DNA of 64,000 nt. It comes from Phycisphaerae bacterium. Its GTDB lineage: Bacteria; Planctomycetota; Phycisphaerae; Phycisphaerales; Phycisphaeraceae. Position 1 is the first letter of the stretch; every line of letters starts with the position of its first letter. A program made the position numbers and the translations under genes. Positions 1 through 64,000 of the stretch are shown one piece after another. The stretch is taken from assembly GCA_030425705.1 (NCBI GenBank), contig JAUHZU010000002.1, positions 603,108 to 667,107 of the forward strand, given 5' to 3'. Below the pieces are notes generated by a model. The model had not been told where the DNA came from. It saw nothing but the letters and a program-made list of their open reading frames with translations, and made no database searches.

Positions 1-698
1 TCCGCATAGGCGGTGAGGTCGGTGTGTGTGTCGACCACCGCGACGTCCCTGAACCCGGCCGCGCGCAGCCCCGCCTCGAACGCGTCGATCCGGATCGCCC
101 CGGCGATACACCCGACCAGCGCCGCGACGCTGTGTGCCAGCGCTTCGGGCAACTCTTCCTTTAAGGCGATGTCCGACACCGCCACCCGGCCGCCGGGCCT
201 GAGCACACGGAACATCTCCGCGAACACGCGCTGCTTGTCTTCGGCCAGGTTGATCACGCAGTTGGAGATCACCACGTCCACCGAGCGGTCCGCGAGCGGC
301 AGCGCGTCGATCTGGCCGAGCCGGAACTCGGCGTTGGTGTAGGGCTGGCCGTCGGCGCCTTGGGCGGCGTTGCGGCGGGCCAGGTCGATCATGTCCGGGG
401 TCATGTCGATGCCGATGGCTCTGCCGGCCGGCCCGACCTTCTTTGCGGCGAGGAAGACATCCAGCCCGCCGCCGGAGCCCAGGTCCACGACGACCTCGCC
501 TTTCTTGAGATTGGCCAGCGCGATCGGGTTGCCGCACGACAGGCCCATGTTGGCCTGCGCGGGGATCGAGGCGAGTTCCTCGGCCGAGTAGCCGAAGGCC
601 TTGGCGACGGCAGCGACGCCGGCGTCGTCGGTGGAGAGCCCGCTGCGGGCGGTCTGCCCGTACTTCTCGCGGATGATGGCGGTGGTGTCGGGTTGCAT
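1..698 (-). CDS. arsM: Arsenite S-adenosylmethyltransferase ArsM (3' end cut by window edge)
   Basis: Methylates As(III) with SAM in the cytosol. The frame is open from ATG at 698 to the window edge, giving 232 visible residues and no stop, so the C-terminus is missing. The SAM-binding motif VDLGSGGG is at about residues 71-78. Three cysteines, C55 (GLSCGNP), C147 (ISNCVINL) and C197, fit the As(III)-binding triad known in ArsM, with the same 50-residue spacing between the last two. An AGGAG ribosome site lies 8 nt before the ATG. It is the last visible gene of the arsR-gap-arsJ-arsM operon, 31 nt after arsJ. Related class I methyltransferases share the fold, but the cysteines make ArsM the best call. 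Confidence 0.9.
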
Positions 699-729
699 CG
701 AGTCGCTCCTGAAAACAAGGGGTGAACGG

Positions 730-2031
730 TTAGCGGGGCCCGGGGGCCGGTGCGGGGGAACGGGCCGAGGCATCGGCGCGGCCCAACGGCGCGACGGCGG
801 CGACGGCGACCGCGATCATCACGGCCGAGCACCAGAGCGTGGCCTCCAGCCCGCCGAGCAGGTAGACGAGCCCGGACAGCAGCGTGCCCAGGAGTCGACC
901 GCAGGCGTTGGCCATGTAGTAGAACCCGACGTTGAGCGCGACCTGGTCGTGGTCGGTCAGCGCGAGGATGAGGTACGAGTGGACCGAGGAGTTGATGGCA
1001 AACACGATGCCGAAGAGCCCGAGCCCGACAAGCACCGCGGCCGCCGCGGGGAGCCCGGCGTAGAGCGCGACGGCGATGGCCACGGGGAGCACCGCGAGCA
1101 CCGCGCCCCACTGCACGGCTGACCGCGCCGCGGCGGTCGGCCCGGCCTTGCGGATCAGGCGCGGGGCCGACGCCTGCACGACGCCGTACGCGATCACCCA
1201 GCCGGCCATGAACCCGCCGATGCCCGCAAAGCCCCAGCCCAGCACCTCGTACAGGAACACCGGCAGCGCAACGACAAACCACACGTCCCGCGACGCGAAG
1301 AGGAACACCCGCGCCAGCGAGAGCAGATTGATCTCCCGCGACTTGGAGAACAGGTGCCGGAACCGGACCTTCGCCTTGGACCGGCCGAAGTCGCCTTCGA
1401 GCAGGAGTATCGAGGCGACCAGCACCGCCGCGAGTGCCCCGGCCATGAGCCACAGCCCGCCGGCGAACCCGAGCGTGCCCAGCAGCAGCCCGCCGAGGAA
1501 GAAGCCCACACCCTTGAGCGCGTTCTTCGAGCCGGTGAGGAGCGCGACCCACTTGAACAACGCCGACTCGGCGTCGGCGGGGACGACCAGCTTGACGGCG
1601 CTCTTGCTGCTCATCTTCGTCAGGTCCTTGGCGACGCCCGAGAGCGCCTGCGCGAGCATGACGTACGCGATTGAGGCCCACGCGACCCAGCCGGGCTGGA
1701 CGGCCGAGAGCATCAGCAGCGCCGCGACCTGGACACCGAGCCCCAGGAACAGCGTCAGCTTGAGGCCGAAGCGCGCCCCGACCCAGCCGCCCGCGAGGTT
1801 CGTGACGACGCCGCAGCATTCGTAGAGCAGGAACAGGAACGCCAGCTGCAGCGGGCTGTAGCCCAACTCGTGGAAGTGCAGCAGTACGAGCATCCGCAGC
1901 GCACCGTCGGTGAGCGTGAATCCCCAGTACGCGGCGGTTACCAGCGCGTAGCGGCGCAGGTCTACCCGCCCGTCCGACATTGGCGGGTCCGGCTCAGTTT
2001 CGGCACTGGTCACGGGTGGCAGGCCGGTCAC
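730..2031 (-). CDS. arsJ: Organoarsenical efflux MFS permease ArsJ
   Basis: Membrane carrier of the major facilitator superfamily. ArsJ is known to export 1-arseno-3-phosphoglycerate, the unstable product that GAPDH makes from arsenate. The N-terminal signature [15 protein letters not shown] and many hydrophobic segments support the family. I chose GTG at 2031 because it overlaps the GAPDH stop (GTGA) and has GGGAGG 7 nt upstream. An ATG at 1980 without a clear ribosome site is the alternative and would remove 17 residues. It lies directly behind its partner GAPDH, so translation is probably coupled. Confidence in the family is high; only the start is open. Confidence 0.93.
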
Positions 2032-3065
2032 GCGGACGCCTCCCGAGCGGTCGGTGCGAGCGAGGCGGCAACCTTGTCGGTCAGCTCCATCAGCCGGTTG
2101 GCGTAGCCGACCTCGTTGTCGTACCACGCCAACACCTTGACCAGCGAGCCGTCGACCACCATGGTGGACGGGGCATCGACGATGCCCGAGCGGGTGTCGT
2201 TGACGTAGTCGGCGGAGACGAGCGGCCGCGTCTCGTAGCCGAGGATGCCATCGAGCGGCTTGCTGGACGCGGCGGTCTCGAAGAAGGCGTTGACCTCGTC
2301 AGCGTCGGTATCGCGCTCGACCTCAAACACGGCGTCGGTCAGCGAGGCATTGAGCAGCGGCACGCGGACGGCCACGCCGTTGAGCCGGCCCAGCAGTTCG
2401 GGGTAGATCATGCCGATCGCCGTGGCCGAGCCCGTCGACGTGGGGATCAGGGAGTTGAGGGCCGAGCGTGCCCGGCGGAGGTCCTTGTGCGGCGCGTCGA
2501 CGATGACCTGCGTGTTTGTTACGTCGTGCAGCGTGGTGATCGCGCCGTGGCGGATGCCGAGGTTTTCGTGGATCACCTTGACGACGGGGGCGAGGCAGTT
2601 GGTCGTGCACGACGCCGCGGTGACCAGGTGGTGCTCGGCCGGGTCGTACAGCCCGTCGTTGCAGCCCATCACGATGTTCAGGTCCGCGTCCTTGACCGGG
2701 GCGGACACGACCACCTTTTTCACCCCCCCGTCGAAGTAGGGCTGCAGCGCGGCGCGGGTCCTGAACTGGCCGGAGCACTCGACAACGACCTCGACCCCGA
2801 AGTCCGCCCAGGGGACCTCGGCCGGGCTGGTTGCTTCGCTGAAGCCCACGCGTCGGTCATCGATGCGTAGCGCGTCGTGGTCATGGCCGACCTCGTGGCC
2901 CCACCGCCCGTGCACGGTGTCGAACATCAATAGGTGGGCGGCGGTCTCCGGCCCGCCTTTGACCTCGTTGATGTGCGCGATCTCCAGGCGCGGCCCGCCC
3001 CAGGCCGCGCGCAGGCCCAGCCGGCCCATCCGTCCAAACCCGTTGATCCCGATGCGTGTCGCCAT
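2028..3065 (-). CDS. Glyceraldehyde-3-phosphate dehydrogenase of the arsenic operon (ArsJ-associated)
   Basis: 345 residues. It has the N-terminal NAD fold [10 protein letters not shown] and the catalytic motif [10 protein letters not shown] with the active cysteine at residue 153. In ArsJ operons this enzyme uses arsenate in place of phosphate to form 1-arseno-3-phosphoglycerate for export. Its position between arsR and arsJ, and the GTGA overlap with arsJ, point to that role rather than to glycolysis. AAGGAG lies 6 nt before the ATG. A copy of the arsR operator-like sequence sits in the 48-nt gap upstream. A glycolytic gapA elsewhere in the genome is expected but cannot be seen here. Confidence 0.95.
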
Positions 3066-3077
3066 GACGGCTCCTTG

Positions 3078-3098
3078 AATATTCGGTTAGGCATATAT
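3078..3098. promoter_or_regulatory. Candidate second ArsR operator before gap
   Basis: The stretch ATATTCGGTTAGGC (3079-3092) followed by ATATAT repeats 13 of 14 bases of the sequence over the arsR start (3481-3494). Its position between arsR and gap would let ArsR act a second time inside the operon. This is an inference from the repeat alone. Confidence 0.5.
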
Positions 3099-3113
3099 GC
3101 CGGAGCAAAAAAA

Positions 3114-3482
3114 TCAGCAGCACGCGCCGCCGCCACAGCGGCCGGCGGACCGCGCGAGGCGTTCACGGTCCGCACGCAGCTCGGCGTCTTCCGCCTCGCA
3201 GGACCGCAGGCACTCGAGCAGTTTCTTATGCACCGCGCCCTCGGCCCGGCTCAGGCGGTAATGGACCCACTGCCCGTCCCGCCGCGTCCGGACCAGACCG
3301 CTCCGACGCAGGTACGCCAGGTGCCGGGACACCTTGGCCTGCGGCACGCCGAGCACCTCCATGATGTCGCAGACGCACAGCTCCTTGCGGCCGCGCAGCA
3401 GGTTCAGGATCCGCAGGCGGGTCGGGTCGGAGAACGCCTTGAACAGGGCGTCGGTGCGGGATGGGGCGGCGGCCGCTTTCAT
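3114..3482 (-). CDS. arsR: ArsR-family metalloregulatory repressor
   Basis: 122-residue winged-helix repressor. The DNA-binding region covers roughly residues 12-75. The ELCVCD motif has C36 and C38 at the start of a helix, the classic As(III)/Sb(III) site (CxC). A tail ending in C116 and the pair C121-C122 could add a third ligand. Metalloid binding should release DNA and switch on gap, arsJ and arsM downstream. The -10 box lies 13 bases upstream of the ATG, so the mRNA should have a very short leader. It is first in the operon, so it probably represses itself. Confidence 0.93.
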   Translation of the reverse strand: MKAAAAPSRTDALFKAFSDPTRLRILNLLRGRKELCVCDIMEVLGVPQAKVSRHLAYLRRSGLVRTRRDGQWVHYRLSRAEGAVHKKLLECLRSCEAEDAELRADRERLARSAGRCGGGACC

Positions 3483-3488
3483 ATTCGT

Positions 3489-3523
3489 TTAGGCGATTAT
3501 AGTGGCCCGGGGCGACGTGTCTA
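3489..3523 (-). promoter_or_regulatory. arsR promoter with overlapping operator
   Basis: Read on the minus strand, TAGACA (3523-3518), a 16-bp spacer and a perfect TATAAT (3501-3496) form a sigma-70 type promoter. The expected start point is about 7 nt before the arsR ATG. The repeated operator-like sequence ATATTCG-T-TTAGGC (3481-3494) lies over the start site, so bound ArsR would block transcription. Confidence 0.65.
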
Positions 3524-3574
3524 CTTGATGCCGAGAAAAAGACCAGGCGGTGGATCGGGTTGAGCCAACAAGAA

Positions 3575-3612
3575 ACGCCGCAAACGCGGCGTGTGGGGAA
3601 GCTCCCCCACAC
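3575..3612. repeat. Two abutting stem-loops at the left edge of the element remnant
   Basis: ACGCCGC-AAAC-GCGGCGT (3575-3592) is directly followed by GTGTGGGG-AAGCT-CCCCCACAC (3591-3612). There is no T-run on either side, so terminator function is unproven. They mark the change from the ars operon to decayed element DNA. Confidence 0.4.
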
Positions 3613-3717
3613 GCACCCGCGACAAACCGCTTAACAGTGGAGGTAGGTGCATGGTACTTCAAGCACTTACGTCAGTCGCGGACCATCCTAACTCTACCCT
3701 GGCAAGGCGTAAAATCG

Positions 3718-3886
3718 GTCCCGAAGCCAGCCTCGAAGCCCCAAGTGTTAAGGGGTAATCCAAAGGCCCGTGCCCGCCAACTCCAGGCGATGCTCGACAC
3801 CGGCGAAGTGAGGAATAGGGCCGAACTGGCCCCGGCGTCTTGGGCTCAGCCGGGCGAGGATCACGCAGATCTTAAAAGCTCAATAG
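3718..3886 (+). pseudogene. Remnant of the C-terminal helix-turn-helix of a site-specific recombinase
   Basis: The plus strand encodes RGNPKARARQLQ...VRNRAELA and then, one base out of frame, RRLGLSRARITQILKAQ followed by TAG at 3884. Removing one C in the run at 3830-3833 joins the two parts into a continuous helix-turn-helix. That pattern is typical of the C-terminal end of large serine recombinases or of ParB-like DNA-binding domains. No start or N-terminal domain is present upstream, so this is a decayed 3' fragment. The N-terminal piece of a serine recombinase lies 3 kb to the right. From 3483 to 3908 I see no intact gene: only the arsR promoter, the hairpins and this remnant. Confidence 0.6.
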
Positions 3887-3908
3887 CTTCTGCGTTTCGT
3901 CAGGATTC

Positions 3909-4778
3909 CTATTCACGAAAGATTTCGCCTAATGCGTCGATGAATGGGCTAAGCTGATTGTCATCCTGCCAGAGTGCGTGGTTTCGCATGGCCAGGGTCC
4001 CATCAGAAGTTGGCTTCATAAAGTCTTGCAAGGCTACCTCGCGGCAGGATTGGACCTGGGCATCCTCGTGGTACTCCGCAATCTTGTTTTTTGCTTCAAC
4101 CAGCTTATCCCGGGTGAGCATTGCCACGATCCTGAAGATATCCAGGGCGTGGTGCCGCCCGAGTTCTTTCCGCGGATCGTTTTTCCGGTCCCGATAGGCG
4201 GTTAGTTTCATCAGCAGATAGGTGAAGCTGTGGGGCATGCGTACCTCGATTGACGCATTGCTGCCGTCTGAGCGCTTGCCGTCTACGAGGACGGAGGGCC
4301 CCGGTTTTTGTAGATCCATCGCTCCGTCAGTCGGGTGAGCGTGTAGTTTGTTCTTCTTCGTTGACTTTGGTCGAGCACGACGATCATCTGCTCTGATCGC
4401 CGGGTCAGCCTTTAAGGCATCAAGCTGAGCGGTCAGGAGGTCGACTTTTACGGCCTGGCCGGAATCCAGCGGCAGACTGAACTGCAGGTACTCCGATCCC
4501 GGTACCACCGTGTATCCGAGCCTATCCAGTGCATCGCGCATGGCGTTCATGGCATCCGCGTCTCCCACCAGCTCGGCTGACAGCAGAACATCCAGATCCT
4601 GAGTAGTCCGGGGAGGTGGCCAGAGCTCGGCGGGTATAAGTGTCTGATTGCCGCTGGCGGCAAGGGCCTGCTGTTTCAGATAGAGGCCGTAGCCCCCGCC
4701 AAGTAGAAGCCGGGCCTTGCAGTCGCCCGCCTGCTCCCACAGATCCAGCAGTGCAGTCTTGAGGGGGTCATCAGCCAA
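3909..4778 (-). CDS. AbiEii-like nucleotidyltransferase, probable toxin of a type IV toxin-antitoxin pair
   Basis: 289 residues. The N-terminal part holds the minimal nucleotidyltransferase signature: LLLGGGYGLYL at about residues 24-34, then the paired acidic site TTQDLDVLL at about 58-66, followed by a long helical region. This is the arrangement of AbiEii/AbiGii toxins, which act on cellular tRNA or nucleotides. It overlaps the upstream regulator-like gene by 8 nt, as in AbiE pairs where the antitoxin comes first. Substrate and toxicity are not shown by sequence. It could instead be a housekeeping-type nucleotidyltransferase, but the partner and the mobile setting favour AbiE. Confidence 0.7.
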   Translation of the reverse strand: MADDPLKTALLDLWEQAGDCKARLLLGGGYGLYLKQQALAASGNQTLIPAELWPPPRTTQDLDVLLSAELVGDADAMNAMRDALDRLGYTVVPGSEYLQFSLPLDSGQAVKVDLLTAQLDALKADPAIRADDRRARPKSTKKNKLHAHPTDGAMDLQKPGPSVLVDGKRSDGSNASIEVRMPHSFTYLLMKLTAYRDRKNDPRKELGRHHALDIFRIVAMLTRDKLVEAKNKIAEYHEDAQVQSCREVALQDFMKPTSDGTLAMRNHALWQDDNQLSPFIDALGEIFRE

Positions 4779-5835
4779 TCAAGAACTCCTCGCCGCGTAT
4801 CAGTTTCTGGCGTATAGGCTCTGCCGCTTCACGGCTGCGTTTGTCACCGCTGGCCATTTCCAACCATGTCTGGATCGGCGACGCAACAAGTGTCTGCCTT
4901 GCATCGAAGAAGACCCGGCTATCTCTGGTCTGGATCAGCCGCAGGTTGGGGAAGGCACGTGTTTCATCTGCATTCGCCCCGATCTGGCGAAGCACTTCCT
5001 CTACCGGATCCTCTGTGTACAGCTCGATGATCTGCTCCCCCTTGAAGACGGCATATCGCTCGGCTGAGTTCATCCCGGTCCGGACCAGGTCCTGTTGGCC
5101 CGCAACCTCTTTTACCCGGGAGCTGATTGCGTCAGTGGAAAGTTCGACCCTGCCGGTCCATGAGCCCTTCTTCTCGGGCGGGCTGTAGTTCTGCGTGAGC
5201 TGGTCCAGGAGTTTCTCCCGGTCAATTACTCTCACGGCAGGGCTACTCCCACGCTCGATGACCAGATCTTCCTTCATGCGCTTCAGGGCCTTGGACACCG
5301 TACTCATTGCCAGTTGTCCACCGCGCCTCTCAATGAGCTCGGCGATTTCACCGACAGATTCGAACTCGGCTTGCAGCAGCAATGCACGTGCAACCAGCGA
5401 GCTGTCCCCTCGATATGCTGAACGCAGAGGCTTGCTGTCGGGGTAGAGGTTGGTGTTGCCGGTACGAAACACGCTGAACCGATCCGGCGCGATCACGTAC
5501 CCGTTGCCGCAGAGATCGATGCCGCTGACTTCCCGCGCCTCCAGTTCCATGAGCTTGTCTGCGGAGAGGTACGGCATCATGACCATGGGCTGGACATCTC
5601 CCGACTCTTCAGCCAACCGCTTTGCCTGTTCGATCGCCATGGCCAGTGTCTGTGGCTTGGCATTGCCTTTGTACTCCACGACATAGCGGCACACCCTCTC
5701 TCCCCAGCGGACATCAACCCTGGCATCCTCGGCCTGTGGGGTTTCCAGCGACACCACACTGATCTCCAGTGGTGGCAGCGTGACGCCACCTGACAGGAGC
5801 AGTTCTTCGAAATCGGGGGTGTTCATTTTCCTCAT
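4771..5835 (-). CDS. AbiEi-type antitoxin and autorepressor with PD-(D/E)XK-like N-terminus
   Basis: About 354 residues. The N-terminal half has a nuclease-fold look (DVRWGERVCRYVVEYKGN, then PMVMMPYLSADK and GIDLCGNGYV). A winged helix-turn-helix follows at about residues 140-200 (VGEIAELIERRGGQLAMSTVSKALKRM). This matches proteins annotated as AbiEi-family antitoxins that pair with AbiEii nucleotidyltransferases. The gene lies upstream of and overlaps the putative toxin. I used ATG at 5835; an ATG at 5826 with GAGG three bases before it is equally possible. The promoter upstream is covered by three palindromes, consistent with autorepression. Confidence 0.65.
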   Translation of the reverse strand: MRKMNTPDFEELLLSGGVTLPPLEISVVSLETPQAEDARVDVRWGERVCRYVVEYKGNAKPQTLAMAIEQAKRLAEESGDVQPMVMMPYLSADKLMELEAREVSGIDLCGNGYVIAPDRFSVFRTGNTNLYPDSKPLRSAYRGDSSLVARALLLQAEFESVGEIAELIERRGGQLAMSTVSKALKRMKEDLVIERGSSPAVRVIDREKLLDQLTQNYSPPEKKGSWTGRVELSTDAISSRVKEVAGQQDLVRTGMNSAERYAVFKGEQIIELYTEDPVEEVLRQIGANADETRAFPNLRLIQTRDSRVFFDARQTLVASPIQTWLEMASGDKRSREAAEPIRQKLIRGEEFLIG

Positions 5836-5842
5836 ATCGACA

Positions 5843-5911
5843 TTTTCCGTACTCGGAAAAGCTAGTTTACAGGAAATTTTCCTATAATCAAGCGATTTCC
5901 GTCGCCGGAAA
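5843..5911 (-). promoter_or_regulatory. AbiE promoter with three evenly spaced palindromes
   Basis: Three inverted repeats lie in 69 bp: TTTTCCG-N4-CGGAAAA (5843-5860), AGGAAA-T-TTTCCT (5871-5883) and TTTCCG-N4-CGGAAA (5896-5911). Their centres are about 26 bp apart. On the minus strand TTGATT (5891-5886), 16 bp and TAAACT (5869-5864) form a promoter lying between and over them. This is what an autorepressed toxin-antitoxin operon should look like. Confidence 0.7.
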
Positions 5912-5991
5912 AAATAGAAATGGGAAAATTTCAGAAAAGCAGGCGTTGATAGGCTTGAACCAGCACCTTGCCCTGGAGAATAGGGGAGCCG

Positions 5992-6608
5992 ATGCCGAAG
6001 TTGGATGAGTTGCTTGGAGCGTTTGACAGGGCATGGGCTGAGCAGGCACAGGACATGCCGGTCCACTACAGCAAGGGGCAGGACCAGAAGTCGATCCGTG
6101 AGCTGGGGGCTTCGATGCTGGGGGAGTTTCAGACCAGCAAGTACGCCAGGCCTGTGGGACAGATCATCGGTTTAGAGGAGGGCTTCAAGACGCAACTACA
6201 TCCCGACCTCCCCGACCTCGCCGGTCGAGTGGACATGATTACCTACGAGAGCGCAGCCAATGAGCTGCTGATCACTGATTTTAAGACCAGCCGCTCGTGC
6301 TGGGCTCCAAACCAGGCCCGAGATCAATCCACCCAACTGATGCTCTACGCCTCGGGGTGTGAGCCAATCGCCCGCGACCTTGGGCCAAGTTGGCCCTACG
6401 GTTCATCGTGGTAACCAAGACCAAGCACCCCAAGATCGAGGCGATCCGGATAGAAGTGGACCCGGCCCGAGTCGATCGCTATCGTCGGACCCTGCTAGCC
6501 GTTTTCCAGGCGATGCAGACGGGTATCGTCTACCCCTCGCCGAACCCCATGAATTGTGCAACCTGCGGGTTTCGACAGCGGTGTGCAGGGTGGCCGGAAG
6601 GGGGCTGA
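5992..6608 (+). pseudogene. Frameshifted, N-terminally short PD-(D/E)XK (RecB-like) nuclease
   Basis: The first frame (5992 to about 6382) carries the nuclease core, GRVDM followed by LLITDFKTS. The reading then moves by one base near 6382-6386 and continues as AKLALRFIVVTKTKH to a C-terminal CATCGFRQRC cysteine cluster, ending at 6608. Adding one G to the G-run (CTTGGG) restores a single frame through GAKLALRF. A good ribosome site, GGGGAG, precedes the ATG at 5992. The usual N-terminal helix of this RecB-like family, with its first cluster cysteine, is absent. It is probably an inactive relic of the mobile element; a sequencing error is the other explanation for the shift. Confidence 0.6.
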
Positions 6609-6739
6609 TAAGGTCTTTCCCCTATCCCTGCGTCAAAAAAAGAAATCGCCCGTATGAGGGCGTGCGCGACGCACGAAGGACGTCAGCTGTGTAGCAAGCA
6701 ACGAACCCACAGAGCCAAAAAAACAGCCCGATCCGGCCC

Positions 6740-6895
6740 ATGAAGCACGAAGCTGCCAATACGCGCCACCCGCTGCTGGCATGCAGGAGCCGCGAGGAGC
6801 AGCGGATCTGTGATCTGGGGACAGTGGTGCATATCCTGGCATGTCAGTACGAGGACAAACATGACGGGGAAGAGGCTGCAGATGGTCAAGACTGA
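6740..6895 (+). CDS. Small 51-residue protein overlapping the recombinase start
   Basis: ATG at 6740 to TGA at 6893 gives a charged 51-residue product (MKHEAANTRHPLL... ending EEAADGQD). It overlaps the recombinase reading frame, whose ATG is at 6882. A short gene translated just before the recombinase is common in elements of this kind. I do not recognise the protein; two cysteines and an acidic tail are all that stands out. It may be as dead as the recombinase behind it. Confidence 0.4.
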   Translation: MKHEAANTRHPLLACRSREEQRICDLGTVVHILACQYEDKHDGEEAADGQD

Positions 6896-7124
6896 TCAGC
6901 CCAGAAAAGTTCGGGTTGGATCGTATCTGCGGGTGTCCTCTGCTCGACAGGCATTGGAGGGGGATAGCCTTGAAGCACAGCGAAACATAGTCAATGCTTA
7001 CGTGGCCCAAAAGGAGGCCGTTGGCGAGTTGGAGGATGCCGATGTGCGGTTCTTCATTGAGCCTGGCAGGAGCGGGAAACCGGACCGATCTGTGGGCCAT
7101 GGAGTGGTGCTCAGAGGTGCCTGA
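6882..7124 (+). pseudogene. Serine recombinase, N-terminal fragment
   Basis: After an ATG at 6882 the sequence reads VGSYLRVSSARQALEGDSLE, the catalytic N-terminus of a large serine recombinase with the nucleophile serine in the YLRVSS motif. The frame keeps family character to about residue 65 (FFIEPGRSGKPD). It then loses it and stops at 7124, whereas intact proteins run to about 450-550 residues. The fragment ends 76 bp from tRNA-Asn, a typical integration site, so it marks the right end of a decayed integrated element. No intact integrase remains in the window. From 6609 to 6739 I see no gene. Confidence 0.75.
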
Positions 7125-7162
7125 CAAAAAAACAAGGGCCCGCCGAAGCGAGCCCTTTGTTA
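7125..7162 (-). terminator. Rho-independent terminator after tRNA-Asn
   Basis: On the minus strand the hairpin AACAAAGGGC...GGGCCCTTGTT is followed by a run of T (A-run 7126-7132 on the plus strand). It lies 38 nt beyond the tRNA 3' end. Confidence 0.75.
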
Positions 7163-7199
7163 AGGCCTGAGGCCCCGGTTCGTACCGGGTACCTTGAAG

Positions 7200-7272
7200 C
7201 TCCCCCGGCTGGACTCGAACCAGCAACCTGCGGATTAACAGTCCGACGCTCTACCGATTGAGCTACAGGGGA
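7200..7272 (-). tRNA. tRNA-Asn(GTT)
   Basis: 73-nt cloverleaf with acceptor stem TCCCCTG/CGGGGGA (one G-T pair), discriminator G, D-arm with AGCTC...GAGC, anticodon loop CTGTTAA giving GTT, and T-arm GGTTCGAGTCC. CCA is not encoded. It borders the decayed integrative element on its left. Confidence 0.95.
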
Positions 7273-7368
7273 ATGGGTTTTTCCGAGCCGGAAAGTTTAG
7301 CACAAGCCCCGCCGATGGCAAGTCCCCACGGTCTCCAAGCCCCGCCGGGGTGGCCGTACATGGGGCCG

Positions 7369-8463
7369 CTAGTCCCGGAGGATGACCACGTCGCGGGGCT
7401 CTACGTGGAAGTGCACCTGCCCGTCGGCCGTGGCGTCGGCCGCGGCGGCGCGGGGGTTGAGCTCGATCGCCTTGATTGTCAGGTCGCCCAGCAGCAGGCG
7501 GTGCTGGGCCAGCGAGCCGAGGTAGATCATGCCCTGCCGCTTGGCGGTGAACGTGTTGGGCGGGATGCCCGGCGGGGGGTTGTCCGGGTCGACGAGCTGG
7601 ATCGTCTCCGGGCGGATCGAGCAGGTGACGGCCCCGCCCTGGGGCAGGTCGTCGGGGAACACGGCCGAGCGCACATCGCCGAAGGGCGTGGACAGGACGA
7701 TGTGGTCGTCCTCGGTGCCTTTGACCTCGGCGGGCAGGAAGTTGGTCTCGCCCAGGAAGTCGGCGACGAATCGCGAGTCGGGTCGGCGGTACAGCTCGGC
7801 GGGGGGGCCGGCCTGGCGGACCTTGCCGTCCTTGAGCACGGCGACGCGGTCGGCCATGCTCAGCGCCTCGTGCTGGTCGTGGGTGACGTAGACGCCGGTG
7901 ATGCCCGACTGCTTGCAGATGTCGCGGATGGACTGGCGCATCTCCAGGCGGAGCTTCGCGTCGAGGTTCGACAGCGGCTCGTCCAGGAGCAGGACGGTCG
8001 GGCGGATCACCAATGCCCGCGCGAGCGCGACACGCTGCTGCTGCCCGCCGGAGAGCTGGTTGATCTTTCGGTCGGCGAGCGTGTCGAGCTGGACGGAGGC
8101 GAGGGCCTCGTCGACGCGCTTTTTCATCTCCGCCTTGCCGACCTTTCGGACCTCGAGCCCGAAGCGGACGTTCTGGCGGACGGTCATGTGCGGCCAGAGG
8201 GCGTAGCCCTGGAAGACCATGCCGGTGTTGCGTTGGTTGGCGGGGGCGTGGGTGACGTCCTGCTCGCCGAAGTGGATGGTGCCCTGGGTCGGCTCGGTGA
8301 AGCCGGCGAGCATGCGGAGCAGCGTCGTCTTGCCGCAGCCGGACGGCCCGAGGAGGAAGAACAGGTCGCCGGCCGGGATATCCAGGTCGATCGCGTCGAC
8401 GGCCACGGTGGGCCCGAAGTGCTTGCTGAGCTGGCGGATCGTGATCGGCGTCATGGGAGCCAT
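7369..8463 (-). CDS. ABC transporter ATP-binding protein (PotA/FbpC/UgpC class)
   Basis: 364-residue ATPase of the importer class that powers uptake of polyamines, iron or sugar phosphates. Walker A is GPSGCGKTT near residue 38, followed by the Q-loop, the signature LSGGQQQRVALARAL, Walker B VLLLDEPLSNLDAKLR and the H-loop VTHDQ. A C-terminal TOBE region begins at about residue 240. No permease or binding protein is adjacent, so it is an orphan ATPase and its substrate cannot be assigned. An alternative start is the ATG three codons downstream. It lies just right of tRNA-Asn, outside the decayed element. Confidence 0.9.
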   Translation of the reverse strand: MAPMTPITIRQLSKHFGPTVAVDAIDLDIPAGDLFFLLGPSGCGKTTLLRMLAGFTEPTQGTIHFGEQDVTHAPANQRNTGMVFQGYALWPHMTVRQNVRFGLEVRKVGKAEMKKRVDEALASVQLDTLADRKINQLSGGQQQRVALARALVIRPTVLLLDEPLSNLDAKLRLEMRQSIRDICKQSGITGVYVTHDQHEALSMADRVAVLKDGKVRQAGPPAELYRRPDSRFVADFLGETNFLPAEVKGTEDDHIVLSTPFGDVRSAVFPDDLPQGGAVTCSIRPETIQLVDPDNPPPGIPPNTFTAKRQGMIYLGSLAQHRLLLGDLTIKAIELNPRAAAADATADGQVHFHVEPRDVVILRD

Positions 8464-8521
8464 AGGGTATCGCGGGGCGTGGGGGGGTGCAGCCGCGCGA
8501 CCGGTCGGCGTTCGGGGCCGG

Positions 8522-9190
8522 TTAGCGTTGTTTGCAGGCGATCACGTTTGCCATCCGCCCGGTCGTCGGCTGGCCGTGGTGCGTGACGTCGCGGCGGTGG
8601 GAGAAGAAGTCCTTGGCGTCGCGGTAGGTGCATCGGTCGGTGCGGTCGATCCCGCGTGCGCCCAGGGTTTTGAGCCGGTCGGCGGCGGCGGCGGGGAGGT
8701 CCACGTGCGGCCGGCTGTTGTGGGGCCGGCGGACGAACGCGGGGTCGAACCGGTCGGCGACGTCCGTACCGACCTCGAAGTGTGCGGCACTGATCGCCGG
8801 GCCCACGGCCGCGAGCACCGGCGCACCGAGCGCCTGCACGGCGTTCTCCATCACGCCCGCCAGCAGCCCGCGCCAGCCCGTGTGGACCGCGGCGACCCGA
8901 CGGCCGTCCAGCGTCGCAAGCAGGACCGGCACGCAGTCGGCGGTGATGACCCGCGTCACCTTCGCCGGGCTGTCGAGCACGACCGCGTCGGCCTCGCACC
9001 CGCCGTCGGGCGTGACCGCGCCGCCGTGGACCTGCTTGACGGTGACCCAGTCGTGCGCCGCCAGCCCGAGGCCGCTCACGATGGCGTCGCTGTCGCCGTG
9101 ACGGGTGCCGAAGGCGTGCGGGACGCCGATCCCGCGCAGCAGCGGGGACTGGTAGACGACCGCGTTGTCGAGCTTCAGGCGTTCGAGCAT
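8522..9190 (-). CDS. pgeF: Peptidoglycan editing factor PgeF / laccase-domain protein (YfiH family)
   Basis: 222 residues of the DUF152/YfiH family. The metal-binding signature is complete: KQVHGG at about residue 53, ITADCVPVLL at about 93 and VHTGWRGLLAG at about 112. E. coli PgeF removes wrongly built peptidoglycan precursors, and eukaryotic homologues act on purine nucleosides. It lies between the ABC ATPase and hsp70 with no close operon link. Confidence 0.92.
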   Translation of the reverse strand: MLERLKLDNAVVYQSPLLRGIGVPHAFGTRHGDSDAIVSGLGLAAHDWVTVKQVHGGAVTPDGGCEADAVVLDSPAKVTRVITADCVPVLLATLDGRRVAAVHTGWRGLLAGVMENAVQALGAPVLAAVGPAISAAHFEVGTDVADRFDPAFVRRPHNSRPHVDLPAAAADRLKTLGARGIDRTDRCTYRDAKDFFSHRRDVTHHGQPTTGRMANVIACKQR

Positions 9191-9247
9191 GGGCTTATGG
9201 GCGTAGGACCGGTTCGGTGCAATGTAGTGCCAAAGCGTGCTGCGGTG

Positions 9248-11287
9248 CTAAGACGGGTTGCCCGCGCCCGTGTCGTCCCGCAGCGTCTGCGCGATCGCGG
9301 TCTCGGCGAGCTGGATCGTCGCGTGGTCCATGTCGGTCATCGCCCGGTGGAACGCGTCGGCGTCGACCTGCGCATCGTCCGCGTCGATCAGGCCCTGCAC
9401 CTTGGCGATGTGCTGGTTGATCTCGTCGCGGTAGTCGGGCTCGAGCTCGTCGCCGACGCGGTCGAGCTGCTTGCGGATGTTGCGGATATCCAGCTTCGCG
9501 TTGAGCCGCAGGTCGATGAGGCGGTGGCGCTGCATGTCGTCCTGGGCGTGGTCGAACGCGTCGCGTTCGATACGATCCACCTCGTCGCGGGTCAGGCCGT
9601 GGTTCGGGACGACCTGCGTGCGGGCGGACCGGCCGGAGCGCTGCTCGGTCGCGTGGACGGTGAGCACGCCGTTGGCGTCCACCAGGAACGTGACCTCGAC
9701 CTTGGGCAGGCCCGCGGGCATCGGCGGGATGCCGGTGAGCTCGAACCGGCCGAGCAGCCGGCAGTCCTGTACCAGCTCGCGCTCGCCCTGGTAGACGTTG
9801 ATGGCGACCCTGGTCTGGCCCTCGGCATAAGTCGAGAACACCTCAGTCGCACGTGCGGGGATCGTGCTGTTGGCGGTGATGAGCTTCGCGACCGCGCCGC
9901 CCATCGTCTCGATCCCCAGCGACAGCGGGATGACGTCCAGCAGGAGCCCGCCCGCCGCCGCGCCGCCGACCCCCGCCAGCCGGGCCGCCTGCACCGACGC
10001 GCCCAGCGCCACCACCTGCTCGGGGTCGAGGGCGGTGTACGGCACCCGGCCGAACAACCGCTCGACCGCCTGTCGCACCGCGGGGACCCGCGTCGACCCG
10101 CCGACCAGTACGACCCGGTCGATGTCGTTCACGCCCAGCCCCGCCGACCACAGCGCCGATCGGCAGGCGCTCAGCGTCCGCTCGACCCACGGCCCGATCA
10201 TCCGGTCCAGCTCCTCACGCGTGACGACCCGCCGGTACACCCCCGGCTCGCCCAGGTCGATCTCGATCGTCGCCTCGCCGTCGGTCGACAGCCTGATCTT
10301 TGTCTGCTCGGCAAACGTGCGCAGCGCCTGTCGCGTCGACGGCGGGAAGTCCACGGCCGTGCCGAGTTGCTCGCCGATCTCGCGGGTAACCAGGTCGATG
10401 AGCATGCGGTCCACGTCGTCGCCGCCCAGGTGCGTGTCGCCGGCGGTGGCGAGGACCTGGTCCACCTGGCCCTGATCGGTCTGCTGCAGGCGGAGGATGG
10501 AGATGTCAAATGTCCCCCCGCCGAGGTCGTAGACGGCGATAGTCTGTGCGGAAGGCCGCGAGGGGCCGACGGCACCAGTGGATGAGGGGTTTGGGTCGGA
10601 AGTGCACGCGGCGGGGTTAAGTTTCGTGGAAAGCGAGACCGTGCCGGTGGGTGTCCGTCTCGCAACACTCGTCTCCGCGGCCCCATGTCCGTTTGGCATC
10701 TCTCCCTCCCCCAGCCCGTATGCCAACGCCGCGGCGGTCGGCTCGTTGACGATGCGCACAACCTCGAGCCCGGCGAGCCGGCCCGCGTCGCGCGTGGCCT
10801 GACGTTGTGCATCGTCGAAGTATGCCGGCACGGTCACGACCGCCCGCTTCACCCCCGTGCCCAGCGCGTGCTCCGCCCACCGCTTCAGCTCCGTCAGCAC
10901 CATAGCGCTGACCGCCTGCGGGCTGACGACATGCCCGCCGACCCTCACCCGCGCGGTCGCCTGCTCGCCCTCGACGACCTCGTAAGGCAGGGCCCGGGCA
11001 TCGTCGGCGACATCCGCCAGGCCCCGGCCCATAAGCCGCTTGACGCTGTGGACCGTGGAGGTGGGGTACTCGACGGCCGTGGCCCTCGCGACCGAGCCGA
11101 TCGCCTCAGCCCGCCCGGTCGCCGGGTCCAGCCGGACGACCGAGGGCAGCGTGTGCTCGCCCTCGGGACCCGCGAGGATGCGCGGCCCCGCCGCGTCACA
11201 GTACGCGACCAGCGAGTTGGTCGTCCCCAGGTCAATCCCCACGATCGGGTCGGCGATGGTCGTCTCGGGCGTCGAGGCGTTTGTCAT
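9248..11287 (-). CDS. Hsp70-family chaperone (HscA/DnaK-like) with a low-complexity insertion
   Basis: 679-residue ATP-dependent chaperone. The N-terminal ATPase domain shows [12 protein letters not shown] (about 17-28), [13 protein letters not shown] and [13 protein letters not shown], followed by [12 protein letters not shown]. The substrate domain and a short lid follow. Between AAALAYGLG and the DLGGGTFD strand there is an extra stretch of about 50 residues rich in Ser, Thr and Pro that Hsp70 proteins normally lack. The lid is shorter than in DnaK and there is no EEVD-like tail, closer to HscA. No hscB, iscU or grpE/dnaJ partner is nearby, so an iron-sulfur role is not supported by context. 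Confidence 0.9.
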
Positions 11288-11447
11288 AGATCGTCAGTGT
11301 AGGCAGGATCCGCGGTGGGGTTTCAGGCCGGCCGCCGGGGCACGGGTCTTAGGGGCTCGGGTTCCGGTCACGTCGTATGACGGGGTAGGCGGTATCATCG
11401 CACGTTGCTTTCGGCCAGACCCAAGCAACCAGACCCGAAACCCGAAC

Positions 11448-11852
11448 GTGCCCTTCGAGATCACCTACCAGACCGCCTTCGCCGCCGCGCACGCGATCCT
11501 CCTGCCCGACGGGTCGCTCGAGCCGGTGCACGGCCACAACTGGTCGGTCGCCGTGACCGTCGCCGCCCCCGAACTCGACGCGATCGAGACCGTCATGGAC
11601 TTCCATGACCTGGAGCGGATCGTGCAGGGCATCACCGCAAGCTGGCACAACCGGGACCTCAACGACTGCCCGCCGTTCGCGGATGCCGGCCGCACCGACC
11701 GGCACGGGCTCGCCATCAGCCCGACCGCCGAACGCGTCGCCGAGCACCTGGGCACCGCCGTCGCCGCGCAGCTCCCGGCGCACACCCGGCTGGTGGGCGT
11801 GACCGTCGGCGAAGCGCCCGGTTGCACCGCGACCTATCGCCCCGAGCGGTAG
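11448..11852 (+). CDS. 6-pyruvoyl-tetrahydropterin synthase / QueD family protein
   Basis: 134 residues with the zinc site AAHAILLPDG...VHGHNWSVAV and the later acidic motif VMDFHDLERIV. Members make 6-carboxytetrahydropterin (queuosine route) or related pterins. The start is GTG at 11448; there is no ATG in a suitable place and no clear ribosome site. The catalytic cysteine that QueD proteins carry near the first zinc histidine is not evident (QTAFAAAHAI), so the exact reaction is uncertain. It is divergent from hsp70 across 160 bp. Confidence 0.82.
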   Translation: MPFEITYQTAFAAAHAILLPDGSLEPVHGHNWSVAVTVAAPELDAIETVMDFHDLERIVQGITASWHNRDLNDCPPFADAGRTDRHGLAISPTAERVAEHLGTAVAAQLPAHTRLVGVTVGEAPGCTATYRPER

Positions 11853-11899
11853 CCGGTGATTTACATCCGTGTCGTTGTCAGCACAATGCCGGGCCGTTC

Positions 11900-12352
11900 T
11901 CAGGACTCGTGCATGTCGTTGCGGTACCCGCCGGGCAGCGGCTGGTCGTCGCTGTCGTCTTCCGGATCGGATGGGCCGCTATCGTCCGGCTTGTCGGGTT
12001 TGTCCGGCTTGCCGGCGTACCCGGTGCTGCCCTGGCTGGCCGAGGCGTCGTCGGCGGGCGCGGGCCCGGTCCGAGCGCTGCGGGAGAGGTTCGCGGTGTT
12101 GCGGTTCGTGTTGCGGCGGGCCTCGTTAACGGTCAGCGGTCGGCCGTTGAACTCCTGGCCGCTGAGCGCCTCGATGGCCTTGTTGGCGTCGGCCTGGTCC
12201 GGCATCTCGACAAAGCCGAATCCCCGCGGCCGACCCGTCTCGCGGTCGGTCACGAGCGAAGCGCGGTGGACCTCGCCGAAGGACCGGAACAACTCTACCA
12301 GCTGGTCCTCGGTCGTATCGTACGGGAGGTTGCCGACGTAGATACTGATCAC
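11900..12352 (-). CDS. RNA-binding protein with one RRM domain
   Basis: 150 residues. Residues 1-78 form an RNA recognition motif with RNP2 IYVGNLPY and RNP1 RGFGFVEM. The tail is disordered and rich in Asp, Pro and Lys (KPDKPDKPDD). Such short RRM proteins bind single-stranded RNA and are often cold- or stress-related. I chose GTG at 12352 because AAGGA lies 7 nt upstream; an ATG eight codons earlier lacks one. Confidence 0.9.
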   Translation of the reverse strand: MISIYVGNLPYDTTEDQLVELFRSFGEVHRASLVTDRETGRPRGFGFVEMPDQADANKAIEALSGQEFNGRPLTVNEARRNTNRNTANLSRSARTGPAPADDASASQGSTGYAGKPDKPDKPDDSGPSDPEDDSDDQPLPGGYRNDMHES

Positions 12353-12603
12353 GGTCGATTCCTTGTGCCGGAGCACGGGAGCCGCCGCGCGAGCGGAACT
12401 GCCGCTGACGCGGCCGGAAGCGAAATCTCGAGTGAGCCGTGAGTCCTGAATCTATCTCTAAACTAACCACCGCCCGGCCGGATTTCAAGCGGGGCGGGGT
12501 AGTAGGACGGATTTGATCCGAAAAAACCGGAACCGTTGCCATCCGATGACGAAGGCCGGCACGGGCGGGATATGATGAATCGCCGTATCGTTTTGAGCCC
12601 ACC

Positions 12604-13590
12604 ATGCCCGACCCGCCCGCGAGCCCTGCCCCCGCCTCCTCGGTGCCCGACCCCGACGGGGCGAAGGCCCCGTGGGTCGCCGTCGCGTCCGTCGTGCTCG
12701 GGGTGGTGGGGGTGCTGACGAGCTTTGTGATCCTGCCGGGCGCCATCTGCGGGATCGCCGCGCTCGTTTTGGCTCACCGCGCCGCGGAGAAGACCGGCCC
12801 GGACGCGGGTCGGCCCGGGCGCGGCCTAGCCATCACTGGCCGCGTGCTGGGGATCGCTGCGCTGGTGTTCTGCGCCGTGACAAGTGTATTTGTTCTGATC
12901 AAGGTGCTTTCTGTTCCACGTGACCGGGAGCACAGCAAGTTGCAGCAGTACACGTATCTCCGTGGAACACACGCGGGGATGATTGTGTTTGCAAACACAA
13001 ACAAGGAGCACATGCCGGGGCTTGACAGTAAAGGACATGTTCTCGCGGACTCGGAATGGACCGGTTTCAGTGGGGATGGCGATACGATTCAGGCCCGCTA
13101 TTGGATCTTGTTTGATGGCGACTTTATTGTCCCGGACTATGCAATCGCGCCACGCGAAACCGATCCACTTGTGACGGAGTACGACCCGGGGTTCGGTGAG
13201 ATCGCGGCCCCGGTTCGGTGGGATGCCACGGTCAGTCATTATTCGTTCGCCATGCTCTCGATTGATGGCGAGCCCGGCAGCGCACCGGATGCGGATTACC
13301 GTGCCGAAGAATGGGCATACAGCTACAACAGCCAGGCGGTCGTCATGAGCGACCGCAACCTCGGCACGGATGCGACGGCTGGTGTGCAGAGCAATTATGC
13401 CACGAAACCAGGCGAGTTCCGTGGAAGCGTCCTCTGGAACGACGGACATGTCACCTTTGAAGAGACCCACATCCTCGAAACCCGCTACGGCAGTGGGCCG
13501 GTCTACGTTGACGCGGACGGTGAACCGACAGACAACCTCTTCCTCCCTCAGGGCGACGACGACGCGTACCTCATCCACCGGGGCGACTGA
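12604..13590 (+). CDS. DUF4190-like membrane protein with pseudopilin-type C-terminal domain
   Basis: 328 residues. The N-terminus has two hydrophobic hairpins (about residues 20-60 and 78-102) in the pattern of DUF4190 proteins. The remainder is a soluble exported domain that ends with SVLWNDGHVTFEE, resembling the H-X9-DG segment of planctomycete prepilin-like (DUF1559) proteins. No N-terminal prepilin cleavage site is present. Its role is unknown. It is divergent from the RRM gene across about 250 bp, in which I see no other gene. Confidence 0.7.
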   Translation: MPDPPASPAPASSVPDPDGAKAPWVAVASVVLGVVGVLTSFVILPGAICGIAALVLAHRAAEKTGPDAGRPGRGLAITGRVLGIAALVFCAVTSVFVLIKVLSVPRDREHSKLQQYTYLRGTHAGMIVFANTNKEHMPGLDSKGHVLADSEWTGFSGDGDTIQARYWILFDGDFIVPDYAIAPRETDPLVTEYDPGFGEIAAPVRWDATVSHYSFAMLSIDGEPGSAPDADYRAEEWAYSYNSQAVVMSDRNLGTDATAGVQSNYATKPGEFRGSVLWNDGHVTFEETHILETRYGSGPVYVDADGEPTDNLFLPQGDDDAYLIHRGD

Positions 13591-13602
13591 GCCCGACGTC
13601 TT

Positions 13603-14541
13603 TTAGGCGTTGCGCTGCGACAGGCCGACCAGGAACTCCCACACCGTCAGCGCCGCCAGCCGGGCCGTCTGGTCGTCGCGGTCGAACGGCGGGCTCAGCT
13701 CCACCACGTCCATCGACCGCACCATCGGCGATCGGCCGGCCGCGTACGCCGCGTACAGCCACAGACGCTTGTCCAGCCCGCACGCGTTGGGCGCGCTCAC
13801 GCCCGGGGCCTGCGACTGGTCCAGCGCATCCAGGTCGAACGTCGCCAGCACATCATCGGGCTGCTGGGTGTACAGCTTCGCCATCAGCTCAGCGGTCAGC
13901 TCGCTCCGCCAGTACACCTGCCCGCCGCGGTCCGCGACCCACTGCGCGTGACCGGGCGCGGTCGAGTGCGGGTTCAGCCCGGCCGCGGTGTAGCGCGAGC
14001 ACCGCCCCGACGGGTGCTCGACCGCCTGGCGGAACGGCGAGCCGGAGTGCGGCTGGCCGTCTTCCAGCGCGCGGACGTCGGCGTGGGCGTCGAGGTTGAC
14101 GATGCTGACCGCTTGCTCGGCCTGGGCGTAGCCGAGGAAGTGGCCGAAGGTTGTTTCGTGCCCACCGCCGAGGACGATGGGCGTGATGCGCTGGTCGAAA
14201 GCGAGCAGCTCGGCCACGGCTTCGCCGAGTGTCTGCTGGTCGGCCGCGACCTCGCCGGTGCACGCGACATCGCCGAGGTCGACGGTCGAGCGCAGGAGCT
14301 GTTCGAAGCGGTCTGCCGCGTTGCCGGGCGGCGTGAGGCGGTAGAGGTGGTGGCGGATGAGCGCGGGCCCGAGTGCCGCGCCGGGCCGTCCGCCGTTGCG
14401 TTCGACGCCGGCGTCGGAGGGGAACCCGAGGATCGCGACGCGGGTGGTGCCGCGCGGCTCGTCGCTCAGGAGGTGCCCCACGCGCACATCCCCCGCCCGG
14501 CGGCCCGGCATCGCGACGGTGGGGGGGAGCAGGTCAGGCAT
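13603..14541 (-). CDS. hutG: Formimidoylglutamase HutG (arginase family)
   Basis: 312 residues. Hydrolyses N-formimidoyl-glutamate to glutamate and formamide, the last step of the four-enzyme histidine pathway. The dinuclear manganese ligands of the arginase fold are all present: GGGHETTFGH, DAHADVR and FDLDALD. It is last in hutU-hutH-hutI-hutG and overlaps hutI by 8 nt. Agmatinase or arginase is excluded mainly by this context. Confidence 0.93.
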   Translation of the reverse strand: MPDLLPPTVAMPGRRAGDVRVGHLLSDEPRGTTRVAILGFPSDAGVERNGGRPGAALGPALIRHHLYRLTPPGNAADRFEQLLRSTVDLGDVACTGEVAADQQTLGEAVAELLAFDQRITPIVLGGGHETTFGHFLGYAQAEQAVSIVNLDAHADVRALEDGQPHSGSPFRQAVEHPSGRCSRYTAAGLNPHSTAPGHAQWVADRGGQVYWRSELTAELMAKLYTQQPDDVLATFDLDALDQSQAPGVSAPNACGLDKRLWLYAAYAAGRSPMVRSMDVVELSPPFDRDDQTARLAALTVWEFLVGLSQRNA

Positions 14542-15805
14542 CGCGACCCTCCCCTTCTTTCATGCCACGACTACGCAGCATCTGCTTGCCCGCGATGTAC
14601 ACGTCCCCGATGTAGGACGGTGCCATCTGTACGAACCACAACTCGACGCTTGGTATGAAGCAACGGATAAAGTCAGCCCGCATGCCGGGCTTCAGCGACC
14701 CGACCTGGCCGTCGAGCGCGAGGGCTTTCGCCGCATAAGTTGTGGCACCTTTCAGGGCCTCGCACGGCGTCATGTAGTTCATCATGCAGGCCAGTGACAT
14801 CGACCACGGCAGGTAGTGGCACGGCGCGCTGCCGGGGTTGAAATCCGTCGCCACGGCGACAGGAACACCCGCATCAATGAACCGACGCGCATCCAGCGGT
14901 GGCTGGCGCAGCATCAGTGACGCCATCGGCAGCGTAACAGCGACCACACCGGCCTCAGCCATTGCCGCGATACCGTTGTCGCTGGTGTATTCGAGATGAT
15001 CCGCCGAGACCGCACCGACCTCCGCCGCTAGTTCGGCACCGCCGCCGTCGCGCAACTGATCGACATGCAGCTTCGGTGTCAGGCCGTGGCGTACACCACA
15101 TTCAAGCACGCGCCTAGCTTCGTCGGGCGTAAACGCGCCTTGCTCCACAAAGACATCGTTGAATCGTGCCAGTCCTTCCTCGGCGACTCGTGGGACCAGT
15201 TCCTCGCAAAGCAGATCGAGGTAGCCGGTCCGGTTGCCCTTGAACTCCGGCGGCACCACGTGGGCCCCGAGCAGCGTCGCAACGATTCGGCCCGGCTGGT
15301 CCTCGGATTCGGCGAGCTGCTTGTACACACGAAGCAACTTCAACTCATCCGCGACCGTAAGCCCGTAGCCGCTCTTGCACTCAACGGTCGTGACCCCGAA
15401 ACAACGCATGAACCAGCGGTGGATGCTTGCGTGATCGAACAACTCATCCTCACTCGCCTCTCGCGTCTGCCCGACGGTCTTCATGATCCCGCCGCCTTGC
15501 TTGGCGATATCGAGATAGCTTGCACCCTTGCACCTCATGGCGAACTCGTCTTCGCGCCAACCGCCGAAAGCGAGGTGGGTGTGGCAATCGATCAGGCCGG
15601 GCATCACAATATAACCACCGGCGTTGTGGGCTTCGCCATCATCGAGCCCGTCGACCCCATCCGTTGGCAGGTCGGTTTCCTTCCCCACCCACGTGATCCT
15701 TTCGCCGTACCAGACGAGCGCGGCGTCATCGATCGGCTGCACATCCCCCTGCCCGCCCTCGTCCAGGCACTGGTAAAGCGTTCCGATGTTGCGCATTACG
15801 GGCAT
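14534..15805 (-). CDS. hutI: Imidazolonepropionase HutI
   Basis: 423-residue amidohydrolase that opens imidazolone-5-propionate to formimino-glutamate. The metal site DCHTHLAFGGWRE is present, followed by KSGYGL, LHVDQ and SADHLEYT, and the late metal aspartate lies in VATDFNPGSAP. The ATG at 15805 shares its last base with the hutH stop region, so translation is coupled. Third gene of the hut operon. Confidence 0.96.
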   Translation of the reverse strand: MPVMRNIGTLYQCLDEGGQGDVQPIDDAALVWYGERITWVGKETDLPTDGVDGLDDGEAHNAGGYIVMPGLIDCHTHLAFGGWREDEFAMRCKGASYLDIAKQGGGIMKTVGQTREASEDELFDHASIHRWFMRCFGVTTVECKSGYGLTVADELKLLRVYKQLAESEDQPGRIVATLLGAHVVPPEFKGNRTGYLDLLCEELVPRVAEEGLARFNDVFVEQGAFTPDEARRVLECGVRHGLTPKLHVDQLRDGGGAELAAEVGAVSADHLEYTSDNGIAAMAEAGVVAVTLPMASLMLRQPPLDARRFIDAGVPVAVATDFNPGSAPCHYLPWSMSLACMMNYMTPCEALKGATTYAAKALALDGQVGSLKPGMRADFIRCFIPSVELWFVQMAPSYIGDVYIAGKQMLRSRGMKEGEGRDA

Positions 15806-17310
15806 CAGCGCAGCTCCGTACCGGCGTCGGCCAGGGTGTCGATCACCACCGGCGTCTGCACCAGCGACAGCGCGCCCGCGAGGTCGTCGTGGAACACGCC
15901 GTCCGCCTCGCGGTGGGGGATGCGCGAGCGGATGTATTCATGGGCCGTCACGACGCCACGCCCGGCCTTGAGCGGCAGGCGGTAGTCCAGCGCCTGCGCG
16001 GCCGTCATCATCTCGATCGCCAGGACGTGCTCGACGTTCTTGAGGACCTGCAGCAGCTTGAGCGCGCCGATCGAGCCCATGCTGACGTGGTCCTCCTGGC
16101 CCAGGCAGGTCGGGATCGAGTCCACGCTCGCGGGGTGGCAGAGCACCTTGTTCTCGCTGACCAGCGCGGCGGCGGTGTACTGCGGGATCATGAACCCCGA
16201 GTTCACGCCGGTCTCTTTCATCAAGAGGCGCGGCAGCCCGTCGTGCCCGCCCAGCAGGAGGTAGCACCGGCGTTCGGAGATGCTCGCGAGTTCGGCCAAG
16301 GCGATCGCCGCGTAGTCGATGACGAGCGCGAGCGGCTGGCCGTGGAAGTTCCCGCCGGAGACGATCGCGCCGTCCCCGAACACCAGCGGGTTGTCCGTGA
16401 CGCTGTTGATCTCGGTCTCGACAACGGCGCTGCCGTGGGCGAGGGCGTCGCGGGACGCGCCGTGGACCTGCGGGACGCAGCGGAGCGAGTAGGGGTCCTG
16501 CACCTTGCCGCAGTCGCGGTGGGACTCAAGTATCTCGCTGTCGATGAGTAGCTCGCGGATGTTGTGGGCGACCGCCGCGTGGCCGGGGTGCGGGCGGAGG
16601 TCGGCGATGCGCGGGTCGAAGGGCGCGACGCTGCCCTGGAGCGCTTCGAGCGACATCGCCGCGATGACGTCGGCCAACTTGACCAGGTGCAGCGCGCGGT
16701 GCAGCGCGAAGGCGCCGTGGGCGCTCATGAGCTGCGTGCCGTTGATGAGGGCGAGCCCGTCCTTGGCCTGCAGCGCGATGGGCTCGACGCCGCGCGACCG
16801 CAGGACGTCGCCGGCCGGCTGCGGCTGATCCTCTCCCTCGGCCCAGAGCTTGCCCTGCCCGAGGAGCGGCAGCGCGAGGTGCGCGAGCGGCGCGAGGTCG
16901 CCGGACGCGCCGACGCTGCCGCGCGACGGGATCATCGGGACCAGCCCCTGTTCGTCGAGCCAGAGCAGTCGCTCGAACGTCGTGCGTGAGACGCCCGAGA
17001 AGCCCTGCGCGAGGGCGTGGACCTTCAGCTTGAGCATGAGCGACGCGATCGCCCGGGGCAGCGGCTCGCCGACGCCGACCGCGTGGCTGAGGATCAGGTT
17101 GCGCTGAAGCTCGGCGACCTGCGCATCGCTGATGCGCTGGTTGGCGAGCACGCCGAAGCCGGTGTTGATGCCGTAGTACGCCTTTCCGTCACCGAGCGCC
17201 CGCTCGACGACCGCGCGGGATGCATCGAGGCAGGACGCGTCGCGGCGCAACGCGCCGAGCCGGGCGTCGAGGTCGGCGTACAGGTTGGCGAGGGCGACGC
17301 GGCCGGTCAT
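15805..17310 (-). CDS. hutH: Histidine ammonia-lyase HutH
   Basis: 501 residues. Converts histidine to urocanate. The tripeptide ASG at residues 135-137 ([12 protein letters not shown]) forms the MIO cofactor by self-cyclisation. YYGINTGFG near residue 45 and the later QPLALVIDY and QEDHVSMG segments are typical. It overlaps hutU by 4 nt (ATGA). Confidence 0.97.
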
Positions 17311-18974
17311 CCGTTCACCATGGGCAGGTCGACGCCGCGCTGGTGGGCGGTATCGATGGCCAGGTCGTAGCCCGCGTCGGCGTGACGCGCGACCCCCATG
17401 CCCGGGTCGGCGGTGAGCACGCGCTGCAGCCGCGCGTCGCCCGTGTCGGTCCCGTCGGCCACGCTGACCATGCCCGCGTGGATCGAGTAGCCGATGCCGA
17501 CTCCGCCGCCGTGGTGCAGCGAGACCCAGCTCGCGCCGCAGGCGGTGTTGATCAGCGCGTTGAGCAGCGGCCAGTCGGCGATCGCGTCCGAACCGTCCTT
17601 CATCGCCTCGGTCTCCCGGTTGGGCGACGCGACCGAGCCGCAGTCCAGGTGGTCGCGCCCGATGACCAGCGGGGCCTTGACCTTGCCCTTCTTCACCAGC
17701 CAGTTGAACTTGAGCCCCATCTCCGCGCGCTCGCCGTACTCCAGCCAGCAGATGCGACAGGGCAGCCCCTGGAACTTCACTTTCTCGCGCGCTTTCTTGA
17801 TCCAGCGGGCGAGGGCCTCGTTTTCGGGGAAGGTCTCCAGCACGGCGTCGTCGGTCACGGCGATGTCGCCGGGGTCGCCCGACAGCGCCGCCCAGCGGAA
17901 CGGGCCCGAGCCCCGGCAGAACAGCGGGCGGATGAACGCGGGCACGAAGCCGGGGAAGTCGAACGCCTCCTTCATGCCGCGTCGGTCCGCGACCTGCCCG
18001 CGCAGGTTGTTGCCGTAGTCGAACGTCACCGCGCCGTCCTTCTGGTAGGCGAGCATCGCACTGACGTGTTGTTGCATCGAGTCCAGCACGGCTTCGTCGT
18101 ATTGCTGCGGGTCTTCCGCGCGGAACGTGTCGGCCTCGTCGAGCGTGTACCCCGCCGGGATGTAGCCGACGCGCAGGTCGTGCGCGCTGGTCTGGTCGGT
18201 CAGCACGTCGATCGTCACACCCCGCCGGTGCAGCTCGGGCAGCACCTCCGCGATGTTGCCGACCAGCCCGACGGACAGCGCTTCGCCGTTCGCCCGGGCC
18301 TGTTCGACCTGCCGGACCGCGTCGTCCAGGTCGTCGGTCATCACGTCACAGTAGCCGGTGTCCAGGCGTTTCTGGATGCGCGACGGGTCAACATCGACGC
18401 CCAGGCACGCCGCGCCGTTCATCGTCGCCGCCAGCGGCTGGGCCCCGCCCATCCCCCCGAGCCCGCCGGTGACGACGAGCTTGCCCGTGAGCGACCCGCC
18501 GAAGTGCTGCCGGGCGCACTCGGCGAAGGTCTCGTAGGTGCCCTGCAGGATGCCCTGCGTGCCGATGTAGATCCACGAGCCCGCGGTCATCTGGCCGTAC
18601 ATCGTGAGCCCGAGCGCTTCGAGCCGGCGGAACTCGTCCCAGTTGGCCCAGTTGGGGACGAGGTGCGAGTTCGCGATCAGGACGCGCGGCGCCTGGTCGT
18701 GGGTCTTGAACACCGCGACGGGCTTGCCGCTCTGGACGATCAGCGTCTCGTCGTTCTCGAGGCGTTGGAGCGTTTCGACGATCTTGTGATAACACGCCCA
18801 GTTCCGCGCCGCCTTCCCCGTCCCGCCGTACACCACCAGGTCCCCGGGCCGCTCGGCCACGTCGGGGTCGAGGTTGTTCATCAGCATCCGCAGCGCCGCT
18901 TCCTGGTGCCAGCCCTTGCAGGAGAGCGTGGCCCCGGTCGCCGCCCGCACGATGGGGGGGGTCGTCGTGGTCAT
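17307..18974 (-). CDS. hutU: Urocanate hydratase HutU
   Basis: 555 residues, the usual length. Adds water to urocanate using tightly bound NAD. Family landmarks include [29 protein letters not shown] (dinucleotide site) and [17 protein letters not shown] used ATG at 18974; the frame is open further upstream but without family character. First gene of the hut operon. No hutC-type regulator is next to it. Confidence 0.97.
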
Positions 18975-19036
18975 GCAGGTATTGTCCCGCACCGACCGGC
19001 GTTGGCAAGCAACGCCTTCAACGACGTCAAACAGCG

Positions 19037-20047
19037 CTAAAACTGCCGCAGGAACCGCACGTCGTTTTCGAACAGCCAGCGGATGTCCTGGATGTTGTGC
19101 TTGCGCATCGCCAGGCGTTCGATCCCGAGGCCGAAGGCGAAGCCGGTCCACGCTTCGGGGTCGTAGCCGACGTGCTCGAACACGGCCGGGTCGACCATGC
19201 CGCAGCCGCCGATCTCCATCCACTCCAGCCCCTTGCCCAGGTCCATCTTGACGTACAGCTCGGCGGAGGGCTCGGTGAAGGGGAAGTAGCTGGGGACGAG
19301 CTTCACGTCCGCGTCCTGGCCGAACATGGCCTTGGCGAACTGGATGAGCGTGCTCTTGAGGTCGACCATCGAGACGTGCTTGTCGACGTACAGCCCCTCG
19401 ACCTGGTGGAACATGGAGTAGTGCGTCGCGTCGTGCTCGTCGGGGCGGTAGACCCGGCCGGTGGAGATGATGCGCACCGGGGGCGCGGTCTGTTCCATGA
19501 CACGGATCTGGACCGTGGAGGTCTGCGAGCGCAGCAGCGTCGGGTTTGGGCCGAACGGGTCGGAGAGGTAGAAGTTGTCGAGCGGGTCGCGGGCGGGGTG
19601 GGTCTCGGGGATGTTGAGGGCGACGAAGTTGTGGTAGTCGTCCTCGACCTCGGGGCCCTCGGCGTGGTCGAAGCCCATGCGCGCGAAGACCTCGATCAGC
19701 TCGTCGATCGTCTGGCTGATGATGTGGCGTCGGCCCATGACCGGCGGGGCGGGGGGCTCGGTGATGTCGAGAAGAGGCCCGTGGCCTGAGGCCTGGGCGG
19801 AGGTTTCGCCGAGGTTGGCCTTCTTGTCTTCGTAGGCGGCGGTGAGCTCCTGCTTGAGCGCGTTGGCGTTCTGGCCGAAGTCGCGCTTCTGGTCCTTGGG
19901 CACGTCCTTCATCAGGCCCATGAGGGCCTTGAGCCCGCCTTTGGTGCCGAGGTATTGGATGCGGAACTGCTCCAGGGCCTCGGGGTCGTTGACGGCCTGG
20001 AGGTCCGCGGTCGCCCGCTCACGTAGTTGGTCGATCTTCTCAAGCAT
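19037..20047 (-). CDS. pheS: Phenylalanine-tRNA ligase alpha subunit
   Basis: 336 residues, the class II synthetase catalytic subunit. An N-terminal coiled coil (about 1-85) binds tRNA. Motif 2 is seen in [21 protein letters not shown] and motif 3 in [13 protein letters not shown]. The beta subunit gene pheT is not adjacent, unlike in most bacteria. It lies 62 nt upstream of hutU on the same strand. Confidence 0.97.
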
Positions 20048-20211
20048 CAGGGGTAAGACGATACCAGAGCCATGCGGCGCGTGCCGCGTAATGGCACGGC
20101 CGGACGCGGTGGGCCGGAGGGATCGGGGGTTGTGTAAGAATTCGATTTGTCGGCAAGCTCGCCGGGCCGGTGGGGGGTAGCTTCCGTGGCTCCCCCCTTG
20201 TGAGCCCGGCC

Positions 20212-21582
20212 ATGGCCCAGCGTCCCAACCCGATCACGCGAGCGCTCGGCGCGGCCCCCGGCGGGGTGTTCGTCGCGTACGCGATCGCGGCGTCGTTCCT
20301 CACCTACTTCTGCATGTACGCCTTCCGCAAGCCCTTCAGCGCCGGGCAGTACCTGGGCGCGGACGGCGAGCCGGCGGTGTTCCACCTGCTGGGCCTGACG
20401 GTCGACTGGAAGACCGCGTTCGTCAGCAGCCAGCTCATCGGCTACGCGATCTCCAAGTACCTGGGGATCAAGGTGTGTTCGGAGATGACCCGCTCCCGCC
20501 GAGCCGTCGCGCTGGTCGGCTTCGTGCTTATCGCGGAGGCGGCGCTGTTGGCGTTCGCGGTGCTGCCGCCGTCGCTGAAGATCGTGGCGATCTTTGTTAA
20601 CGGCCTGCCGCTGGGGATGGTGTGGGGGCTGGTCGTGTGGTACCTCGAAGGCCGGCGGACCTCGGAGCTGCTGCTGGCGGGCTTGAGCGCGTCATTCATC
20701 CTCGCGAGCGGGGTGGTGAAGGACGTGGGGCGGTGGCTGATGAGCGGGCACGGCGTGAGCGAGTGGTGGATGCCGTGCGTGACGGGGCTGGTGTTCCTGC
20801 CGGTGTTTCTGCTGGCGGTGGGGATGCTGAACCTGCTGCCCGGTCCGTCGGACGCGGACGAGGCCGAGCGGAGCCACCGCGAGCCGATGGGCTCGGCCGA
20901 GCGCTGGGCGTTCGTCAAGCGGTTTGCACCGGGGCTGGTGATGCTGTTCGTCGCGTACTTCTTCCTCACGGCGTTCCGCGATTTCCGAGACAACTTCGGC
21001 GTCGAGGTCTTCGAGGACCTGGGCTACGGCACCGAGGAGAGCGGGCTGTTCACCCGCAGCGAGCTGTGGGTCGCGTTCGGCGTGCTCGTGCCGCTGGGCC
21101 TGCTGTTTATGATCCGCAACAACCGGGGCGGGCTGCTCGCGGCGCTGTCGCTGATGCTCGTCGGCTGCCTGGTGATCGGGCTGGGCACGCTCGGTTATCA
21201 GCTGGGCTTCGTCAGCGGGCTCTGGTGGATGATCCTCATCGGGCTGGGTGCCTACCTCGCGTACGTGCCTTACGGCTCGGTGCTGTTTGACCGGCTGATC
21301 GCCTGCACCCACGTCACGGGCACCGCGGTGTTTGCGATCTACATCGCCGACGCGTTGGGCTACACCGGCTCGATCTCGATCTACTTCTTCAAGGACCTGA
21401 TGCTGGGCGACGTCTCGCGGCTGGGCTTCCTGATCGGCATGTCGTACTTCATGTCGCTGCTGGGGCTGGTATTGTTGACGGGCAGCTCGGTGTACTTCCT
21501 GCGGACCAGCCGCGGCCGAGCAACGGCGCCTGACTGTCCAAGGCCGAGGACCGATCAGCCCGCACAGGTGGCGACAGCATGA
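20212..21582 (+). CDS. DUF5690-like major-facilitator transporter of a phosphonate operon
   Basis: 456 residues with about twelve hydrophobic segments. It resembles DUF5690 carriers, distant relatives of the organophosphate antiporters (YAFRKPFSAG near the N-terminus). It overlaps the next gene by 4 nt (ATGA), which in turn overlaps phnX. It therefore probably imports the phosphonate degraded by the other two, for example 2-aminoethylphosphonate or its N-methyl form. That substrate is inferred from context only. GTG at 20200 is an alternative start. Confidence 0.75.
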   Translation: MAQRPNPITRALGAAPGGVFVAYAIAASFLTYFCMYAFRKPFSAGQYLGADGEPAVFHLLGLTVDWKTAFVSSQLIGYAISKYLGIKVCSEMTRSRRAVALVGFVLIAEAALLAFAVLPPSLKIVAIFVNGLPLGMVWGLVVWYLEGRRTSELLLAGLSASFILASGVVKDVGRWLMSGHGVSEWWMPCVTGLVFLPVFLLAVGMLNLLPGPSDADEAERSHREPMGSAERWAFVKRFAPGLVMLFVAYFFLTAFRDFRDNFGVEVFEDLGYGTEESGLFTRSELWVAFGVLVPLGLLFMIRNNRGGLLAALSLMLVGCLVIGLGTLGYQLGFVSGLWWMILIGLGAYLAYVPYGSVLFDRLIACTHVTGTAVFAIYIADALGYTGSISIYFFKDLMLGDVSRLGFLIGMSYFMSLLGLVLLTGSSVYFLRTSRGRATAPDCPRPRTDQPAQVATA

Positions 21583-22766
21583 TTCAGACAACCGATGTCG
21601 TCGTGGTTGGCGCTGGGATCGTCGGCCTGGCACACGCCTGGGCCTCGGCCAGGCGTGGCCGATCGGTCGCGCTGCTGGAGCGCGGCCCGGTGGCGTCGGG
21701 GGCGTCGGTCCGCAACTTCGGCATGGTCTGGCCGGTCGGGCAGCCGGTGGAGGTCCTGCCGGTCGCGCTGCGCAGCCGGGCGCTCTGGCTGGAGGCGGCG
21801 GTGGAGGCGGGGTTCTGGCACCACACCCGGGGCTCGGTGTTCCTGGCGGTCCACGAGGACGAGCTGGCGGTGATGCGCGAGTTTGTCGAGGGGCCGGCCG
21901 CGGCGGGATACGACTGCACCATGCTGACGCAGGACCAGGTGTTGGCCCTCTGCCCCGCGGCGAACCGGGCGCGCGTTATCGGCGGATTCGCGAGCACGAC
22001 GGAGGTCGGCGTGGACCCGCGTGAGGCGATCGCCACCCTCCCGTCCATGCTCGCCAACCGTCACGGGGTCCGCGTGCGGTTCGATACGCCGGCCGTGCGT
22101 ATCGAGCCAGGCCTCGTACACACCGCCGATGGCTCGGCATACGAGGCCCGCGAGCGCGTCGTCGTCTGCAGCGGAGCCGAGACCCGTACGCTGTTCCCCG
22201 AGGTGTTTGACCGGCAGGACCTGACGCTCTGCAAGCTACAGATGCTCGCGACAGGCGCGCAGCCCGCGGGCTGGTCGGCCGGCCCGATGATCGCCAGCGG
22301 ACCGACGCTGAGGCACTACACGTCCTTCGCCGGTTGCCCGACGCTGGCCGAGCTCAAGCGTCGCGTCGCCGAGCAGGCCCCGGAGCTCGACGCGATGGGG
22401 ATCCACTTCATGGCCGCGCAGAACGGCGCGGGCGAGGTCGTGCTCGGCGATTCGCACGAGTACGGCGAGCCGGTCTCTCCGTTCGACCGCGGCGACATCG
22501 ACGCCGTCATGCTCCGGGGCCTGCGCGAGCTGCTGGACCTGCCGGACTGGTCGATCGCAAGGCGGTGGCACGGCGTGTACCTCAAAGCCCCGGGACGGAC
22601 GCATTTCGTACACGAGCCGCTGCCGGGCGTGACCGTCTTCAACGGGCTGGGCGGCGCGGGGATGACGCTGTCGTTCGGCCTGGCGGACGCGTTCTGGGAG
22701 GACGGCACCGAGAAGACACTGCCGACAACCACACACACCCTTGAGAAAGACGGGGCGACACCATGA
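21579..22766 (+). CDS. FAD-dependent oxidoreductase of phosphonate catabolism (TIGR03364/PbfD-like)
   Basis: 395 residues of the DAO (glycine/sarcosine oxidase) fold. The FAD-binding motif VVVGAGIVGLAHAW is at about residues 8-21, followed by SGASVRNFGMVWP and a C-terminal FNGLGGAGMTLSFGLA. Relatives clustered with phnX oxidise 2-aminoethylphosphonate-type amines to phosphonoacetaldehyde. Here it sits between a carrier and phnX with 4-nt overlaps on both sides and no phnW transaminase. It therefore very likely feeds phnX. The preferred amine cannot be read from sequence. Confidence 0.82.
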   Translation: MIQTTDVVVVGAGIVGLAHAWASARRGRSVALLERGPVASGASVRNFGMVWPVGQPVEVLPVALRSRALWLEAAVEAGFWHHTRGSVFLAVHEDELAVMREFVEGPAAAGYDCTMLTQDQVLALCPAANRARVIGGFASTTEVGVDPREAIATLPSMLANRHGVRVRFDTPAVRIEPGLVHTADGSAYEARERVVVCSGAETRTLFPEVFDRQDLTLCKLQMLATGAQPAGWSAGPMIASGPTLRHYTSFAGCPTLAELKRRVAEQAPELDAMGIHFMAAQNGAGEVVLGDSHEYGEPVSPFDRGDIDAVMLRGLRELLDLPDWSIARRWHGVYLKAPGRTHFVHEPLPGVTVFNGLGGAGMTLSFGLADAFWEDGTEKTLPTTTHTLEKDGATP

Positions 22767-23626
22767 CGGATGTGCAGCAGCAACGGATTGGCCTGGTCGT
22801 GTTCGATTGGGCGGGCACGATGGTGGACCACGGGTCGCGCGCCCCAGCAGCGGTGTTCGTCCAGGCCTTCGCCGAGCACGGCGTGTCGATCACTACGGCA
22901 CAGGCCCGCAGGCCGATGGGCATGGCGAAGCGCGACCACATCCGGACCATCGCGGACGAGCCCGAGGTGGCCGAGGCCTGGCAGGCCGTGCACGGCCGAC
23001 CGTTCAGTGACAGCGATATCGACGCGATCTACGCGTCGTTCCTGCCGCTGCAGATGGCGTGCCTGAAGGACCATTGCGACGTGATCCCCGGGGTCGCGGA
23101 AACCGTTAGTGCGCTGCGCTCGCGCGGCATCCGCATCGGTTCCAGCACGGGCTACACCGCCGAGCTGATGGACATCGTGATGCCCGAGGCGCAGAAGCAG
23201 GGGCTCAAGGTCGACGCGATGCGATGTGCGACGAGTGTCGCGGTAGGTCGGCCCGCGCCCTGGCTGATCTACGAGAACGCTCAGCAACTGGGTATCTACC
23301 CGATGGCGCGCGTGGTGAAGGTGGACGACACGGTGACCGGCGTCGAGGCCGGGCGCAACGCCGGCTGCTGGACCGTCGGCGTATCGCGTACGGGCAACCT
23401 GCTGGGCCTGTCCGAGCAGGAGCTGGCCGAGTTGCCGGACGACAACCGCCGGGAAAGGATCGAGCAGGCCACGCAAGAGCTGCTGTCGGCCGGGGCCCAC
23501 GCCGTGGTTGAGTCCGCGGCGGACCTGCTGCCGGTCATCGATGCGTTTGACGCGATGCTGGCCGAGGGCCGGCTCCCTGTGAAGTGCGCGGCCGGTGCGG
23601 TCCACCCGGTCGGCGCGACGGGCTGA
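22763..23626 (+). CDS. phnX: Phosphonoacetaldehyde hydrolase (phosphonatase)
   Basis: 287 residues of the HAD superfamily. Splits the C-P bond of phosphonoacetaldehyde to acetaldehyde and phosphate. The nucleophile motif VVFDWAGTMVDHGSRAP lies near residues 13-29. The cap segment RRPMGMAKRDHI contains the lysine that forms the Schiff base with the substrate. SSTGYT and VKVDDTVTGVEAGRNAG complete the HAD site. Last gene of a three-gene operon with the carrier and the FAD oxidoreductase. Confidence 0.94.
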   Translation: MTDVQQQRIGLVVFDWAGTMVDHGSRAPAAVFVQAFAEHGVSITTAQARRPMGMAKRDHIRTIADEPEVAEAWQAVHGRPFSDSDIDAIYASFLPLQMACLKDHCDVIPGVAETVSALRSRGIRIGSSTGYTAELMDIVMPEAQKQGLKVDAMRCATSVAVGRPAPWLIYENAQQLGIYPMARVVKVDDTVTGVEAGRNAGCWTVGVSRTGNLLGLSEQELAELPDDNRRERIEQATQELLSAGAHAVVESAADLLPVIDAFDAMLAEGRLPVKCAAGAVHPVGATG

Positions 23627-23638
23627 CCGGCCTGCGGT

Positions 23639-24196
23639 TCACAGGGTTGCGTTCCCTGTTGCAAGGTCTTCGCAGGTGATCGCGTAGCGTTCGTGGTCGC
23701 GCCATGCGCCATCGATGTGCAGGTAGCGCGGGCTGAACCCTTCGCGTCGGAAGCCGAGCGACCTGACCAGCGCGATGGACGCGGTGTTGCCGGGCTGGAT
23801 GTTGGCTTCGAGGCGGTGCAGCTCCAGCTCGCCGAAGGCCTTGGCGATTACGAGCGCCATCGCCCGCTTCATCCTCCCGGTGCCCGCGTGGGGGACAAAG
23901 GCGTAGTAGCCGAGGTAGGCGGAGCGGAACGCGCCGCGGACGATCTCGTTGAGGTTGATGCACGCGACGAGGCTGCCGGTGCCATCCTGCGCGAGGTAGC
24001 TCTGGTGCCGATCGCCGTCCGACCTGGCGACCGCGGCCGCGAACGCCTCGGCCGTCGCGGGTGGGGCGACCCAAGGATGGTGCAGCGGGTGACTGCGCTC
24101 GACCGCCGCGAGGAAGGCCGATTGGTGCTGTGGCCCGAGCGGTTCGAGCACGATCGGTCGGCCCGGCGGGCCCGGTTGTGCGGGGGTATCGGTCAC
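23639..24196 (-). CDS. GNAT-family N-acetyltransferase (RimJ/RimL-like)
   Basis: 185 residues with the acetyl-CoA fold of RimJ-type enzymes: LGYYAFVPHAGTGRMKRAM (phosphate-binding turn) and ANIQPGNTASIALVRSLGFRREG near the C-terminus. These acetylate protein N-termini or small amines; the substrate is unknown. It is convergent with phnX and divergent from abgT. Confidence 0.88.
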   Translation of the reverse strand: MTDTPAQPGPPGRPIVLEPLGPQHQSAFLAAVERSHPLHHPWVAPPATAEAFAAAVARSDGDRHQSYLAQDGTGSLVACINLNEIVRGAFRSAYLGYYAFVPHAGTGRMKRAMALVIAKAFGELELHRLEANIQPGNTASIALVRSLGFRREGFSPRYLHIDGAWRDHERYAITCEDLATGNATL

Positions 24197-24249
24197 GGCC
24201 GAGGATCGTACCCCTTGCCCATGCCCGCCGCTTCCCCCACAATCCCCGC

Positions 24250-25878
24250 ATGGCTGACCCGTCCGCTACCGTCCCCCCCGCGCTCGAGGCGCCCGGCGGG
24301 CTCGCCGCCCGTCTGCTCAACCTGGTCGAGACGATCGGCAACAAGCTGCCCGACCCGGTGACGCTGTTCGTCATCGGCGCTCTGCTCGTGCCGGTGGTGT
24401 CGCACCTGGTCTACACCACCGGCTGGTCGGTGCGGATGGTGCAGCCGGCGGTCGTGGATGGGCAGACCGTGCTGGAGGAGACCGGCGACCCGATCACGGC
24501 CGTCCCGATGCTCACGCGCGAGTCGATCTATGGGATGGTCAAGTCGCTGAAAGACAACTTCATCAACTTCCCGCCGCTGGGTATCGTGCTCGTCGGGATG
24601 CTGGGGATCGGTGTCGCGGAGAAGTCGGGGCTCATCGGCGGGGCGCTCAAGGCGTGCATGCTCGTAACGCCCAAGGCATTACTGACGCCGGCGATGGTGT
24701 TCGTCGGGGTGATGAGTTCGGCGGGCCTGGACGCGGGGTACATCGTGCTGCCGCCGGTCGCCGCGCTGCTCTACCGCTCGGTCGGACGCTCACCCCTGGC
24801 CGGGATTGCTGCGGTGTTCGCGGGTGTCGCCGCAGGCTTCTGCGCAAACCTTGCGGTAACGGGACTGGACCCGATGCTGTCGGAGCTGAGCCAGAAGGGT
24901 GCCCAGCTTGTCGATAGCGAGTACGGCGTTGCCCCGACGTGTAACTGGGCCTTTGCCGCGGCGTCGACGGTCTTCCTGACGCTGATCGGCTGGGGGGTCA
25001 CGGCATGGTTTGTCGAGCCCCGGCTTAACGCGCGGTCCGCGGACCACGGCGGCGCGGCCGCCCCATCGGGCGAAGAGCACACCGCGCAGCAGATGACACC
25101 GGCCGAGTGGCGTGGCTTGGGCTGGGCCGGTGTGACCGCCCTGTTGTTCGGCGCCGTGGTCGCAGTGCTTGTCGCACGCCCGGGCGGGCTGCTTCACGGC
25201 CCGGACGAGGCGTACCACGGGTTCCCCCGCTGGGTCGCGGTGATTGTCCCCTTGATCTTCTTCGCTTTCCTCCTGCCGGCGCTGGCCTACGGCATCGGCG
25301 CGGGGACGATCAAGAGCGACAAGGACGTTGCAAAGATGATGACACAGGCCATGGCCGCGATGGGGCCGATCATCGTGCTCGCCTTCTTCGCCGGCCAGTT
25401 CATCCAGTGGTTCCAGGACTCGAACCTCGGCACGATGTTCGCCATCACCGGGGGGCTCGCGATTTCGCAGTCCGGCCTGCCGACCTGGGCGGTGCTCGTC
25501 GCCTTTATCCTTTTGGTCGCCGTCATCAACCTGTTCATGGGCTCGATGTCCGCGAAGTACACACTGCTCGCGCCCGTTTTTATCCCGATGTTCATGATCG
25601 GTGCCAGCATCAGTCCCGAGTTGACCCAGGCGGCGTACCGCGTCGGCGACTCGTGCACGAACATCATCACGCCGCTCAACGCGTACCTCATCATCATCCT
25701 CGTGTTCGTGCAGAAGTACGATAAGCAGGCGGGCATGGGCACGATGATCGCGCTCATGCTCCCGTACTCGGTCGTCTTCCTCATCACGTGGACGGCGCTG
25801 CTGCTGGCGTGGGTATCGTTCGGCGTCCCGCTGGGGCCGGAGGGTCCGCTGGAGTATGTCCCGCCGATGGCGGGGTAG
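24250..25878 (+). CDS. AbgT-family transporter
   Basis: 542-residue membrane protein of the AbgT family, whose members carry p-aminobenzoyl-glutamate or export sulfonamide-type antimetabolites. Typical segments are IGNKLPDPVTLF near the N-terminus, DAGYIVLPPVAALLY, and SPELTQAAYRVGDSCTNIIT near the C-terminus. The start is ATG at 24250; earlier in-frame codons lie inside the acetyltransferase. No abgAB peptidase genes are adjacent. Confidence 0.93.
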   Translation: MADPSATVPPALEAPGGLAARLLNLVETIGNKLPDPVTLFVIGALLVPVVSHLVYTTGWSVRMVQPAVVDGQTVLEETGDPITAVPMLTRESIYGMVKSLKDNFINFPPLGIVLVGMLGIGVAEKSGLIGGALKACMLVTPKALLTPAMVFVGVMSSAGLDAGYIVLPPVAALLYRSVGRSPLAGIAAVFAGVAAGFCANLAVTGLDPMLSELSQKGAQLVDSEYGVAPTCNWAFAAASTVFLTLIGWGVTAWFVEPRLNARSADHGGAAAPSGEEHTAQQMTPAEWRGLGWAGVTALLFGAVVAVLVARPGGLLHGPDEAYHGFPRWVAVIVPLIFFAFLLPALAYGIGAGTIKSDKDVAKMMTQAMAAMGPIIVLAFFAGQFIQWFQDSNLGTMFAITGGLAISQSGLPTWAVLVAFILLVAVINLFMGSMSAKYTLLAPVFIPMFMIGASISPELTQAAYRVGDSCTNIITPLNAYLIIILVFVQKYDKQAGMGTMIALMLPYSVVFLITWTALLLAWVSFGVPLGPEGPLEYVPPMAG

Positions 25879-25899
25879 GGGGTGATTGAAGCTCAAACG

Positions 25900-25928
25900 G
25901 AAGCCCACGCTCGTCGAGCGTGGGCTTC
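25900..25928. terminator. Bidirectional hairpin between abgT and purD
   Basis: Perfect stem GAAGCCCACGCTC with a short loop and GAGCGTGGGCTTC, placed between two converging genes. T-runs are weak on both sides. Confidence 0.6.
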
Positions 25929-25954
25929 GGGGGCGATGTGATTCTCAGAGGCCA

Positions 25955-27268
25955 CTACATCACCCGGAAGCCGATGTCCCGGCGGAAGAACGCGCCGTCG
26001 AAGTTGATCTTGTCGCACGCGGCGTTCGCCTTGTCGCGGGCCTCTTTCAGCGTCTTGCCGAAGGCGCAGACGTTCAGCACCCGGCCGCCGGCGGTGACGA
26101 GGTCGCCGTTCTTCTCCAGCTTCGTCCCGGCGTGGAAGACCTTGACGTCTTGGTCTTCTTCCGCGACCTCGATGCCGGTGATGGTCTTGCCCTTTTCGTA
26201 GGGGCCGGGGTAGCCGCCCGAGCACATGCAGACGCAGACGCAGGTGGTGTTGGTGAACGTCAGGTCCGCCTCGTCGAGCCGGCCCTCGCAGCACGCGGCG
26301 AGCACGTCGTAGAGGTCGCCCTTCATGCGCATCATGAGCGTCTGCGTCTCGGGGTCGCCGAAGCGGGTGTTGTACTCGAGCACCTTCGGCCCGCCGGCGG
26401 TGAGCATGAGGCCGGCATAGAGCACGCCCTTGAAGTCGATGCCGTCGCGGCGCAGCGCGTCCACGGTCGGGACGAGCACCTCGCGTTCGATCGTGGCCAT
26501 CATCTTGTCGTCGATCAGCGGCGTCGGGCAGTAGACGCCCATCCCGCCGGTGTTCGGGCCGGTATCGCCCTCGCCTTGCTGCTTGTGGTCCTGGCTGGGG
26601 TCGAGCACGAAGATGTTCCGCCCGTCGACAAGCGCAAGGATCGAGACCTCCTGCCCGACCAGGCGCTCTTCCACGACGACGGTCTCGCCCGCCTCGCCGA
26701 ACTCCTTGTCGACCATGCAGCGCCTCAGCGCGTCGAGGGCTTCCTCGGTGTTCTTCGTGACGATCGCGCCCTTGCCCTTCGCCAGGCCCGAGGCCTTGAC
26801 GACCACGGGGGTCTCGCGGTTCTCGACGTAGGCGACGGCCTGCTCGTGGTTCTTGAAGGTCTTCGCGTCGGCGGTGGGGATGCGGCAGGCGCGCATGAGG
26901 TCCTTGGCGTAGGCCTTGTCCGCCTCGAGGCGGGCACCGTCCTTGGTCGGCCCGAAGACGTGCCGGCCGGGCTTGGCCAGGCGGTCGGCGAGCCCGCCGG
27001 CGAGGGGGTCTTCCGGGCCGATGACGATCATGCCGACCTTGTGGTCACGGCAGAAGTAGTTGATCTCGTCGACGAGCTTGGTGCTGACGGTGTCGCAGTT
27101 CAGGGGAACGTTCTGCCCGATCTGCGCGGTGCCGCCGTTGCCGGGCGCGAAGAAGACCTTCTTGACCTTGGAGGACTGCTTGAGCTTCCAGCCGAGCGCG
27201 TGCTCGCGCCCGCCCGGACCGATGATGAGGACGTTGGTGGGGGTTTCGATGGGGGTGGGCTTGGGCAT
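25955..27268 (-). CDS. purD: Phosphoribosylamine-glycine ligase PurD
   Basis: 437 residues of the ATP-grasp family. Makes glycinamide ribonucleotide in purine synthesis. The N-terminus has VLIIGPGGREHALGWKL; the ATP-grasp core shows VVKASGLAKGKGAIV, and PNTGGMGVYCPTPL with EYNTRFGDPETQ is diagnostic. There is a short cysteine-containing insertion near the C-terminus (TCVCVCMCSGG, about residues 346-356) that the family usually lacks. It is not in an operon with other pur genes. Confidence 0.96.
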   Translation of the reverse strand: MPKPTPIETPTNVLIIGPGGREHALGWKLKQSSKVKKVFFAPGNGGTAQIGQNVPLNCDTVSTKLVDEINYFCRDHKVGMIVIGPEDPLAGGLADRLAKPGRHVFGPTKDGARLEADKAYAKDLMRACRIPTADAKTFKNHEQAVAYVENRETPVVVKASGLAKGKGAIVTKNTEEALDALRRCMVDKEFGEAGETVVVEERLVGQEVSILALVDGRNIFVLDPSQDHKQQGEGDTGPNTGGMGVYCPTPLIDDKMMATIEREVLVPTVDALRRDGIDFKGVLYAGLMLTAGGPKVLEYNTRFGDPETQTLMMRMKGDLYDVLAACCEGRLDEADLTFTNTTCVCVCMCSGGYPGPYEKGKTITGIEVAEEDQDVKVFHAGTKLEKNGDLVTAGGRVLNVCAFGKTLKEARDKANAACDKINFDGAFFRRDIGFRVM

Positions 27269-27343
27269 AGGGCGGAGAGGGTAGTGGATCGCGCGGTGGG
27301 CCGCCGATGGGTGTCGGTCGTTGGAGGCGTTCGGGGTGGCCGG

Positions 27344-29257
27344 TCAGCGGGGTGATCGACCGGGCGTGCCCCGGCCGGGCCTGCTGCTGGGGTCGCGCCC
27401 GGGGCGGACGCCGGGGTCGCGGCCCGGCGGGGTGCGGCCGGGCTGGGTGCCCGGGGTGCCCCGCCCGGGTTGACCGAGGTCGCGGCCCGGGCCGGGGCCT
27501 GGATCGGTGTCGGTGTTGTCGGCCTGGACGAAGGGGTCGAAGTCCTCGTCGATCATCGCGGTGACGGCGGAGCTGGGGACAAACAGGCGGACCGATGCCT
27601 CGTTTTCACCGGTCGCGATGGCGTAGGCGATCGGCCGAGTGCCGGGGTCGACCTGCACCGCGTCGGGTCGGCCGAGCACCGAGAGCAGCGGGCTGAGCGA
27701 GTCGGCGATGCCGCGCAGGTCCATCGTGCCGACCATCGCCGCGCCGTCGGCCATCGCCGCGGCCAGGCCTTCGTGCATCGCGCCGCCCCGGCCCATGCCG
27801 TTGCCGCTCTGCACCGTCTCGATGACGCGGGTGATCACCGACAGGTCGTCGAACGTGGTGACGACGACGTGACCGTCGATCACCGCGACCTGCCCGATGA
27901 AGCCGATCTCGCCGAGGATCGCCAACGCCCGCATCTTCGGGTCGGTCTGCATCGCCTCGGGCAGGTGCATCTTGACGGTGAACGTGTCGTAGCGGACCCC
28001 GCCGAGCAGCCGGTCCTCGGCGTCGTAGGTGGTCTCGAAGGTGACCGCCTCGTCGCTGCCGGTAACAGGGATCGTGGCGTCGGCCAGCGCGAGGACCGCG
28101 GCTTCCAACGCCTCGGCAAACTGCTCGGCGTCGCCGGTTTCGAAGACGGTCGCGGTGTTCATCCACCGGCTGGCGACCTGGCCGGCGTTGGGCAGGGTGT
28201 AGTAGGCGGTGGCGACGCCGTCGGCCTGGGCGTAGAGCGTTTCTAGGACCGGCTTGGCCGAGCCGAGTGCGTGCCGGGCATCCAGGCCGAACAGCCCGCC
28301 CATGCGGTCCGCCAGCTCGGGAAGTCCCACGGCCTGCGGGTCGCCGGCCACCGCGAAGACCGCCGGGTCGTCGGGCAGCTTGGCGAGCAGGGCCATGGCG
28401 TCTGTATCGGCCGTGCCGCCGGGGAACATCCCGGCCATCGCGCCGCCGGGCTTGAGCTTGTAGGCCTCGGCGTAGTGGATGCCCGTGGCGTCGAAGCTCG
28501 CGCCGAGCACCGCCGTGTCTGTGCCCGACACGATCAGCTCGCTCAATGCGCTGATGGCGGGCAGCCGTTCGGACGGGGCCAGGTCGTAGGCGATCAGCGG
28601 GTCGATCAGCGCCATCATCTGCAGCGCCTGCGCGGTGAACTCGGCGGTGAGTGCATCGGCGTCGGCGCGGCCGGTGTTCGCGAGGTAGGAGAACTGCGAC
28701 TCGGTGATGACCTGCGCCGCCATCGGGCCGACGCGCTCGGCGAGCGATGCCCCGTCGCCGGCGGGGGTATAGGCCTGGACGACCTGCCGGCTGCCGCCGA
28801 GCACCGCGTAGCCCTCCATCTTCCGCATGAATCCGCTGGACCCGCCGGGCAGAGTGATCTCGATCAGATCGCCGGGCACGGCCCCGAGCGATTGGGCCAG
28901 GGCCTCGTAGTCGCTGACCGCGATGAGGAGGACCGCGATGGGGCGGGGACCGGCCTCGATGGCGACGATGGCCATGCCGCCACGGGTGTCTACCCCGTGC
29001 ATCAGCCCCAGCTCGCGCTGGAACCGGCCGACGGCGTCGCGGAGGTCGTCGGCCCCGAGGTCGGCCGCGGATTCGAACGCCGCGAGCCCGCCGTCCAACG
29101 CGCCGAGGTCCGGCACGAGGATCGCCGAGTCGAACGATGTGGGCAGCCAGTCCACGACGGCCGGGGCGTCCTGCGCCTGTGCACGCGGGGCGAGGCAGGC
29201 CAGCCCGAGCCAGCAAAGCAGCAGCAGGGCGGTGAGGGGGTGGTGCGTCTTGGGCAT
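27344..29257 (-). CDS. Exported protein of unknown function with Gly/Pro/Arg-rich repeat tail
   Basis: 637 residues. A signal peptide is clear: LLLLCWLGLACLAPRAQAQ, cleavage expected after AQA at about residue 27. The long middle resembles DUF3352-type planctomycete surface proteins built of repeated alpha/beta units, but I cannot name a function. From about residue 583 the sequence becomes a tail with repeats of the type PGRxPGR rich in Gly, Pro and Arg, highly basic and probably disordered. It is divergent from mnmA across 76 bp. I used ATG at 29257, which starts the signal peptide. Confidence 0.75.
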   Translation of the reverse strand: MPKTHHPLTALLLLCWLGLACLAPRAQAQDAPAVVDWLPTSFDSAILVPDLGALDGGLAAFESAADLGADDLRDAVGRFQRELGLMHGVDTRGGMAIVAIEAGPRPIAVLLIAVSDYEALAQSLGAVPGDLIEITLPGGSSGFMRKMEGYAVLGGSRQVVQAYTPAGDGASLAERVGPMAAQVITESQFSYLANTGRADADALTAEFTAQALQMMALIDPLIAYDLAPSERLPAISALSELIVSGTDTAVLGASFDATGIHYAEAYKLKPGGAMAGMFPGGTADTDAMALLAKLPDDPAVFAVAGDPQAVGLPELADRMGGLFGLDARHALGSAKPVLETLYAQADGVATAYYTLPNAGQVASRWMNTATVFETGDAEQFAEALEAAVLALADATIPVTGSDEAVTFETTYDAEDRLLGGVRYDTFTVKMHLPEAMQTDPKMRALAILGEIGFIGQVAVIDGHVVVTTFDDLSVITRVIETVQSGNGMGRGGAMHEGLAAAMADGAAMVGTMDLRGIADSLSPLLSVLGRPDAVQVDPGTRPIAYAIATGENEASVRLFVPSSAVTAMIDEDFDPFVQADNTDTDPGPGPGRDLGQPGRGTPGTQPGRTPPGRDPGVRPGRDPSSRPGRGTPGRSPR

Positions 29258-29333
29258 CGGGGTCTCCACGTCGGGTCGTCGGGAACCCGCATGATAACCG
29301 GCCGACGACACCGGTTGCCCTACAATAAGCCGC

Positions 29334-30575
29334 ATGTCGCTCGCGAAACCCGGTAGCGGGAAAAAGGTGGTACTGGCCATGTCCGGCGGGGTGGATTCCT
29401 CGGCCGCGGCGGCCCTGTTGAAGGAAGACGGCTACGAGGTCGTCGGCTGTTTCATGCGCCTGGGCAGCGACGACCCCGAGGAGATCGCCGCCGGCTACGA
29501 CAACCTGTACCGCTCGCACCGTGGCCAGGACTGCGCGCTGCCGGTGCTCGAGGCGGGCGGATCGCCGAAGGCGGCGAAGAAGCACAAGCAGGGCTGCTGC
29601 TCGGTCAATGACGCGGCGGATGCCCGGCTGGTCGCGGCGGTGCTGGACATCCCGTTCTACGTCGTCAACTTCCGCAAGGACTTCGGGCGGATCATGGACT
29701 ACTTCGTGGCCGAGTACAACGCGGGACGCACGCCCAACCCGTGCGTGCGTTGCAACGACTGGCTGAAGTTCGGCAAGCTGCACGCCTACGCGCAGTCGAT
29801 CGATGCGGACTACGTCGCCTCCGGGCACTACGCGCAGGTACTCACGCGCGGTCGTGGCCGGTCGCGTGCTTCGCTGGCGCGCGGGGTCGACCCCAAGAAG
29901 GACCAGTCGTACGTCCTCTTCGGGACGCCGCGGGAGCAACTCGACCACATGCTCCTGCCCATCGGCCACCTGGAGAAGTCCGTCACCCGCCAGATCGCCG
30001 AGGCCCACGGTCTGCCCGTGTTCAACAAGCCCGACAGCATGGAGATCTGCTTCGTGCCGGACAACGACTACGCGAAGCTGGTCGAGCGACGGACCGACGC
30101 CGGGTTCTCGGCCGGGCCGATCCTCGACACCGACGGCAACGTGCTCGGTGAACACGCGGGGCACCAGCACTACACCCTCGGCCAGCGCCGTGGCATCGGC
30201 GTTGCCATGGGCCGGCCCATCTACGTCGTCGACAAAGACCCGCGGGGCAACACCATCACCGTCGGCGATAAGGACGACCTCCTGTCCACCGGCTGCACGG
30301 CGGGCGAGGTCAACTGGCTCGCGGACCGGCCCGCCGGCTGGGCCGACTGCGCCGCAAAAGTCCGCTACAACAGCGACCCCGTCGCCGCACGGTATCGGTT
30401 GGGTATGGACGAGCACGGCCGAGACACGCTCCAGGTCCGTTTCAATGAACCCGTCGAGGCCGTGACGCCCGGCCAGGCGGTCGTATGCTACAGCCCGCCC
30501 GGGGCTCAGACCGAACAGATCGTGCTCGGAGGCGGCTGGATCGACCGTGCCCAGCGCCAAACCGGGGCACCCTGA
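29334..30575 (+). CDS. mnmA: tRNA-specific 2-thiouridylase MnmA
   Basis: 413 residues. Transfers sulfur to U34 of Lys, Glu and Gln tRNAs. The PP-loop VLAMSGGVDSSAAA is near residue 13, the first catalytic cysteine lies in NPCVRCN and the second in MEICFVPD. The protein is about 45 residues longer than E. coli MnmA because of an insertion with GCCSVNDAADAR after the first strand-helix unit, a form seen in other phyla. A selenoprotein gene begins 66 bp downstream. Confidence 0.95.
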   Translation: MSLAKPGSGKKVVLAMSGGVDSSAAAALLKEDGYEVVGCFMRLGSDDPEEIAAGYDNLYRSHRGQDCALPVLEAGGSPKAAKKHKQGCCSVNDAADARLVAAVLDIPFYVVNFRKDFGRIMDYFVAEYNAGRTPNPCVRCNDWLKFGKLHAYAQSIDADYVASGHYAQVLTRGRGRSRASLARGVDPKKDQSYVLFGTPREQLDHMLLPIGHLEKSVTRQIAEAHGLPVFNKPDSMEICFVPDNDYAKLVERRTDAGFSAGPILDTDGNVLGEHAGHQHYTLGQRRGIGVAMGRPIYVVDKDPRGNTITVGDKDDLLSTGCTAGEVNWLADRPAGWADCAAKVRYNSDPVAARYRLGMDEHGRDTLQVRFNEPVEAVTPGQAVVCYSPPGAQTEQIVLGGGWIDRAQRQTGAP

Positions 30576-30641
30576 GCCGTTCGTCGGGCTACGATGACAA
30601 GGGCCACGACTCGTTCCATCCCTCTCACCCCTGAGGTCTCC

Positions 30642-31043
30642 ATGAAACCGCTCCCCCTGTTCCTCGGTGCCGGCCTGCTGAGTGCCGGCTTCGCCATCGG
30701 CTGTGCCGACTCCTCCACCAACGCGCCGTCGGCGTCGAACCCGTCCGCCGCGAACGCGTCCGACCAGCCCGATTGGGTCGCGGACGCCAGCGTCACCAAG
30801 GCCCGACTCAAAGTCGAGGGCATGACGTGAGGCGGCTGCGCTGCCGCGGTCCGCGGCTTGCTGGAGGGTGTCGAGGGTGTCGAAGAGGTGCTGGTCGATC
30901 AGGGGACCGGTGTGGTCCAGGTGCGATGCACCGACGGCGTGGAACTGAATGAGCAGGTGGTCGCCGCGGCGGTCGAGTCCGACCCCAAGTTCGAGGTGAC
31001 CGAGTTCACCATGGAGCCGGCCGCCGAGCCCGCTGGCGAGTAG
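30642..31043 (+). CDS. HMA-domain selenolipoprotein (in-frame UGA read as selenocysteine)
   Basis: 133 residues if UGA at 30828-30830 is read as Sec. A lipoprotein signal peptide ends in the lipobox AIGC (C21), and a Ser/Ala/Asn linker leads to a heavy-metal-associated domain. In that domain the family motif GMTCxxC reads GMT-U63-GGC66-AAAV. The frame then continues to a TAG at 31041 through normal HMA sequence (LLEGVEGVEEVLVDQGTG...). Without recoding the product would end just where the metal site begins. GAGGT lies 5 nt before the ATG. A perfect hairpin starts 12 nt after the UGA. It probably binds a soft metal or acts in redox chemistry at the cell envelope. A simple nonsense mutation is the alternative. 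Confidence 0.85.
30843..30857 (+). promoter_or_regulatory. Candidate bacterial SECIS hairpin after UGA 30828
   Basis: GCCGCG-GTC-CGCGGC forms a perfect 6-bp stem. The loop begins with G and lies 21 nt from the U of the UGA codon, within the range known for bacterial SECIS elements. It is part of the coding sequence. Confidence 0.75.
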
Positions 31044-31069
31044 CCGGCCCGCATTGACAGAGTTAGCTC

Positions 31070-31105
31070 CACGCCCCGCCCGTCTCCCCGGGCGGGGCGT
31101 GCTTG
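31070..31105 (+). terminator. Strong hairpin between the HMA selenoprotein gene and murB
   Basis: 13-bp perfect stem CACGCCCCGCCCG / CGGGCGGGGCGTG with loop TCTCCC, followed by CTTGTTGT. Confidence 0.7.
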
Positions 31106-31171
31106 TTGTGTCGGCCGCCCGACGATCCTGCCGATGGCAGTGGTACGCGCCGCAACGCTAGAATCCCTGCT

Positions 31172-32116
31172 ATGCCCGACGAACAAGCGATGCCCGATGC
31201 CCAACGCCTGCACGCGCTGCTGGACGACCTGAACATCCGCTGTGAAGATGATGCGCCGCTGGGCCCGCTCACCTGGTACCACGTCGGCGGCAACGCGCAG
31301 CTCCTGGCCCACCCCGCGTCCTCGGCACAACTCGCCGCGCTGGTCCAGCGCTGCCACGAGCAGGGCGTCCCCACCCGCATCCTCGGCAGCGGCGCGAACC
31401 TGCTCGTCCGCGAAGGCACGGTGCCCGGCGTTGTCATCCGGCTGGACGACCCGGCCTGGAGCACCATGGCGGTCGAGGGCGAGACCGTCCGCGTCGGCGC
31501 GGGCTACGACCTGCACCGGCTGGTCATCGAGACCGCCAAACTCGGGCTCGACGGGCTCGCCCAGGTCGCCGGCATCCCCGCGTCCATCGGCGGGGCGATC
31601 CGCATGAACGCCGGCGGCACCTACGGCGACGTGGGCCAGGCGGTCCGGCGTGTCCAGGTCATGTCCGCCACCGGGCAGGTCTACTACCGCGACCGCGACG
31701 ACCTGGACTTCACCTACCGGTCGAGCAACATCGACGCTCCCTTCATCCTCGAGGCCGAGTTCGAGGTGCACGAGCACGACCCGAAGGAGCTGCTCAAGCG
31801 GGTCCGGGAGATCTATTTCTACAAGACCAACAGCCAGCCGATGGGCGACCAGTCCGCGGGCTGCTGCTTCAAGAACCCGCCGGCGGACGACCCCGCCGCG
31901 GCCGGTCGACCCGCAGGGATGCTCATCGACCAGGCCGGGCTCAAGGGCCACGCGGTCGGCACCGCCCGGGTCAGCGAGGTCCACGCCAACTTCCTGATCG
32001 CCGACAAGCAGCACGCCCTGGCCGAAGACGTCTACCGCCTGATTGAGCACGTCCAGCAGGTCGTGCTGGACCGGTTTGGCGTTGCGCTGGAGCGGGAAGT
32101 CGTTGTTTGGCCATGA
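31172..32116 (+). CDS. murB: UDP-N-acetylenolpyruvoylglucosamine reductase MurB
   Basis: 314 residues. Reduces UDP-GlcNAc-enolpyruvate to UDP-MurNAc for peptidoglycan. The FAD-binding region has LTWYHVGGNAQLLAHP, ILGSGANLLV and GIPASIGGAIRMNAGG. The catalytic serine lies in DQSAGCCFKNPP, and the C-terminus has VHANFLIADKQHA. This is the short type II form. I used ATG at 31172; one at 31190 is also possible. Confidence 0.95.
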   Translation: MPDEQAMPDAQRLHALLDDLNIRCEDDAPLGPLTWYHVGGNAQLLAHPASSAQLAALVQRCHEQGVPTRILGSGANLLVREGTVPGVVIRLDDPAWSTMAVEGETVRVGAGYDLHRLVIETAKLGLDGLAQVAGIPASIGGAIRMNAGGTYGDVGQAVRRVQVMSATGQVYYRDRDDLDFTYRSSNIDAPFILEAEFEVHEHDPKELLKRVREIYFYKTNSQPMGDQSAGCCFKNPPADDPAAAGRPAGMLIDQAGLKGHAVGTARVSEVHANFLIADKQHALAEDVYRLIEHVQQVVLDRFGVALEREVVVWP

Positions 32117-32220
32117 GTTAGTGGAATTGTTGGCGGATCGATTTGCGTTGGACGCCGGCATTTGGCACAATATGCGGCCCTACGAAACGCAAGCCCTTTT
32201 TTGACGAGAGACCCGCACGC

Positions 32221-32424
32221 ATGGCAATCCGAATCAAAGCCCGCAACGGTGAGTCCGCCGAGCAGATGATGCGCCGCTTCAAGAAGCTGTGCGAGAAGGA
32301 AGGCCTTACCAAGGACATCAAGAAGCGCGCCTACTACGAGAAGCCCTCGGAGCGCAAGCAACGGGCCCTCCGCAAGATGACCAAGCGCGCGACGATGCCG
32401 GCCCGTGGCGGCTCGCGCGGCTGA
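32221..32424 (+). CDS. rpsU: Ribosomal protein bS21
   Basis: 67 residues, very basic (MAIRIKARNGESAEQ... then KKRAYYEKPSERKQRALRK). A small-subunit protein helping base-pairing between mRNA and 16S rRNA. The gene precedes a strong hairpin and rsfS. Confidence 0.95.
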   Translation: MAIRIKARNGESAEQMMRRFKKLCEKEGLTKDIKKRAYYEKPSERKQRALRKMTKRATMPARGGSRG

Positions 32425-32457
32425 ACCCGTTGACCCGGGTCCCGATCGATCTTGACG

Positions 32458-32488
32458 CAAGCCCACGGCCAGCCGTGGGCTTGTTCAT
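32458..32488 (+). terminator. 12-bp perfect hairpin between rpsU and rsfS
   Basis: CAAGCCCACGGC-CA-GCCGTGGGCTTG (32458-32483) followed by TTCATTC. Probably the rpsU terminator; it may also let only part of transcription pass into rsfS. Confidence 0.75.
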
Positions 32489-32509
32489 TCCCCGCACGTA
32501 CCAGCCCCT

Positions 32510-32941
32510 ATGCCCGACTCCCCCCTCCAGCCCGAAGACCTGACCACGCGCAGCCCCGCCCCGCGGCCTGCGCCGACCGGCACCGCCGCGCAGGCGCAGG
32601 ACCTCGCGGTAGATTCCGCGCGCCTGCTCAATGACTTCGACTGTGATGATGTCCTCGTCTTCGATGTGCGCGGCATCAGCCCGATCACCCAGTTCATTGT
32701 GATCGCGTCGGGGACCAGCGACCGGCAGATCAAGGCGCTGGGCGGGCGGGTCTCTGACCTCGCGAAAGAGCAGGGCTTCGAGCGCTACGGCGAAGACACC
32801 GACAAGACCACGCGCTGGGTGGTCCTGGACTATGTCGATGTCATGGTCCACCTCTTCGAGCCGACCACCCGCGGCCAGTACGACCTCGAGATGCTCTGGG
32901 GTGACGCGCCGCAGGTGGCCTGGCGTCGGCAGGAACGCTGA
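32510..32941 (+). CDS. rsfS: Ribosomal silencing factor RsfS
   Basis: 143 residues. Binds uL14 on the 50S subunit and keeps it from joining 30S under starvation. The core begins near residue 40 (DDVLVFDVRGISPITQFIVIASG), with DYVDVMVHLFEPTTRGQYDLEMLWGDA at the end, diagnostic of the family. The first 30 residues are a Pro/Ala-rich extension. Confidence 0.94.
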   Translation: MPDSPLQPEDLTTRSPAPRPAPTGTAAQAQDLAVDSARLLNDFDCDDVLVFDVRGISPITQFIVIASGTSDRQIKALGGRVSDLAKEQGFERYGEDTDKTTRWVVLDYVDVMVHLFEPTTRGQYDLEMLWGDAPQVAWRRQER

Positions 32942-32962
32942 CCCGTCCGGTACACGGCGCGG

Positions 32963-34513
32963 TCACTCGGCCTGCTTCTGCATCCGTTCGACGCGCTTGG
33001 CGAACCGCGCGTAGCGCTGATTGGCGATCCCGCGCCGCGACGTGTCGGGCTGCCAGTGGGTCTCTTCGCCTGTGGCCTGAGACCGCGCGTAGGCCGCGAG
33101 CGACCCGGGGTCGCGCCCGGCGAGCCGCTCGGCCATGTAGCCCGCGAGCACCGCGGCGCCCTTGGCGGTGCCTTCCTCGTCCCCCGCGCGCGCCGACACC
33201 GGGATGCCCAGCGTGTCGGCGAAGAGCTGGGGCGCGAACCCACCCTTGCTCTTGAGTGCGCCGCCGGTGAGCAGCACCCGCTTGACCGGCCCGGTGTGTG
33301 GGCGGAGCTGTTCGAGCCCGTAGCGCAGCGTAAACGCCGGGCCTTCGAGCAGCAGCCGGGCCATGACGCCGGGGTCCGCGGCGAAGCCGATGCCCGCGTC
33401 CTCGACCACGGCCCGGGCGTGCGGCAGCCGCGCGACGTTCTCCCCCTGGAAGAACGGCCAGAGCATGCACGCATCCGCGGGGTCGACGCGCTGCGCCAGG
33501 TCGGTCAGCGCGTCGGCGATCTCCCCGAACGGCCTGCCCGCCAACGCCGCTAGGCCCGCGACGTACTGCGCGAACCCGACCGTACCATTGCGCACGCAGA
33601 CCATGAGCATCGGCTGGCCGTCGGGCGTGGCGAGCGCGTTGACGCTCTCGTCCCGTGGTGTGTAGCCGGCCGACGCCGTGAGGTTGCCGGTGAAGGATGT
33701 GCCCGCCGAGAGTGCGAGTTCCATCGTGTCGCCCGCGCACGCGACGAGCGCCGACTGCTGGTCGCCCTCTGGCGGCGCGACCGGTGTCCCGACCGGCAGG
33801 CCACCAAGCAACTCGCTGCCCTGCGCGTTGAGCGTGCCCGCAACCTCGCCGGCCCTTACGACCCGCGGCATCAGCTCGGCCAGGGGTGTGAACCGATGGC
33901 CCATCAGCGCATCGATCTTGCCGAGCTTCGTCCGGTCGATCTGCCCGTCCGCGCCCAGCGTGCCGAACATCCCCGACGCGTCGCCCGGCCCGAGCACCCA
34001 CGCGCCGGTGAGGTCGTGGACGATCGACCCGGACGTCACGGTCACCCCCGCCGCGCGGGCCCACGTCTCAGGATCGTCCTTCATACGCGCCAGCACGTGG
34101 CACCCGGTCCACCGCGCGGGCATGTGCTCGCCCAGCAGGTCGGTGAGCTGTTCGCTCTCGGCCACGCCACGTGGGTCGTTCCACAGGTCGCAGCCGAAGG
34201 GCTTGTTGCCGTCCGCGTCACGGCGGACCATGCAGTGCATGTGCCCGGTGACGCCGATGCCCGCGACGCGCTCGACCTCGCCGTGTCCCCGCTCGCGGGC
34301 GTCGTCACGCAGTTGGCGCATCGCGGACCGGACCGCGTCGGACCAGTAGTGCGCCCGGTGCTCGAGGTGGCCCTCGGGCACGCCGGGCGCGTAGGCGTGT
34401 TCATAGGCCTGCTCGCCGACGCCGAGCAGGGACCGGCGCTGTGGGCACCAGAGGATGACCGATACGCCCTGTGTGCCCGCGTCGATCGCGAGCAGTTCGT
34501 TCCCGCTGAGCAT
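32963..34513 (-). CDS. FGGY-family carbohydrate kinase, xylulokinase-like
   Basis: 516 residues. The N-terminal phosphate loop is LLAIDAGTQGVSVILW. GIGVTGHMHCMV and DLWNDPR follow, and the C-terminal lobe has VLLTGGALKSKGGFAPQLFAD with the adenosine site. The pattern is closest to D-xylulose kinases, but no sugar transporter or isomerase is nearby, so the sugar is uncertain. It is divergent from purC across 46 bp. Confidence 0.85.
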   Translation of the reverse strand: MLSGNELLAIDAGTQGVSVILWCPQRRSLLGVGEQAYEHAYAPGVPEGHLEHRAHYWSDAVRSAMRQLRDDARERGHGEVERVAGIGVTGHMHCMVRRDADGNKPFGCDLWNDPRGVAESEQLTDLLGEHMPARWTGCHVLARMKDDPETWARAAGVTVTSGSIVHDLTGAWVLGPGDASGMFGTLGADGQIDRTKLGKIDALMGHRFTPLAELMPRVVRAGEVAGTLNAQGSELLGGLPVGTPVAPPEGDQQSALVACAGDTMELALSAGTSFTGNLTASAGYTPRDESVNALATPDGQPMLMVCVRNGTVGFAQYVAGLAALAGRPFGEIADALTDLAQRVDPADACMLWPFFQGENVARLPHARAVVEDAGIGFAADPGVMARLLLEGPAFTLRYGLEQLRPHTGPVKRVLLTGGALKSKGGFAPQLFADTLGIPVSARAGDEEGTAKGAAVLAGYMAERLAGRDPGSLAAYARSQATGEETHWQPDTSRRGIANQRYARFAKRVERMQKQAE

Positions 34514-34559
34514 GCTGCCTCCCGTTGTGCGCGTTGCCGCTTCGTGGTTCAATACCGGG

Positions 34560-35522
34560 ATGAATCTTACCGCGACGGTCATGCGCACGGACCTGCCCCT
34601 GCCCAACAAGCGTGAGGGCAAGGTCCGTGACGTTTACGACTGCACGCTGAAGGACGGGCGGGAGGCGATCCTGCTCGTCGCGTCGGACCGCATCAGCGCG
34701 TTCGACGTGGTGATGCCCAACGGCGTGCCGACGAAGGGCGCGGTGCTCACCCGGCTGAGCGCGTTCTGGTTCGAGATGATCCGCCGCGAACTGGGCGACC
34801 GCGTGCAGACCCACGTGCTTTCGACCGATCCGGCCGACATCGCCGGCCTCTCGGCCGAGGAAACCGCGATGCTGCGGGGCCGGGTGATGATCGGCCGACG
34901 GACACGGGTCGTGCCCATCGAGTGCGTGGCGCGCGGCTACCTCGCGGGCTCGGGCTGGAAGGAGTACCAGCAGTCACAAACGGTCTGCGGCGTCGCGCTG
35001 CCGGCCGGGCTTACGCAATGCGCGAAGCTGCCCGAGCCGATCTTCACCCCCGCGACCAAGGCCGAGCAGGGCGAGCACGACGAGAACATCTCCTTCGAGC
35101 GTGCCTGCGGGATCGTGGGCGAGCCGCTGATGGCGACGCTGCGCGACCTGACGCTGCGCATCTATACGCTGGCCCACGACTATGCCGCGTCGCGCGGTAT
35201 CGTCCTCGCGGACACGAAGTTCGAGTTCGGCCTGCCCCTGGACGGGGACGACTCCACGCCGATCCTCATCGACGAGGCGCTGACGCCCGACAGCTCGCGC
35301 TTCTGGCCGGCCGAGTCTTATCAGGCCGGCCGCGACCAGGACAGCTACGACAAGCAGTACGTGCGCAACTACCTGGAGACGCTTGTCGCCGATGGCGCGT
35401 GGGCGAAGCAGGCGCCCGGCCCGACGCTTCCCGAAGACGTGCTTGTCAACACCGCTAAAAAATATCACGAGGCCTTTGAAAAACTGACGGGTCTTGCATT
35501 AGACTATGAACCAACGGCCTAA
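34560..35522 (+). CDS. purC: SAICAR synthase PurC
   Basis: 320 residues. Joins aspartate to CAIR in purine synthesis. The N-terminus has REGKVRDVYD, followed by SDRISAFDVVMP and IECVARGYLAGSG. ILADTKFEFG appears here as VLADTKFEFG, and DEALTPDSSRFW is diagnostic. It is the long form also found in fungi and many planctomycetes. Confidence 0.97.
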   Translation: MNLTATVMRTDLPLPNKREGKVRDVYDCTLKDGREAILLVASDRISAFDVVMPNGVPTKGAVLTRLSAFWFEMIRRELGDRVQTHVLSTDPADIAGLSAEETAMLRGRVMIGRRTRVVPIECVARGYLAGSGWKEYQQSQTVCGVALPAGLTQCAKLPEPIFTPATKAEQGEHDENISFERACGIVGEPLMATLRDLTLRIYTLAHDYAASRGIVLADTKFEFGLPLDGDDSTPILIDEALTPDSSRFWPAESYQAGRDQDSYDKQYVRNYLETLVADGAWAKQAPGPTLPEDVLVNTAKKYHEAFEKLTGLALDYEPTA

Positions 35523-35570
35523 CCGCCGACACCACTGATACCGCCCGGCGCGTTCCGCGCCGGACCGCCG

Positions 35571-35606
35571 AGAACCGCTGGAGCGCCACGCCAGCGGTTC
35601 TTCTTT
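35571..35606 (+). terminator. Rho-independent terminator after purC
   Basis: AGAACCGCTGG (35571-35581), a 9-nt loop and CCAGCGGTTCT (35591-35601), followed by TCTTTG. Confidence 0.8.
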
Positions 35607-35662
35607 GTGGCCGGAAGTCTCGGGGCTTGCCGCCGGCGCATGGCTTGACCTACAGTGCGGTG

Positions 35663-36685
35663 ATGAAAGACGCCAAGAAAACCTCGGTGAGCCCTGCGGT
35701 GCAGCGCGCCGCACAGGTCGCGGTCGCGGCGGCGGGGCTTGTGCTGCTGGCCTGCTGGGGGCTGACGTCGATGACCGCTTCGCTCGCGCTCTACGCCGCG
35801 GGCTGGGTCGCCGCGGTGGGCGGTGCCTCATCGGCTGCGCTGCTATACGGGATGTGGACCGTCGGCCGGCCCGAGCTGCGCGAGCGCACGCAGACGATGA
35901 CGCTGGGCCTGGTCGGCTGGCTGATCGTGATCGGGCTGGTGATGACGCTCTTCCGCGCGGCGGCGTCGGTGTTCATCGAAGAAGAACTGGGCGTGGTCGA
36001 CTGGGCGGTGTGGCTCCTGCCGATCCCCGCCTTGCTCTCGGCCGGCGCGTGGTTCTACCTCCGGCGCACCGGCCGGCTTGCGGCACACGCCGGGCTGCAG
36101 CAGCACGCGCCGCAGTTCCTGGTGACGGCCGCGACGCTCGGGCTCGCCGAGGCCGGGCTGATCGTCGCGCAGCTCGGCGACGACGTGATACGCTGGCCGG
36201 ATGTGCTCGCGGCGGTCGCGGTCATCGGGGTCGGCGCGGTTTGGAGCTGGCTGCGGCTGTGGCGTCACCACGCGGCGTCGGCGCCGGTGCCCGAGCGGAC
36301 CGAGTCGATCGACCCGGAACTGAGCGGCAAGGCCCGCGCGGTCCTCGACGCCGCGCGTGACAACGCGGAGATCCGCGACTACGACCGCCTGGCCATCGAG
36401 CCCAGCCCCGCGGGCAGCCGGCTCACCGTCCGGCTGCACCTGGATGGCGGGTGGTCGCTGACACGCTCGCGCGAGACCGCCCGTCAACTCGAACGGTCGC
36501 TCGAAGCGCTGATGCCGGCGGGCAGCGTGGACGTGCTGCTCGAGGCGGCATCCGGCGGTTCATCTTCGACCCCGAAGCCCGAGCCGGCCCCGCCCGCAGA
36601 ACCCGCTCCCGACGTCGACCCAAAGCCGGGCGAAGCCAAGCCGACCGATACCGACACCGACCCTGAGCCCTCCCCGCCGGTGTAG
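35663..36685 (+). CDS. Membrane protein related to cation diffusion facilitators, metal ligands apparently lost
   Basis: About 340 residues. Five to six hydrophobic segments lie between residues 15 and 205. A soluble domain follows (about 215-300: LSGKARAVLDAARDN...RLTVRLHLDGGWSLTRSRE...LERSLEAL) that looks like the cytoplasmic dimerisation domain of CDF exporters. A Pro/Glu/Asp-rich tail closes the protein. The transmembrane part aligns by eye with CDF proteins, yet the usual paired Asp and His/Asp ligand sites are replaced (for example SLALYAAGW). It may have a non-transport role. Similarity at this level is a judgement and should be treated as tentative. Confidence 0.5.
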   Translation: MKDAKKTSVSPAVQRAAQVAVAAAGLVLLACWGLTSMTASLALYAAGWVAAVGGASSAALLYGMWTVGRPELRERTQTMTLGLVGWLIVIGLVMTLFRAAASVFIEEELGVVDWAVWLLPIPALLSAGAWFYLRRTGRLAAHAGLQQHAPQFLVTAATLGLAEAGLIVAQLGDDVIRWPDVLAAVAVIGVGAVWSWLRLWRHHAASAPVPERTESIDPELSGKARAVLDAARDNAEIRDYDRLAIEPSPAGSRLTVRLHLDGGWSLTRSRETARQLERSLEALMPAGSVDVLLEAASGGSSSTPKPEPAPPAEPAPDVDPKPGEAKPTDTDTDPEPSPPV

Positions 36686-36858
36686 CCATCGTTCGGCTGT
36701 CCAGTCGGTACCGATGGCGTGCTGGCGGGACCTGCAGATGCCCGCATGGGCCCCGAGGGGTGATGGGTCCCGGGGGTCCGTTTTGTCCGGCCGGAGTGCT
36801 TGCGGGGGGGGCGGCGCTCTGCTACGTTGTGGGATCGCGGGTTGCCGCACACACACCT

Positions 36859-36932
<74 letters not shown>

Positions 36933-36943
36933 TGATTCAACCA

Positions 36944-36983
36944 AACAGCCCGCCGCACATCATGCAGCGGGCTGTTTCTGTTT
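36944..36983 (+). terminator. Terminator of tRNA-Pro
   Basis: AACAGCCCGC, a 13-nt loop and GCGGGCTGTT, followed by TCTGTTT. Confidence 0.8.
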
Positions 36984-36984
36984 G

Positions 36985-37251
36985 CTACGAATGGGCTTAG
37001 CGTATCTATCGTTGATTTCGTCAGAGTTCACACCAATCAACGATACTTGCCCGTGGGTGCCTTTGTCTGCCACAATTCCATAGTTTACAGCAGCTTAGAG
37101 AGTTCAAATCCGGCTAACTGTCTATGAGATTTTGTGTCGGCTAAGTTCGTTTCATGTTGCATCTCAATGACACCTATGTTGATTTTGTTTGCCAGTATTA
37201 CTGAAAGACAAAAGCAAGGGTTGGTCGCTGTTGGACTAAAACTACGAATGG
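36985..37251. other. AT-richer gene-free gap with an 11-bp perfect inverted repeat
   Basis: I see no gene here. The notable element is TATCGTTGATT (37007-37017) repeated inverted as AATCAACGATA (37035-37045), separated by 17 bp. A 10-base match to the tRNA-Pro T-loop (GTTCAAATCC) recurs at 37102-37111. Base composition is visibly less GC-rich than in the flanks. This could be the edge of an acquired region. Confidence 0.4.
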
Positions 37252-37962
37252 CTAAGGTTGGTTCGGGCTCCAGCGTTCGATACCTGCCGCAACATCAGCT
37301 AAGGCCTGCACTTCTACGTCACCCATCACGCACATCCACAAGTCGCCGGAGTTGCGCATCACCATGGGCATGCCAGCGTGCTCGTGTCCTTGCAGTGGTA
37401 CGCCCGAGGGGTGCTCGATGGGGGCCATGGGATGGGCGAAGCCCTCTCCCTGGGCGACAACAATCGTGATGGGGCCCTCGGGGTGATCGACGACGAGCGC
37501 CGCACGCAGGGGGAACTGACCCTCGACCAGGCAGCAGGATTCGACCTGCGTCCCATCGACGATAGGTAGTGCAAGCTTGCCGGTGAGTTGGTCATCCAAG
37601 ATCTTCTGGGCCTGTTCAACTGAGTCCGCACGGTACGTTGCCTGCGGGTCGTCGAGCAGGTGCTGGTGAAGCTCGGCGACGGTCATCGTTTGTGCGAAGG
37701 CTGCTGGCGGATCGACCTGGAAGAAGGCGAAGTACGCCCCCGTACCGATTCCGGCGAAGAGCAGGACTGCGGCAGCGACGCGCAGCCAACCTGTCGAGCG
37801 ATGGCGAGCTGAGAGCGGTAGCGATTGGGGTTGTTGCGATTCGGCGGGGTGCATGGCCTCGGCCATCCGGCGTTCGAGGCGGGACACGTCTACGGGCATC
37901 GACGCGAGCTTACCGAGCCGCTCGCTGGTGGCCTGGTCGAGTTGATTGTTTTGATCGTTCAT
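37252..37962 (-). CDS. Membrane-bound anti-sigma-like protein with His/Met/Cys-rich outer domain
   Basis: 236 residues. The first 55 are cytoplasmic and helical, one membrane segment follows (about 59-80, VAAAVLLFAGIGTGAYFAFF), and the rest lies outside the membrane. It overlaps the ECF sigma gene by 4 nt (ATGA), the usual position of an anti-sigma factor, although no zinc-finger motif is seen. The outer domain carries VESCCLVEG and HEHAGMPMVM, so it could sense copper or silver directly. Function is inferred from position and residue composition. Confidence 0.65.
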   Translation of the reverse strand: MNDQNNQLDQATSERLGKLASMPVDVSRLERRMAEAMHPAESQQPQSLPLSARHRSTGWLRVAAAVLLFAGIGTGAYFAFFQVDPPAAFAQTMTVAELHQHLLDDPQATYRADSVEQAQKILDDQLTGKLALPIVDGTQVESCCLVEGQFPLRAALVVDHPEGPITIVVAQGEGFAHPMAPIEHPSGVPLQGHEHAGMPMVMRNSGDLWMCVMGDVEVQALADVAAGIERWSPNQP

Positions 37963-38624
37963 ACCCTCTTCTCCAAAGGATGCGGGGCGTGCGATTGGAC
38001 CCAGCCGCGGTCTTTGGCAAAGTCATGAAGTCGGTCACGCAGCATCCCTCTGCCGCGATGTAGCCGACTCTTCACCGTCCCGGGCGCAACCTCCAGCACG
38101 TCGGCGGCCTCCTCAATCGACATCGACTGCACATCGACCAGCAACAAAGCCCAGCGGTTGCCCTCGGGCAGCAGCCGTAAGGCTTCGATGACCTCCTGGT
38201 CGCCGAAACGTTGCAGGAGGGATTCGGGATCAGACCATTCAGCGTCGTGCTGACCCGCGTCTTCGGGGATCTCGGGCTCAGGTGCGTGATCCAGCCCCAC
38301 GGCCTCGCCATCGGGTCGTCGTGTACGTTTGCGCCAGAGGTCGATCCATGTGCGGCGGAGCATCGTGAGCAACCAGGCCTTGGGATAGCTGCCAGGTTTG
38401 AGCTGATCTAGTGCCTTAAAGGCCTTGAGCAGGGTGTCCTGAACGAGGTCCTCGGCCTCGGCGGCGTCATGGGACATCGAGATGGCGGTTCGCATCAGCA
38501 TCGGGGCCTCGGGCCAAATCTCTCGGTAGAACCGCTCCTGCCTTGCGGCGTCGGGGGGCGGGTCGGATTCTGCCTGATTCTGCTTCATCTGTGTAAACGT
38601 CGGCCGGTCGCGATCGGGTTCCAT
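37959..38624 (-). CDS. ECF RNA polymerase sigma factor
   Basis: About 221 residues. Region 2 shows SHDAAEAEDLVQDTLLKAF and region 4 shows LPEGNRWALLLVDVQSMSIEEAADVLEVAPGTVKSRL. The two are joined by an acidic linker. It is transcribed with its probable anti-sigma partner and away from the copper cluster. ATG at 38624 was chosen; 38588 is another option. Its promoters are not identified here, but the divergent lipoprotein and cus genes are natural targets. Confidence 0.93.
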   Translation of the reverse strand: MEPDRDRPTFTQMKQNQAESDPPPDAARQERFYREIWPEAPMLMRTAISMSHDAAEAEDLVQDTLLKAFKALDQLKPGSYPKAWLLTMLRRTWIDLWRKRTRRPDGEAVGLDHAPEPEIPEDAGQHDAEWSDPESLLQRFGDQEVIEALRLLPEGNRWALLLVDVQSMSIEEAADVLEVAPGTVKSRLHRGRGMLRDRLHDFAKDRGWVQSHAPHPLEKRV

Positions 38625-38779
38625 GGGATCCAATAATTAAGGATCGCACCGTGCATCCTATCCGAAGGCCATCGCATCAGGCTCGGCTTAGGAAAATCGA
38701 TAGCCCATGGAACCGGCACCCGGCTGGGAGGCGTTTACGTCAATAACCGAGACCCTAAACCCAGCTATGGAGACACATC

Positions 38780-39520
38780 ATGCCCCGAGGACTGAGCCTG
38801 TTAGTAGCCGTTTGTTTCACGTTTGTCCTGATGGGCTGTAGCCAAGGCGGCGGCGATTCAGCGAGCGAATCCCCGACGGATGAACACGCGGGCCATGGCA
38901 TGGCTGATCAATCGGGTGGCGCTGGAGATGCGCCCGCGGTGGAACTGTCGAACTACGTCCCGGCGTCTTACCCGCTGGAAACCTGTGTGGTCGGCGGCGG
39001 CGACCTCGATGGCATGGGCGGTGCGGTCTCGTTTGAGCACGAGGGCCGAACGGTCTGGTTCTGTTGCGATGGCTGCGAGGCGGATTTCAAGGCCGACCCG
39101 GATGCCTACCTGAAGATGGTGGACGATGCGGTGGTCGCGCAGCAGTCGGCTACCTATCCGCTGGACACCTGCCTGATCAGCGGCGACGAGCTGGGTGATG
39201 AGCCCATCGACTACGTCTATGAGAACCGACTCGTGCGGCTGTGCTGCGAGATGTGCATCGGCACGTTCCTGAAGAACCCCGACGCCTATCTCGCGAAGCT
39301 CAACGAGGCGGTGATCGCCGAGCAGATGGCTGACTATCCCAGCACGACCTGCCCGATCGCTGGCGGTCCGCTGGGCGGGATGGGCAAGCCGGTGGACATG
39401 GTGGTCGGCGACCGTTTGGTCCGGCTGTGCTGCGCGGGCTGCGAAGACGCGGTGCGTGAGGACCCTACGGGGACCTTGGCGAAGGTCTATGAACCTGAAG
39501 AAGCGCCTGCGGATGAGTAA
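38780..39520 (+). CDS. Lipoprotein with three tandem TRASH/YHS-like metal-binding repeats
   Basis: 246 residues. The lipobox is VLMGC (C20). Three repeats of about 50 residues follow, each with a pattern of YPLxTCxxxG, then a strand pair, then a CC or CCxxC cluster: TVWFCCDGCEADF, LVRLCCEMCIGTF and LVRLCCAGCEDAV, each near NPDAYLxK-like helices. Such domains bind soft metals; three in one envelope lipoprotein suggests copper capture or delivery. It heads the copper-efflux cluster and is divergent from the ECF sigma gene. GGAG precedes the ATG. Confidence 0.8.
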   Translation: MPRGLSLLVAVCFTFVLMGCSQGGGDSASESPTDEHAGHGMADQSGGAGDAPAVELSNYVPASYPLETCVVGGGDLDGMGGAVSFEHEGRTVWFCCDGCEADFKADPDAYLKMVDDAVVAQQSATYPLDTCLISGDELGDEPIDYVYENRLVRLCCEMCIGTFLKNPDAYLAKLNEAVIAEQMADYPSTTCPIAGGPLGGMGKPVDMVVGDRLVRLCCAGCEDAVREDPTGTLAKVYEPEEAPADE

Positions 39521-39573
39521 TCGACCTGATCGGCTGGGACCCATTTCACCACTAACTCCAAGGAATTCCAATC

Positions 39574-39972
39574 ATGAAAGCCCTCCTTGCCATGTGCTTG
39601 GTTGCCTGTGCGCCCTTCTGGCTCAGCGGCTGCGGCGCTAACACCGCTCCCGAGTCAAATGATGAATCAAGTGAGCCACATGCCCAGGCCATGGAAGTGG
39701 ACTTCGGCTGCGCCACCTGTATCTACGGCATGGAGGGTGTGACAGGTTGTGTCCTCGCGGTCGAGATCGAGGGCGAATATCACCTCGTTGATGGCGTTGA
39801 TATCGACGACCTCGGGAATGCGCATGCGGCCGATGGACTGTGCCTGGTGGAACGGCAAGGCACAATCACCGGGGCAATCGAGGGCGACCGATTCGTCGCG
39901 ACATCTGCCAGCTTGTTGCCCCTGAACCCCGAGCACCATGAGGGCGATGATGCATCCGACCACCAGCACTAA
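39574..39972 (+). CDS. DUF6370-like lipoprotein
   Basis: 132 residues with lipobox WLSGC (C20). The core has CATCIYGMEGVTGCVLAVEIEG and a later GLCLVERQG, a four-cysteine pattern typical of DUF6370. A His/Asp tail ends HEGDDASDHQH. The role is unknown; the genes around it and the Cys/His content suggest metal binding. It overlaps the start of the outer-membrane channel gene. Confidence 0.75.
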   Translation: MKALLAMCLVACAPFWLSGCGANTAPESNDESSEPHAQAMEVDFGCATCIYGMEGVTGCVLAVEIEGEYHLVDGVDIDDLGNAHAADGLCLVERQGTITGAIEGDRFVATSASLLPLNPEHHEGDDASDHQH

Positions 39973-41395
39973 GCGTCGTTTTCGAACTGCCGGGCTGGTT
40001 CCACGGCTACTCCTTGGCGGGTTCCTGCTCATCGCTGCCGGGTGTCAGACGACAGACCCATTTGTTTCGTGGGATGACCCTGTCTTGGCCCAGAGGTTGG
40101 CGGAGGTCCGTGACGGCGGGCTTGCGTCGGATTCGCTCCGGGTCGTGCAAGACGCCGCGATAGTTGAGGGCTCGTTGGAAGAGTTGATCGAGGTCGCGCT
40201 CGCGAACAACCCCGAGGTGGCTGCTGGACGACGCAAGATCGAGCGATTGAGTGAAAGGCCTGCGCAGTTGTCTGCGCTCGACGACCCCGTGCTCGCGTTG
40301 ACGGTGGGTGAGTTGGCGGAGACCGCGGCCGGTCAGGTGGACTATATCGTCTCGCTGACCCAGGCGCTTCCGTATCCGGGCACCCTGGACGCCCGCGCTT
40401 CTGTCGCGGAACAGGAGGTCCTTACGGCGTCGGCGGAGCTTCTTGAACGCATCGAGCGTGTCGCTGGTGAGGTCCGCAGGGTGTATTGGCGTCGGTATGC
40501 GGTCGCCCGTGCGATCGAGGTGACGGAGCAGGACCAGGAGGTCCTGGGTCAGATCAGCGGCATTATCGATGCCCGTGCCCGGGTGGGCGAAGCCGAGCAG
40601 GCGGACCAGCTCCGCGTCTCGCTACGGACGGCGGACCTGGACCAGCGGCTGGATCGGCTGCACCAGGAGATGCGCTCGCTCAATGCCATGCTCAATCGCC
40701 TGCTGGACCGCAATGTATCTGCCGACTTGCCCGTGCCTGACGCAATGGACTGGCAGTCGATCGAGATTGAACGGGACGCCATGATCGAACAGGCCGAGCG
40801 CGAGAACCCGGCGGTGCATGTACAGCGTCGGCGGGTCGAGGCGTTCCGTCACCGGTTAAAGTTGGCGCAGGCCGAGCGTCGCCCTGATTTCCGGATCGGC
40901 GTGCAGTACGCCGCGGTGGGCAGCGATGGGCTTGCCGGGGCAGCCAACGGAGACGACCAGTTCGCGGTCACCGGGTCGATGTCGCTTCCGTTCTGGTCGC
41001 CCCGGTACGACGCGATGGAACGCGAGGCGCTGCGCGGGATCGGCGAGGCGTTGGCAGAGTTGGACGCCGCACAGGGACAGGCCGCGAACCTTGCGGAGGA
41101 CGCGTTGGCCAGGATGGATGCGGAGCGGTCGATCCTCACCCGGCTCAACGAGCAGATGTTGCCCGAGAGCCGCCGGGCCTTTGAGCTGGCGATGACGGGC
41201 TACGGGGCAGGAACGGTCAGTTTCATCCAGATGATGGACGACTGGCAGCGGACATTGGACCTCGAACTCGCGGCGCACCGTGCCCATGCAAGGTACGAGC
41301 AGGCACAAGCGGACCTGGCGGCGGCGTTGGGCGAGGTCTCCGGACGGATGACCGAGTCGGCGACGCATGAATCGACGGAGGCCGACCATGAATAA
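39950..41395 (+). CDS. TolC-family outer-membrane channel of the copper RND system (CusC-like)
   Basis: About 481 residues. The lipobox LLIAAGC indicates an outer-membrane lipoprotein. Long helical hairpins are repeated twice, as in TolC (EELIEVALANNPEVAAGRRK at the start of the first). ATG at 39950 has GAGGG 5 nt before it; 39938 is a longer alternative. The stop overlaps the adaptor gene start by 8 nt, so the three RND genes form one operon. Confidence 0.88.
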   Translation: MHPTTSTKRRFRTAGLVPRLLLGGFLLIAAGCQTTDPFVSWDDPVLAQRLAEVRDGGLASDSLRVVQDAAIVEGSLEELIEVALANNPEVAAGRRKIERLSERPAQLSALDDPVLALTVGELAETAAGQVDYIVSLTQALPYPGTLDARASVAEQEVLTASAELLERIERVAGEVRRVYWRRYAVARAIEVTEQDQEVLGQISGIIDARARVGEAEQADQLRVSLRTADLDQRLDRLHQEMRSLNAMLNRLLDRNVSADLPVPDAMDWQSIEIERDAMIEQAERENPAVHVQRRRVEAFRHRLKLAQAERRPDFRIGVQYAAVGSDGLAGAANGDDQFAVTGSMSLPFWSPRYDAMEREALRGIGEALAELDAAQGQAANLAEDALARMDAERSILTRLNEQMLPESRRAFELAMTGYGAGTVSFIQMMDDWQRTLDLELAAHRAHARYEQAQADLAAALGEVSGRMTESATHESTEADHE

Positions 41396-43277
41396 GGTGC
41401 TCAGCAAGACCGGTCAGTTCCTCAAGGCCGTCTGGCGGCGCGGCGGGGACCTCGTGGTCGTCGTCTTGATCGTGCTGGCGATCGGCCTGGGGTTTGTGCT
41501 CCGCGGCGGCGACGGGTCGGGCGGCGCGGCCGCGACGAGCGGCGAGGAGCAGTGGTACACCTGTTCGATGCACCCGGATGTCCGCCTGCCCAACCCCGAC
41601 GACCTGTGCCCGATCTGCAATATGGCGCTGATCCCGGTTGGCGCAGACGCCTCGGCAGCGCTCGGCCCACGCGAAGTCTCGCTCACACCCGAAGCCGCGG
41701 CACTCATCAATGTCGAGATGCTGCCGGTCCAGCGGCGGTTCCTCGAACGCCCCGTCCGTATGGTCGGCCGGATCGCGGTGGACGAGACGCGCATGTCCTA
41801 TATCACGGCCTACATGCCCGGCCGTCTTGACCGCCTGTATGTGGATTACACCGGGGTTCAGGTCCGCGAAGGCGACCACCTCGCCGAGATCTACAGCCCC
41901 GAACTGCTTGTCGCGCAGCAGGAACTGATCAACGCGCATGCCGCCGTCGAATCGCTACGACCCGATGCGCCGGAAGCCGTCCGCCGCACCAACACGCTGC
42001 TGCTACGTACGGCCCGCGACAAACTGCGGCTGCTTGGCCTGACCCTTGAGCAGATCGATGCGATCGCACAGAGTGGCGAATCTACTGACCACATCACGCT
42101 CTATGCCCCAAGCGGCGGCATCGTGACCGAACGCGCCGTCACCGAGGGCAGCTACGTCAAGGAGGGAGACCGGCTGTATACCCTGGCCGACCTCTCCCGC
42201 GTCTGGCTGATGCTTGATGCCTACGAATCCGACCTGGCCTGGCTGCGTTATGGTCAATCGGTTTCGTTTACCGTCGAGCCGTTTGGCGACGAGGCCTTCA
42301 CCGGTCAGGTCGCATTTATCAGCCCGGTCTTGGATGAACAGACGCGGACCGTCCGGGTCCGGGTCAATGTCGAGAACCCCCGTGGTCGGCTGCGCCCGGG
42401 TATGTTCGCGCGGGGCGAGGTCGATGCCCTGGTCGCCGATGGCGGCCGGGTCGTTGCGCCCGAACTCGCGGGCAAATGGATCTCTCCGATGCACCCGGAG
42501 ATCGTGAAAGACGAGCCGGGAACCTGCGACATCTGCGGGATGCCGCTGGTGCGGGTCGAGGACCTGGGTTACGAGCCGATCGAGGCGGACGCGGTCGAGC
42601 CGCCGCTCGTCGTGCCCCAGAGCGCGGTCCTGCGCACGGGTGAACGCGGTGTGGTGTATGTGCAGACCGGGACGCGCGACGAACCGAAGTTTGAAGGCCG
42701 TGTGGTTCAGTTGGGCCCATCCGGCGATGGGTATCTGATCGTGACTGAAGGGCTGGCGGAGGGCGAACTGGTCGCGGTACGGGGCAATTTTCTGATCGAC
42801 AGCGCCCTGCAGATCCAGGCCAAGCCCAGCATGATGAATCAGGACGGGACCAGCCGCGGCGATATGGCAGGCGGTCATGCGGGCCATGCGATGCCGGGCA
42901 TGGGGGGCAATCCGGGGGCTGGCGCAGCCGATGCGTCGGGGTACTACGTTCCGCCCATGCCGACGGCCTCGATGCGGGAAGGGCTTCCGCACCTGCTTTC
43001 GCAGTACGAACAGGCGAAGCAGGCGGTGTGGGGCAGCGACCTGACCGCGGCCCGCAACGCGATGCGTGACCTGCGCAAAGCATTCACCGCGATGCCCGAG
43101 TCCGCACCGGCTGACGATCCGCTGGCAGAGACCTGGGGCACGGTACGCCCCGGCATCGAGTCGGGCCTGCGTGAATCATTAGCAGCACGCGACCTGGCGG
43201 CGCTGCGTTCCGCATTCGAGACGATCCGTGACCACGTCACCCCGCTCATCGAAACAGACGGGGGCAGCGGTGAGTGA
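41388..43277 (+). CDS. RND periplasmic adaptor (CusB-like) with two heavy-metal-binding domains
   Basis: 629 residues. After a single membrane anchor (about 20-38) comes a metal-binding domain CSMHPD...LCPICNMALIP (about 56-82). The membrane-fusion core follows, with a hairpin and lipoyl region (YMPGRLDRLYVDYTG...VREGD). A second copy of the metal-binding domain, ISPMHPEIVKDEPGTCDICG, interrupts the C-terminal half. A His/Met/Gly segment (HAGHAMPGMGG) and a helical tail end it. The paired domains suit Cu(I)/Ag(I) capture in the periplasm. It links the inner pump to the TolC channel. Confidence 0.9.
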   Translation: MNKVLSKTGQFLKAVWRRGGDLVVVVLIVLAIGLGFVLRGGDGSGGAAATSGEEQWYTCSMHPDVRLPNPDDLCPICNMALIPVGADASAALGPREVSLTPEAAALINVEMLPVQRRFLERPVRMVGRIAVDETRMSYITAYMPGRLDRLYVDYTGVQVREGDHLAEIYSPELLVAQQELINAHAAVESLRPDAPEAVRRTNTLLLRTARDKLRLLGLTLEQIDAIAQSGESTDHITLYAPSGGIVTERAVTEGSYVKEGDRLYTLADLSRVWLMLDAYESDLAWLRYGQSVSFTVEPFGDEAFTGQVAFISPVLDEQTRTVRVRVNVENPRGRLRPGMFARGEVDALVADGGRVVAPELAGKWISPMHPEIVKDEPGTCDICGMPLVRVEDLGYEPIEADAVEPPLVVPQSAVLRTGERGVVYVQTGTRDEPKFEGRVVQLGPSGDGYLIVTEGLAEGELVAVRGNFLIDSALQIQAKPSMMNQDGTSRGDMAGGHAGHAMPGMGGNPGAGAADASGYYVPPMPTASMREGLPHLLSQYEQAKQAVWGSDLTAARNAMRDLRKAFTAMPESAPADDPLAETWGTVRPGIESGLRESLAARDLAALRSAFETIRDHVTPLIETDGGSGE

Positions 43278-46200
43278 CCCCACACACTCGATCGTCGGTC
43301 GGCTCATCGGGTTCTGCCTCCATCAGAAGCTGGTCGTCCTGTTGGCCGCGGTGCTCCTGGTCGGCTGGGGGGTCCTCGTCGCGCCATTCGACTGGGACAT
43401 CTCGGGCGTGGACCGAGACCCCGTGCCGGTCGATGCAATCCCTGACCTTGGCGAGAACCAGCAGATCGTCTTCACTCCCTGGCCCGGGCACAGCCCGCAG
43501 GATATCGAGGACCAGGTCACCTTCCCCCTGACGACGGCACTGCAGGGCGTGCCCGGCGTCAAGAGCATCCGCAGCTACTCGTACTTCGGCTTTTCGTCGA
43601 TCTATGTCATTTTCGAAGAGGACATCGACTTCTACTGGTCGCGCAGCCGACTGCTCGAAAAGCTTGCCTCGCTACCCGCTGGGACACTGCCGCCGGACAT
43701 CAAACCGACGCTCGGCCCTGATGCGACCGGGCTGGGCCAGGTCTTCTGGTACACGCTCGAAGGCCGTGACCCGGATGGCAACCCGGCGGGCGGCTGGGAC
43801 CCGGCGGAGCTGCGATCGATCCAGGATTTCTACCTGCGTTACGCGCTCGCCGCCGCCGAAGGCGTCTCCGAGGCCGCGTCGGTCGGGGGGTTTGTCCGTG
43901 AATACCAGGTCGATGTCGATCCCGACGCGATGCACGCCTACGGCGTAGCGCTGGATGATGTCTACCGCGCGATCGCCAACGCCAACCTCGATGTCTCGGC
44001 GGGCACGATCGAGGACAACGGCGTCGAGTACATGATCCGTGGGCTTGGCTTTATCGACTCGACGGAAGAGTTATCGCAGGCGGTGGTCAAGGCCAGCGAC
44101 GGCGCGCCGATCACCGTCGCCGATGTCGGCGTCGTGACGCTGGGCCCCGCCGAACGCCGGGGCGTGCTCGACAAGAACGGTGCCGAAGCCGTGGGCGGAG
44201 TCGTCACTGCACGCTATGGCGAAAACCCGCTGAAGACATTGATCAGCATCCATGAAACGCTCGATGAGGTCGCGCCTGGTCTGCCGCGCAAGCCCGTTAT
44301 CGACTGGCAGCAGGTCACGCCCGATGAAGTCCGCACATTTGCGCGCGAGAACGGGATCGACGCCTTCGCCGACGACGGCCTGACGCTCAACCACGCCGCC
44401 TGGTTGGCCTGGCTGGATACGCACGACCCCGAGCACTGGCCCGAATGGATCACGACAAGCCAGGTCACAGTTGTCCCGTTCTACGACCGCTCTTCGCTGA
44501 TCTTCGAGACACTCGATACGCTCAACAATGCGCTGCTCCAGCAAGTGCTGGTCACGATTATCGTCGTGTTGGTAATGGTCTTCCACCTCCGCAGCAGCCT
44601 GCTTATCAGTCTGATGCTGCCAACGACCGTGCTGTTCACCTTCATCGCGATGAAGGTGTTCGGGGTGGATGCGAATGTCGTCGCCCTCGCGGGTATCGCT
44701 ATCGCCATTGGCACAGTTGTGGACATGGGGATCGTTCTAACCGAGAACATCCTCAATCACCTCAAGGAAGCCGACGCAGACGAACGCAGTATCGACGTCA
44801 TCCACCGCGCCTCGGCCGAGGTCGGCTCGGCTGTGCTGACCGCGGTGATGACGACAGTCGTCGGGTTCCTCCCGGTCTTCGCGATGGTCGGGGCCGAGGG
44901 CAAACTGTTCAAGCCGCTTGCGTTCACTAAGACCTTCGCACTGGTGGCGTCGATCATCATCGCGCTGACCATTCTTCCGCCGTTGGCGCATCTGATCTTG
45001 GGCTATCGTCCCAAACTGAAGCTGCCCGAGCGATGGATGCGCATCGGCCGGATCGGGTCCAGTGTACTCGCCGCCGCGTTTGTCGCGGTGCTTCTTGCCG
45101 GGGAATGGGAGCCGTTGGGGCCGCAGCACGGCATGGGACGTAACTTGCTTTTCGTCCTGCTTGCGATCGGCGGGCTGCTGCTCCTGTTCCGCCTGTTCAT
45201 CCTCGCCTACGGGCCGATCCTCGGGTGGTGTCTCCGACACAAGCTCGTCTTCCTGACCATGCCCGTGTTGCTGCTGCTGATGGGGGCATTCATCTGGCTG
45301 GGGGCCGACCTGCTGCTGGGCTGGACGCCGCAGACGGTGCGCGAATCCCAGAGCTACGCCGCCCTGGACAACCAGTTCCCCGGGCTCGGCCGGGAGTTCA
45401 TGCCCGCGCTGGACGAGGGTTCGTTCCTCTACATGCCGACCACGATGCCGCATGCCTCGATCGGCGAGGCAAGCGATGCGCTCCAGAAACTCGACGCCGC
45501 GATCGCCGCCGTGCCGGAAGTCGAGCTGGTGGTCGGCAAGATCGGCCGGGCCGAGACCCCGCTCGACCCCGCGCCGATCTCGATGGTCGAGACCGTCATC
45601 CACTACATCCCCGAGTACGAGCTGGATGACAACGGCCGACGGATCACCTATCGCTACGACCGAGAGGACGACCGATTCGAGCGTGACGCAGCAGGCAACC
45701 TGATCCCCGACCCTGATGGCAGGCCATTCCGCCAGTGGCGCGACCACATCCAGACCCCCGACGACATCTGGACCGAGATCCAGGATGCTGCGCAGCTCAC
45801 CGGCGTCACCAGCGCCCCCAAGCTCCAGCCCATCGAGACCCGGCAGGTCATGCTCCAGACCGGCATGCGCGCCCCGTTCGGCGTCAAGGTCTACGGCCCG
45901 GACCTGGACACGATCGAGCGCGTCGGCTTCGAGATCGAACGCATCCTCCGCCAGACCGAGGGCGTCAACAGCGCAACCGTCAATGCCGACCGCATCGTCG
46001 GCACGCCCTACCTGGAAATCATCCCCGACCGTGAGGCGATCGCCCGGTACAACCTCAATATCGCCGACGTACAGCGCGTCATCCAGGTCGCCATCGGCGG
46101 CCGAACCGTGACCACCAGCGTCGAGGGTCGGGAACGCTACGCCATCCGCGTCCGCTACATGCGCGAGCTGCGTGACCGGCTGGAGCGATTTGAAGAAATT

Positions 46201-47058
46201 CTCGTCCCCACCCCAATGGGCGCGCAGATCCCGCTCACACAACTCGCCGAGGTCCAGTATGTCCAAGGGCCTCGGATGATTAAGAGCGAGGACACCGCCT
46301 TGGTTGGCTACGTCACCTTTGGTCCTGCCGAGGGGTACGCCGAAGCCGATGTCGCCGATCGTGTGACCGAGGCGATCAGCGGCATCAGCGAGCCGGGCGT
46401 CCGCCTCAAACTCGCGGGCAACTTCGAGAACCAGGCCCGCGCCGCCAGGACGCTCATGATCGTTCTCCCGGTCTCCCTTGTCCTGATCTTCATCATCCTG
46501 CACCTCCAGTTCAAAAAAATCACGACCTCCGCGCTGATCTTCACGGGAATCGCTGTCGCCTGGGCGGGCGGGTTCCTGCTGATCTGGCTCTACGGGCAGC
46601 CCTGGTTCCTCGATGTTGAGGTCTTCGGCACCAATCTCCGCGAGGTCTTCCAGGTCCGCCCGATCGCGCTAAGCATCGCCGTTTGGGTCGGCTTCCTCGC
46701 ACTCTTCGGCATTGCCACCGACGACGGCGTTGTCATGGCGACCTACCTCAAGCAAAAGTTCGAGCAGGACAAGCCCGAGACCGTTGAACAGATCCGCCAA
46801 GCAACACTCGAAGCTGGCATGCGCCGCGTGCGTCCGTGCCTGATGACGACCGCGACAACGATCCTCGCCCTGCTGCCGGTTCTGACCGCTACAGGCCGCG
46901 GGGCCGACATCATGCTCCCCATGGCCCTGCCCAGCATCGGCGGCATGCTTATCGAGGTCGTCACGATGTTCCTTGTCCCAGTGCTGTACTGCACGCGCGA
47001 GGAATGGGTGCGTCCGCGGGGTGCATCCAACACGGTCAAGTCTGAAAGCAAGTCCTAG
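43270..47058 (+). CDS. Heavy-metal RND efflux pump (CusA-like), unusually long
   Basis: 1262 residues against about 1050 for CusA. Twelve membrane segments and two large periplasmic loops are present. The segment AIAIGTVVDMGIVLTENI in helix 4 is like the monovalent-metal (Cu/Ag) subgroup rather than CzcA. Extra length sits in periplasmic insertions, including about residues 350-400 (TPDEVRTFARENG...DPEHWPEW) and about 780-830 (DDNGRRITYRYDREDDRFE). GTG at 43270 overlaps the adaptor stop. It works with the adaptor and the TolC channel to expel metal from the periplasm. Confidence 0.9.
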   Translation: MSDPTHSIVGRLIGFCLHQKLVVLLAAVLLVGWGVLVAPFDWDISGVDRDPVPVDAIPDLGENQQIVFTPWPGHSPQDIEDQVTFPLTTALQGVPGVKSIRSYSYFGFSSIYVIFEEDIDFYWSRSRLLEKLASLPAGTLPPDIKPTLGPDATGLGQVFWYTLEGRDPDGNPAGGWDPAELRSIQDFYLRYALAAAEGVSEAASVGGFVREYQVDVDPDAMHAYGVALDDVYRAIANANLDVSAGTIEDNGVEYMIRGLGFIDSTEELSQAVVKASDGAPITVADVGVVTLGPAERRGVLDKNGAEAVGGVVTARYGENPLKTLISIHETLDEVAPGLPRKPVIDWQQVTPDEVRTFARENGIDAFADDGLTLNHAAWLAWLDTHDPEHWPEWITTSQVTVVPFYDRSSLIFETLDTLNNALLQQVLVTIIVVLVMVFHLRSSLLISLMLPTTVLFTFIAMKVFGVDANVVALAGIAIAIGTVVDMGIVLTENILNHLKEADADERSIDVIHRASAEVGSAVLTAVMTTVVGFLPVFAMVGAEGKLFKPLAFTKTFALVASIIIALTILPPLAHLILGYRPKLKLPERWMRIGRIGSSVLAAAFVAVLLAGEWEPLGPQHGMGRNLLFVLLAIGGLLLLFRLFILAYGPILGWCLRHKLVFLTMPVLLLLMGAFIWLGADLLLGWTPQTVRESQSYAALDNQFPGLGREFMPALDEGSFLYMPTTMPHASIGEASDALQKLDAAIAAVPEVELVVGKIGRAETPLDPAPISMVETVIHYIPEYELDDNGRRITYRYDREDDRFERDAAGNLIPDPDGRPFRQWRDHIQTPDDIWTEIQDAAQLTGVTSAPKLQPIETRQVMLQTGMRAPFGVKVYGPDLDTIERVGFEIERILRQTEGVNSATVNADRIVGTPYLEIIPDREAIARYNLNIADVQRVIQVAIGGRTVTTSVEGRERYAIRVRYMRELRDRLERFEEILVPTPMGAQIPLTQLAEVQYVQGPRMIKSEDTALVGYVTFGPAEGYAEADVADRVTEAISGISEPGVRLKLAGNFENQARAARTLMIVLPVSLVLIFIILHLQFKKITTSALIFTGIAVAWAGGFLLIWLYGQPWFLDVEVFGTNLREVFQVRPIALSIAVWVGFLALFGIATDDGVVMATYLKQKFEQDKPETVEQIRQATLEAGMRRVRPCLMTTATTILALLPVLTATGRGADIMLPMALPSIGGMLIEVVTMFLVPVLYCTREEWVRPRGASNTVKSESKS

Positions 47059-47072
47059 CAGCGGTAGCAGCC

Positions 47073-48563
47073 ATGAGGTCTATCAAGACAACCCTACTGC
47101 TCGCCGTCAACCTACCACTCATGGTTGGTTTCGCGGGGCTGCTGACACTGGATTACCAACGCGAAGTCCACGACGGGCTGTCCACCAAGCAGACCGCATT
47201 GGCGGAGGAGGCGAAAATCCTGCTGCCCGCGGTCCTGGCCTTGGAACACCATGGGGGTCAGGAGGTCCAGCGGCTGGTCGATGACGCATGCCGACGCATG
47301 AGCGAAGTAGAATCTCCCGGCCACCATATTGCAATACGACTCGGCGACCGGGTCTACCAGGCCCACTCCCATGGGCGGGGTTCGGAAGCGATGGTCGCAG
47401 CGATGGACCGTGCCGCAGACTCCGAAAGCCATACCAGCCAGATGGGAGAGCGCAGCATCGTGGTAGGTATGGAAAACGAGCAAGACGCAACCGTCTATGT
47501 CTCAGAGTTCACCGACGTGATCATGCGGGAGGCGAGACAGCGGCTCGTCAAGCGGTTCTTGAGTATCTCTGCGATCGGCGTACTGATCGCGGTGCTGATC
47601 AACTACTTTCTGGTACGGCTAGTAACCCGCCCCGCAGCTTCTCTCTCCCAAACGGTACATCGGATTGCCGGGGGTGAAGTCGGTCTAACGGCGGAGCAAT
47701 ACGGAACTCGTGAGTTCAGTGCGGTATCGAGTGAGTTATCTGCAATGAGTACCGCACTCGCGAAAGCCGACCGGCAACGTCAGGCCCAGTTGGCACTGGC
47801 ACGCAGGATTCAGCAGAAACTGCTTCCGGATATCTCTTCGCTTGACCTCATCGATGTTAACTATGTTCATCGCCAAGCCGAGGAGGTCGGTGGCGACTTC
47901 TTCGACATCCTTCCGATGGGTGAGGGCCGATTCCTCATGTGCCTGGCGGATACGACTGGGCACGGCATCCCCGCCGCGATGAGCGCGGCGATGCTGAAAG
48001 TGCTGATCCAGACCGCAGCCAAGAGCGGGGAAACGCCCGAAAGGATGCTGACGTGCATCAACCGCGGCTTCTATGAGGTCACGCCCGACGAGGTCTTTGC
48101 CACTATGGCTCTCTGTGTGATTGATACCAGTCGGCAAGGTCTCTTCTATACCAGTGCTGGACACGAATCCAGCTATCTGTTGAAGCCAGACGGCGGCATG
48201 ACCGTTCTCGAATCGACAGGCATACTGCTTGGAGTCGATCAATCAGCGAACTGGTCAGTCAGTCGGTATCCGTTTGCTCCGGGTGATCAACTCATGCTTG
48301 TTACGGATGGTGTAACCGAGGCGATGAGCCGGGAGGGTTCCCTGTATGGGCGGGAGGCCTTGCGGCAAACGGCACTTCGTTCTTGCGGCATCACCGGCTC
48401 GGGGCTCGTCAATGCCATCATGGCCGACGTGCAAACCCATCTGGATGGCGAGGTGCTCACCGACGACCTCACCCTGGTCGTGGTTGGGATCAAGCCGAGT
48501 AAACAAGCAACAGCAGAACGGGCCCCCTCACATCGTCCAACGGAGCAGCCCCATGGCCACTGA
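47073..48563 (+). CDS. Membrane sensor with HAMP and SpoIIE/PP2C phosphatase domains
   Basis: 496 residues. Membrane segments lie at about 7-24 and 163-183, with an outer sensing domain between them. A HAMP linker follows, then a phosphatase domain from about 235 with [32 protein letters not shown] and [14 protein letters not shown]. Such proteins dephosphorylate anti-sigma antagonists in partner-switching systems. It lies 14 bp after the pump gene and overlaps the copper ATPase gene by 11 nt. No RsbV/RsbW pair is visible in the window, so the target is unknown. The outer domain has His but few Cys residues. Confidence 0.88.
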
Positions 48564-50853
48564 CCCGGTCTGCGGTATGACGGTAGACCCACAGAAGAGC
48601 GCGTACCCCCTTCAACACGCGGGCACGACCTATCACTTCTGTAGTGCAAGCTGTCACGGGCGTTTCCTGGACGACCCAGGTCGCTATATCAATGCTGATC
48701 CCGCTTCAATGCCCGAGCCCCCGCCATCGCCCGGTACGCAATACACCTGCCCGATGCACCCCGAGATTGTCCGGGAAGGCCCAGGCGATTGCCCGATCTG
48801 CGGCATGGCGCTCGAGCCCATGACCTTCTCCGCGTCGGACGAGCCGGACGACACCGAACTGCGGAGCATGACGCGGCGGTTCTGGTGGTGCGCCGTGCTG
48901 ACGCTCCCGGTCCTGGTGGTCGCGATGGGCCGACATCTCCCCGGCTCTCCACTGGACGGGTTGAGTCACGGGGGCTTGGACTGGATCGAGTTGCTCTTCT
49001 CGACCCCGGTCGTGCTTTGGGGTGGCTGGCCGTTCTTCACCAAGGGATACCGTTCCATCCTCACCGTGAAGCTCAACATGTTTACGCTGATCTCGATCGG
49101 GGTCGCCGCCGCATGTGGGTACAGCGTGGTCGCGGTACTCTTCCCTGGCCTATTCCCCGACTCGTTCCGAGGGGATTCGGGCAGTGTTGGCGTCTACTTC
49201 GAGGCCGCCGCGGTGATCGTGACGCTCGTCCTGCTCGGGCAGGTCCTGGAACTCCGCGCCCGCCGGGCAACGAGCGGCGCGATCCGGGCCCTTCTGGACC
49301 TGGCGGCGAAAACCGCAACGCGGGTCGGCGCGGACGGGAGCGTAGAAGAGGTCTCCCTCGACGCCGTCCAGATCGGTGACATTCTCCGCGTCCGCCCCGG
49401 TGAAAAGGTGCCCGTGGATGGGACTGTGGTGGAAGGCAAGAGCAGTATCGACGAGTCGATGATCACCGGCGAGCCCATGCCTGTCACCAAGGAGACGGGC
49501 GACGCCGTGACGGGTGCGACGGTGAACCAGACCGGAAGTTTCGTGATGAAGGCCCAGCGGGTCGGCGGGGAAACCCTGCTTTCGCAGATCGTGCAGATGG
49601 TCTCGCAGGCCCAGCGCAGCCGGGCACCGATCCAAGGCGTCGCCGACCTGATGGCGGGCTACTTTGTCCCGGTCGTTCTACTGGTTGCAGCCGTGACCTT
49701 TGGTGTCTGGGCGGCTTGGGGGCCCGAGCCAGCCATGGCTTATGCCGTCGTCAACGCGGTCGCCGTGCTGATCATCGCGTGCCCGTGTGCCCTTGGCCTG
49801 GCGACGCCGATGTCGATCATGGTCGGAGTAGGCCGCGGAGCGCAGGCCGGGATCCTCGTCAAGAATGCCGAAGCGCTCGAGCTGATGGAGAAGGTAGACG
49901 TGTTGGTCGTCGATAAGACCGGCACGCTCACGGAAGGCAAGCCCAAGCTGGTGAGCGTCGAGCCCAACGCCGGTTTCGACGAGTCAACGCTTCTGCGGCT
50001 CGCCGCGACGCTTGAACGCAACAGCGAACACCCGCTGGCCGAGGCAATCGTCCGTGGCGCGGAGCAGCGCGGCACCGAACTCGCCAGGGTCGAGGATTTC
50101 GAGTCCGTTACGGGCAAGGGGGTCCGAGGGCGAGTAGCAGGACACGATGTCGCGCTGGGCAACCAAGCCATGATGAAAGTGCTATCCGTGGATGTTGGCG
50201 CGTTGGTAACCCGCAGCGAGTCATTGCGCTCTGAGGGACAGACGGTGATGTTCGTCTCGATCGACGGCCGATCTGCGGGTTTGCTGGGCGTGGCGGACCC
50301 GATCAAGGCCACGACGAAGGAGGCGATCCGTATGCTGCACGACAGTGGGATCACGATCACCATGCTGACGGGTGACAGCAAGACCACCGCTCAGGCCGTC
50401 GCGAGGCAGCTTGGGATCGACAGCGTCCAGGCCGATGTCCTGCCGGACCAGAAGGCCGAGGCCGTCCGCAAGTTACAGGCCCAAAGCAGGCGCGTTGCGA
50501 TGGCGGGTGACGGGATCAATGATGCGCCAGCACTGGCACAAGCCGATGTCGGGATCGCCATGGGGACCGGGACCGATGTGGCCATCGAATCCGCGGGAGT
50601 GACGCTGGTCAAGGGCGACCTCCTAGGCATCGCCAAGTGCCGGTCCCTCAGCCGAACGACGATGCGGAACATCCGGCAGAACCTGTTCTTCGCGTTCCTC
50701 TACAACATCGCGGGCGTCCCGATCGCGGCCGGTGTGCTCTACCCGCTCTTCGGCCTGCTCCTGTCGCCGATGATCGCCGCCGCCGCCATGACACTGAGCA
50801 GCGTCTCGGTGGTCGGCAACGCCCTGCGCCTGCGTCGGGCCCGGCTTGCGTAG
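48553..50853 (+). CDS. copA: Copper-exporting P1B-type ATPase (CopA-like)
   Basis: 766 residues. The N-terminus carries a YHS domain ([10 protein letters not shown]...[11 protein letters not shown]) and then a metal-binding domain [19 protein letters not shown]. There is no classical HMA domain. The core has [10 protein letters not shown], the transport motif [13 protein letters not shown], the phosphorylation site [15 protein letters not shown] in [10 protein letters not shown] and the [14 protein letters not shown] hinge. CPC with these N-terminal domains points to Cu(I)/Ag(I). It moves metal from cytosol to periplasm, where the RND pump takes over. Confidence 0.95.
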
Positions 50854-50876
50854 CCAATGATCAAGGAGATGAACCG

Positions 50877-51335
50877 ATGCCGCTCACAATCGCGATGAGT
50901 ATCGCCCTGGTACTCCTGACCACGGGGATCCACCTTGTCTTCTTCTCGACGATTGCGCGTGCCGGTAACCCGCGCGCCCAAATCTCTGACCTGCGGTTCT
51001 ACTACCTCATGCTCGGGATATTCGGGGTCCACCTGATCGACATCGCACTCTACGCCTTCGCCTACTACCTGGCCTCCGATGTGTTCGGGATCGGGGCGCT
51101 GGAGGGATCGCCATCGGAAGGGGCCCTCGGCCATTTCTACGCCTCCGCCGTGATCTACACGACGCTGGGCTTCGGCGATGTTTTGCCACAGGGCCACATG
51201 CGGTGCCTCGTCGCCACCGAATCGCTCAACGGGCTCTTGTTTATCGCGTGGTCGGCGTCCTTCATGTTCGCGGCGATGGGGAGGACCTTACAGCAGCCAG
51301 AAGCCGATCCCCGTCGCCCCGCCCGAGAGTCCTGA
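50877..51335 (+). CDS. Two-transmembrane ion channel protein
   Basis: 152 residues. An extra N-terminal helix, then two helices flank a pore loop with YTTLGFGDVLP, which resembles the potassium-channel filter (TxGFGD). There is no regulatory domain. AAGGAG lies 8 nt before the ATG. Its place between a copper ATPase and a broken permease is unexpected; a role in ion balance during metal stress is only a guess. Confidence 0.8.
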   Translation: MPLTIAMSIALVLLTTGIHLVFFSTIARAGNPRAQISDLRFYYLMLGIFGVHLIDIALYAFAYYLASDVFGIGALEGSPSEGALGHFYASAVIYTTLGFGDVLPQGHMRCLVATESLNGLLFIAWSASFMFAAMGRTLQQPEADPRRPARES

Positions 51336-51375
51336 TGGGCCTTGAATACTACAGAGAATCACGAGCCCTCCAGAT

Positions 51376-52692
51376 ATGAAGCAAGAACACCACCACGACG
51401 ACTACCAGAAAAACTCGCTCTCTCTGCTCGGTGCTGTCTCCATGGGCACCGGCGTGATGATCGGGGCGGGGATCTTCGCGCTCACCGGGCAGCTTGCCGA
51501 GCACGCCGGGGGGCTGTTCCCGCTGGCTTTTCTCGCAGCCGCAGTCGTCACGGGCTTCAGCGCCTACAGCTACGTCAAGGTCTGCCGTGTCGCACCGTCC
51601 GCGGGCGGGATCGCAATGATCCTGAAAAAGTGCTACGGCCCCGGTGTGGTTACCGCGGGATGCTCGCTACTGATGTACTTCTCCATGGTCATCAACGAGA
51701 GTTTGGTCGCCCGCACCTTCGGCACCTACACGCTCCAGCTATTCGATGCCAAGGGCCCGGACTGGCTGGTCCCCGCGCTGGGCGTCGGCCTTCTCGTCGT
51801 TGCGTTCCTGGTCAACATCGCGGGGAACAAGGTCATCGGGAATCTCTCGAAATTCACCGCCGCCGTGAAGGTCGGCGGGATTGCACTGCTTGCCGCCGTT
51901 GGGCTCTGGGCCTCGGGCCTGTCATTCGAGGCCGACCCAACGGCCCCTGCCCAAGCGATGCCAGTCATCGGGTTCCTCACGGCCACGGCTCTGGGCATCC
52001 TGGCCTACACAGGATTCACAACGATCACCAATAGCGGCGCAGAACTGGTCGAGCCCAAGAAGAATGTCGGGCGTGCGATCATCATCTCGATCGCGATCTG
52101 TGTAGTGCTTTACTTGTTGATCTAGCTGGCCGTGGCCGGTTCACTGACGGTCCAGGAGATCATCGGCGCTCGGGACTATGCATTGGCTGAGGCGGCACGC
52201 CCGGTCTTCGGCAAAGCGGGGGTCGGCTTCACGGTCGGGCTTGCGATCGTCGCGACGGTCTCGGGCGTCATTGCGAGTGTATTCGCTGTTTCGCGCATGC
52301 TTGCCATGCTGACCGACATGGACCTGGTCCCCCACCGCCACTTCGGAATGCCTGGCCGTATCCAGAAACACACGTTGGTCTACACCATCGTGCTGGCCAT
52401 GCTCCTGACGATCTTCCTGGACCTCTCCCGGATCGCCACGATCGGGGCCATCTTCTACATCGTCATGGATATGGCGATCCACTGGGGTATCCTCCGCCGA
52501 ATCCGAGAGGAAGTCGAGGCCAGCGCCTGGGTGTTGATCACAGCGCTGACGTTGGACGCCGCCGTCTTGGCTGCGCTACTGTTGACCCAGGCCCGCAACG
52601 ATCCGCTAGTCCTCATGATCGCGAGTGTGGGAATCATCTTGATATTCGGGGGCGAATGGCTCTACCTACGAAAGAAGCAAACCGAACAATGA
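51376..52692 (+). pseudogene. APC-family permease interrupted by an in-frame TAG
   Basis: The first 249 codons (SLLGAVSMGTGVMIGAGIFAL...) and the rest after TAG at 52123-52125 (LAVAGSLTVQEIIGARDYAL...) stay in one frame and together make a normal permease of about 438 residues. The stop replaces one residue inside a membrane segment, where a single change from CAG, TGG or AAG would create it. The remainder shows no decay and has the usual base composition, so the mutation is recent, or a suppressor exists. The stop overlaps the next gene by ATGA, so translation of that gene may suffer. Confidence 0.8.
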
Positions 52693-53435
52693 AGCACGAG
52701 TACAAGATCAGCGGGATGCACTGTGGGGCGTGCGTCGAGAAAGTCCAGTCTGCGCTGGAATCCGTGGAAGGCGTCGAAGAAGCCGAGGTCACACTCAAGC
52801 CACCGCGCGCCTCGGTCACAATGGCTCAGCACATCGAAACCGACAAACTGACTCAGGCAGTGGCCGCGAAAGGCAGCTACGGGCTTGAAGAGACAGACCA
52901 CGGACAGGACCATGACGCTAACACTGATGATGAGGGCGAAGGCCATGAGCAGGATGACGAAAGTCTCTACCCGCTCTTCCTGATCGTCGGGTACATCGCC
53001 GGAGCCGTGCTGCTGGTCGGGTATGCGACCGACCAGTGGGACCCGATGGTCATGATGCGGCACTTCATGGCCGGGTTCTTCTTGGTCTTCTCGTTCTTCA
53101 AGCTGCTGGACCCCGCTGGTTTTGTCTCCGCCTATCGCGGCTACGACCTGATCGCGCGCCGCTCAGCCACCTATGCCCGGACGTACCCGTTCATCGAGCT
53201 GGCCTTGGGCATCGTCTACCTGATCAACGTGCTGCCCATCGTGGTCAATATCGTGACGCTCGTCCTGATGCTGGTCGGCGCGGCAGGTGTCCTCAAAGCA
53301 CTGCTCGACAAACGCGCCATCCGCTGCGCCTGCCTGGGCACCGCCCTCAACCTGCCGATGACCAAGGTGACCCTCGTCGAGGATTTGACCATGGCAGGGA
53401 TGGCGGCTGTGATGCTCATCATTTACGTTTTGTAG
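52689..53435 (+). CDS. HMA-domain protein fused to a MauE/DoxX-like membrane domain
   Basis: 248 residues. The N-terminal HMA domain has the intact soft-metal site GMHCGACVEK (about 9-18). An acidic and His-rich linker follows (about 75-100). Four membrane helices end with RCACLGTALNLPMTKVTLVED, characteristic of the MauE-like family in metal-resistance clusters. It probably takes a metal ion or electrons across the inner membrane; the exact role is not established. Confidence 0.82.
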   Translation: MKHEYKISGMHCGACVEKVQSALESVEGVEEAEVTLKPPRASVTMAQHIETDKLTQAVAAKGSYGLEETDHGQDHDANTDDEGEGHEQDDESLYPLFLIVGYIAGAVLLVGYATDQWDPMVMMRHFMAGFFLVFSFFKLLDPAGFVSAYRGYDLIARRSATYARTYPFIELALGIVYLINVLPIVVNIVTLVLMLVGAAGVLKALLDKRAIRCACLGTALNLPMTKVTLVEDLTMAGMAAVMLIIYVL

Positions 53436-53497
53436 CGTCACCTGCCCCATCCAAGATTGCGTGCGCACCGCATTCACGACAACGCGCCTTCGGGGCG

Positions 53498-53608
53498 TTA
53501 GAAACAATAGTTGTTCGAAAACTCGGCAGAGTACCAAGCGAAGTTGTAACAGCACTGCTTTAACTCGTAGCAGGTGGCGACACAGATTCCTGTCGAGCTG
53601 CCGATCAT
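53498..53608 (-). CDS. Possible 36-residue cysteine-rich peptide
   Basis: ATG at 53608 to TAA at 53498. The product has five cysteines in 36 residues (ICVATCYELKQCCYNF). It lies just downstream of the cation-transporter gene on the same strand, but no ribosome site is visible. It could be chance; I list it because of the metal-rich neighbourhood. The rest of the 53436-53669 gap shows only a UUCG-loop hairpin near 53480-53499. Confidence 0.2.
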   Translation of the reverse strand: MIGSSTGICVATCYELKQCCYNFAWYSAEFSNNYCF

Positions 53609-53669
53609 GAGCCGAGGGAGTTGAAAATGCGTGGTGTAATGATTAGCGGGGTAATGCGCGCTAATGCCC

Positions 53670-54257
53670 TCAATCACGGGAAGTGCGGAGGATTTTTACG
53701 CCGCCACGGAGAACCACCACGCTGATGATTCCACCGATGATGAGGTCGGGGATCCTGCTCCCAAGCATCAGCACCAGGCCGCCGGAGAGAATCACCCCGA
53801 GGTTTGCAATCACGTCGTTGGTTGAGAAAATCCAAGACGCCCGCATGTGGGCCCCGTTGTTACGGTGCTTGGCGAGGATAGCGAGACAGGCGGTGTTGGC
53901 GACGAGGGCAACGCTACCGACGACCATCATCGCAACGCTCACCGGCTCGCTTCCGTACAAGTACCGCCGCATCACCTCGACGAACACCCCCAGCCCCAAT
54001 GCGATTTGAAGGATGCCGCTCGTGCCTGCGGCGGTGGATTGAAGCCGCGACGAACGGCCGACCGCTAGAAGGGCGATCGCGTACACACAAGCGTCGGCCA
54101 GCATGTCCAAGGAGTCGGCGAGCAGCGCGGTCGATTCGCTCAGCCAGCCGACCACGGCCTCACCGAAAAACATCACCCCGTTGATGCCTAGCAACCAGAA
54201 TAGCGCCCGCCGTTCGAGGGAAGCCGCATCCGCCGATCCACATCCACACCCGGACAT
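53670..54257 (-). CDS. Short cation diffusion facilitator-type transporter
   Basis: 195 residues, only the six-helix membrane domain without the usual cytoplasmic dimerisation domain. Metal ligand positions are visible in LLADSLDMLAD (helix 2) and in STNDVIANLG (helix 5, with Asn-Asp in place of His-Asp). The N-terminus MSGCGCGS could be a metal-entry motif. The start overlaps the ArsR-type regulator stop by one base (TGATG), so it is a two-gene operon. Confidence 0.82.
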   Translation of the reverse strand: MSGCGCGSADAASLERRALFWLLGINGVMFFGEAVVGWLSESTALLADSLDMLADACVYAIALLAVGRSSRLQSTAAGTSGILQIALGLGVFVEVMRRYLYGSEPVSVAMMVVGSVALVANTACLAILAKHRNNGAHMRASWIFSTNDVIANLGVILSGGLVLMLGSRIPDLIIGGIISVVVLRGGVKILRTSRD

Positions 54258-54640
54258 CAGGCCGACGCTCGCGTGCCGCCTGCCGCCGCATCTGATGGCG
54301 AGCCGGGGTACTCCTCGACGTGGCACCAGCCGCGCTCGATCAGGACCGGCACACAAGGGTCCACCACGCGGTAGAAGGCCTGCACGCCCACGCGCTCGCA
54401 GCCAACCACACCCGACTCGGTCAGGCGTTGGAGCTGATTGGAGACGGCCTGAACCGTCATGCCGATGCGTGTCGCAAGGTCGCTAACACTAAGCGGGTCC
54501 TCCCGGATCAGGGCGTGCAGAATCCGAAGACGAGTCGGTTGGGAAAGGCTCTTAAAGAGCAAGCCCACGCGTTCGGCGTCCTGACCATGCATCAGGGCTC
54601 GGTCCGGCAGGGGGAGTTTGGGGCGGCAGGTATTTTTCAT
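54257..54640 (-). CDS. ArsR/SmtB-family metalloregulator
   Basis: 127 residues with winged helix (LFKSLSQPTRLRILHAL...VSDLATRIGMTVQAVSNQLQRL). The ELCVCD site of ArsR is absent (DPLSVSDLA). Cysteines C81, C96 and C106 lie toward the C-terminus, as in Cd/Pb or Zn sensors of the CmtR/CzrA type. It should repress its own operon and possibly the czc operon starting 100 bp away in the other direction. Confidence 0.88.
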   Translation of the reverse strand: MKNTCRPKLPLPDRALMHGQDAERVGLLFKSLSQPTRLRILHALIREDPLSVSDLATRIGMTVQAVSNQLQRLTESGVVGCERVGVQAFYRVVDPCVPVLIERGWCHVEEYPGSPSDAAAGGTRASA

Positions 54641-54680
54641 GATCCGGCTCGGTAGTCAGGAATATTCATTGGACACTTGC

Positions 54681-54704
54681 ATGTTACACGGTCCTGTGTA
54701 ATAT
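54681..54704. promoter_or_regulatory. Operator palindrome between the ArsR-type gene and the czc operon
   Basis: AT-n-TTACAC-N6-GTGTAA-n-AT is a near-perfect palindrome centred in the 102-bp divergent gap. The size and arms suit a SmtB/ArsR dimer. It could control both directions. Confidence 0.7.
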
Positions 54705-54742
54705 ACAATAGCCGAGATTGTCCACTACGGCAGATTTCAAAG

Positions 54743-55189
54743 ATGTGCCTCCACCCGATCATCTCGATTGTTCTCGCCGCCGCGCTGGCGGTAGGGGGGG
54801 TCATGCCCCCACGCTACGCCTGCGCGTGCGCGGATGGGACGCAATCGATCGAGGTCGGCCGTCCGTTCTGTGAGGAGTCGGACCGGTGCACGGCGAGCGG
54901 CTCGGTGTTCCAGGACGAATTGTACGTGCCTGACTGCACGCAGCCCCATTGCTCGTCTCAAGACTGCCGATCCACACTGCTTTCTACCGATCCGGCGGTG
55001 GTAAGCGAGCCCACCAAGGGTGACGCCCACGGCGAACTCGGCGTGCTGCCCGTGATGGCCCATCCCAGCGTAATCCCGGATGGCTGGGAACATCGCCTGG
55101 CGACAGACGCTCCGCCTAGTTCCATGTCTCACCCTCGCCGTCCAGGCGACGGTCTCTTTCAGCTTTGCTTCGTGGTTCTACTCATCTAA
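54743..55189 (+). CDS. Cysteine-rich exported protein preceding the czc operon
   Basis: 148 residues. An N-terminal hydrophobic segment (IISIVLAAALAVGGVM) is followed by ACACADG and further cysteines (CEESDRC, DCTQPHCSSQDC), about nine in all. It resembles the small periplasmic proteins that often head Zn/Cd/Co efflux operons, but I cannot name a family. The C-terminus is hydrophobic again (LFQLCFVVLLI). Confidence 0.6.
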   Translation: MCLHPIISIVLAAALAVGGVMPPRYACACADGTQSIEVGRPFCEESDRCTASGSVFQDELYVPDCTQPHCSSQDCRSTLLSTDPAVVSEPTKGDAHGELGVLPVMAHPSVIPDGWEHRLATDAPPSSMSHPRRPGDGLFQLCFVVLLI

Positions 55190-55282
55190 GGCCCGACCCG
55201 AACGCCAGCCGTCTGTTCACGGCGGTTGTTGCGGGTCTGATGTCGATGCGCATCGACTGCCTTTTTCTACCGAGTAGACACC

Positions 55283-56698
55283 ATGCTATTGCGTTCCATT
55301 GCCTATAAAACACTCAAGATTTCGTGCGTGCTCTTGCTTGCGATCACGGGCTGCACGCCGTCACCTTTTGACTTGGACTTGCCCGAGACCCGGCCGCTGA
55401 TCCGCGACCTGCCCCGGCACGCCGCGCCCGCCGACCCCAAACGCCAACACCACGACGGGACAGGGCCCGCTGTATCGGGTGAGCTGTCATTGCGGGACGC
55501 GCTCGCGGCGGCGCTGCTTCACAACCCGCGGCTGCACGCCTCGGCGTGGGGGCCGCGCTTAGAAGAAGCCAACCGACTCCAGGCGGGTCTGCGGCCGAAC
55601 CCCGAGGCCGGGGTCGAGTTCGAGAACTTCGCGGGGTCGGGCGAGCTGAGCGGGGCCGACGCCCTTGAAACCACGCTCATGCTCAGCCAACTGATCGAAC
55701 TCGGTGGCAAACGAGATTCGCGCGTCCGCGTCGCGGAAGAAGCCTGGCGGGTGTCCGCCTTCGATTACGAGGCCGAGCGTCTTGCGGTCCTCACGGAAAC
55801 CGCAACGCGATTTGTACGGGTGCTGGAAATCCAGCAGCAGGTCCAGCTCGCCGAGCGGACACGGGATTTGGCCGAAGAAAGCCGCCGGGTCATCGACCGG
55901 CGGGTGCAGGCCGGGGATGTCTCGCCGATCGACGAAATCAGGGCCCGGCTCGAAAGCGAGTCGGCCCGCATCACCGCAGACCGGTTGAATCGTGACCTGG
56001 ACGCGGCCCGTCGCGACCTGAGCGCTATGTGGGATCAGGACGAGCCGACCTACACGGCCCTGATCGGTTCGCTTGACCAGCTCGGCCCGAATCCGTCGCT
56101 GGCCGACCTGTCCATACAGATCGACGCTCACCCCGACGTTCGGCGTTGGGCGGCGGAAGCGGACCGCTTGGCGGCCGCGGTTGAGCTGGAGCGGGCCAGG
56201 GGCGTGCCGGATGTCAATGCGGGGCTGGGGGTCCGCTATGAGAACGAGATCAGCGACGCGGCCTTGGTAGCGGGGGTGTCGGTGCCGCTGCCGATTGTCG
56301 ATCGGAACCAGGGCAACATCCTCGCCGCCCGTTTGCGTGCGGCCCAGGCGATTGACGAGGGCAGGGCGATCCGCCGTGAGTTGGCGACGCGACTGAATCG
56401 AGCGCATGCCCGGCTGTCGGCCGCCTACCACGAAGCCCAGGCGATTACCGATGTTCTGCTGCCCGCGTCGCGCGACGCCTATGAGGCGACCCGCCGCGGC
56501 TACGAAGAGGGCAAAGTTCCCTACCTCAGCGTGCTCGACGCGCAGCGCACGCTATTCGATACCGAGGCCCAGCGGCTCGAAGCCCTGGCCGAATACCACA
56601 CCGCACTGGTCGAAGTCGAGGGGTTGATCGCAACCCCGCTCGACGCCGTTGATTCAGGAATGACTCCACCACCCCCAACCCCAGGAGACCAACCATGA
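55283..56698 (+). CDS. czcC: TolC-family outer-membrane channel (CzcC-like)
   Basis: 471 residues. Lipobox LLAITGC (about residue 23) and the double helical-hairpin repeat of TolC: LRDALAAALLHNPRLHASAW and ERARGVPDVNAGLGVRYENE. The stop overlaps the adaptor start by ATGA. Outer component of the CzcCBA tripartite pump. Confidence 0.88.
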   Translation: MLLRSIAYKTLKISCVLLLAITGCTPSPFDLDLPETRPLIRDLPRHAAPADPKRQHHDGTGPAVSGELSLRDALAAALLHNPRLHASAWGPRLEEANRLQAGLRPNPEAGVEFENFAGSGELSGADALETTLMLSQLIELGGKRDSRVRVAEEAWRVSAFDYEAERLAVLTETATRFVRVLEIQQQVQLAERTRDLAEESRRVIDRRVQAGDVSPIDEIRARLESESARITADRLNRDLDAARRDLSAMWDQDEPTYTALIGSLDQLGPNPSLADLSIQIDAHPDVRRWAAEADRLAAAVELERARGVPDVNAGLGVRYENEISDAALVAGVSVPLPIVDRNQGNILAARLRAAQAIDEGRAIRRELATRLNRAHARLSAAYHEAQAITDVLLPASRDAYEATRRGYEEGKVPYLSVLDAQRTLFDTEAQRLEALAEYHTALVEVEGLIATPLDAVDSGMTPPPPTPGDQP

Positions 56699-58248
56699 GT
56701 CCCGTTACCCACCCCTGGCTCAGAGGCCTCGCGGCCACCAGCCTTATCGCCGCATTGGCCTTGCTGTCCGCTTGCGGAGGCGAGGACACCAGTTCCGTGG
56801 AATCGGATGAAGACGCCGCCGCGCCGGTCGCGCACACGCACGCAGATGGCAGCACCTGTTACATCTGCGACGCCGATCAACGTGAGGCCGGACGCCTGTG
56901 GTGCACCGAACACGGCCGCTACGAAGACCGGTGCTGGCTGTGCCAGCCTCAGCTCGAAGACCCGGACCGGCCGTATTGCAAAGAGCATTTCCTGTACGAA
57001 GACGAGTGCCACCTGTGCAACCCCGCGCTGCGGGAGGGCGGTTCTTCGCCCTCCGGCGACGCCGGGGCGGCCGCCCCAAGCGCGACACCCGCATTGTTTT
57101 GTAACGAACACGGGGTGCCCGAGCTGGAGTGCGGCATCTGCCAGCCCCAACGCGCGGGCACATTGGCCCCCGGCGAGTCACTCAGTATCAGGATGCCTTC
57201 CGCCCGTTCGGCCGAGTTGGCCGGTCTCACGGTCGAGCGGCCCGGCCGCGGTTCGGCCACCGCGTCCCTGCAACTGCTCGGCGAGGTGCGCTACAACGAA
57301 AACCGTCGGGCCTCGGTCACGCCGCTCGCCGCGGGTGTGTTGACCGATATCCGGGTCGATGTCGGTGAATCGGTCGAGGCGGGGCAGGTCCTGGCGGTCC
57401 TGAACTCGGCCACTGCGGCCGAGGCCAAGTCGGCCTACCTCTCGGCTTTAGCGGAACTCGACGTGAAGACGGCCGCCTACGAGCGTGAGCAACGCCTGGC
57501 GGAGGAAAACATCGCCGCCCGCCGCGACTTGCAGGAGGCCGAGGGGGCGCACCGCCTCGCGGTCCTGGCGGTCAATCAAACCCGCCAGCGTCTCTTCAAC
57601 CTGGGCTTTACCGAGAAGGACGTGCAGTCGATCGAGGACACGCAGTCGGCCAGCTCGGACTTGTTGATCCGTGCCCCGTTCGCAGGGACCGTGATCGAAC
57701 GTAGCGCCGCACTCGGCGAGTCGGTCGACTCCGAGGCGATTTTCGCCATCGCCGACCTGTCTACGATGTGGATCGATCTGGCGATCCCCGAAGACCAAGC
57801 CATCCACCTGGCGAAGGGCGGGGCGGTGTCCGCCCACGTCCGAGCGCGGCCGGGACAACCCGTCGCTGGTGAAATCATCTGGATCAGCCCGCAGATTGAC
57901 GAACAGACCCGCATGGTCCGCGGCCGAGCACTGGTGCCCAATGACGACGGCACCCTGCGGCACGGCATGTTTACCGAGGTAACGGCGGTCGTCGGCACCC
58001 CAACGGAATCGTTGCAGGTTCCGGCCGATGCGGTCCACCAACTCGACGGCGGGACATTCCTCTTCGTGCGTAACGAAGCGGACCTCTACGCGCTGCGGCG
58101 GGTCGAAGTCGGCCCGCGATCTGCATCGGGCGCGGCCTCGATTTTGGCTGGCCTGGACCCGAGCGAGAGCGTGGTCACCGGCGGGAGCTTCACGATGCGG
58201 ACCGAGTTCCTCAAGTCCCGGCTGGGTGCCGGTTGCGTTGACGACTAA
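56695..58248 (+). CDS. czcB: RND periplasmic adaptor (CzcB-like) with a cysteine-cluster N-terminus
   Basis: 517 residues. Lipobox LLSACGG. Residues about 55-145 hold at least three repeats of the type CxxC...C-EH-xYEDxCxxC (CYICDADQ, CTEHGRYEDRCWLC, CKEHFLYEDECHLC, CNEHGVPELECGIC) that should form small zinc-type knuckles. The fusion-protein core follows (VTPLAAGVLTDIRVDVGESVEAG...). The repeats are not part of classical CzcB and may capture divalent metal before hand-over. Confidence 0.9.
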   Translation: MSPVTHPWLRGLAATSLIAALALLSACGGEDTSSVESDEDAAAPVAHTHADGSTCYICDADQREAGRLWCTEHGRYEDRCWLCQPQLEDPDRPYCKEHFLYEDECHLCNPALREGGSSPSGDAGAAAPSATPALFCNEHGVPELECGICQPQRAGTLAPGESLSIRMPSARSAELAGLTVERPGRGSATASLQLLGEVRYNENRRASVTPLAAGVLTDIRVDVGESVEAGQVLAVLNSATAAEAKSAYLSALAELDVKTAAYEREQRLAEENIAARRDLQEAEGAHRLAVLAVNQTRQRLFNLGFTEKDVQSIEDTQSASSDLLIRAPFAGTVIERSAALGESVDSEAIFAIADLSTMWIDLAIPEDQAIHLAKGGAVSAHVRARPGQPVAGEIIWISPQIDEQTRMVRGRALVPNDDGTLRHGMFTEVTAVVGTPTESLQVPADAVHQLDGGTFLFVRNEADLYALRRVEVGPRSASGAASILAGLDPSESVVTGGSFTMRTEFLKSRLGAGCVDD

Positions 58249-58259
58249 TTGGAGTTTGT

Positions 58260-61200
58260 ATGCTCGCCCGACTCATCGAGTTTTCACTCAAGAACCGCAT
58301 CCTGGTGATGCTGCTGTTCGCGATCGCCTGCGCCGCCGGGATTTACCGGCTGGTGCAGCTCCCGGTCGATGCCTTCCCCGACACCACGCCGGTGCAGGTG
58401 CAGATCAACACCATCGCCCCGGCGCTCAGCCCCGAAGAGATCGAGCAGCAGATCACGCTGCCGGTGGAGCTGTCGATCGGCGGTCTGCCCGGCCTGCAAA
58501 ATGTTCGATCGGTCTCCAAGTTCGGCTTCTCGCAGGTGGTCGCCACCTTCGACGACGACACCGAGATCATCGACGCCCGGCAGTACGTCACCGAGCGGCT
58601 CTCGACCGTCGAGCTGCCCGAGGGGGTCGGACGCCCCGAGTTGGGGCCGATCGCGACCGGTCTGGGGGAGGTCTTCCACTACACCATCAGCTCCGATGAC
58701 CCCGACCGCTCGATCGAGGAGCTGCGGACGATCCACGATTGGGTGATCAAGCCGGAGTTGCGGAAGGTCCCCGGCGTGGCGGAGGTCAACTCCTGGGGCG
58801 GGCACGAGCGGCAGTACCACGTCGTCATCAATCCCGAAGCCCTCATCAAGTACGGCTTCACGATGGACCAAGTGCTTGAAGCCCTGGGCCGCAACAACGC
58901 GAACGTCGGCGGCGGCCAGCTCGTCACGTCGGGCGAGGCCCGGATCGTGCGCGGCGTCGGCCGGGTTTCGAGTATCGAGCAGATCGAGAACATCGTCGTG
59001 GCCTCTAACGACGGCACGCCGGTACGCATCCGCGACGTGGCGAACGTCGAGATCGGCAGCGAGATCCGGCGCGGGGCGGTGTCAGCATCCGGCGAGGGCG
59101 AGGTGGTGCTCGGCCTAGCGTTCATGCTGATGGGCGAGAACAGCCAGGAGGTCACCGAGCAGCTCCGGGAACGCCTCGACTCGCTTGAACCCTCGCTACC
59201 CGACGATGTGAAGGTCGAGGTCGTCTACGACCGCACCACGCTCGTGGACAAGGTGATCGAGACGGTCAAGCACAACCTCGTCATCGGCGCGGCCTTGGTG
59301 GTGATCACGCTGCTGGTGCTGCTGGGCAATATCCGGGCCGGGATTCTGGTCGCGGTGGCGATCCCGATCTCGGCGTTGTTCGCCGTCCAGGGCATGCACG
59401 AGTTCGCGATCGCCGCGAGCCTGCTCAGCCTTGGCGCGATCGACTTCGGCATCCTCGTCGATGGCTCGGTGGTGATGACCGAGGCCAACCTGCGGGGACT
59501 CAAGAAGCGGCAGCGCGATCTGGGACGCAAGCTCACAAGCGACGAACGTCTCCAGTCGATTGCCGAGTCGAGCGCCCACGTGGTCAGGCCTATCGTTTTT
59601 GGGATGGCCATCATCGCACTGGTCTTCGTGCCCGTCCTCACCCTGGAGGGCACCGAGGGCAAGCTGTTTCGGCCGATGGCCTGGACGTTCATCTTTGCCC
59701 TGGCGGGCGCACTGCTGATCGCGGTCTTCCTGTCGCCGGTACTGTCGTACTACTTTCTGCCGAGGCGGACCAAGCCCAAAGAAGGACCGATCAGCCGGGC
59801 GATGAGCGGCTCCTACGGGTGGCTCGTCGGCAAGGCCCTGCGCCTTCGGTGGCTCATACTGATCCTGGTCGTCGGCCTGCTCAGCGTCGCGGGCTACCGC
59901 AGCACCCAGATGGGCGGCGAGTTTGTCCCGAAACTGAGCGAGGGGTCGATCACGATCAACACCATCCGCCTGGCGGGCGTCTCGATCGAGGAATCGGTCC
60001 GCTACAACACACGCATCGAGCAGGTCCTCTTGGAGGAGTTCCCCGACGAGATCGAGCACGTCTGGAGCCGGATCGGCACGGCCGAGGTGGCGACCGATCC
60101 GATGGGGATCGAGCTGACCGACATCTTCATGACCCTCAAGCCGCGTTCGGAGTGGACCCGCGCGACCACGCAAGCCGGGCTAACCGCCGAGATGGAGAAG
60201 ATCATCTCGCAGTTCCCCGGCGTGAACATGATCTTCACCCAGCCGATCGAGATGCGGATGAACGAGATGGAGTCCGGCATCCGCTCAGATATCGGCATCA
60301 AAATCTACGGCGACGATTTCGATGAGCTGCTCCGCCTGGCCGACGAGGTGCAACGCATCCTCCTCGACGTGGAAGGGGTCTCGGATATCTCGGTGGACCA
60401 GATCACCGGCCAGCCCGAGCTGGACATCACGGTCGATCAGGCCCGCACCGCCCGCTACGGCGTCGCGTCACGCGAGGTGCTCGATTTTGTCGAGGCGATC
60501 GGTGGGATTCGGGTAGGCGAGGTGTTTGAGGGGCAGCGGGTTTTCCCGTTGGTCGTGCGCCTCCCGGAGACCTTCCGGCAGGATGTGTCGGCCATCGAAT
60601 CGGTCCGCGTTCCGACGGAAGGCGGCGTGGCGGTGCCGCTCTCGGCGATGGCTTCGGTGGACCAGACCGAGGGCGCGTCCACCATCAACCGGGAGTGGGG
60701 GCGACGCCTGATCCGGGTGCAGTGCAACGTCGTCGGCCGCGACCCCGCCTCGTTCGTTGCCGAAGCCCAGGAAGCGATCAACACCAGTGTGGCGTTGCCC
60801 GAGGGCTACGTCATCGAGTGGGGCGGCCAGTTCGAGAACCTGGAGCGGGCCAAGCTCCGCCTGGCCATCGTGGTGCCGGCCGTGCTGCTGCTGATCTTCT
60901 TCATGCTGTATTTCAGCATGAAGAACCTGCGGGACGTGCTCATCATCTACACCGGCATCCCGTTTGCGGCGGTGGGTGCGATTTTCGCATTGTGGTTACG
61001 TGACATCCCATTCAGCGTCAGCGCCGCCGTGGGTTTCATCGCCCTGTCAGGTATCGCGGTGCTCAATGGCCAGATCCTGATTGAGGCCATCCGTGAGAAT
61101 CGACGGCAGGGTTTCGACAAACAGAGCTCAATCATTGAAGCCGCCAAGACTCGACTCCGCCCGGTTCTAGCTACGGCTATCACCGACGCGGCCGGCTTCA

Positions 61201-61376
61201 TCCCAATGGCAGTTTCAACCGGGGTCGGCAGCGAGGTGCAACGCCCGCTCGCTACAGTGGTCATTGGCGGTATCATCACTTCGACTTTGCTCACGCTTCT
61301 AGTACTCCCGACAATGAGCTACCTGTTGACGGGACCTGATAGCAAGGCTCAAGTAAGAAGCAACGATGACGCATGA
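58260..61376 (+). CDS. czcA: Heavy-metal RND efflux pump CzcA
   Basis: 1038 residues, usual length. Helix 4 carries [16 protein letters not shown], the DFGxxVDG signature of the divalent-metal (Zn/Co/Cd) subgroup. The N-terminus [12 protein letters not shown] and the porter motif [16 protein letters not shown] fit CzcA. Driven by protons, it exports periplasmic metal through the adaptor and the TolC channel. It overlaps the cation diffusion facilitator gene by 11 nt. Confidence 0.95.
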
Positions 61377-62286
61377 CCATAGCCACCACGCCACCGAAGG
61401 GGTCAGCGATACTCGTCTGCTCTGGTCCTTCGTCATTAACCAACTGCTGACCGTTGCCCAGGTCGTCGCCGGCTTCCTGTCCGGCAGCGTCGCCTTGCTC
61501 TCTGACGCCGCCCACAACTTCAACGACGCCAACGCGCTGCTCATCGCATACATCGCCCGACGGGTGTCCCGCAAGGACGCGGACCACCGCTACACCTTCG
61601 GCTACCGCCGTGCCGAGCTCATCGGGGCGCTGATCAACCTCACCACGCTCGGCGTGATCGGGCTCTCTCTGGTCTATCAGGCGGTCATGCGCTTCTTCGA
61701 GCCGGTCGAAATCATCGGCTGGCTCATGGCCGCCGCCGCCGGGTTAGCGATCGTGGTCGACCTGGGCACCGCGCTGTTGCTGTGGTCCATGAGCCGCGGC
61801 TCCCTCAACGTCCGCGCCGCCTTCGTCCACAACCTTGTCGATGCGCTCGGTTCGGTCGCGGTCCTCCTCGCCGCCGGCCTCATCATCTGGCTCGACTGGA
61901 ACTGGATTGATCCGGTCCTCACCCTCGTCATCGCCGGGTATGTCCTCTGGCAGGCCTTCAAGATGATGCCCCAAGCCGTCCGTATCCTCATGGAAGGCAC
62001 GCCCCCCGACCTCGACCTCGACCAACTCGCCGAGCAGGTCGAACGTATTTCCGGCGTCGAAGCCATCCACCACCTCCACGTCTGGCAGCTCGACGAGGAA
62101 CACCGCGCACTCGAAGCACACGTCGTCACACCCGACGGGGCCGATGCGCAGTGGACACAGACAAAGCAGCAGATCAAAGACCTGCTGCAAGAAGAGTTTG
62201 ATATCCACCACTCAACACTGGAACACGAGCCACAGACACCGATCGACGAAGACTGCGAAAACGCGGGCCTGATCACCCCGCATTAG
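61366..62286 (+). CDS. czcD: Cation diffusion facilitator CzcD/ZitB-like
   Basis: 306 residues. His-rich N-terminus ([12 protein letters not shown]), ligand motifs [12 protein letters not shown] in helix 2 and [10 protein letters not shown] in helix 5, and a C-terminal dimerisation domain ending IHHSTLEHE. It exports Zn/Cd/Co from cytosol to periplasm in exchange for protons and feeds CzcCBA. Last gene of the czc operon. Confidence 0.94.
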
Positions 62287-62464
62287 GTCTACCCTCAGCG
62301 TTCCGCGCGGGATGCTACAACGTCACGATCTTCCCGTGTAGGGAACAAAGCGCGTGGGGAAGCGTCCGAGGTTGCGGGCGGTCCCTCACCATCGCTTGTT
62401 GTCATGGAACAGGAGTCTCCAAGATGGCCGACGGTCAGCATATCTACACAGCGGAGACGGTGGC

Positions 62465-62848
62465 ATGAAGTATTGCGTTGCGGCGGTCTTGCTCGTGATT
62501 GTCTTCACGCTCCTGCTGTATTCATGCAGTTCGGTGGCGTATCAGCCAGACACGTTCTGGGAAGACCTTAGGTCACTGATCGAGAAGGAGCAGCACCGAA
62601 GAGCGATCAAGTTGCTGGATCGTGCTGATATTCAGGAACAGTTAGCGCATGACGGGCAGGGCTATGTGTTGATTGCGGAAGACTTGATCTACCGGCCGGG
62701 CGTGCCCGACGCATCATCTGACCCGGAGGACGGCGACTGGGAAATCCCGGGCACCTCCGATACCAATAGATACCAGGCGTGGCAGGAGGCGGCAAAATCG
62801 TTCGCTGCGCAATACAACGCGGCGCGCTGGGCTTTGGATCATCCGTGA
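62465..62848 (+). CDS. Small lipoprotein of unknown function
   Basis: 127 residues. Signal peptide AAVLLVIVFTLLLYSC with the lipid cysteine at about 21. The mature part is helical and acidic, without metal motifs. A 14-codon frame (62423-62467) with GGAG before it ends in ATGA over this start and might act as a leader. I do not recognise the protein. The gap 62287-62464 shows no other gene. Confidence 0.55.
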   Translation: MKYCVAAVLLVIVFTLLLYSCSSVAYQPDTFWEDLRSLIEKEQHRRAIKLLDRADIQEQLAHDGQGYVLIAEDLIYRPGVPDASSDPEDGDWEIPGTSDTNRYQAWQEAAKSFAAQYNAARWALDHP

Positions 62849-62918
62849 TCGTCAACATTACGACGATACCCGGGCTCGACAGCAGCACGCTGGCGGCGGC
62901 GTGGTTTATCATGTTGGG

Positions 62919-63347
62919 ATGGAGACGACGTGGACGATTGGGAATCTGGCGAAGGCGGCGGGGCTGCCGGTCTCGACGCTGCGGTACTACGAGCGGATCG
63001 GGCTGCTCGTGCCGGGGCATCGGTCCAAGGGGAACTACCGACTGTACGGGGCGGGGGATGTCGAGCGGTTGGGGTTCATTAAAGAAGCGCAGTCGATCGG
63101 GTTCTCGCTGGACGATATCCGCGTGCTGCTGGGGCTGGAGCGGGGGACGACGGCGGTGTGTGGCGAGGTGGTGGGGATGCTGGAGGGTCGGCTGGCGGAG
63201 GTGTCGGAGCAGATGCGTCGGCTGCGGCGCGTGCAGAAGGTGCTGCGGTCGTCGCTGGAGCTTTGCGAGACGAGCGGCGACGCGGGCAGGTGCCTGCTGA
63301 TCGCGAAGCTGGACTCGTCGGCGAAAAAAATAGAATCCGGGGCTTGA
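62919..63347 (+). CDS. MerR-family regulator with a Hg/Pb-type cysteine triad
   Basis: 142 residues. N-terminal helix-turn-helix (TIGNLAKAAGLPVSTLRYYERIGLL), a long dimer helix and a metal loop. Cysteines C81, C116 and C125 have exactly the 35/9 spacing of the metal triad of MerR and PbrR, and the loop RCLLIAKL resembles the CPLIASL of MerR. ATG at 62919 gives the usual N-terminus. It should activate the selenoprotein gene 52 bp downstream through a 20-bp-spacer promoter. Confidence 0.9.
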   Translation: METTWTIGNLAKAAGLPVSTLRYYERIGLLVPGHRSKGNYRLYGAGDVERLGFIKEAQSIGFSLDDIRVLLGLERGTTAVCGEVVGMLEGRLAEVSEQMRRLRRVQKVLRSSLELCETSGDAGRCLLIAKLDSSAKKIESGA

Positions 63348-63375
63348 CCTTGCACCCGGGTTCAGCCCTTAGTAT
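63344..63375 (+). promoter_or_regulatory. MerR-type promoter with operator dyad
   Basis: TTGACC (63344-63349), a 20-bp spacer and TAGTAT (63370-63375). In the spacer the dyad TGCACCCGGGTTCA is nearly perfect. A 19-20 bp spacer with central dyad is the hallmark of promoters untwisted by MerR proteins. Confidence 0.8.
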
Positions 63376-63399
63376 GCCTATACACAGGAGCTCTTCATC

Positions 63400-63837
63400 A
63401 TGGAAACGACAATTTTTTCTATCTCGACGTTTGCCTTCATGGCCTTGGCATTGGCCGCGTGTTCCAGCTCGCATCATATTGCGGGAGATGCGGCCGATGG
63501 CCACGGGACGGAGGCGGAACACGTGGTCACCATCCTTCAGGAGGACGGCTGAGCGAACACCCCCAAGGCGGTCGCCTTGATTGAAGAGTTCGCCGAAGAA
63601 AACGATGTCGATATCCGGTTTGAGACGATCGTGGTTAGAAACGAACTGGATGTGCAGGCCTACCGCTACCTCGGCAGCCCGACCGTGCGGATCAACGGCT
63701 TGGATGTCGATCCCCGGGCACGTTCAAGCAGACAGTACGGCTTCGGCTGACGCCTGATGAACTGGACGCAGGGTGCGTCCCAAACCGAGACGATGCTCCG
63801 CAACGCCTTTGTCGAGGCGGGCTGGTTGGCGGAATAA
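63400..63837 (+). CDS. Thioredoxin-like selenolipoprotein with two in-frame UGA codons
   Basis: 145 residues if UGA at 63550-63552 (residue 51) and 63748-63750 (residue 117) are read as Sec. The lipobox is LALAAC (C21). The mature part follows a small thioredoxin-fold family of metal-resistance clusters. In that family EDC-x-N near the first strand and GC-R-V/L near the end are cysteine sites; here they read ILQEDG-U-ANTPKA and YGFG-U-RLM. The segment between (YLGSPTVRINGLDVDP) is intact, and the frame ends at TAA. AGGAG is 9 nt before the ATG. Each UGA is followed by a perfect hairpin. It lies under a MerR regulator, so a role in binding or reducing a soft metal such as mercury is likely but unproven. 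Confidence 0.85.
63564..63579 (+). promoter_or_regulatory. Candidate bacterial SECIS hairpin after UGA 63550
   Basis: CAAGGCG-GT-CGCCTTG, or with the last pair open a GGTC loop, is a perfect stem. Its loop is 20-21 nt from the U of the UGA and contains G, matching the bacterial SECIS rule. The GGTC loop resembles the one in the HMA gene. Confidence 0.75.
63764..63780 (+). promoter_or_regulatory. Candidate bacterial SECIS hairpin after UGA 63748
   Basis: GGACGCA-GGG-TGCGTCC, a perfect 7-bp stem with a GGG loop 23 nt from the U of the second UGA. Confidence 0.75.
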
Positions 63838-63959
63838 ACCAAGTGGATTTCCGATTTAGAAAGTCAGTTGGCTAGAAGCGGTTTCACAACTTTCTTCGCG
63901 GTAAGTTTGCGCTACGGGCGCACTTATGATCCAATCGGCCATGGAAAGGATTCCTGCTC

Positions 63960-64000
63960 ATGGCCACACCCCGATCAGAACTCACCGACGAACAGTGGGC
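63960..64000 (+). mobile_element. Start of an IS5-family-like transposase gene, cut by window edge
   Basis: ATG at 63960 opens a frame reading MATPRSELTDEQW, the N-terminus common to IS5-family (IS427-like) transposases (DUF4096). Only 13 codons are visible. The insertion-sequence left end probably lies in 63838-63959, perhaps near GAAGCGGTTTCACAAC at 63874, but without the right end I cannot confirm it. Confidence 0.6.

Follow-up and report, generated by a model that had tools for sequence, protein, structure and literature searches.

Double-UGA DF-family lipoprotein gene as a candidate for mercury binding in the bacterial envelope

The DF family was named in 2025 after a hypothetical protein of Desulfosediminicola flagellatus that contains a single selenocysteine (Sec), and the portion of the report consulted mentions no other TGA-containing homologue (PMC12013277). 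DF is tabulated with one Sec in the consulted portion of a 2026 inventory (PMC13188914), and neither excerpt assigns it a function. Bacterial families other than DF appear in the same portion of the inventory with two or three Sec (PMC13188914), so Sec multiplicity alone is not new. An earlier note on the DNA described here called two Sec in one small envelope protein rare, which is true of an arrangement that was nevertheless already known in bacteria. The UxxU metal-binding (seleno)protein NF041115 and the metal-binding double selenoprotein MbdU likewise carry two Sec each in the inventory and are predicted to act on metals (PMC13188914). The protein encoded in the window, the 64,000-nt stretch of Phycisphaerae DNA analyzed here, differs from both: they are different families, and UxxU is a close pair whereas the window sites lie 66 residues apart. 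It shares the NF049942 domain with the D. flagellatus protein, with predicted Sec in place of family Cys; it differs from that one-Sec protein in having two predicted Sec, being a predicted lipoprotein, being paired with a merR-like gene and belonging to a type found in several lineages.

MerP carries an adjacent CxxC motif in an HMA-type domain. The window protein would resemble MerP as an envelope-side MerT partner with two metal-ligand residues, and it differs from MerP in its predicted thioredoxin-like fold, the 66 residues between its ligands and the lack of an HMA match. NF045683, a MerT/CopZ fusion-like heavy metal transport selenoprotein, is also of mercury type and is resembled, below the cut-off, by a neighbor gene of one DF relative (L051); it is a transporter, whereas the window gene encodes a DF lipoprotein. 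Tn501 MerR regulates a classical mer operon. As judged from sequence, the window gene is best read as encoding a mercury-binding bis-selenol envelope protein: a DF-family protein, predicted to be lipid-anchored, with two likely Sec that would bind mercury(II) between them (probability about 0.64). The overall interpretation of the earlier note is supported.

The DF gene is the last complete gene in the window, and all window features given here are on the plus strand. Its frame runs from ATG at 63400 to TAA at 63835-63837 and contains two non-terminal stops, both TGA, at 63550-63552 (codon 51) and 63748-63750 (codon 117), which confirms the double-UGA observation of the earlier note. The other five frames each contain 1-5 stops across 63400-63837, and a Shine-Dalgarno-like AGGAG lies at 63386-63390. 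The read-through product has 145 residues, with predicted Sec51 and Sec117, and matches the NCBIfam model NF049942 (DF family (seleno)protein) with 90.5 bits against a cut-off of 70. The protein thereby acquires a named family, where the earlier note spoke only of a thioredoxin-like one; Pfam gave sub-threshold matches only, the best being Thioredoxin_3. A 42-row alignment of chosen relatives, in which the UGAs of Sec rows were entered as Cys and the database sequences P0002 and P0003 break off just short of site 2, has an invariant C51 column and a C117 column conserved in at least 90% of rows. The two UGAs fall on these columns, opposite the Cys of the homologues as the earlier note had said, and 28 codons of family sequence lie downstream of the second. 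Both family sites are occupied by UGA, the predicted Sec codon, and the window gene has two in-frame UGAs instead of the one Sec per protein by which the 2026 inventory describes DF, a description that is not a criterion of the model.

The N-terminal 21 residues close with the lipobox LAAC (assigned by eye), whose Cys21 (codon 63460-63462) is the predicted lipidation site. A lipobox-like Cys is aligned with Cys21 in four other UGA-bearing relatives (L051, L038, L040 and L032), which fits the lipoprotein prediction of the earlier note. The AlphaFold2 model of the window protein is thioredoxin-like, with a mean pLDDT of 84 and values above 90 for most of residues 41-120. Site 1 lies just before the first helix, and isolated bridge residues are assigned at 93 and 117, adjacent to Pro94 in an SPT loop. 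Sec117 would sit on a strand bridge, probably beside the proline loop, and sites 51 and 117 would face each other.

The selA, selB, selC and selD genes are all present in the window genome, within ~8.3 kb on contig C14, and so pass the genome check that the earlier note had set for its reading. The selC match was 64.9 bits (cut-off 47), and ARAGORN identified a tRNA-SeC with anticodon TCA. Scores were 345 bits for selB (pieces together), 520 bits for selA and 362 bits for selD, which carries an in-frame UGA of its own within DCGGUAGK. Judged by these genes, the cell can make selenocysteine. A tRNA-Sec over the cut-off was found in six of eight UGA-bearing genomes. selA was present in 5/6 UGA-bearing genomes tested (G747 and G609 lie outside these six) compared to 8/17 other DF-bearing genomes hand-picked from the phylum survey.

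DF genes from named genomes (69 loci) were used for analysis of gene context. In 36 of the 69, a merR homologue in the orientation of the DF gene lies 380-1100 nt upstream of it, and 25 of these homologues have the spacing of the Hg-ligand Cys triad. MerT, MerP, MerC or MerB is encoded in the DF gene or within 3.5 kb of it at 44 loci, a count that rises to 47 if loci with MerA-like matches only are included, and 23 loci have neither merR nor these four nearby; some queries were taken from the same loci and contig ends truncate some neighborhoods, which bears on all of these counts. DF is fused to MerT in L053 (157.8 bits, cut-off 32.9) and in L092 (32.0, just below), and to a MerC-like domain in L102 (26.5 bits, cut-off 27.6). 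DF precedes MerT-HMA in L052 and precedes MerB in L060, L065, L067 and L113, all of which exceed the Pfam cut-off. The double-UGA lipoprotein gene of L051 starts 36 nt downstream of a CopZ-MerT-HMA fusion gene. These arrangements strengthen the mercury idea, which the earlier note had offered as chemistry only. In L065 (5995-7715), the DF gene overlaps by four bases a single reading frame for a MerB-MerT-heavy-metal-associated polyprotein, a compact organomercury operon.

A reading frame of genome G011 (L122:10521-11243, minus strand) joins a DF domain to a MerC-like domain and contains three UGAs in frame, the last of which lies in the MerC-type metal motif, CPTU, where L134 (the same protein as L102) reads CPAC. 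A stable hairpin follows this UGA, and selB is 1.5 kb away. Both domains score below curated cut-offs (MerC part, 24.9 versus 27.6; DF, 43.5 versus 70), and the protein is a candidate triple-selenocysteine mercury transporter by its sequence.

The same context bears on the first alternative, in which the window protein is a double-Sec envelope oxidoreductase that forms a diselenide and reduces or exchanges disulfides or peroxides, with no direct role for metal. The thioredoxin-like model with its SPT proline loop favors this idea, as does the view, in the consulted part of the inventory, that many uncharacterized selenoproteins are redox-active (PMC13188914). However, the window protein has no CxxC or UxxC motif, the thioredoxin active-site position reading UANT, and its relatives are paired with merR and fused to or located beside MerT, MerP, MerC and MerB. 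An oxidoreductase is an unlikely explanation.

The gene upstream of DF in the window encodes a merR-like regulator (62919-63347) whose Cys81, Cys116 and Cys125 are in register with Cys82, Cys117 and Cys126 of Tn501 MerR, the Hg-ligand cysteines according to the part of PMC5027573 consulted. The best PDB match is Tn501 MerR (5crl, 87.2 bits), and CadR structures nearly equal a second MerR structure, 4ua1 (71.9 and 72.7 bits). Among NCBIfam models, mercury MerR scores highest at 105.9 bits (cut-off 150.85), a small margin over the Zn (99.3) and Cd/Pb (86.3) models, all of them below NCBIfam cut-offs. The 35/9 Cys spacing is also found in lead sensors. In contrast to the Tn501 setting, the window regulator is followed by the DF gene and has no other mer gene near it. 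Apart from this regulator, no mer gene was found within 3.5 kb of the DF gene in the window or in its near-copy, G747. A MerR-type promoter candidate, TTGACC-20 nt-TAGTAT, is located at 63344-63375 and overlaps the merR stop. Among 30 DF genes examined, namely the window gene and those of 29 of the 36 named loci paired with merR (some loci are near-copies), 10 have this pattern upstream, compared to 30 of 3000 random segments.

Heavy-metal pump genes are found farther upstream in the window. They encode an IhpA/TolC-like outer-membrane efflux component (55283-56698; all matches below curated cut-offs), an RND periplasmic adaptor with a Cys-rich N-terminus (56695-58248; TIGR01730, 159.1 bits, cut-off 94.9), a CusA/CzcA heavy-metal RND pump (58260-61376; 1147 bits, cut-off 701) and a CDF cation efflux transporter assigned by profile matches (61366-62286). 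Pumps of this type usually carry Cu, Zn, Cd or Co. Between the CDF and merR-like genes lies a small predicted lipoprotein gene (62465-62848) with no NCBIfam match and a single, sub-threshold Pfam match. The contig stops at 64000, shortly after the start of an insertion-sequence-like frame at 63960 (read by eye), and reveals little of what lies downstream of the DF gene.

A second alternative is that the two Sec bind a soft metal other than mercury, be it Pb, Cd, Cu, Ag or As, and that the protein is linked to the upstream CusA/CzcA and CDF pumps. The adjoining RND and CDF genes and the near-equal CadR matches of the regulator point this way, and the window genome has no MerT and only MerA-like proteins below the cut-off. 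Set against this, the regulator matches Tn501 MerR best, its top NCBIfam model is mercury MerR, albeit below the cut-off, and relatives of the DF gene adjoin mer genes. Another soft metal is distinctly unlikely as the ligand.

The mercury-binding reading is strengthened by the DF genes located beside or fused to mer genes and by the merR pairing in relatives. It is weakened by the lack of MerT and of MerA over the cut-off in the window genome, by the 23 of 69 loci with neither merR nor mer genes, and by the pump type, the lead-sensor Cys spacing and the small margin between MerR models. The proposed mechanism starts with SelB and tRNA-Sec, which are predicted to decode the two UGAs as Sec. With its signal peptide and Cys21, the protein would be located at the periplasmic face of a membrane, where a thioredoxin-like fold would carry Sec51 and Sec117. 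Mercury entering the envelope would be sensed by the MerR-like regulator, and the promoter between the merR-like and DF genes would open upon Hg(II). The lipoprotein would then capture Hg(II) as a bis-selenolate and shield envelope thiols. The DF domain of relatives may hand the metal to MerT, MerC or MerB; in the window genome, which lacks MerT, the metal may be held or given to the neighboring heavy-metal efflux pumps. A selenolate pair is a very strong mercury ligand. If Hg binds between the two selenols in the living cell, the selenolate pair would be built into a purpose-made trap, which would explain the retention of a costly double Sec insertion. The DF loci thus give the family a function hypothesis, mercury handling, and bring to light a two-Sec envelope form in several lineages together with a three-UGA MerC-like fusion. 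As far as the partly covered literature extends, the novelty lies in a DF lipoprotein with two predicted Sec and in how widely it occurs, in the fusion with three UGAs and in the gene context that points to mercury.

The case for the Sec sites is carried by the position of the UGAs and by covariation rather than by folding energy, and the two SECIS-like hairpins that the earlier note had described are both supported. Hairpin 1 (63564-63579) has a 6-bp stem, CAAGGC-GGUC-GCCUUG, with its loop at +18 from the UGA, and hairpin 2 (63764-63780) has a 7-bp stem, GGACGCA-GGG-UGCGUCC, with its loop at +21. A GGUC loop 18 nt after the first UGA is common to all four double-UGA lipoproteins compared (window, L051, L038 and L040), with the stems CAAGGC/GCCUUG, GAGCGC/GCGCUC and UCUCGC/GCGAGG. 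All 24 pair cells of hairpin 1 are standard in these four sequences, and two-sided changes occur at 4 of 6 pairs. Slid controls were 29-54% paired; shuffles equaled the paired percentage in 0/500 cases and the number of two-sided pairs in 17/500, a control that leans favorable with four related sequences and a structure derived from the same four. The GGUC motif also codes for a conserved Ala-Val-Ala stretch, so protein constraint accounts for part of the loop and not for the stem changes. The GGG-loop 7-bp stem at +21 of the second UGA is common to the window gene and L051.

Synonymous recoding reached an equally good stem with p = 0.017 for the first window UGA and 0.0036 for the second. Folding energies at the two sites are ordinary (z = -2.33 and -0.27; recoding p = 0.377 and 0.077), and an Rfam search at the window hairpin sites gave no match. 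Perfect stems of this quality that have G within the first two bases of the loop are found after 10 of the 13 UGA sites in seven DF genes (G747 and the third UGA of G011 are outside this count). The same holds for 11 of the 128 Cys sites taken from 64 named loci out of 69 (Fisher p = 1.3e-7, which is optimistic since the rows are related). The background rate of equally good perfect stems is 134/2384 codons in five window genes. The three sites lacking such a hairpin are the second UGA of L038 and both UGAs of L049. A third alternative is that efficient decoding is confined to one UGA, with a large share of the product truncated at a UGA and the double-Sec form a minor one. Single-Sec relatives are compatible with this: L032 has Cys at site 1 and UGA at site 2, and the sequences of P0002 and P0003 terminate immediately ahead of site 2, as would be expected if a UGA there had been called with the standard code. 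Each window UGA has its own hairpin at the bacterial SECIS distance, however, and UGA occurs at both sites together in several lineages, making it very unlikely that the double-Sec form is minor.

The spread of the double UGA was followed in three sets of genomes. DF matches were found in 35 of 392 phylum genomes at 37 places. Thirty of these loci, including that of the window, were read, and the remaining seven have no internal stop in the survey table. Four of the genomes (that of the window, G363, G025 and G011) have UGA at each of the two sites, and G225 has Cys followed by UGA. A class survey with another profile matched at least 26 of 397 genomes, with up to 10 candidates per genome scored; the double UGA is present in three of the matched genomes, G747, G609 and that of the window. 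Among the 69 named loci, of which L108 is not readable in the stretch shown, the double UGA occurs once, in a Phycisphaerae MAG (L051, JAUIHC010000034.1; genome G392) whose protein is 49% identical; the other 68 lack it, nearly all are Cys/Cys and, by eye, most have no signal peptide at the start. Double-UGA relatives are therefore present in six other genomes: G747, a near-copy from the same genus; G363, G025 and G011, with selA and a confident tRNA-Sec; and G609 and G392, without. G392 has no selA and no tRNA-Sec over the cut-off, and L051 lies on a low-coverage MAG contig; G609 has no tRNA-Sec over the cut-off, and its locus is on a 3.3 kb contig. Both loci may be misbinned and count as weaker evidence. 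Full-gene NF049942 scores are 95.1 for L051, 87.3 for L032 and 73.3 for L038, above the cut-off of 70, and 69.3 for L040, below it like the G011 protein.

A Cys/Cys lipoprotein gene disabled by two nonsense mutations (TGC or TGT to TGA) is a highly improbable source of the window sequence: each UGA is one base away from a Cys codon and no full-length copy of the window protein was found among database proteins, but UGA recurs at the same two sites in distant relatives with selA and tRNA-Sec, the frame has no other stop and continues as family sequence beyond the second UGA, and hairpin 1 covaries.

Mapping the double-Sec label onto a 44-row tree, in which L139 is on a long branch and bootstrap support is not fully settled, required 5 changes, at least 3 of them forced by well-supported branches, which makes repeated replacement of both Cys probable. 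Of the eight genomes with UGA-bearing DF genes, only G392 and G363 yielded MerT, and none yielded a MerA over the cut-off. A wider form of the mercury-binding reading, put forward tentatively, is a selenium-armed branch of mercury defense in which DF ligands changed from Cys to Sec several times, giving lipoproteins and a triple-Sec DF-MerC protein that would clamp Hg(II) as a bis-selenolate in hosts without a MerT/MerA route.

The nearest relatives have Cys or UGA at both sites, as the earlier note expected, and more distant ones may lack site 2. Site 2 is Ser, Asn or Pro in 7 of the 30 phylum loci read (by eye), none of which encodes a lipoprotein close to that of the window. These relatives (L022, L024, L026, L028, L029, L033 and L034) come, in six of seven cases, from taxonomic family f94, and L033 also has no Cys at site 1 and an internal TAA. 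The taxonomic order to which the window genome belongs also contains a clade of Cys-only DF lipoproteins with the motif EDCPGAAPT (L129, L130 and L133), whose 3.4 kb loci gave neither mer genes nor MerR matches. The DF genes of the window genome and G747 differ by 4 nonsynonymous and 1 synonymous change, which does not show purifying selection. Their neighborhoods are 98.2% identical over 10.4 kb, a match that extends 38 bases beyond the DF stop codon and is lost at 63875.
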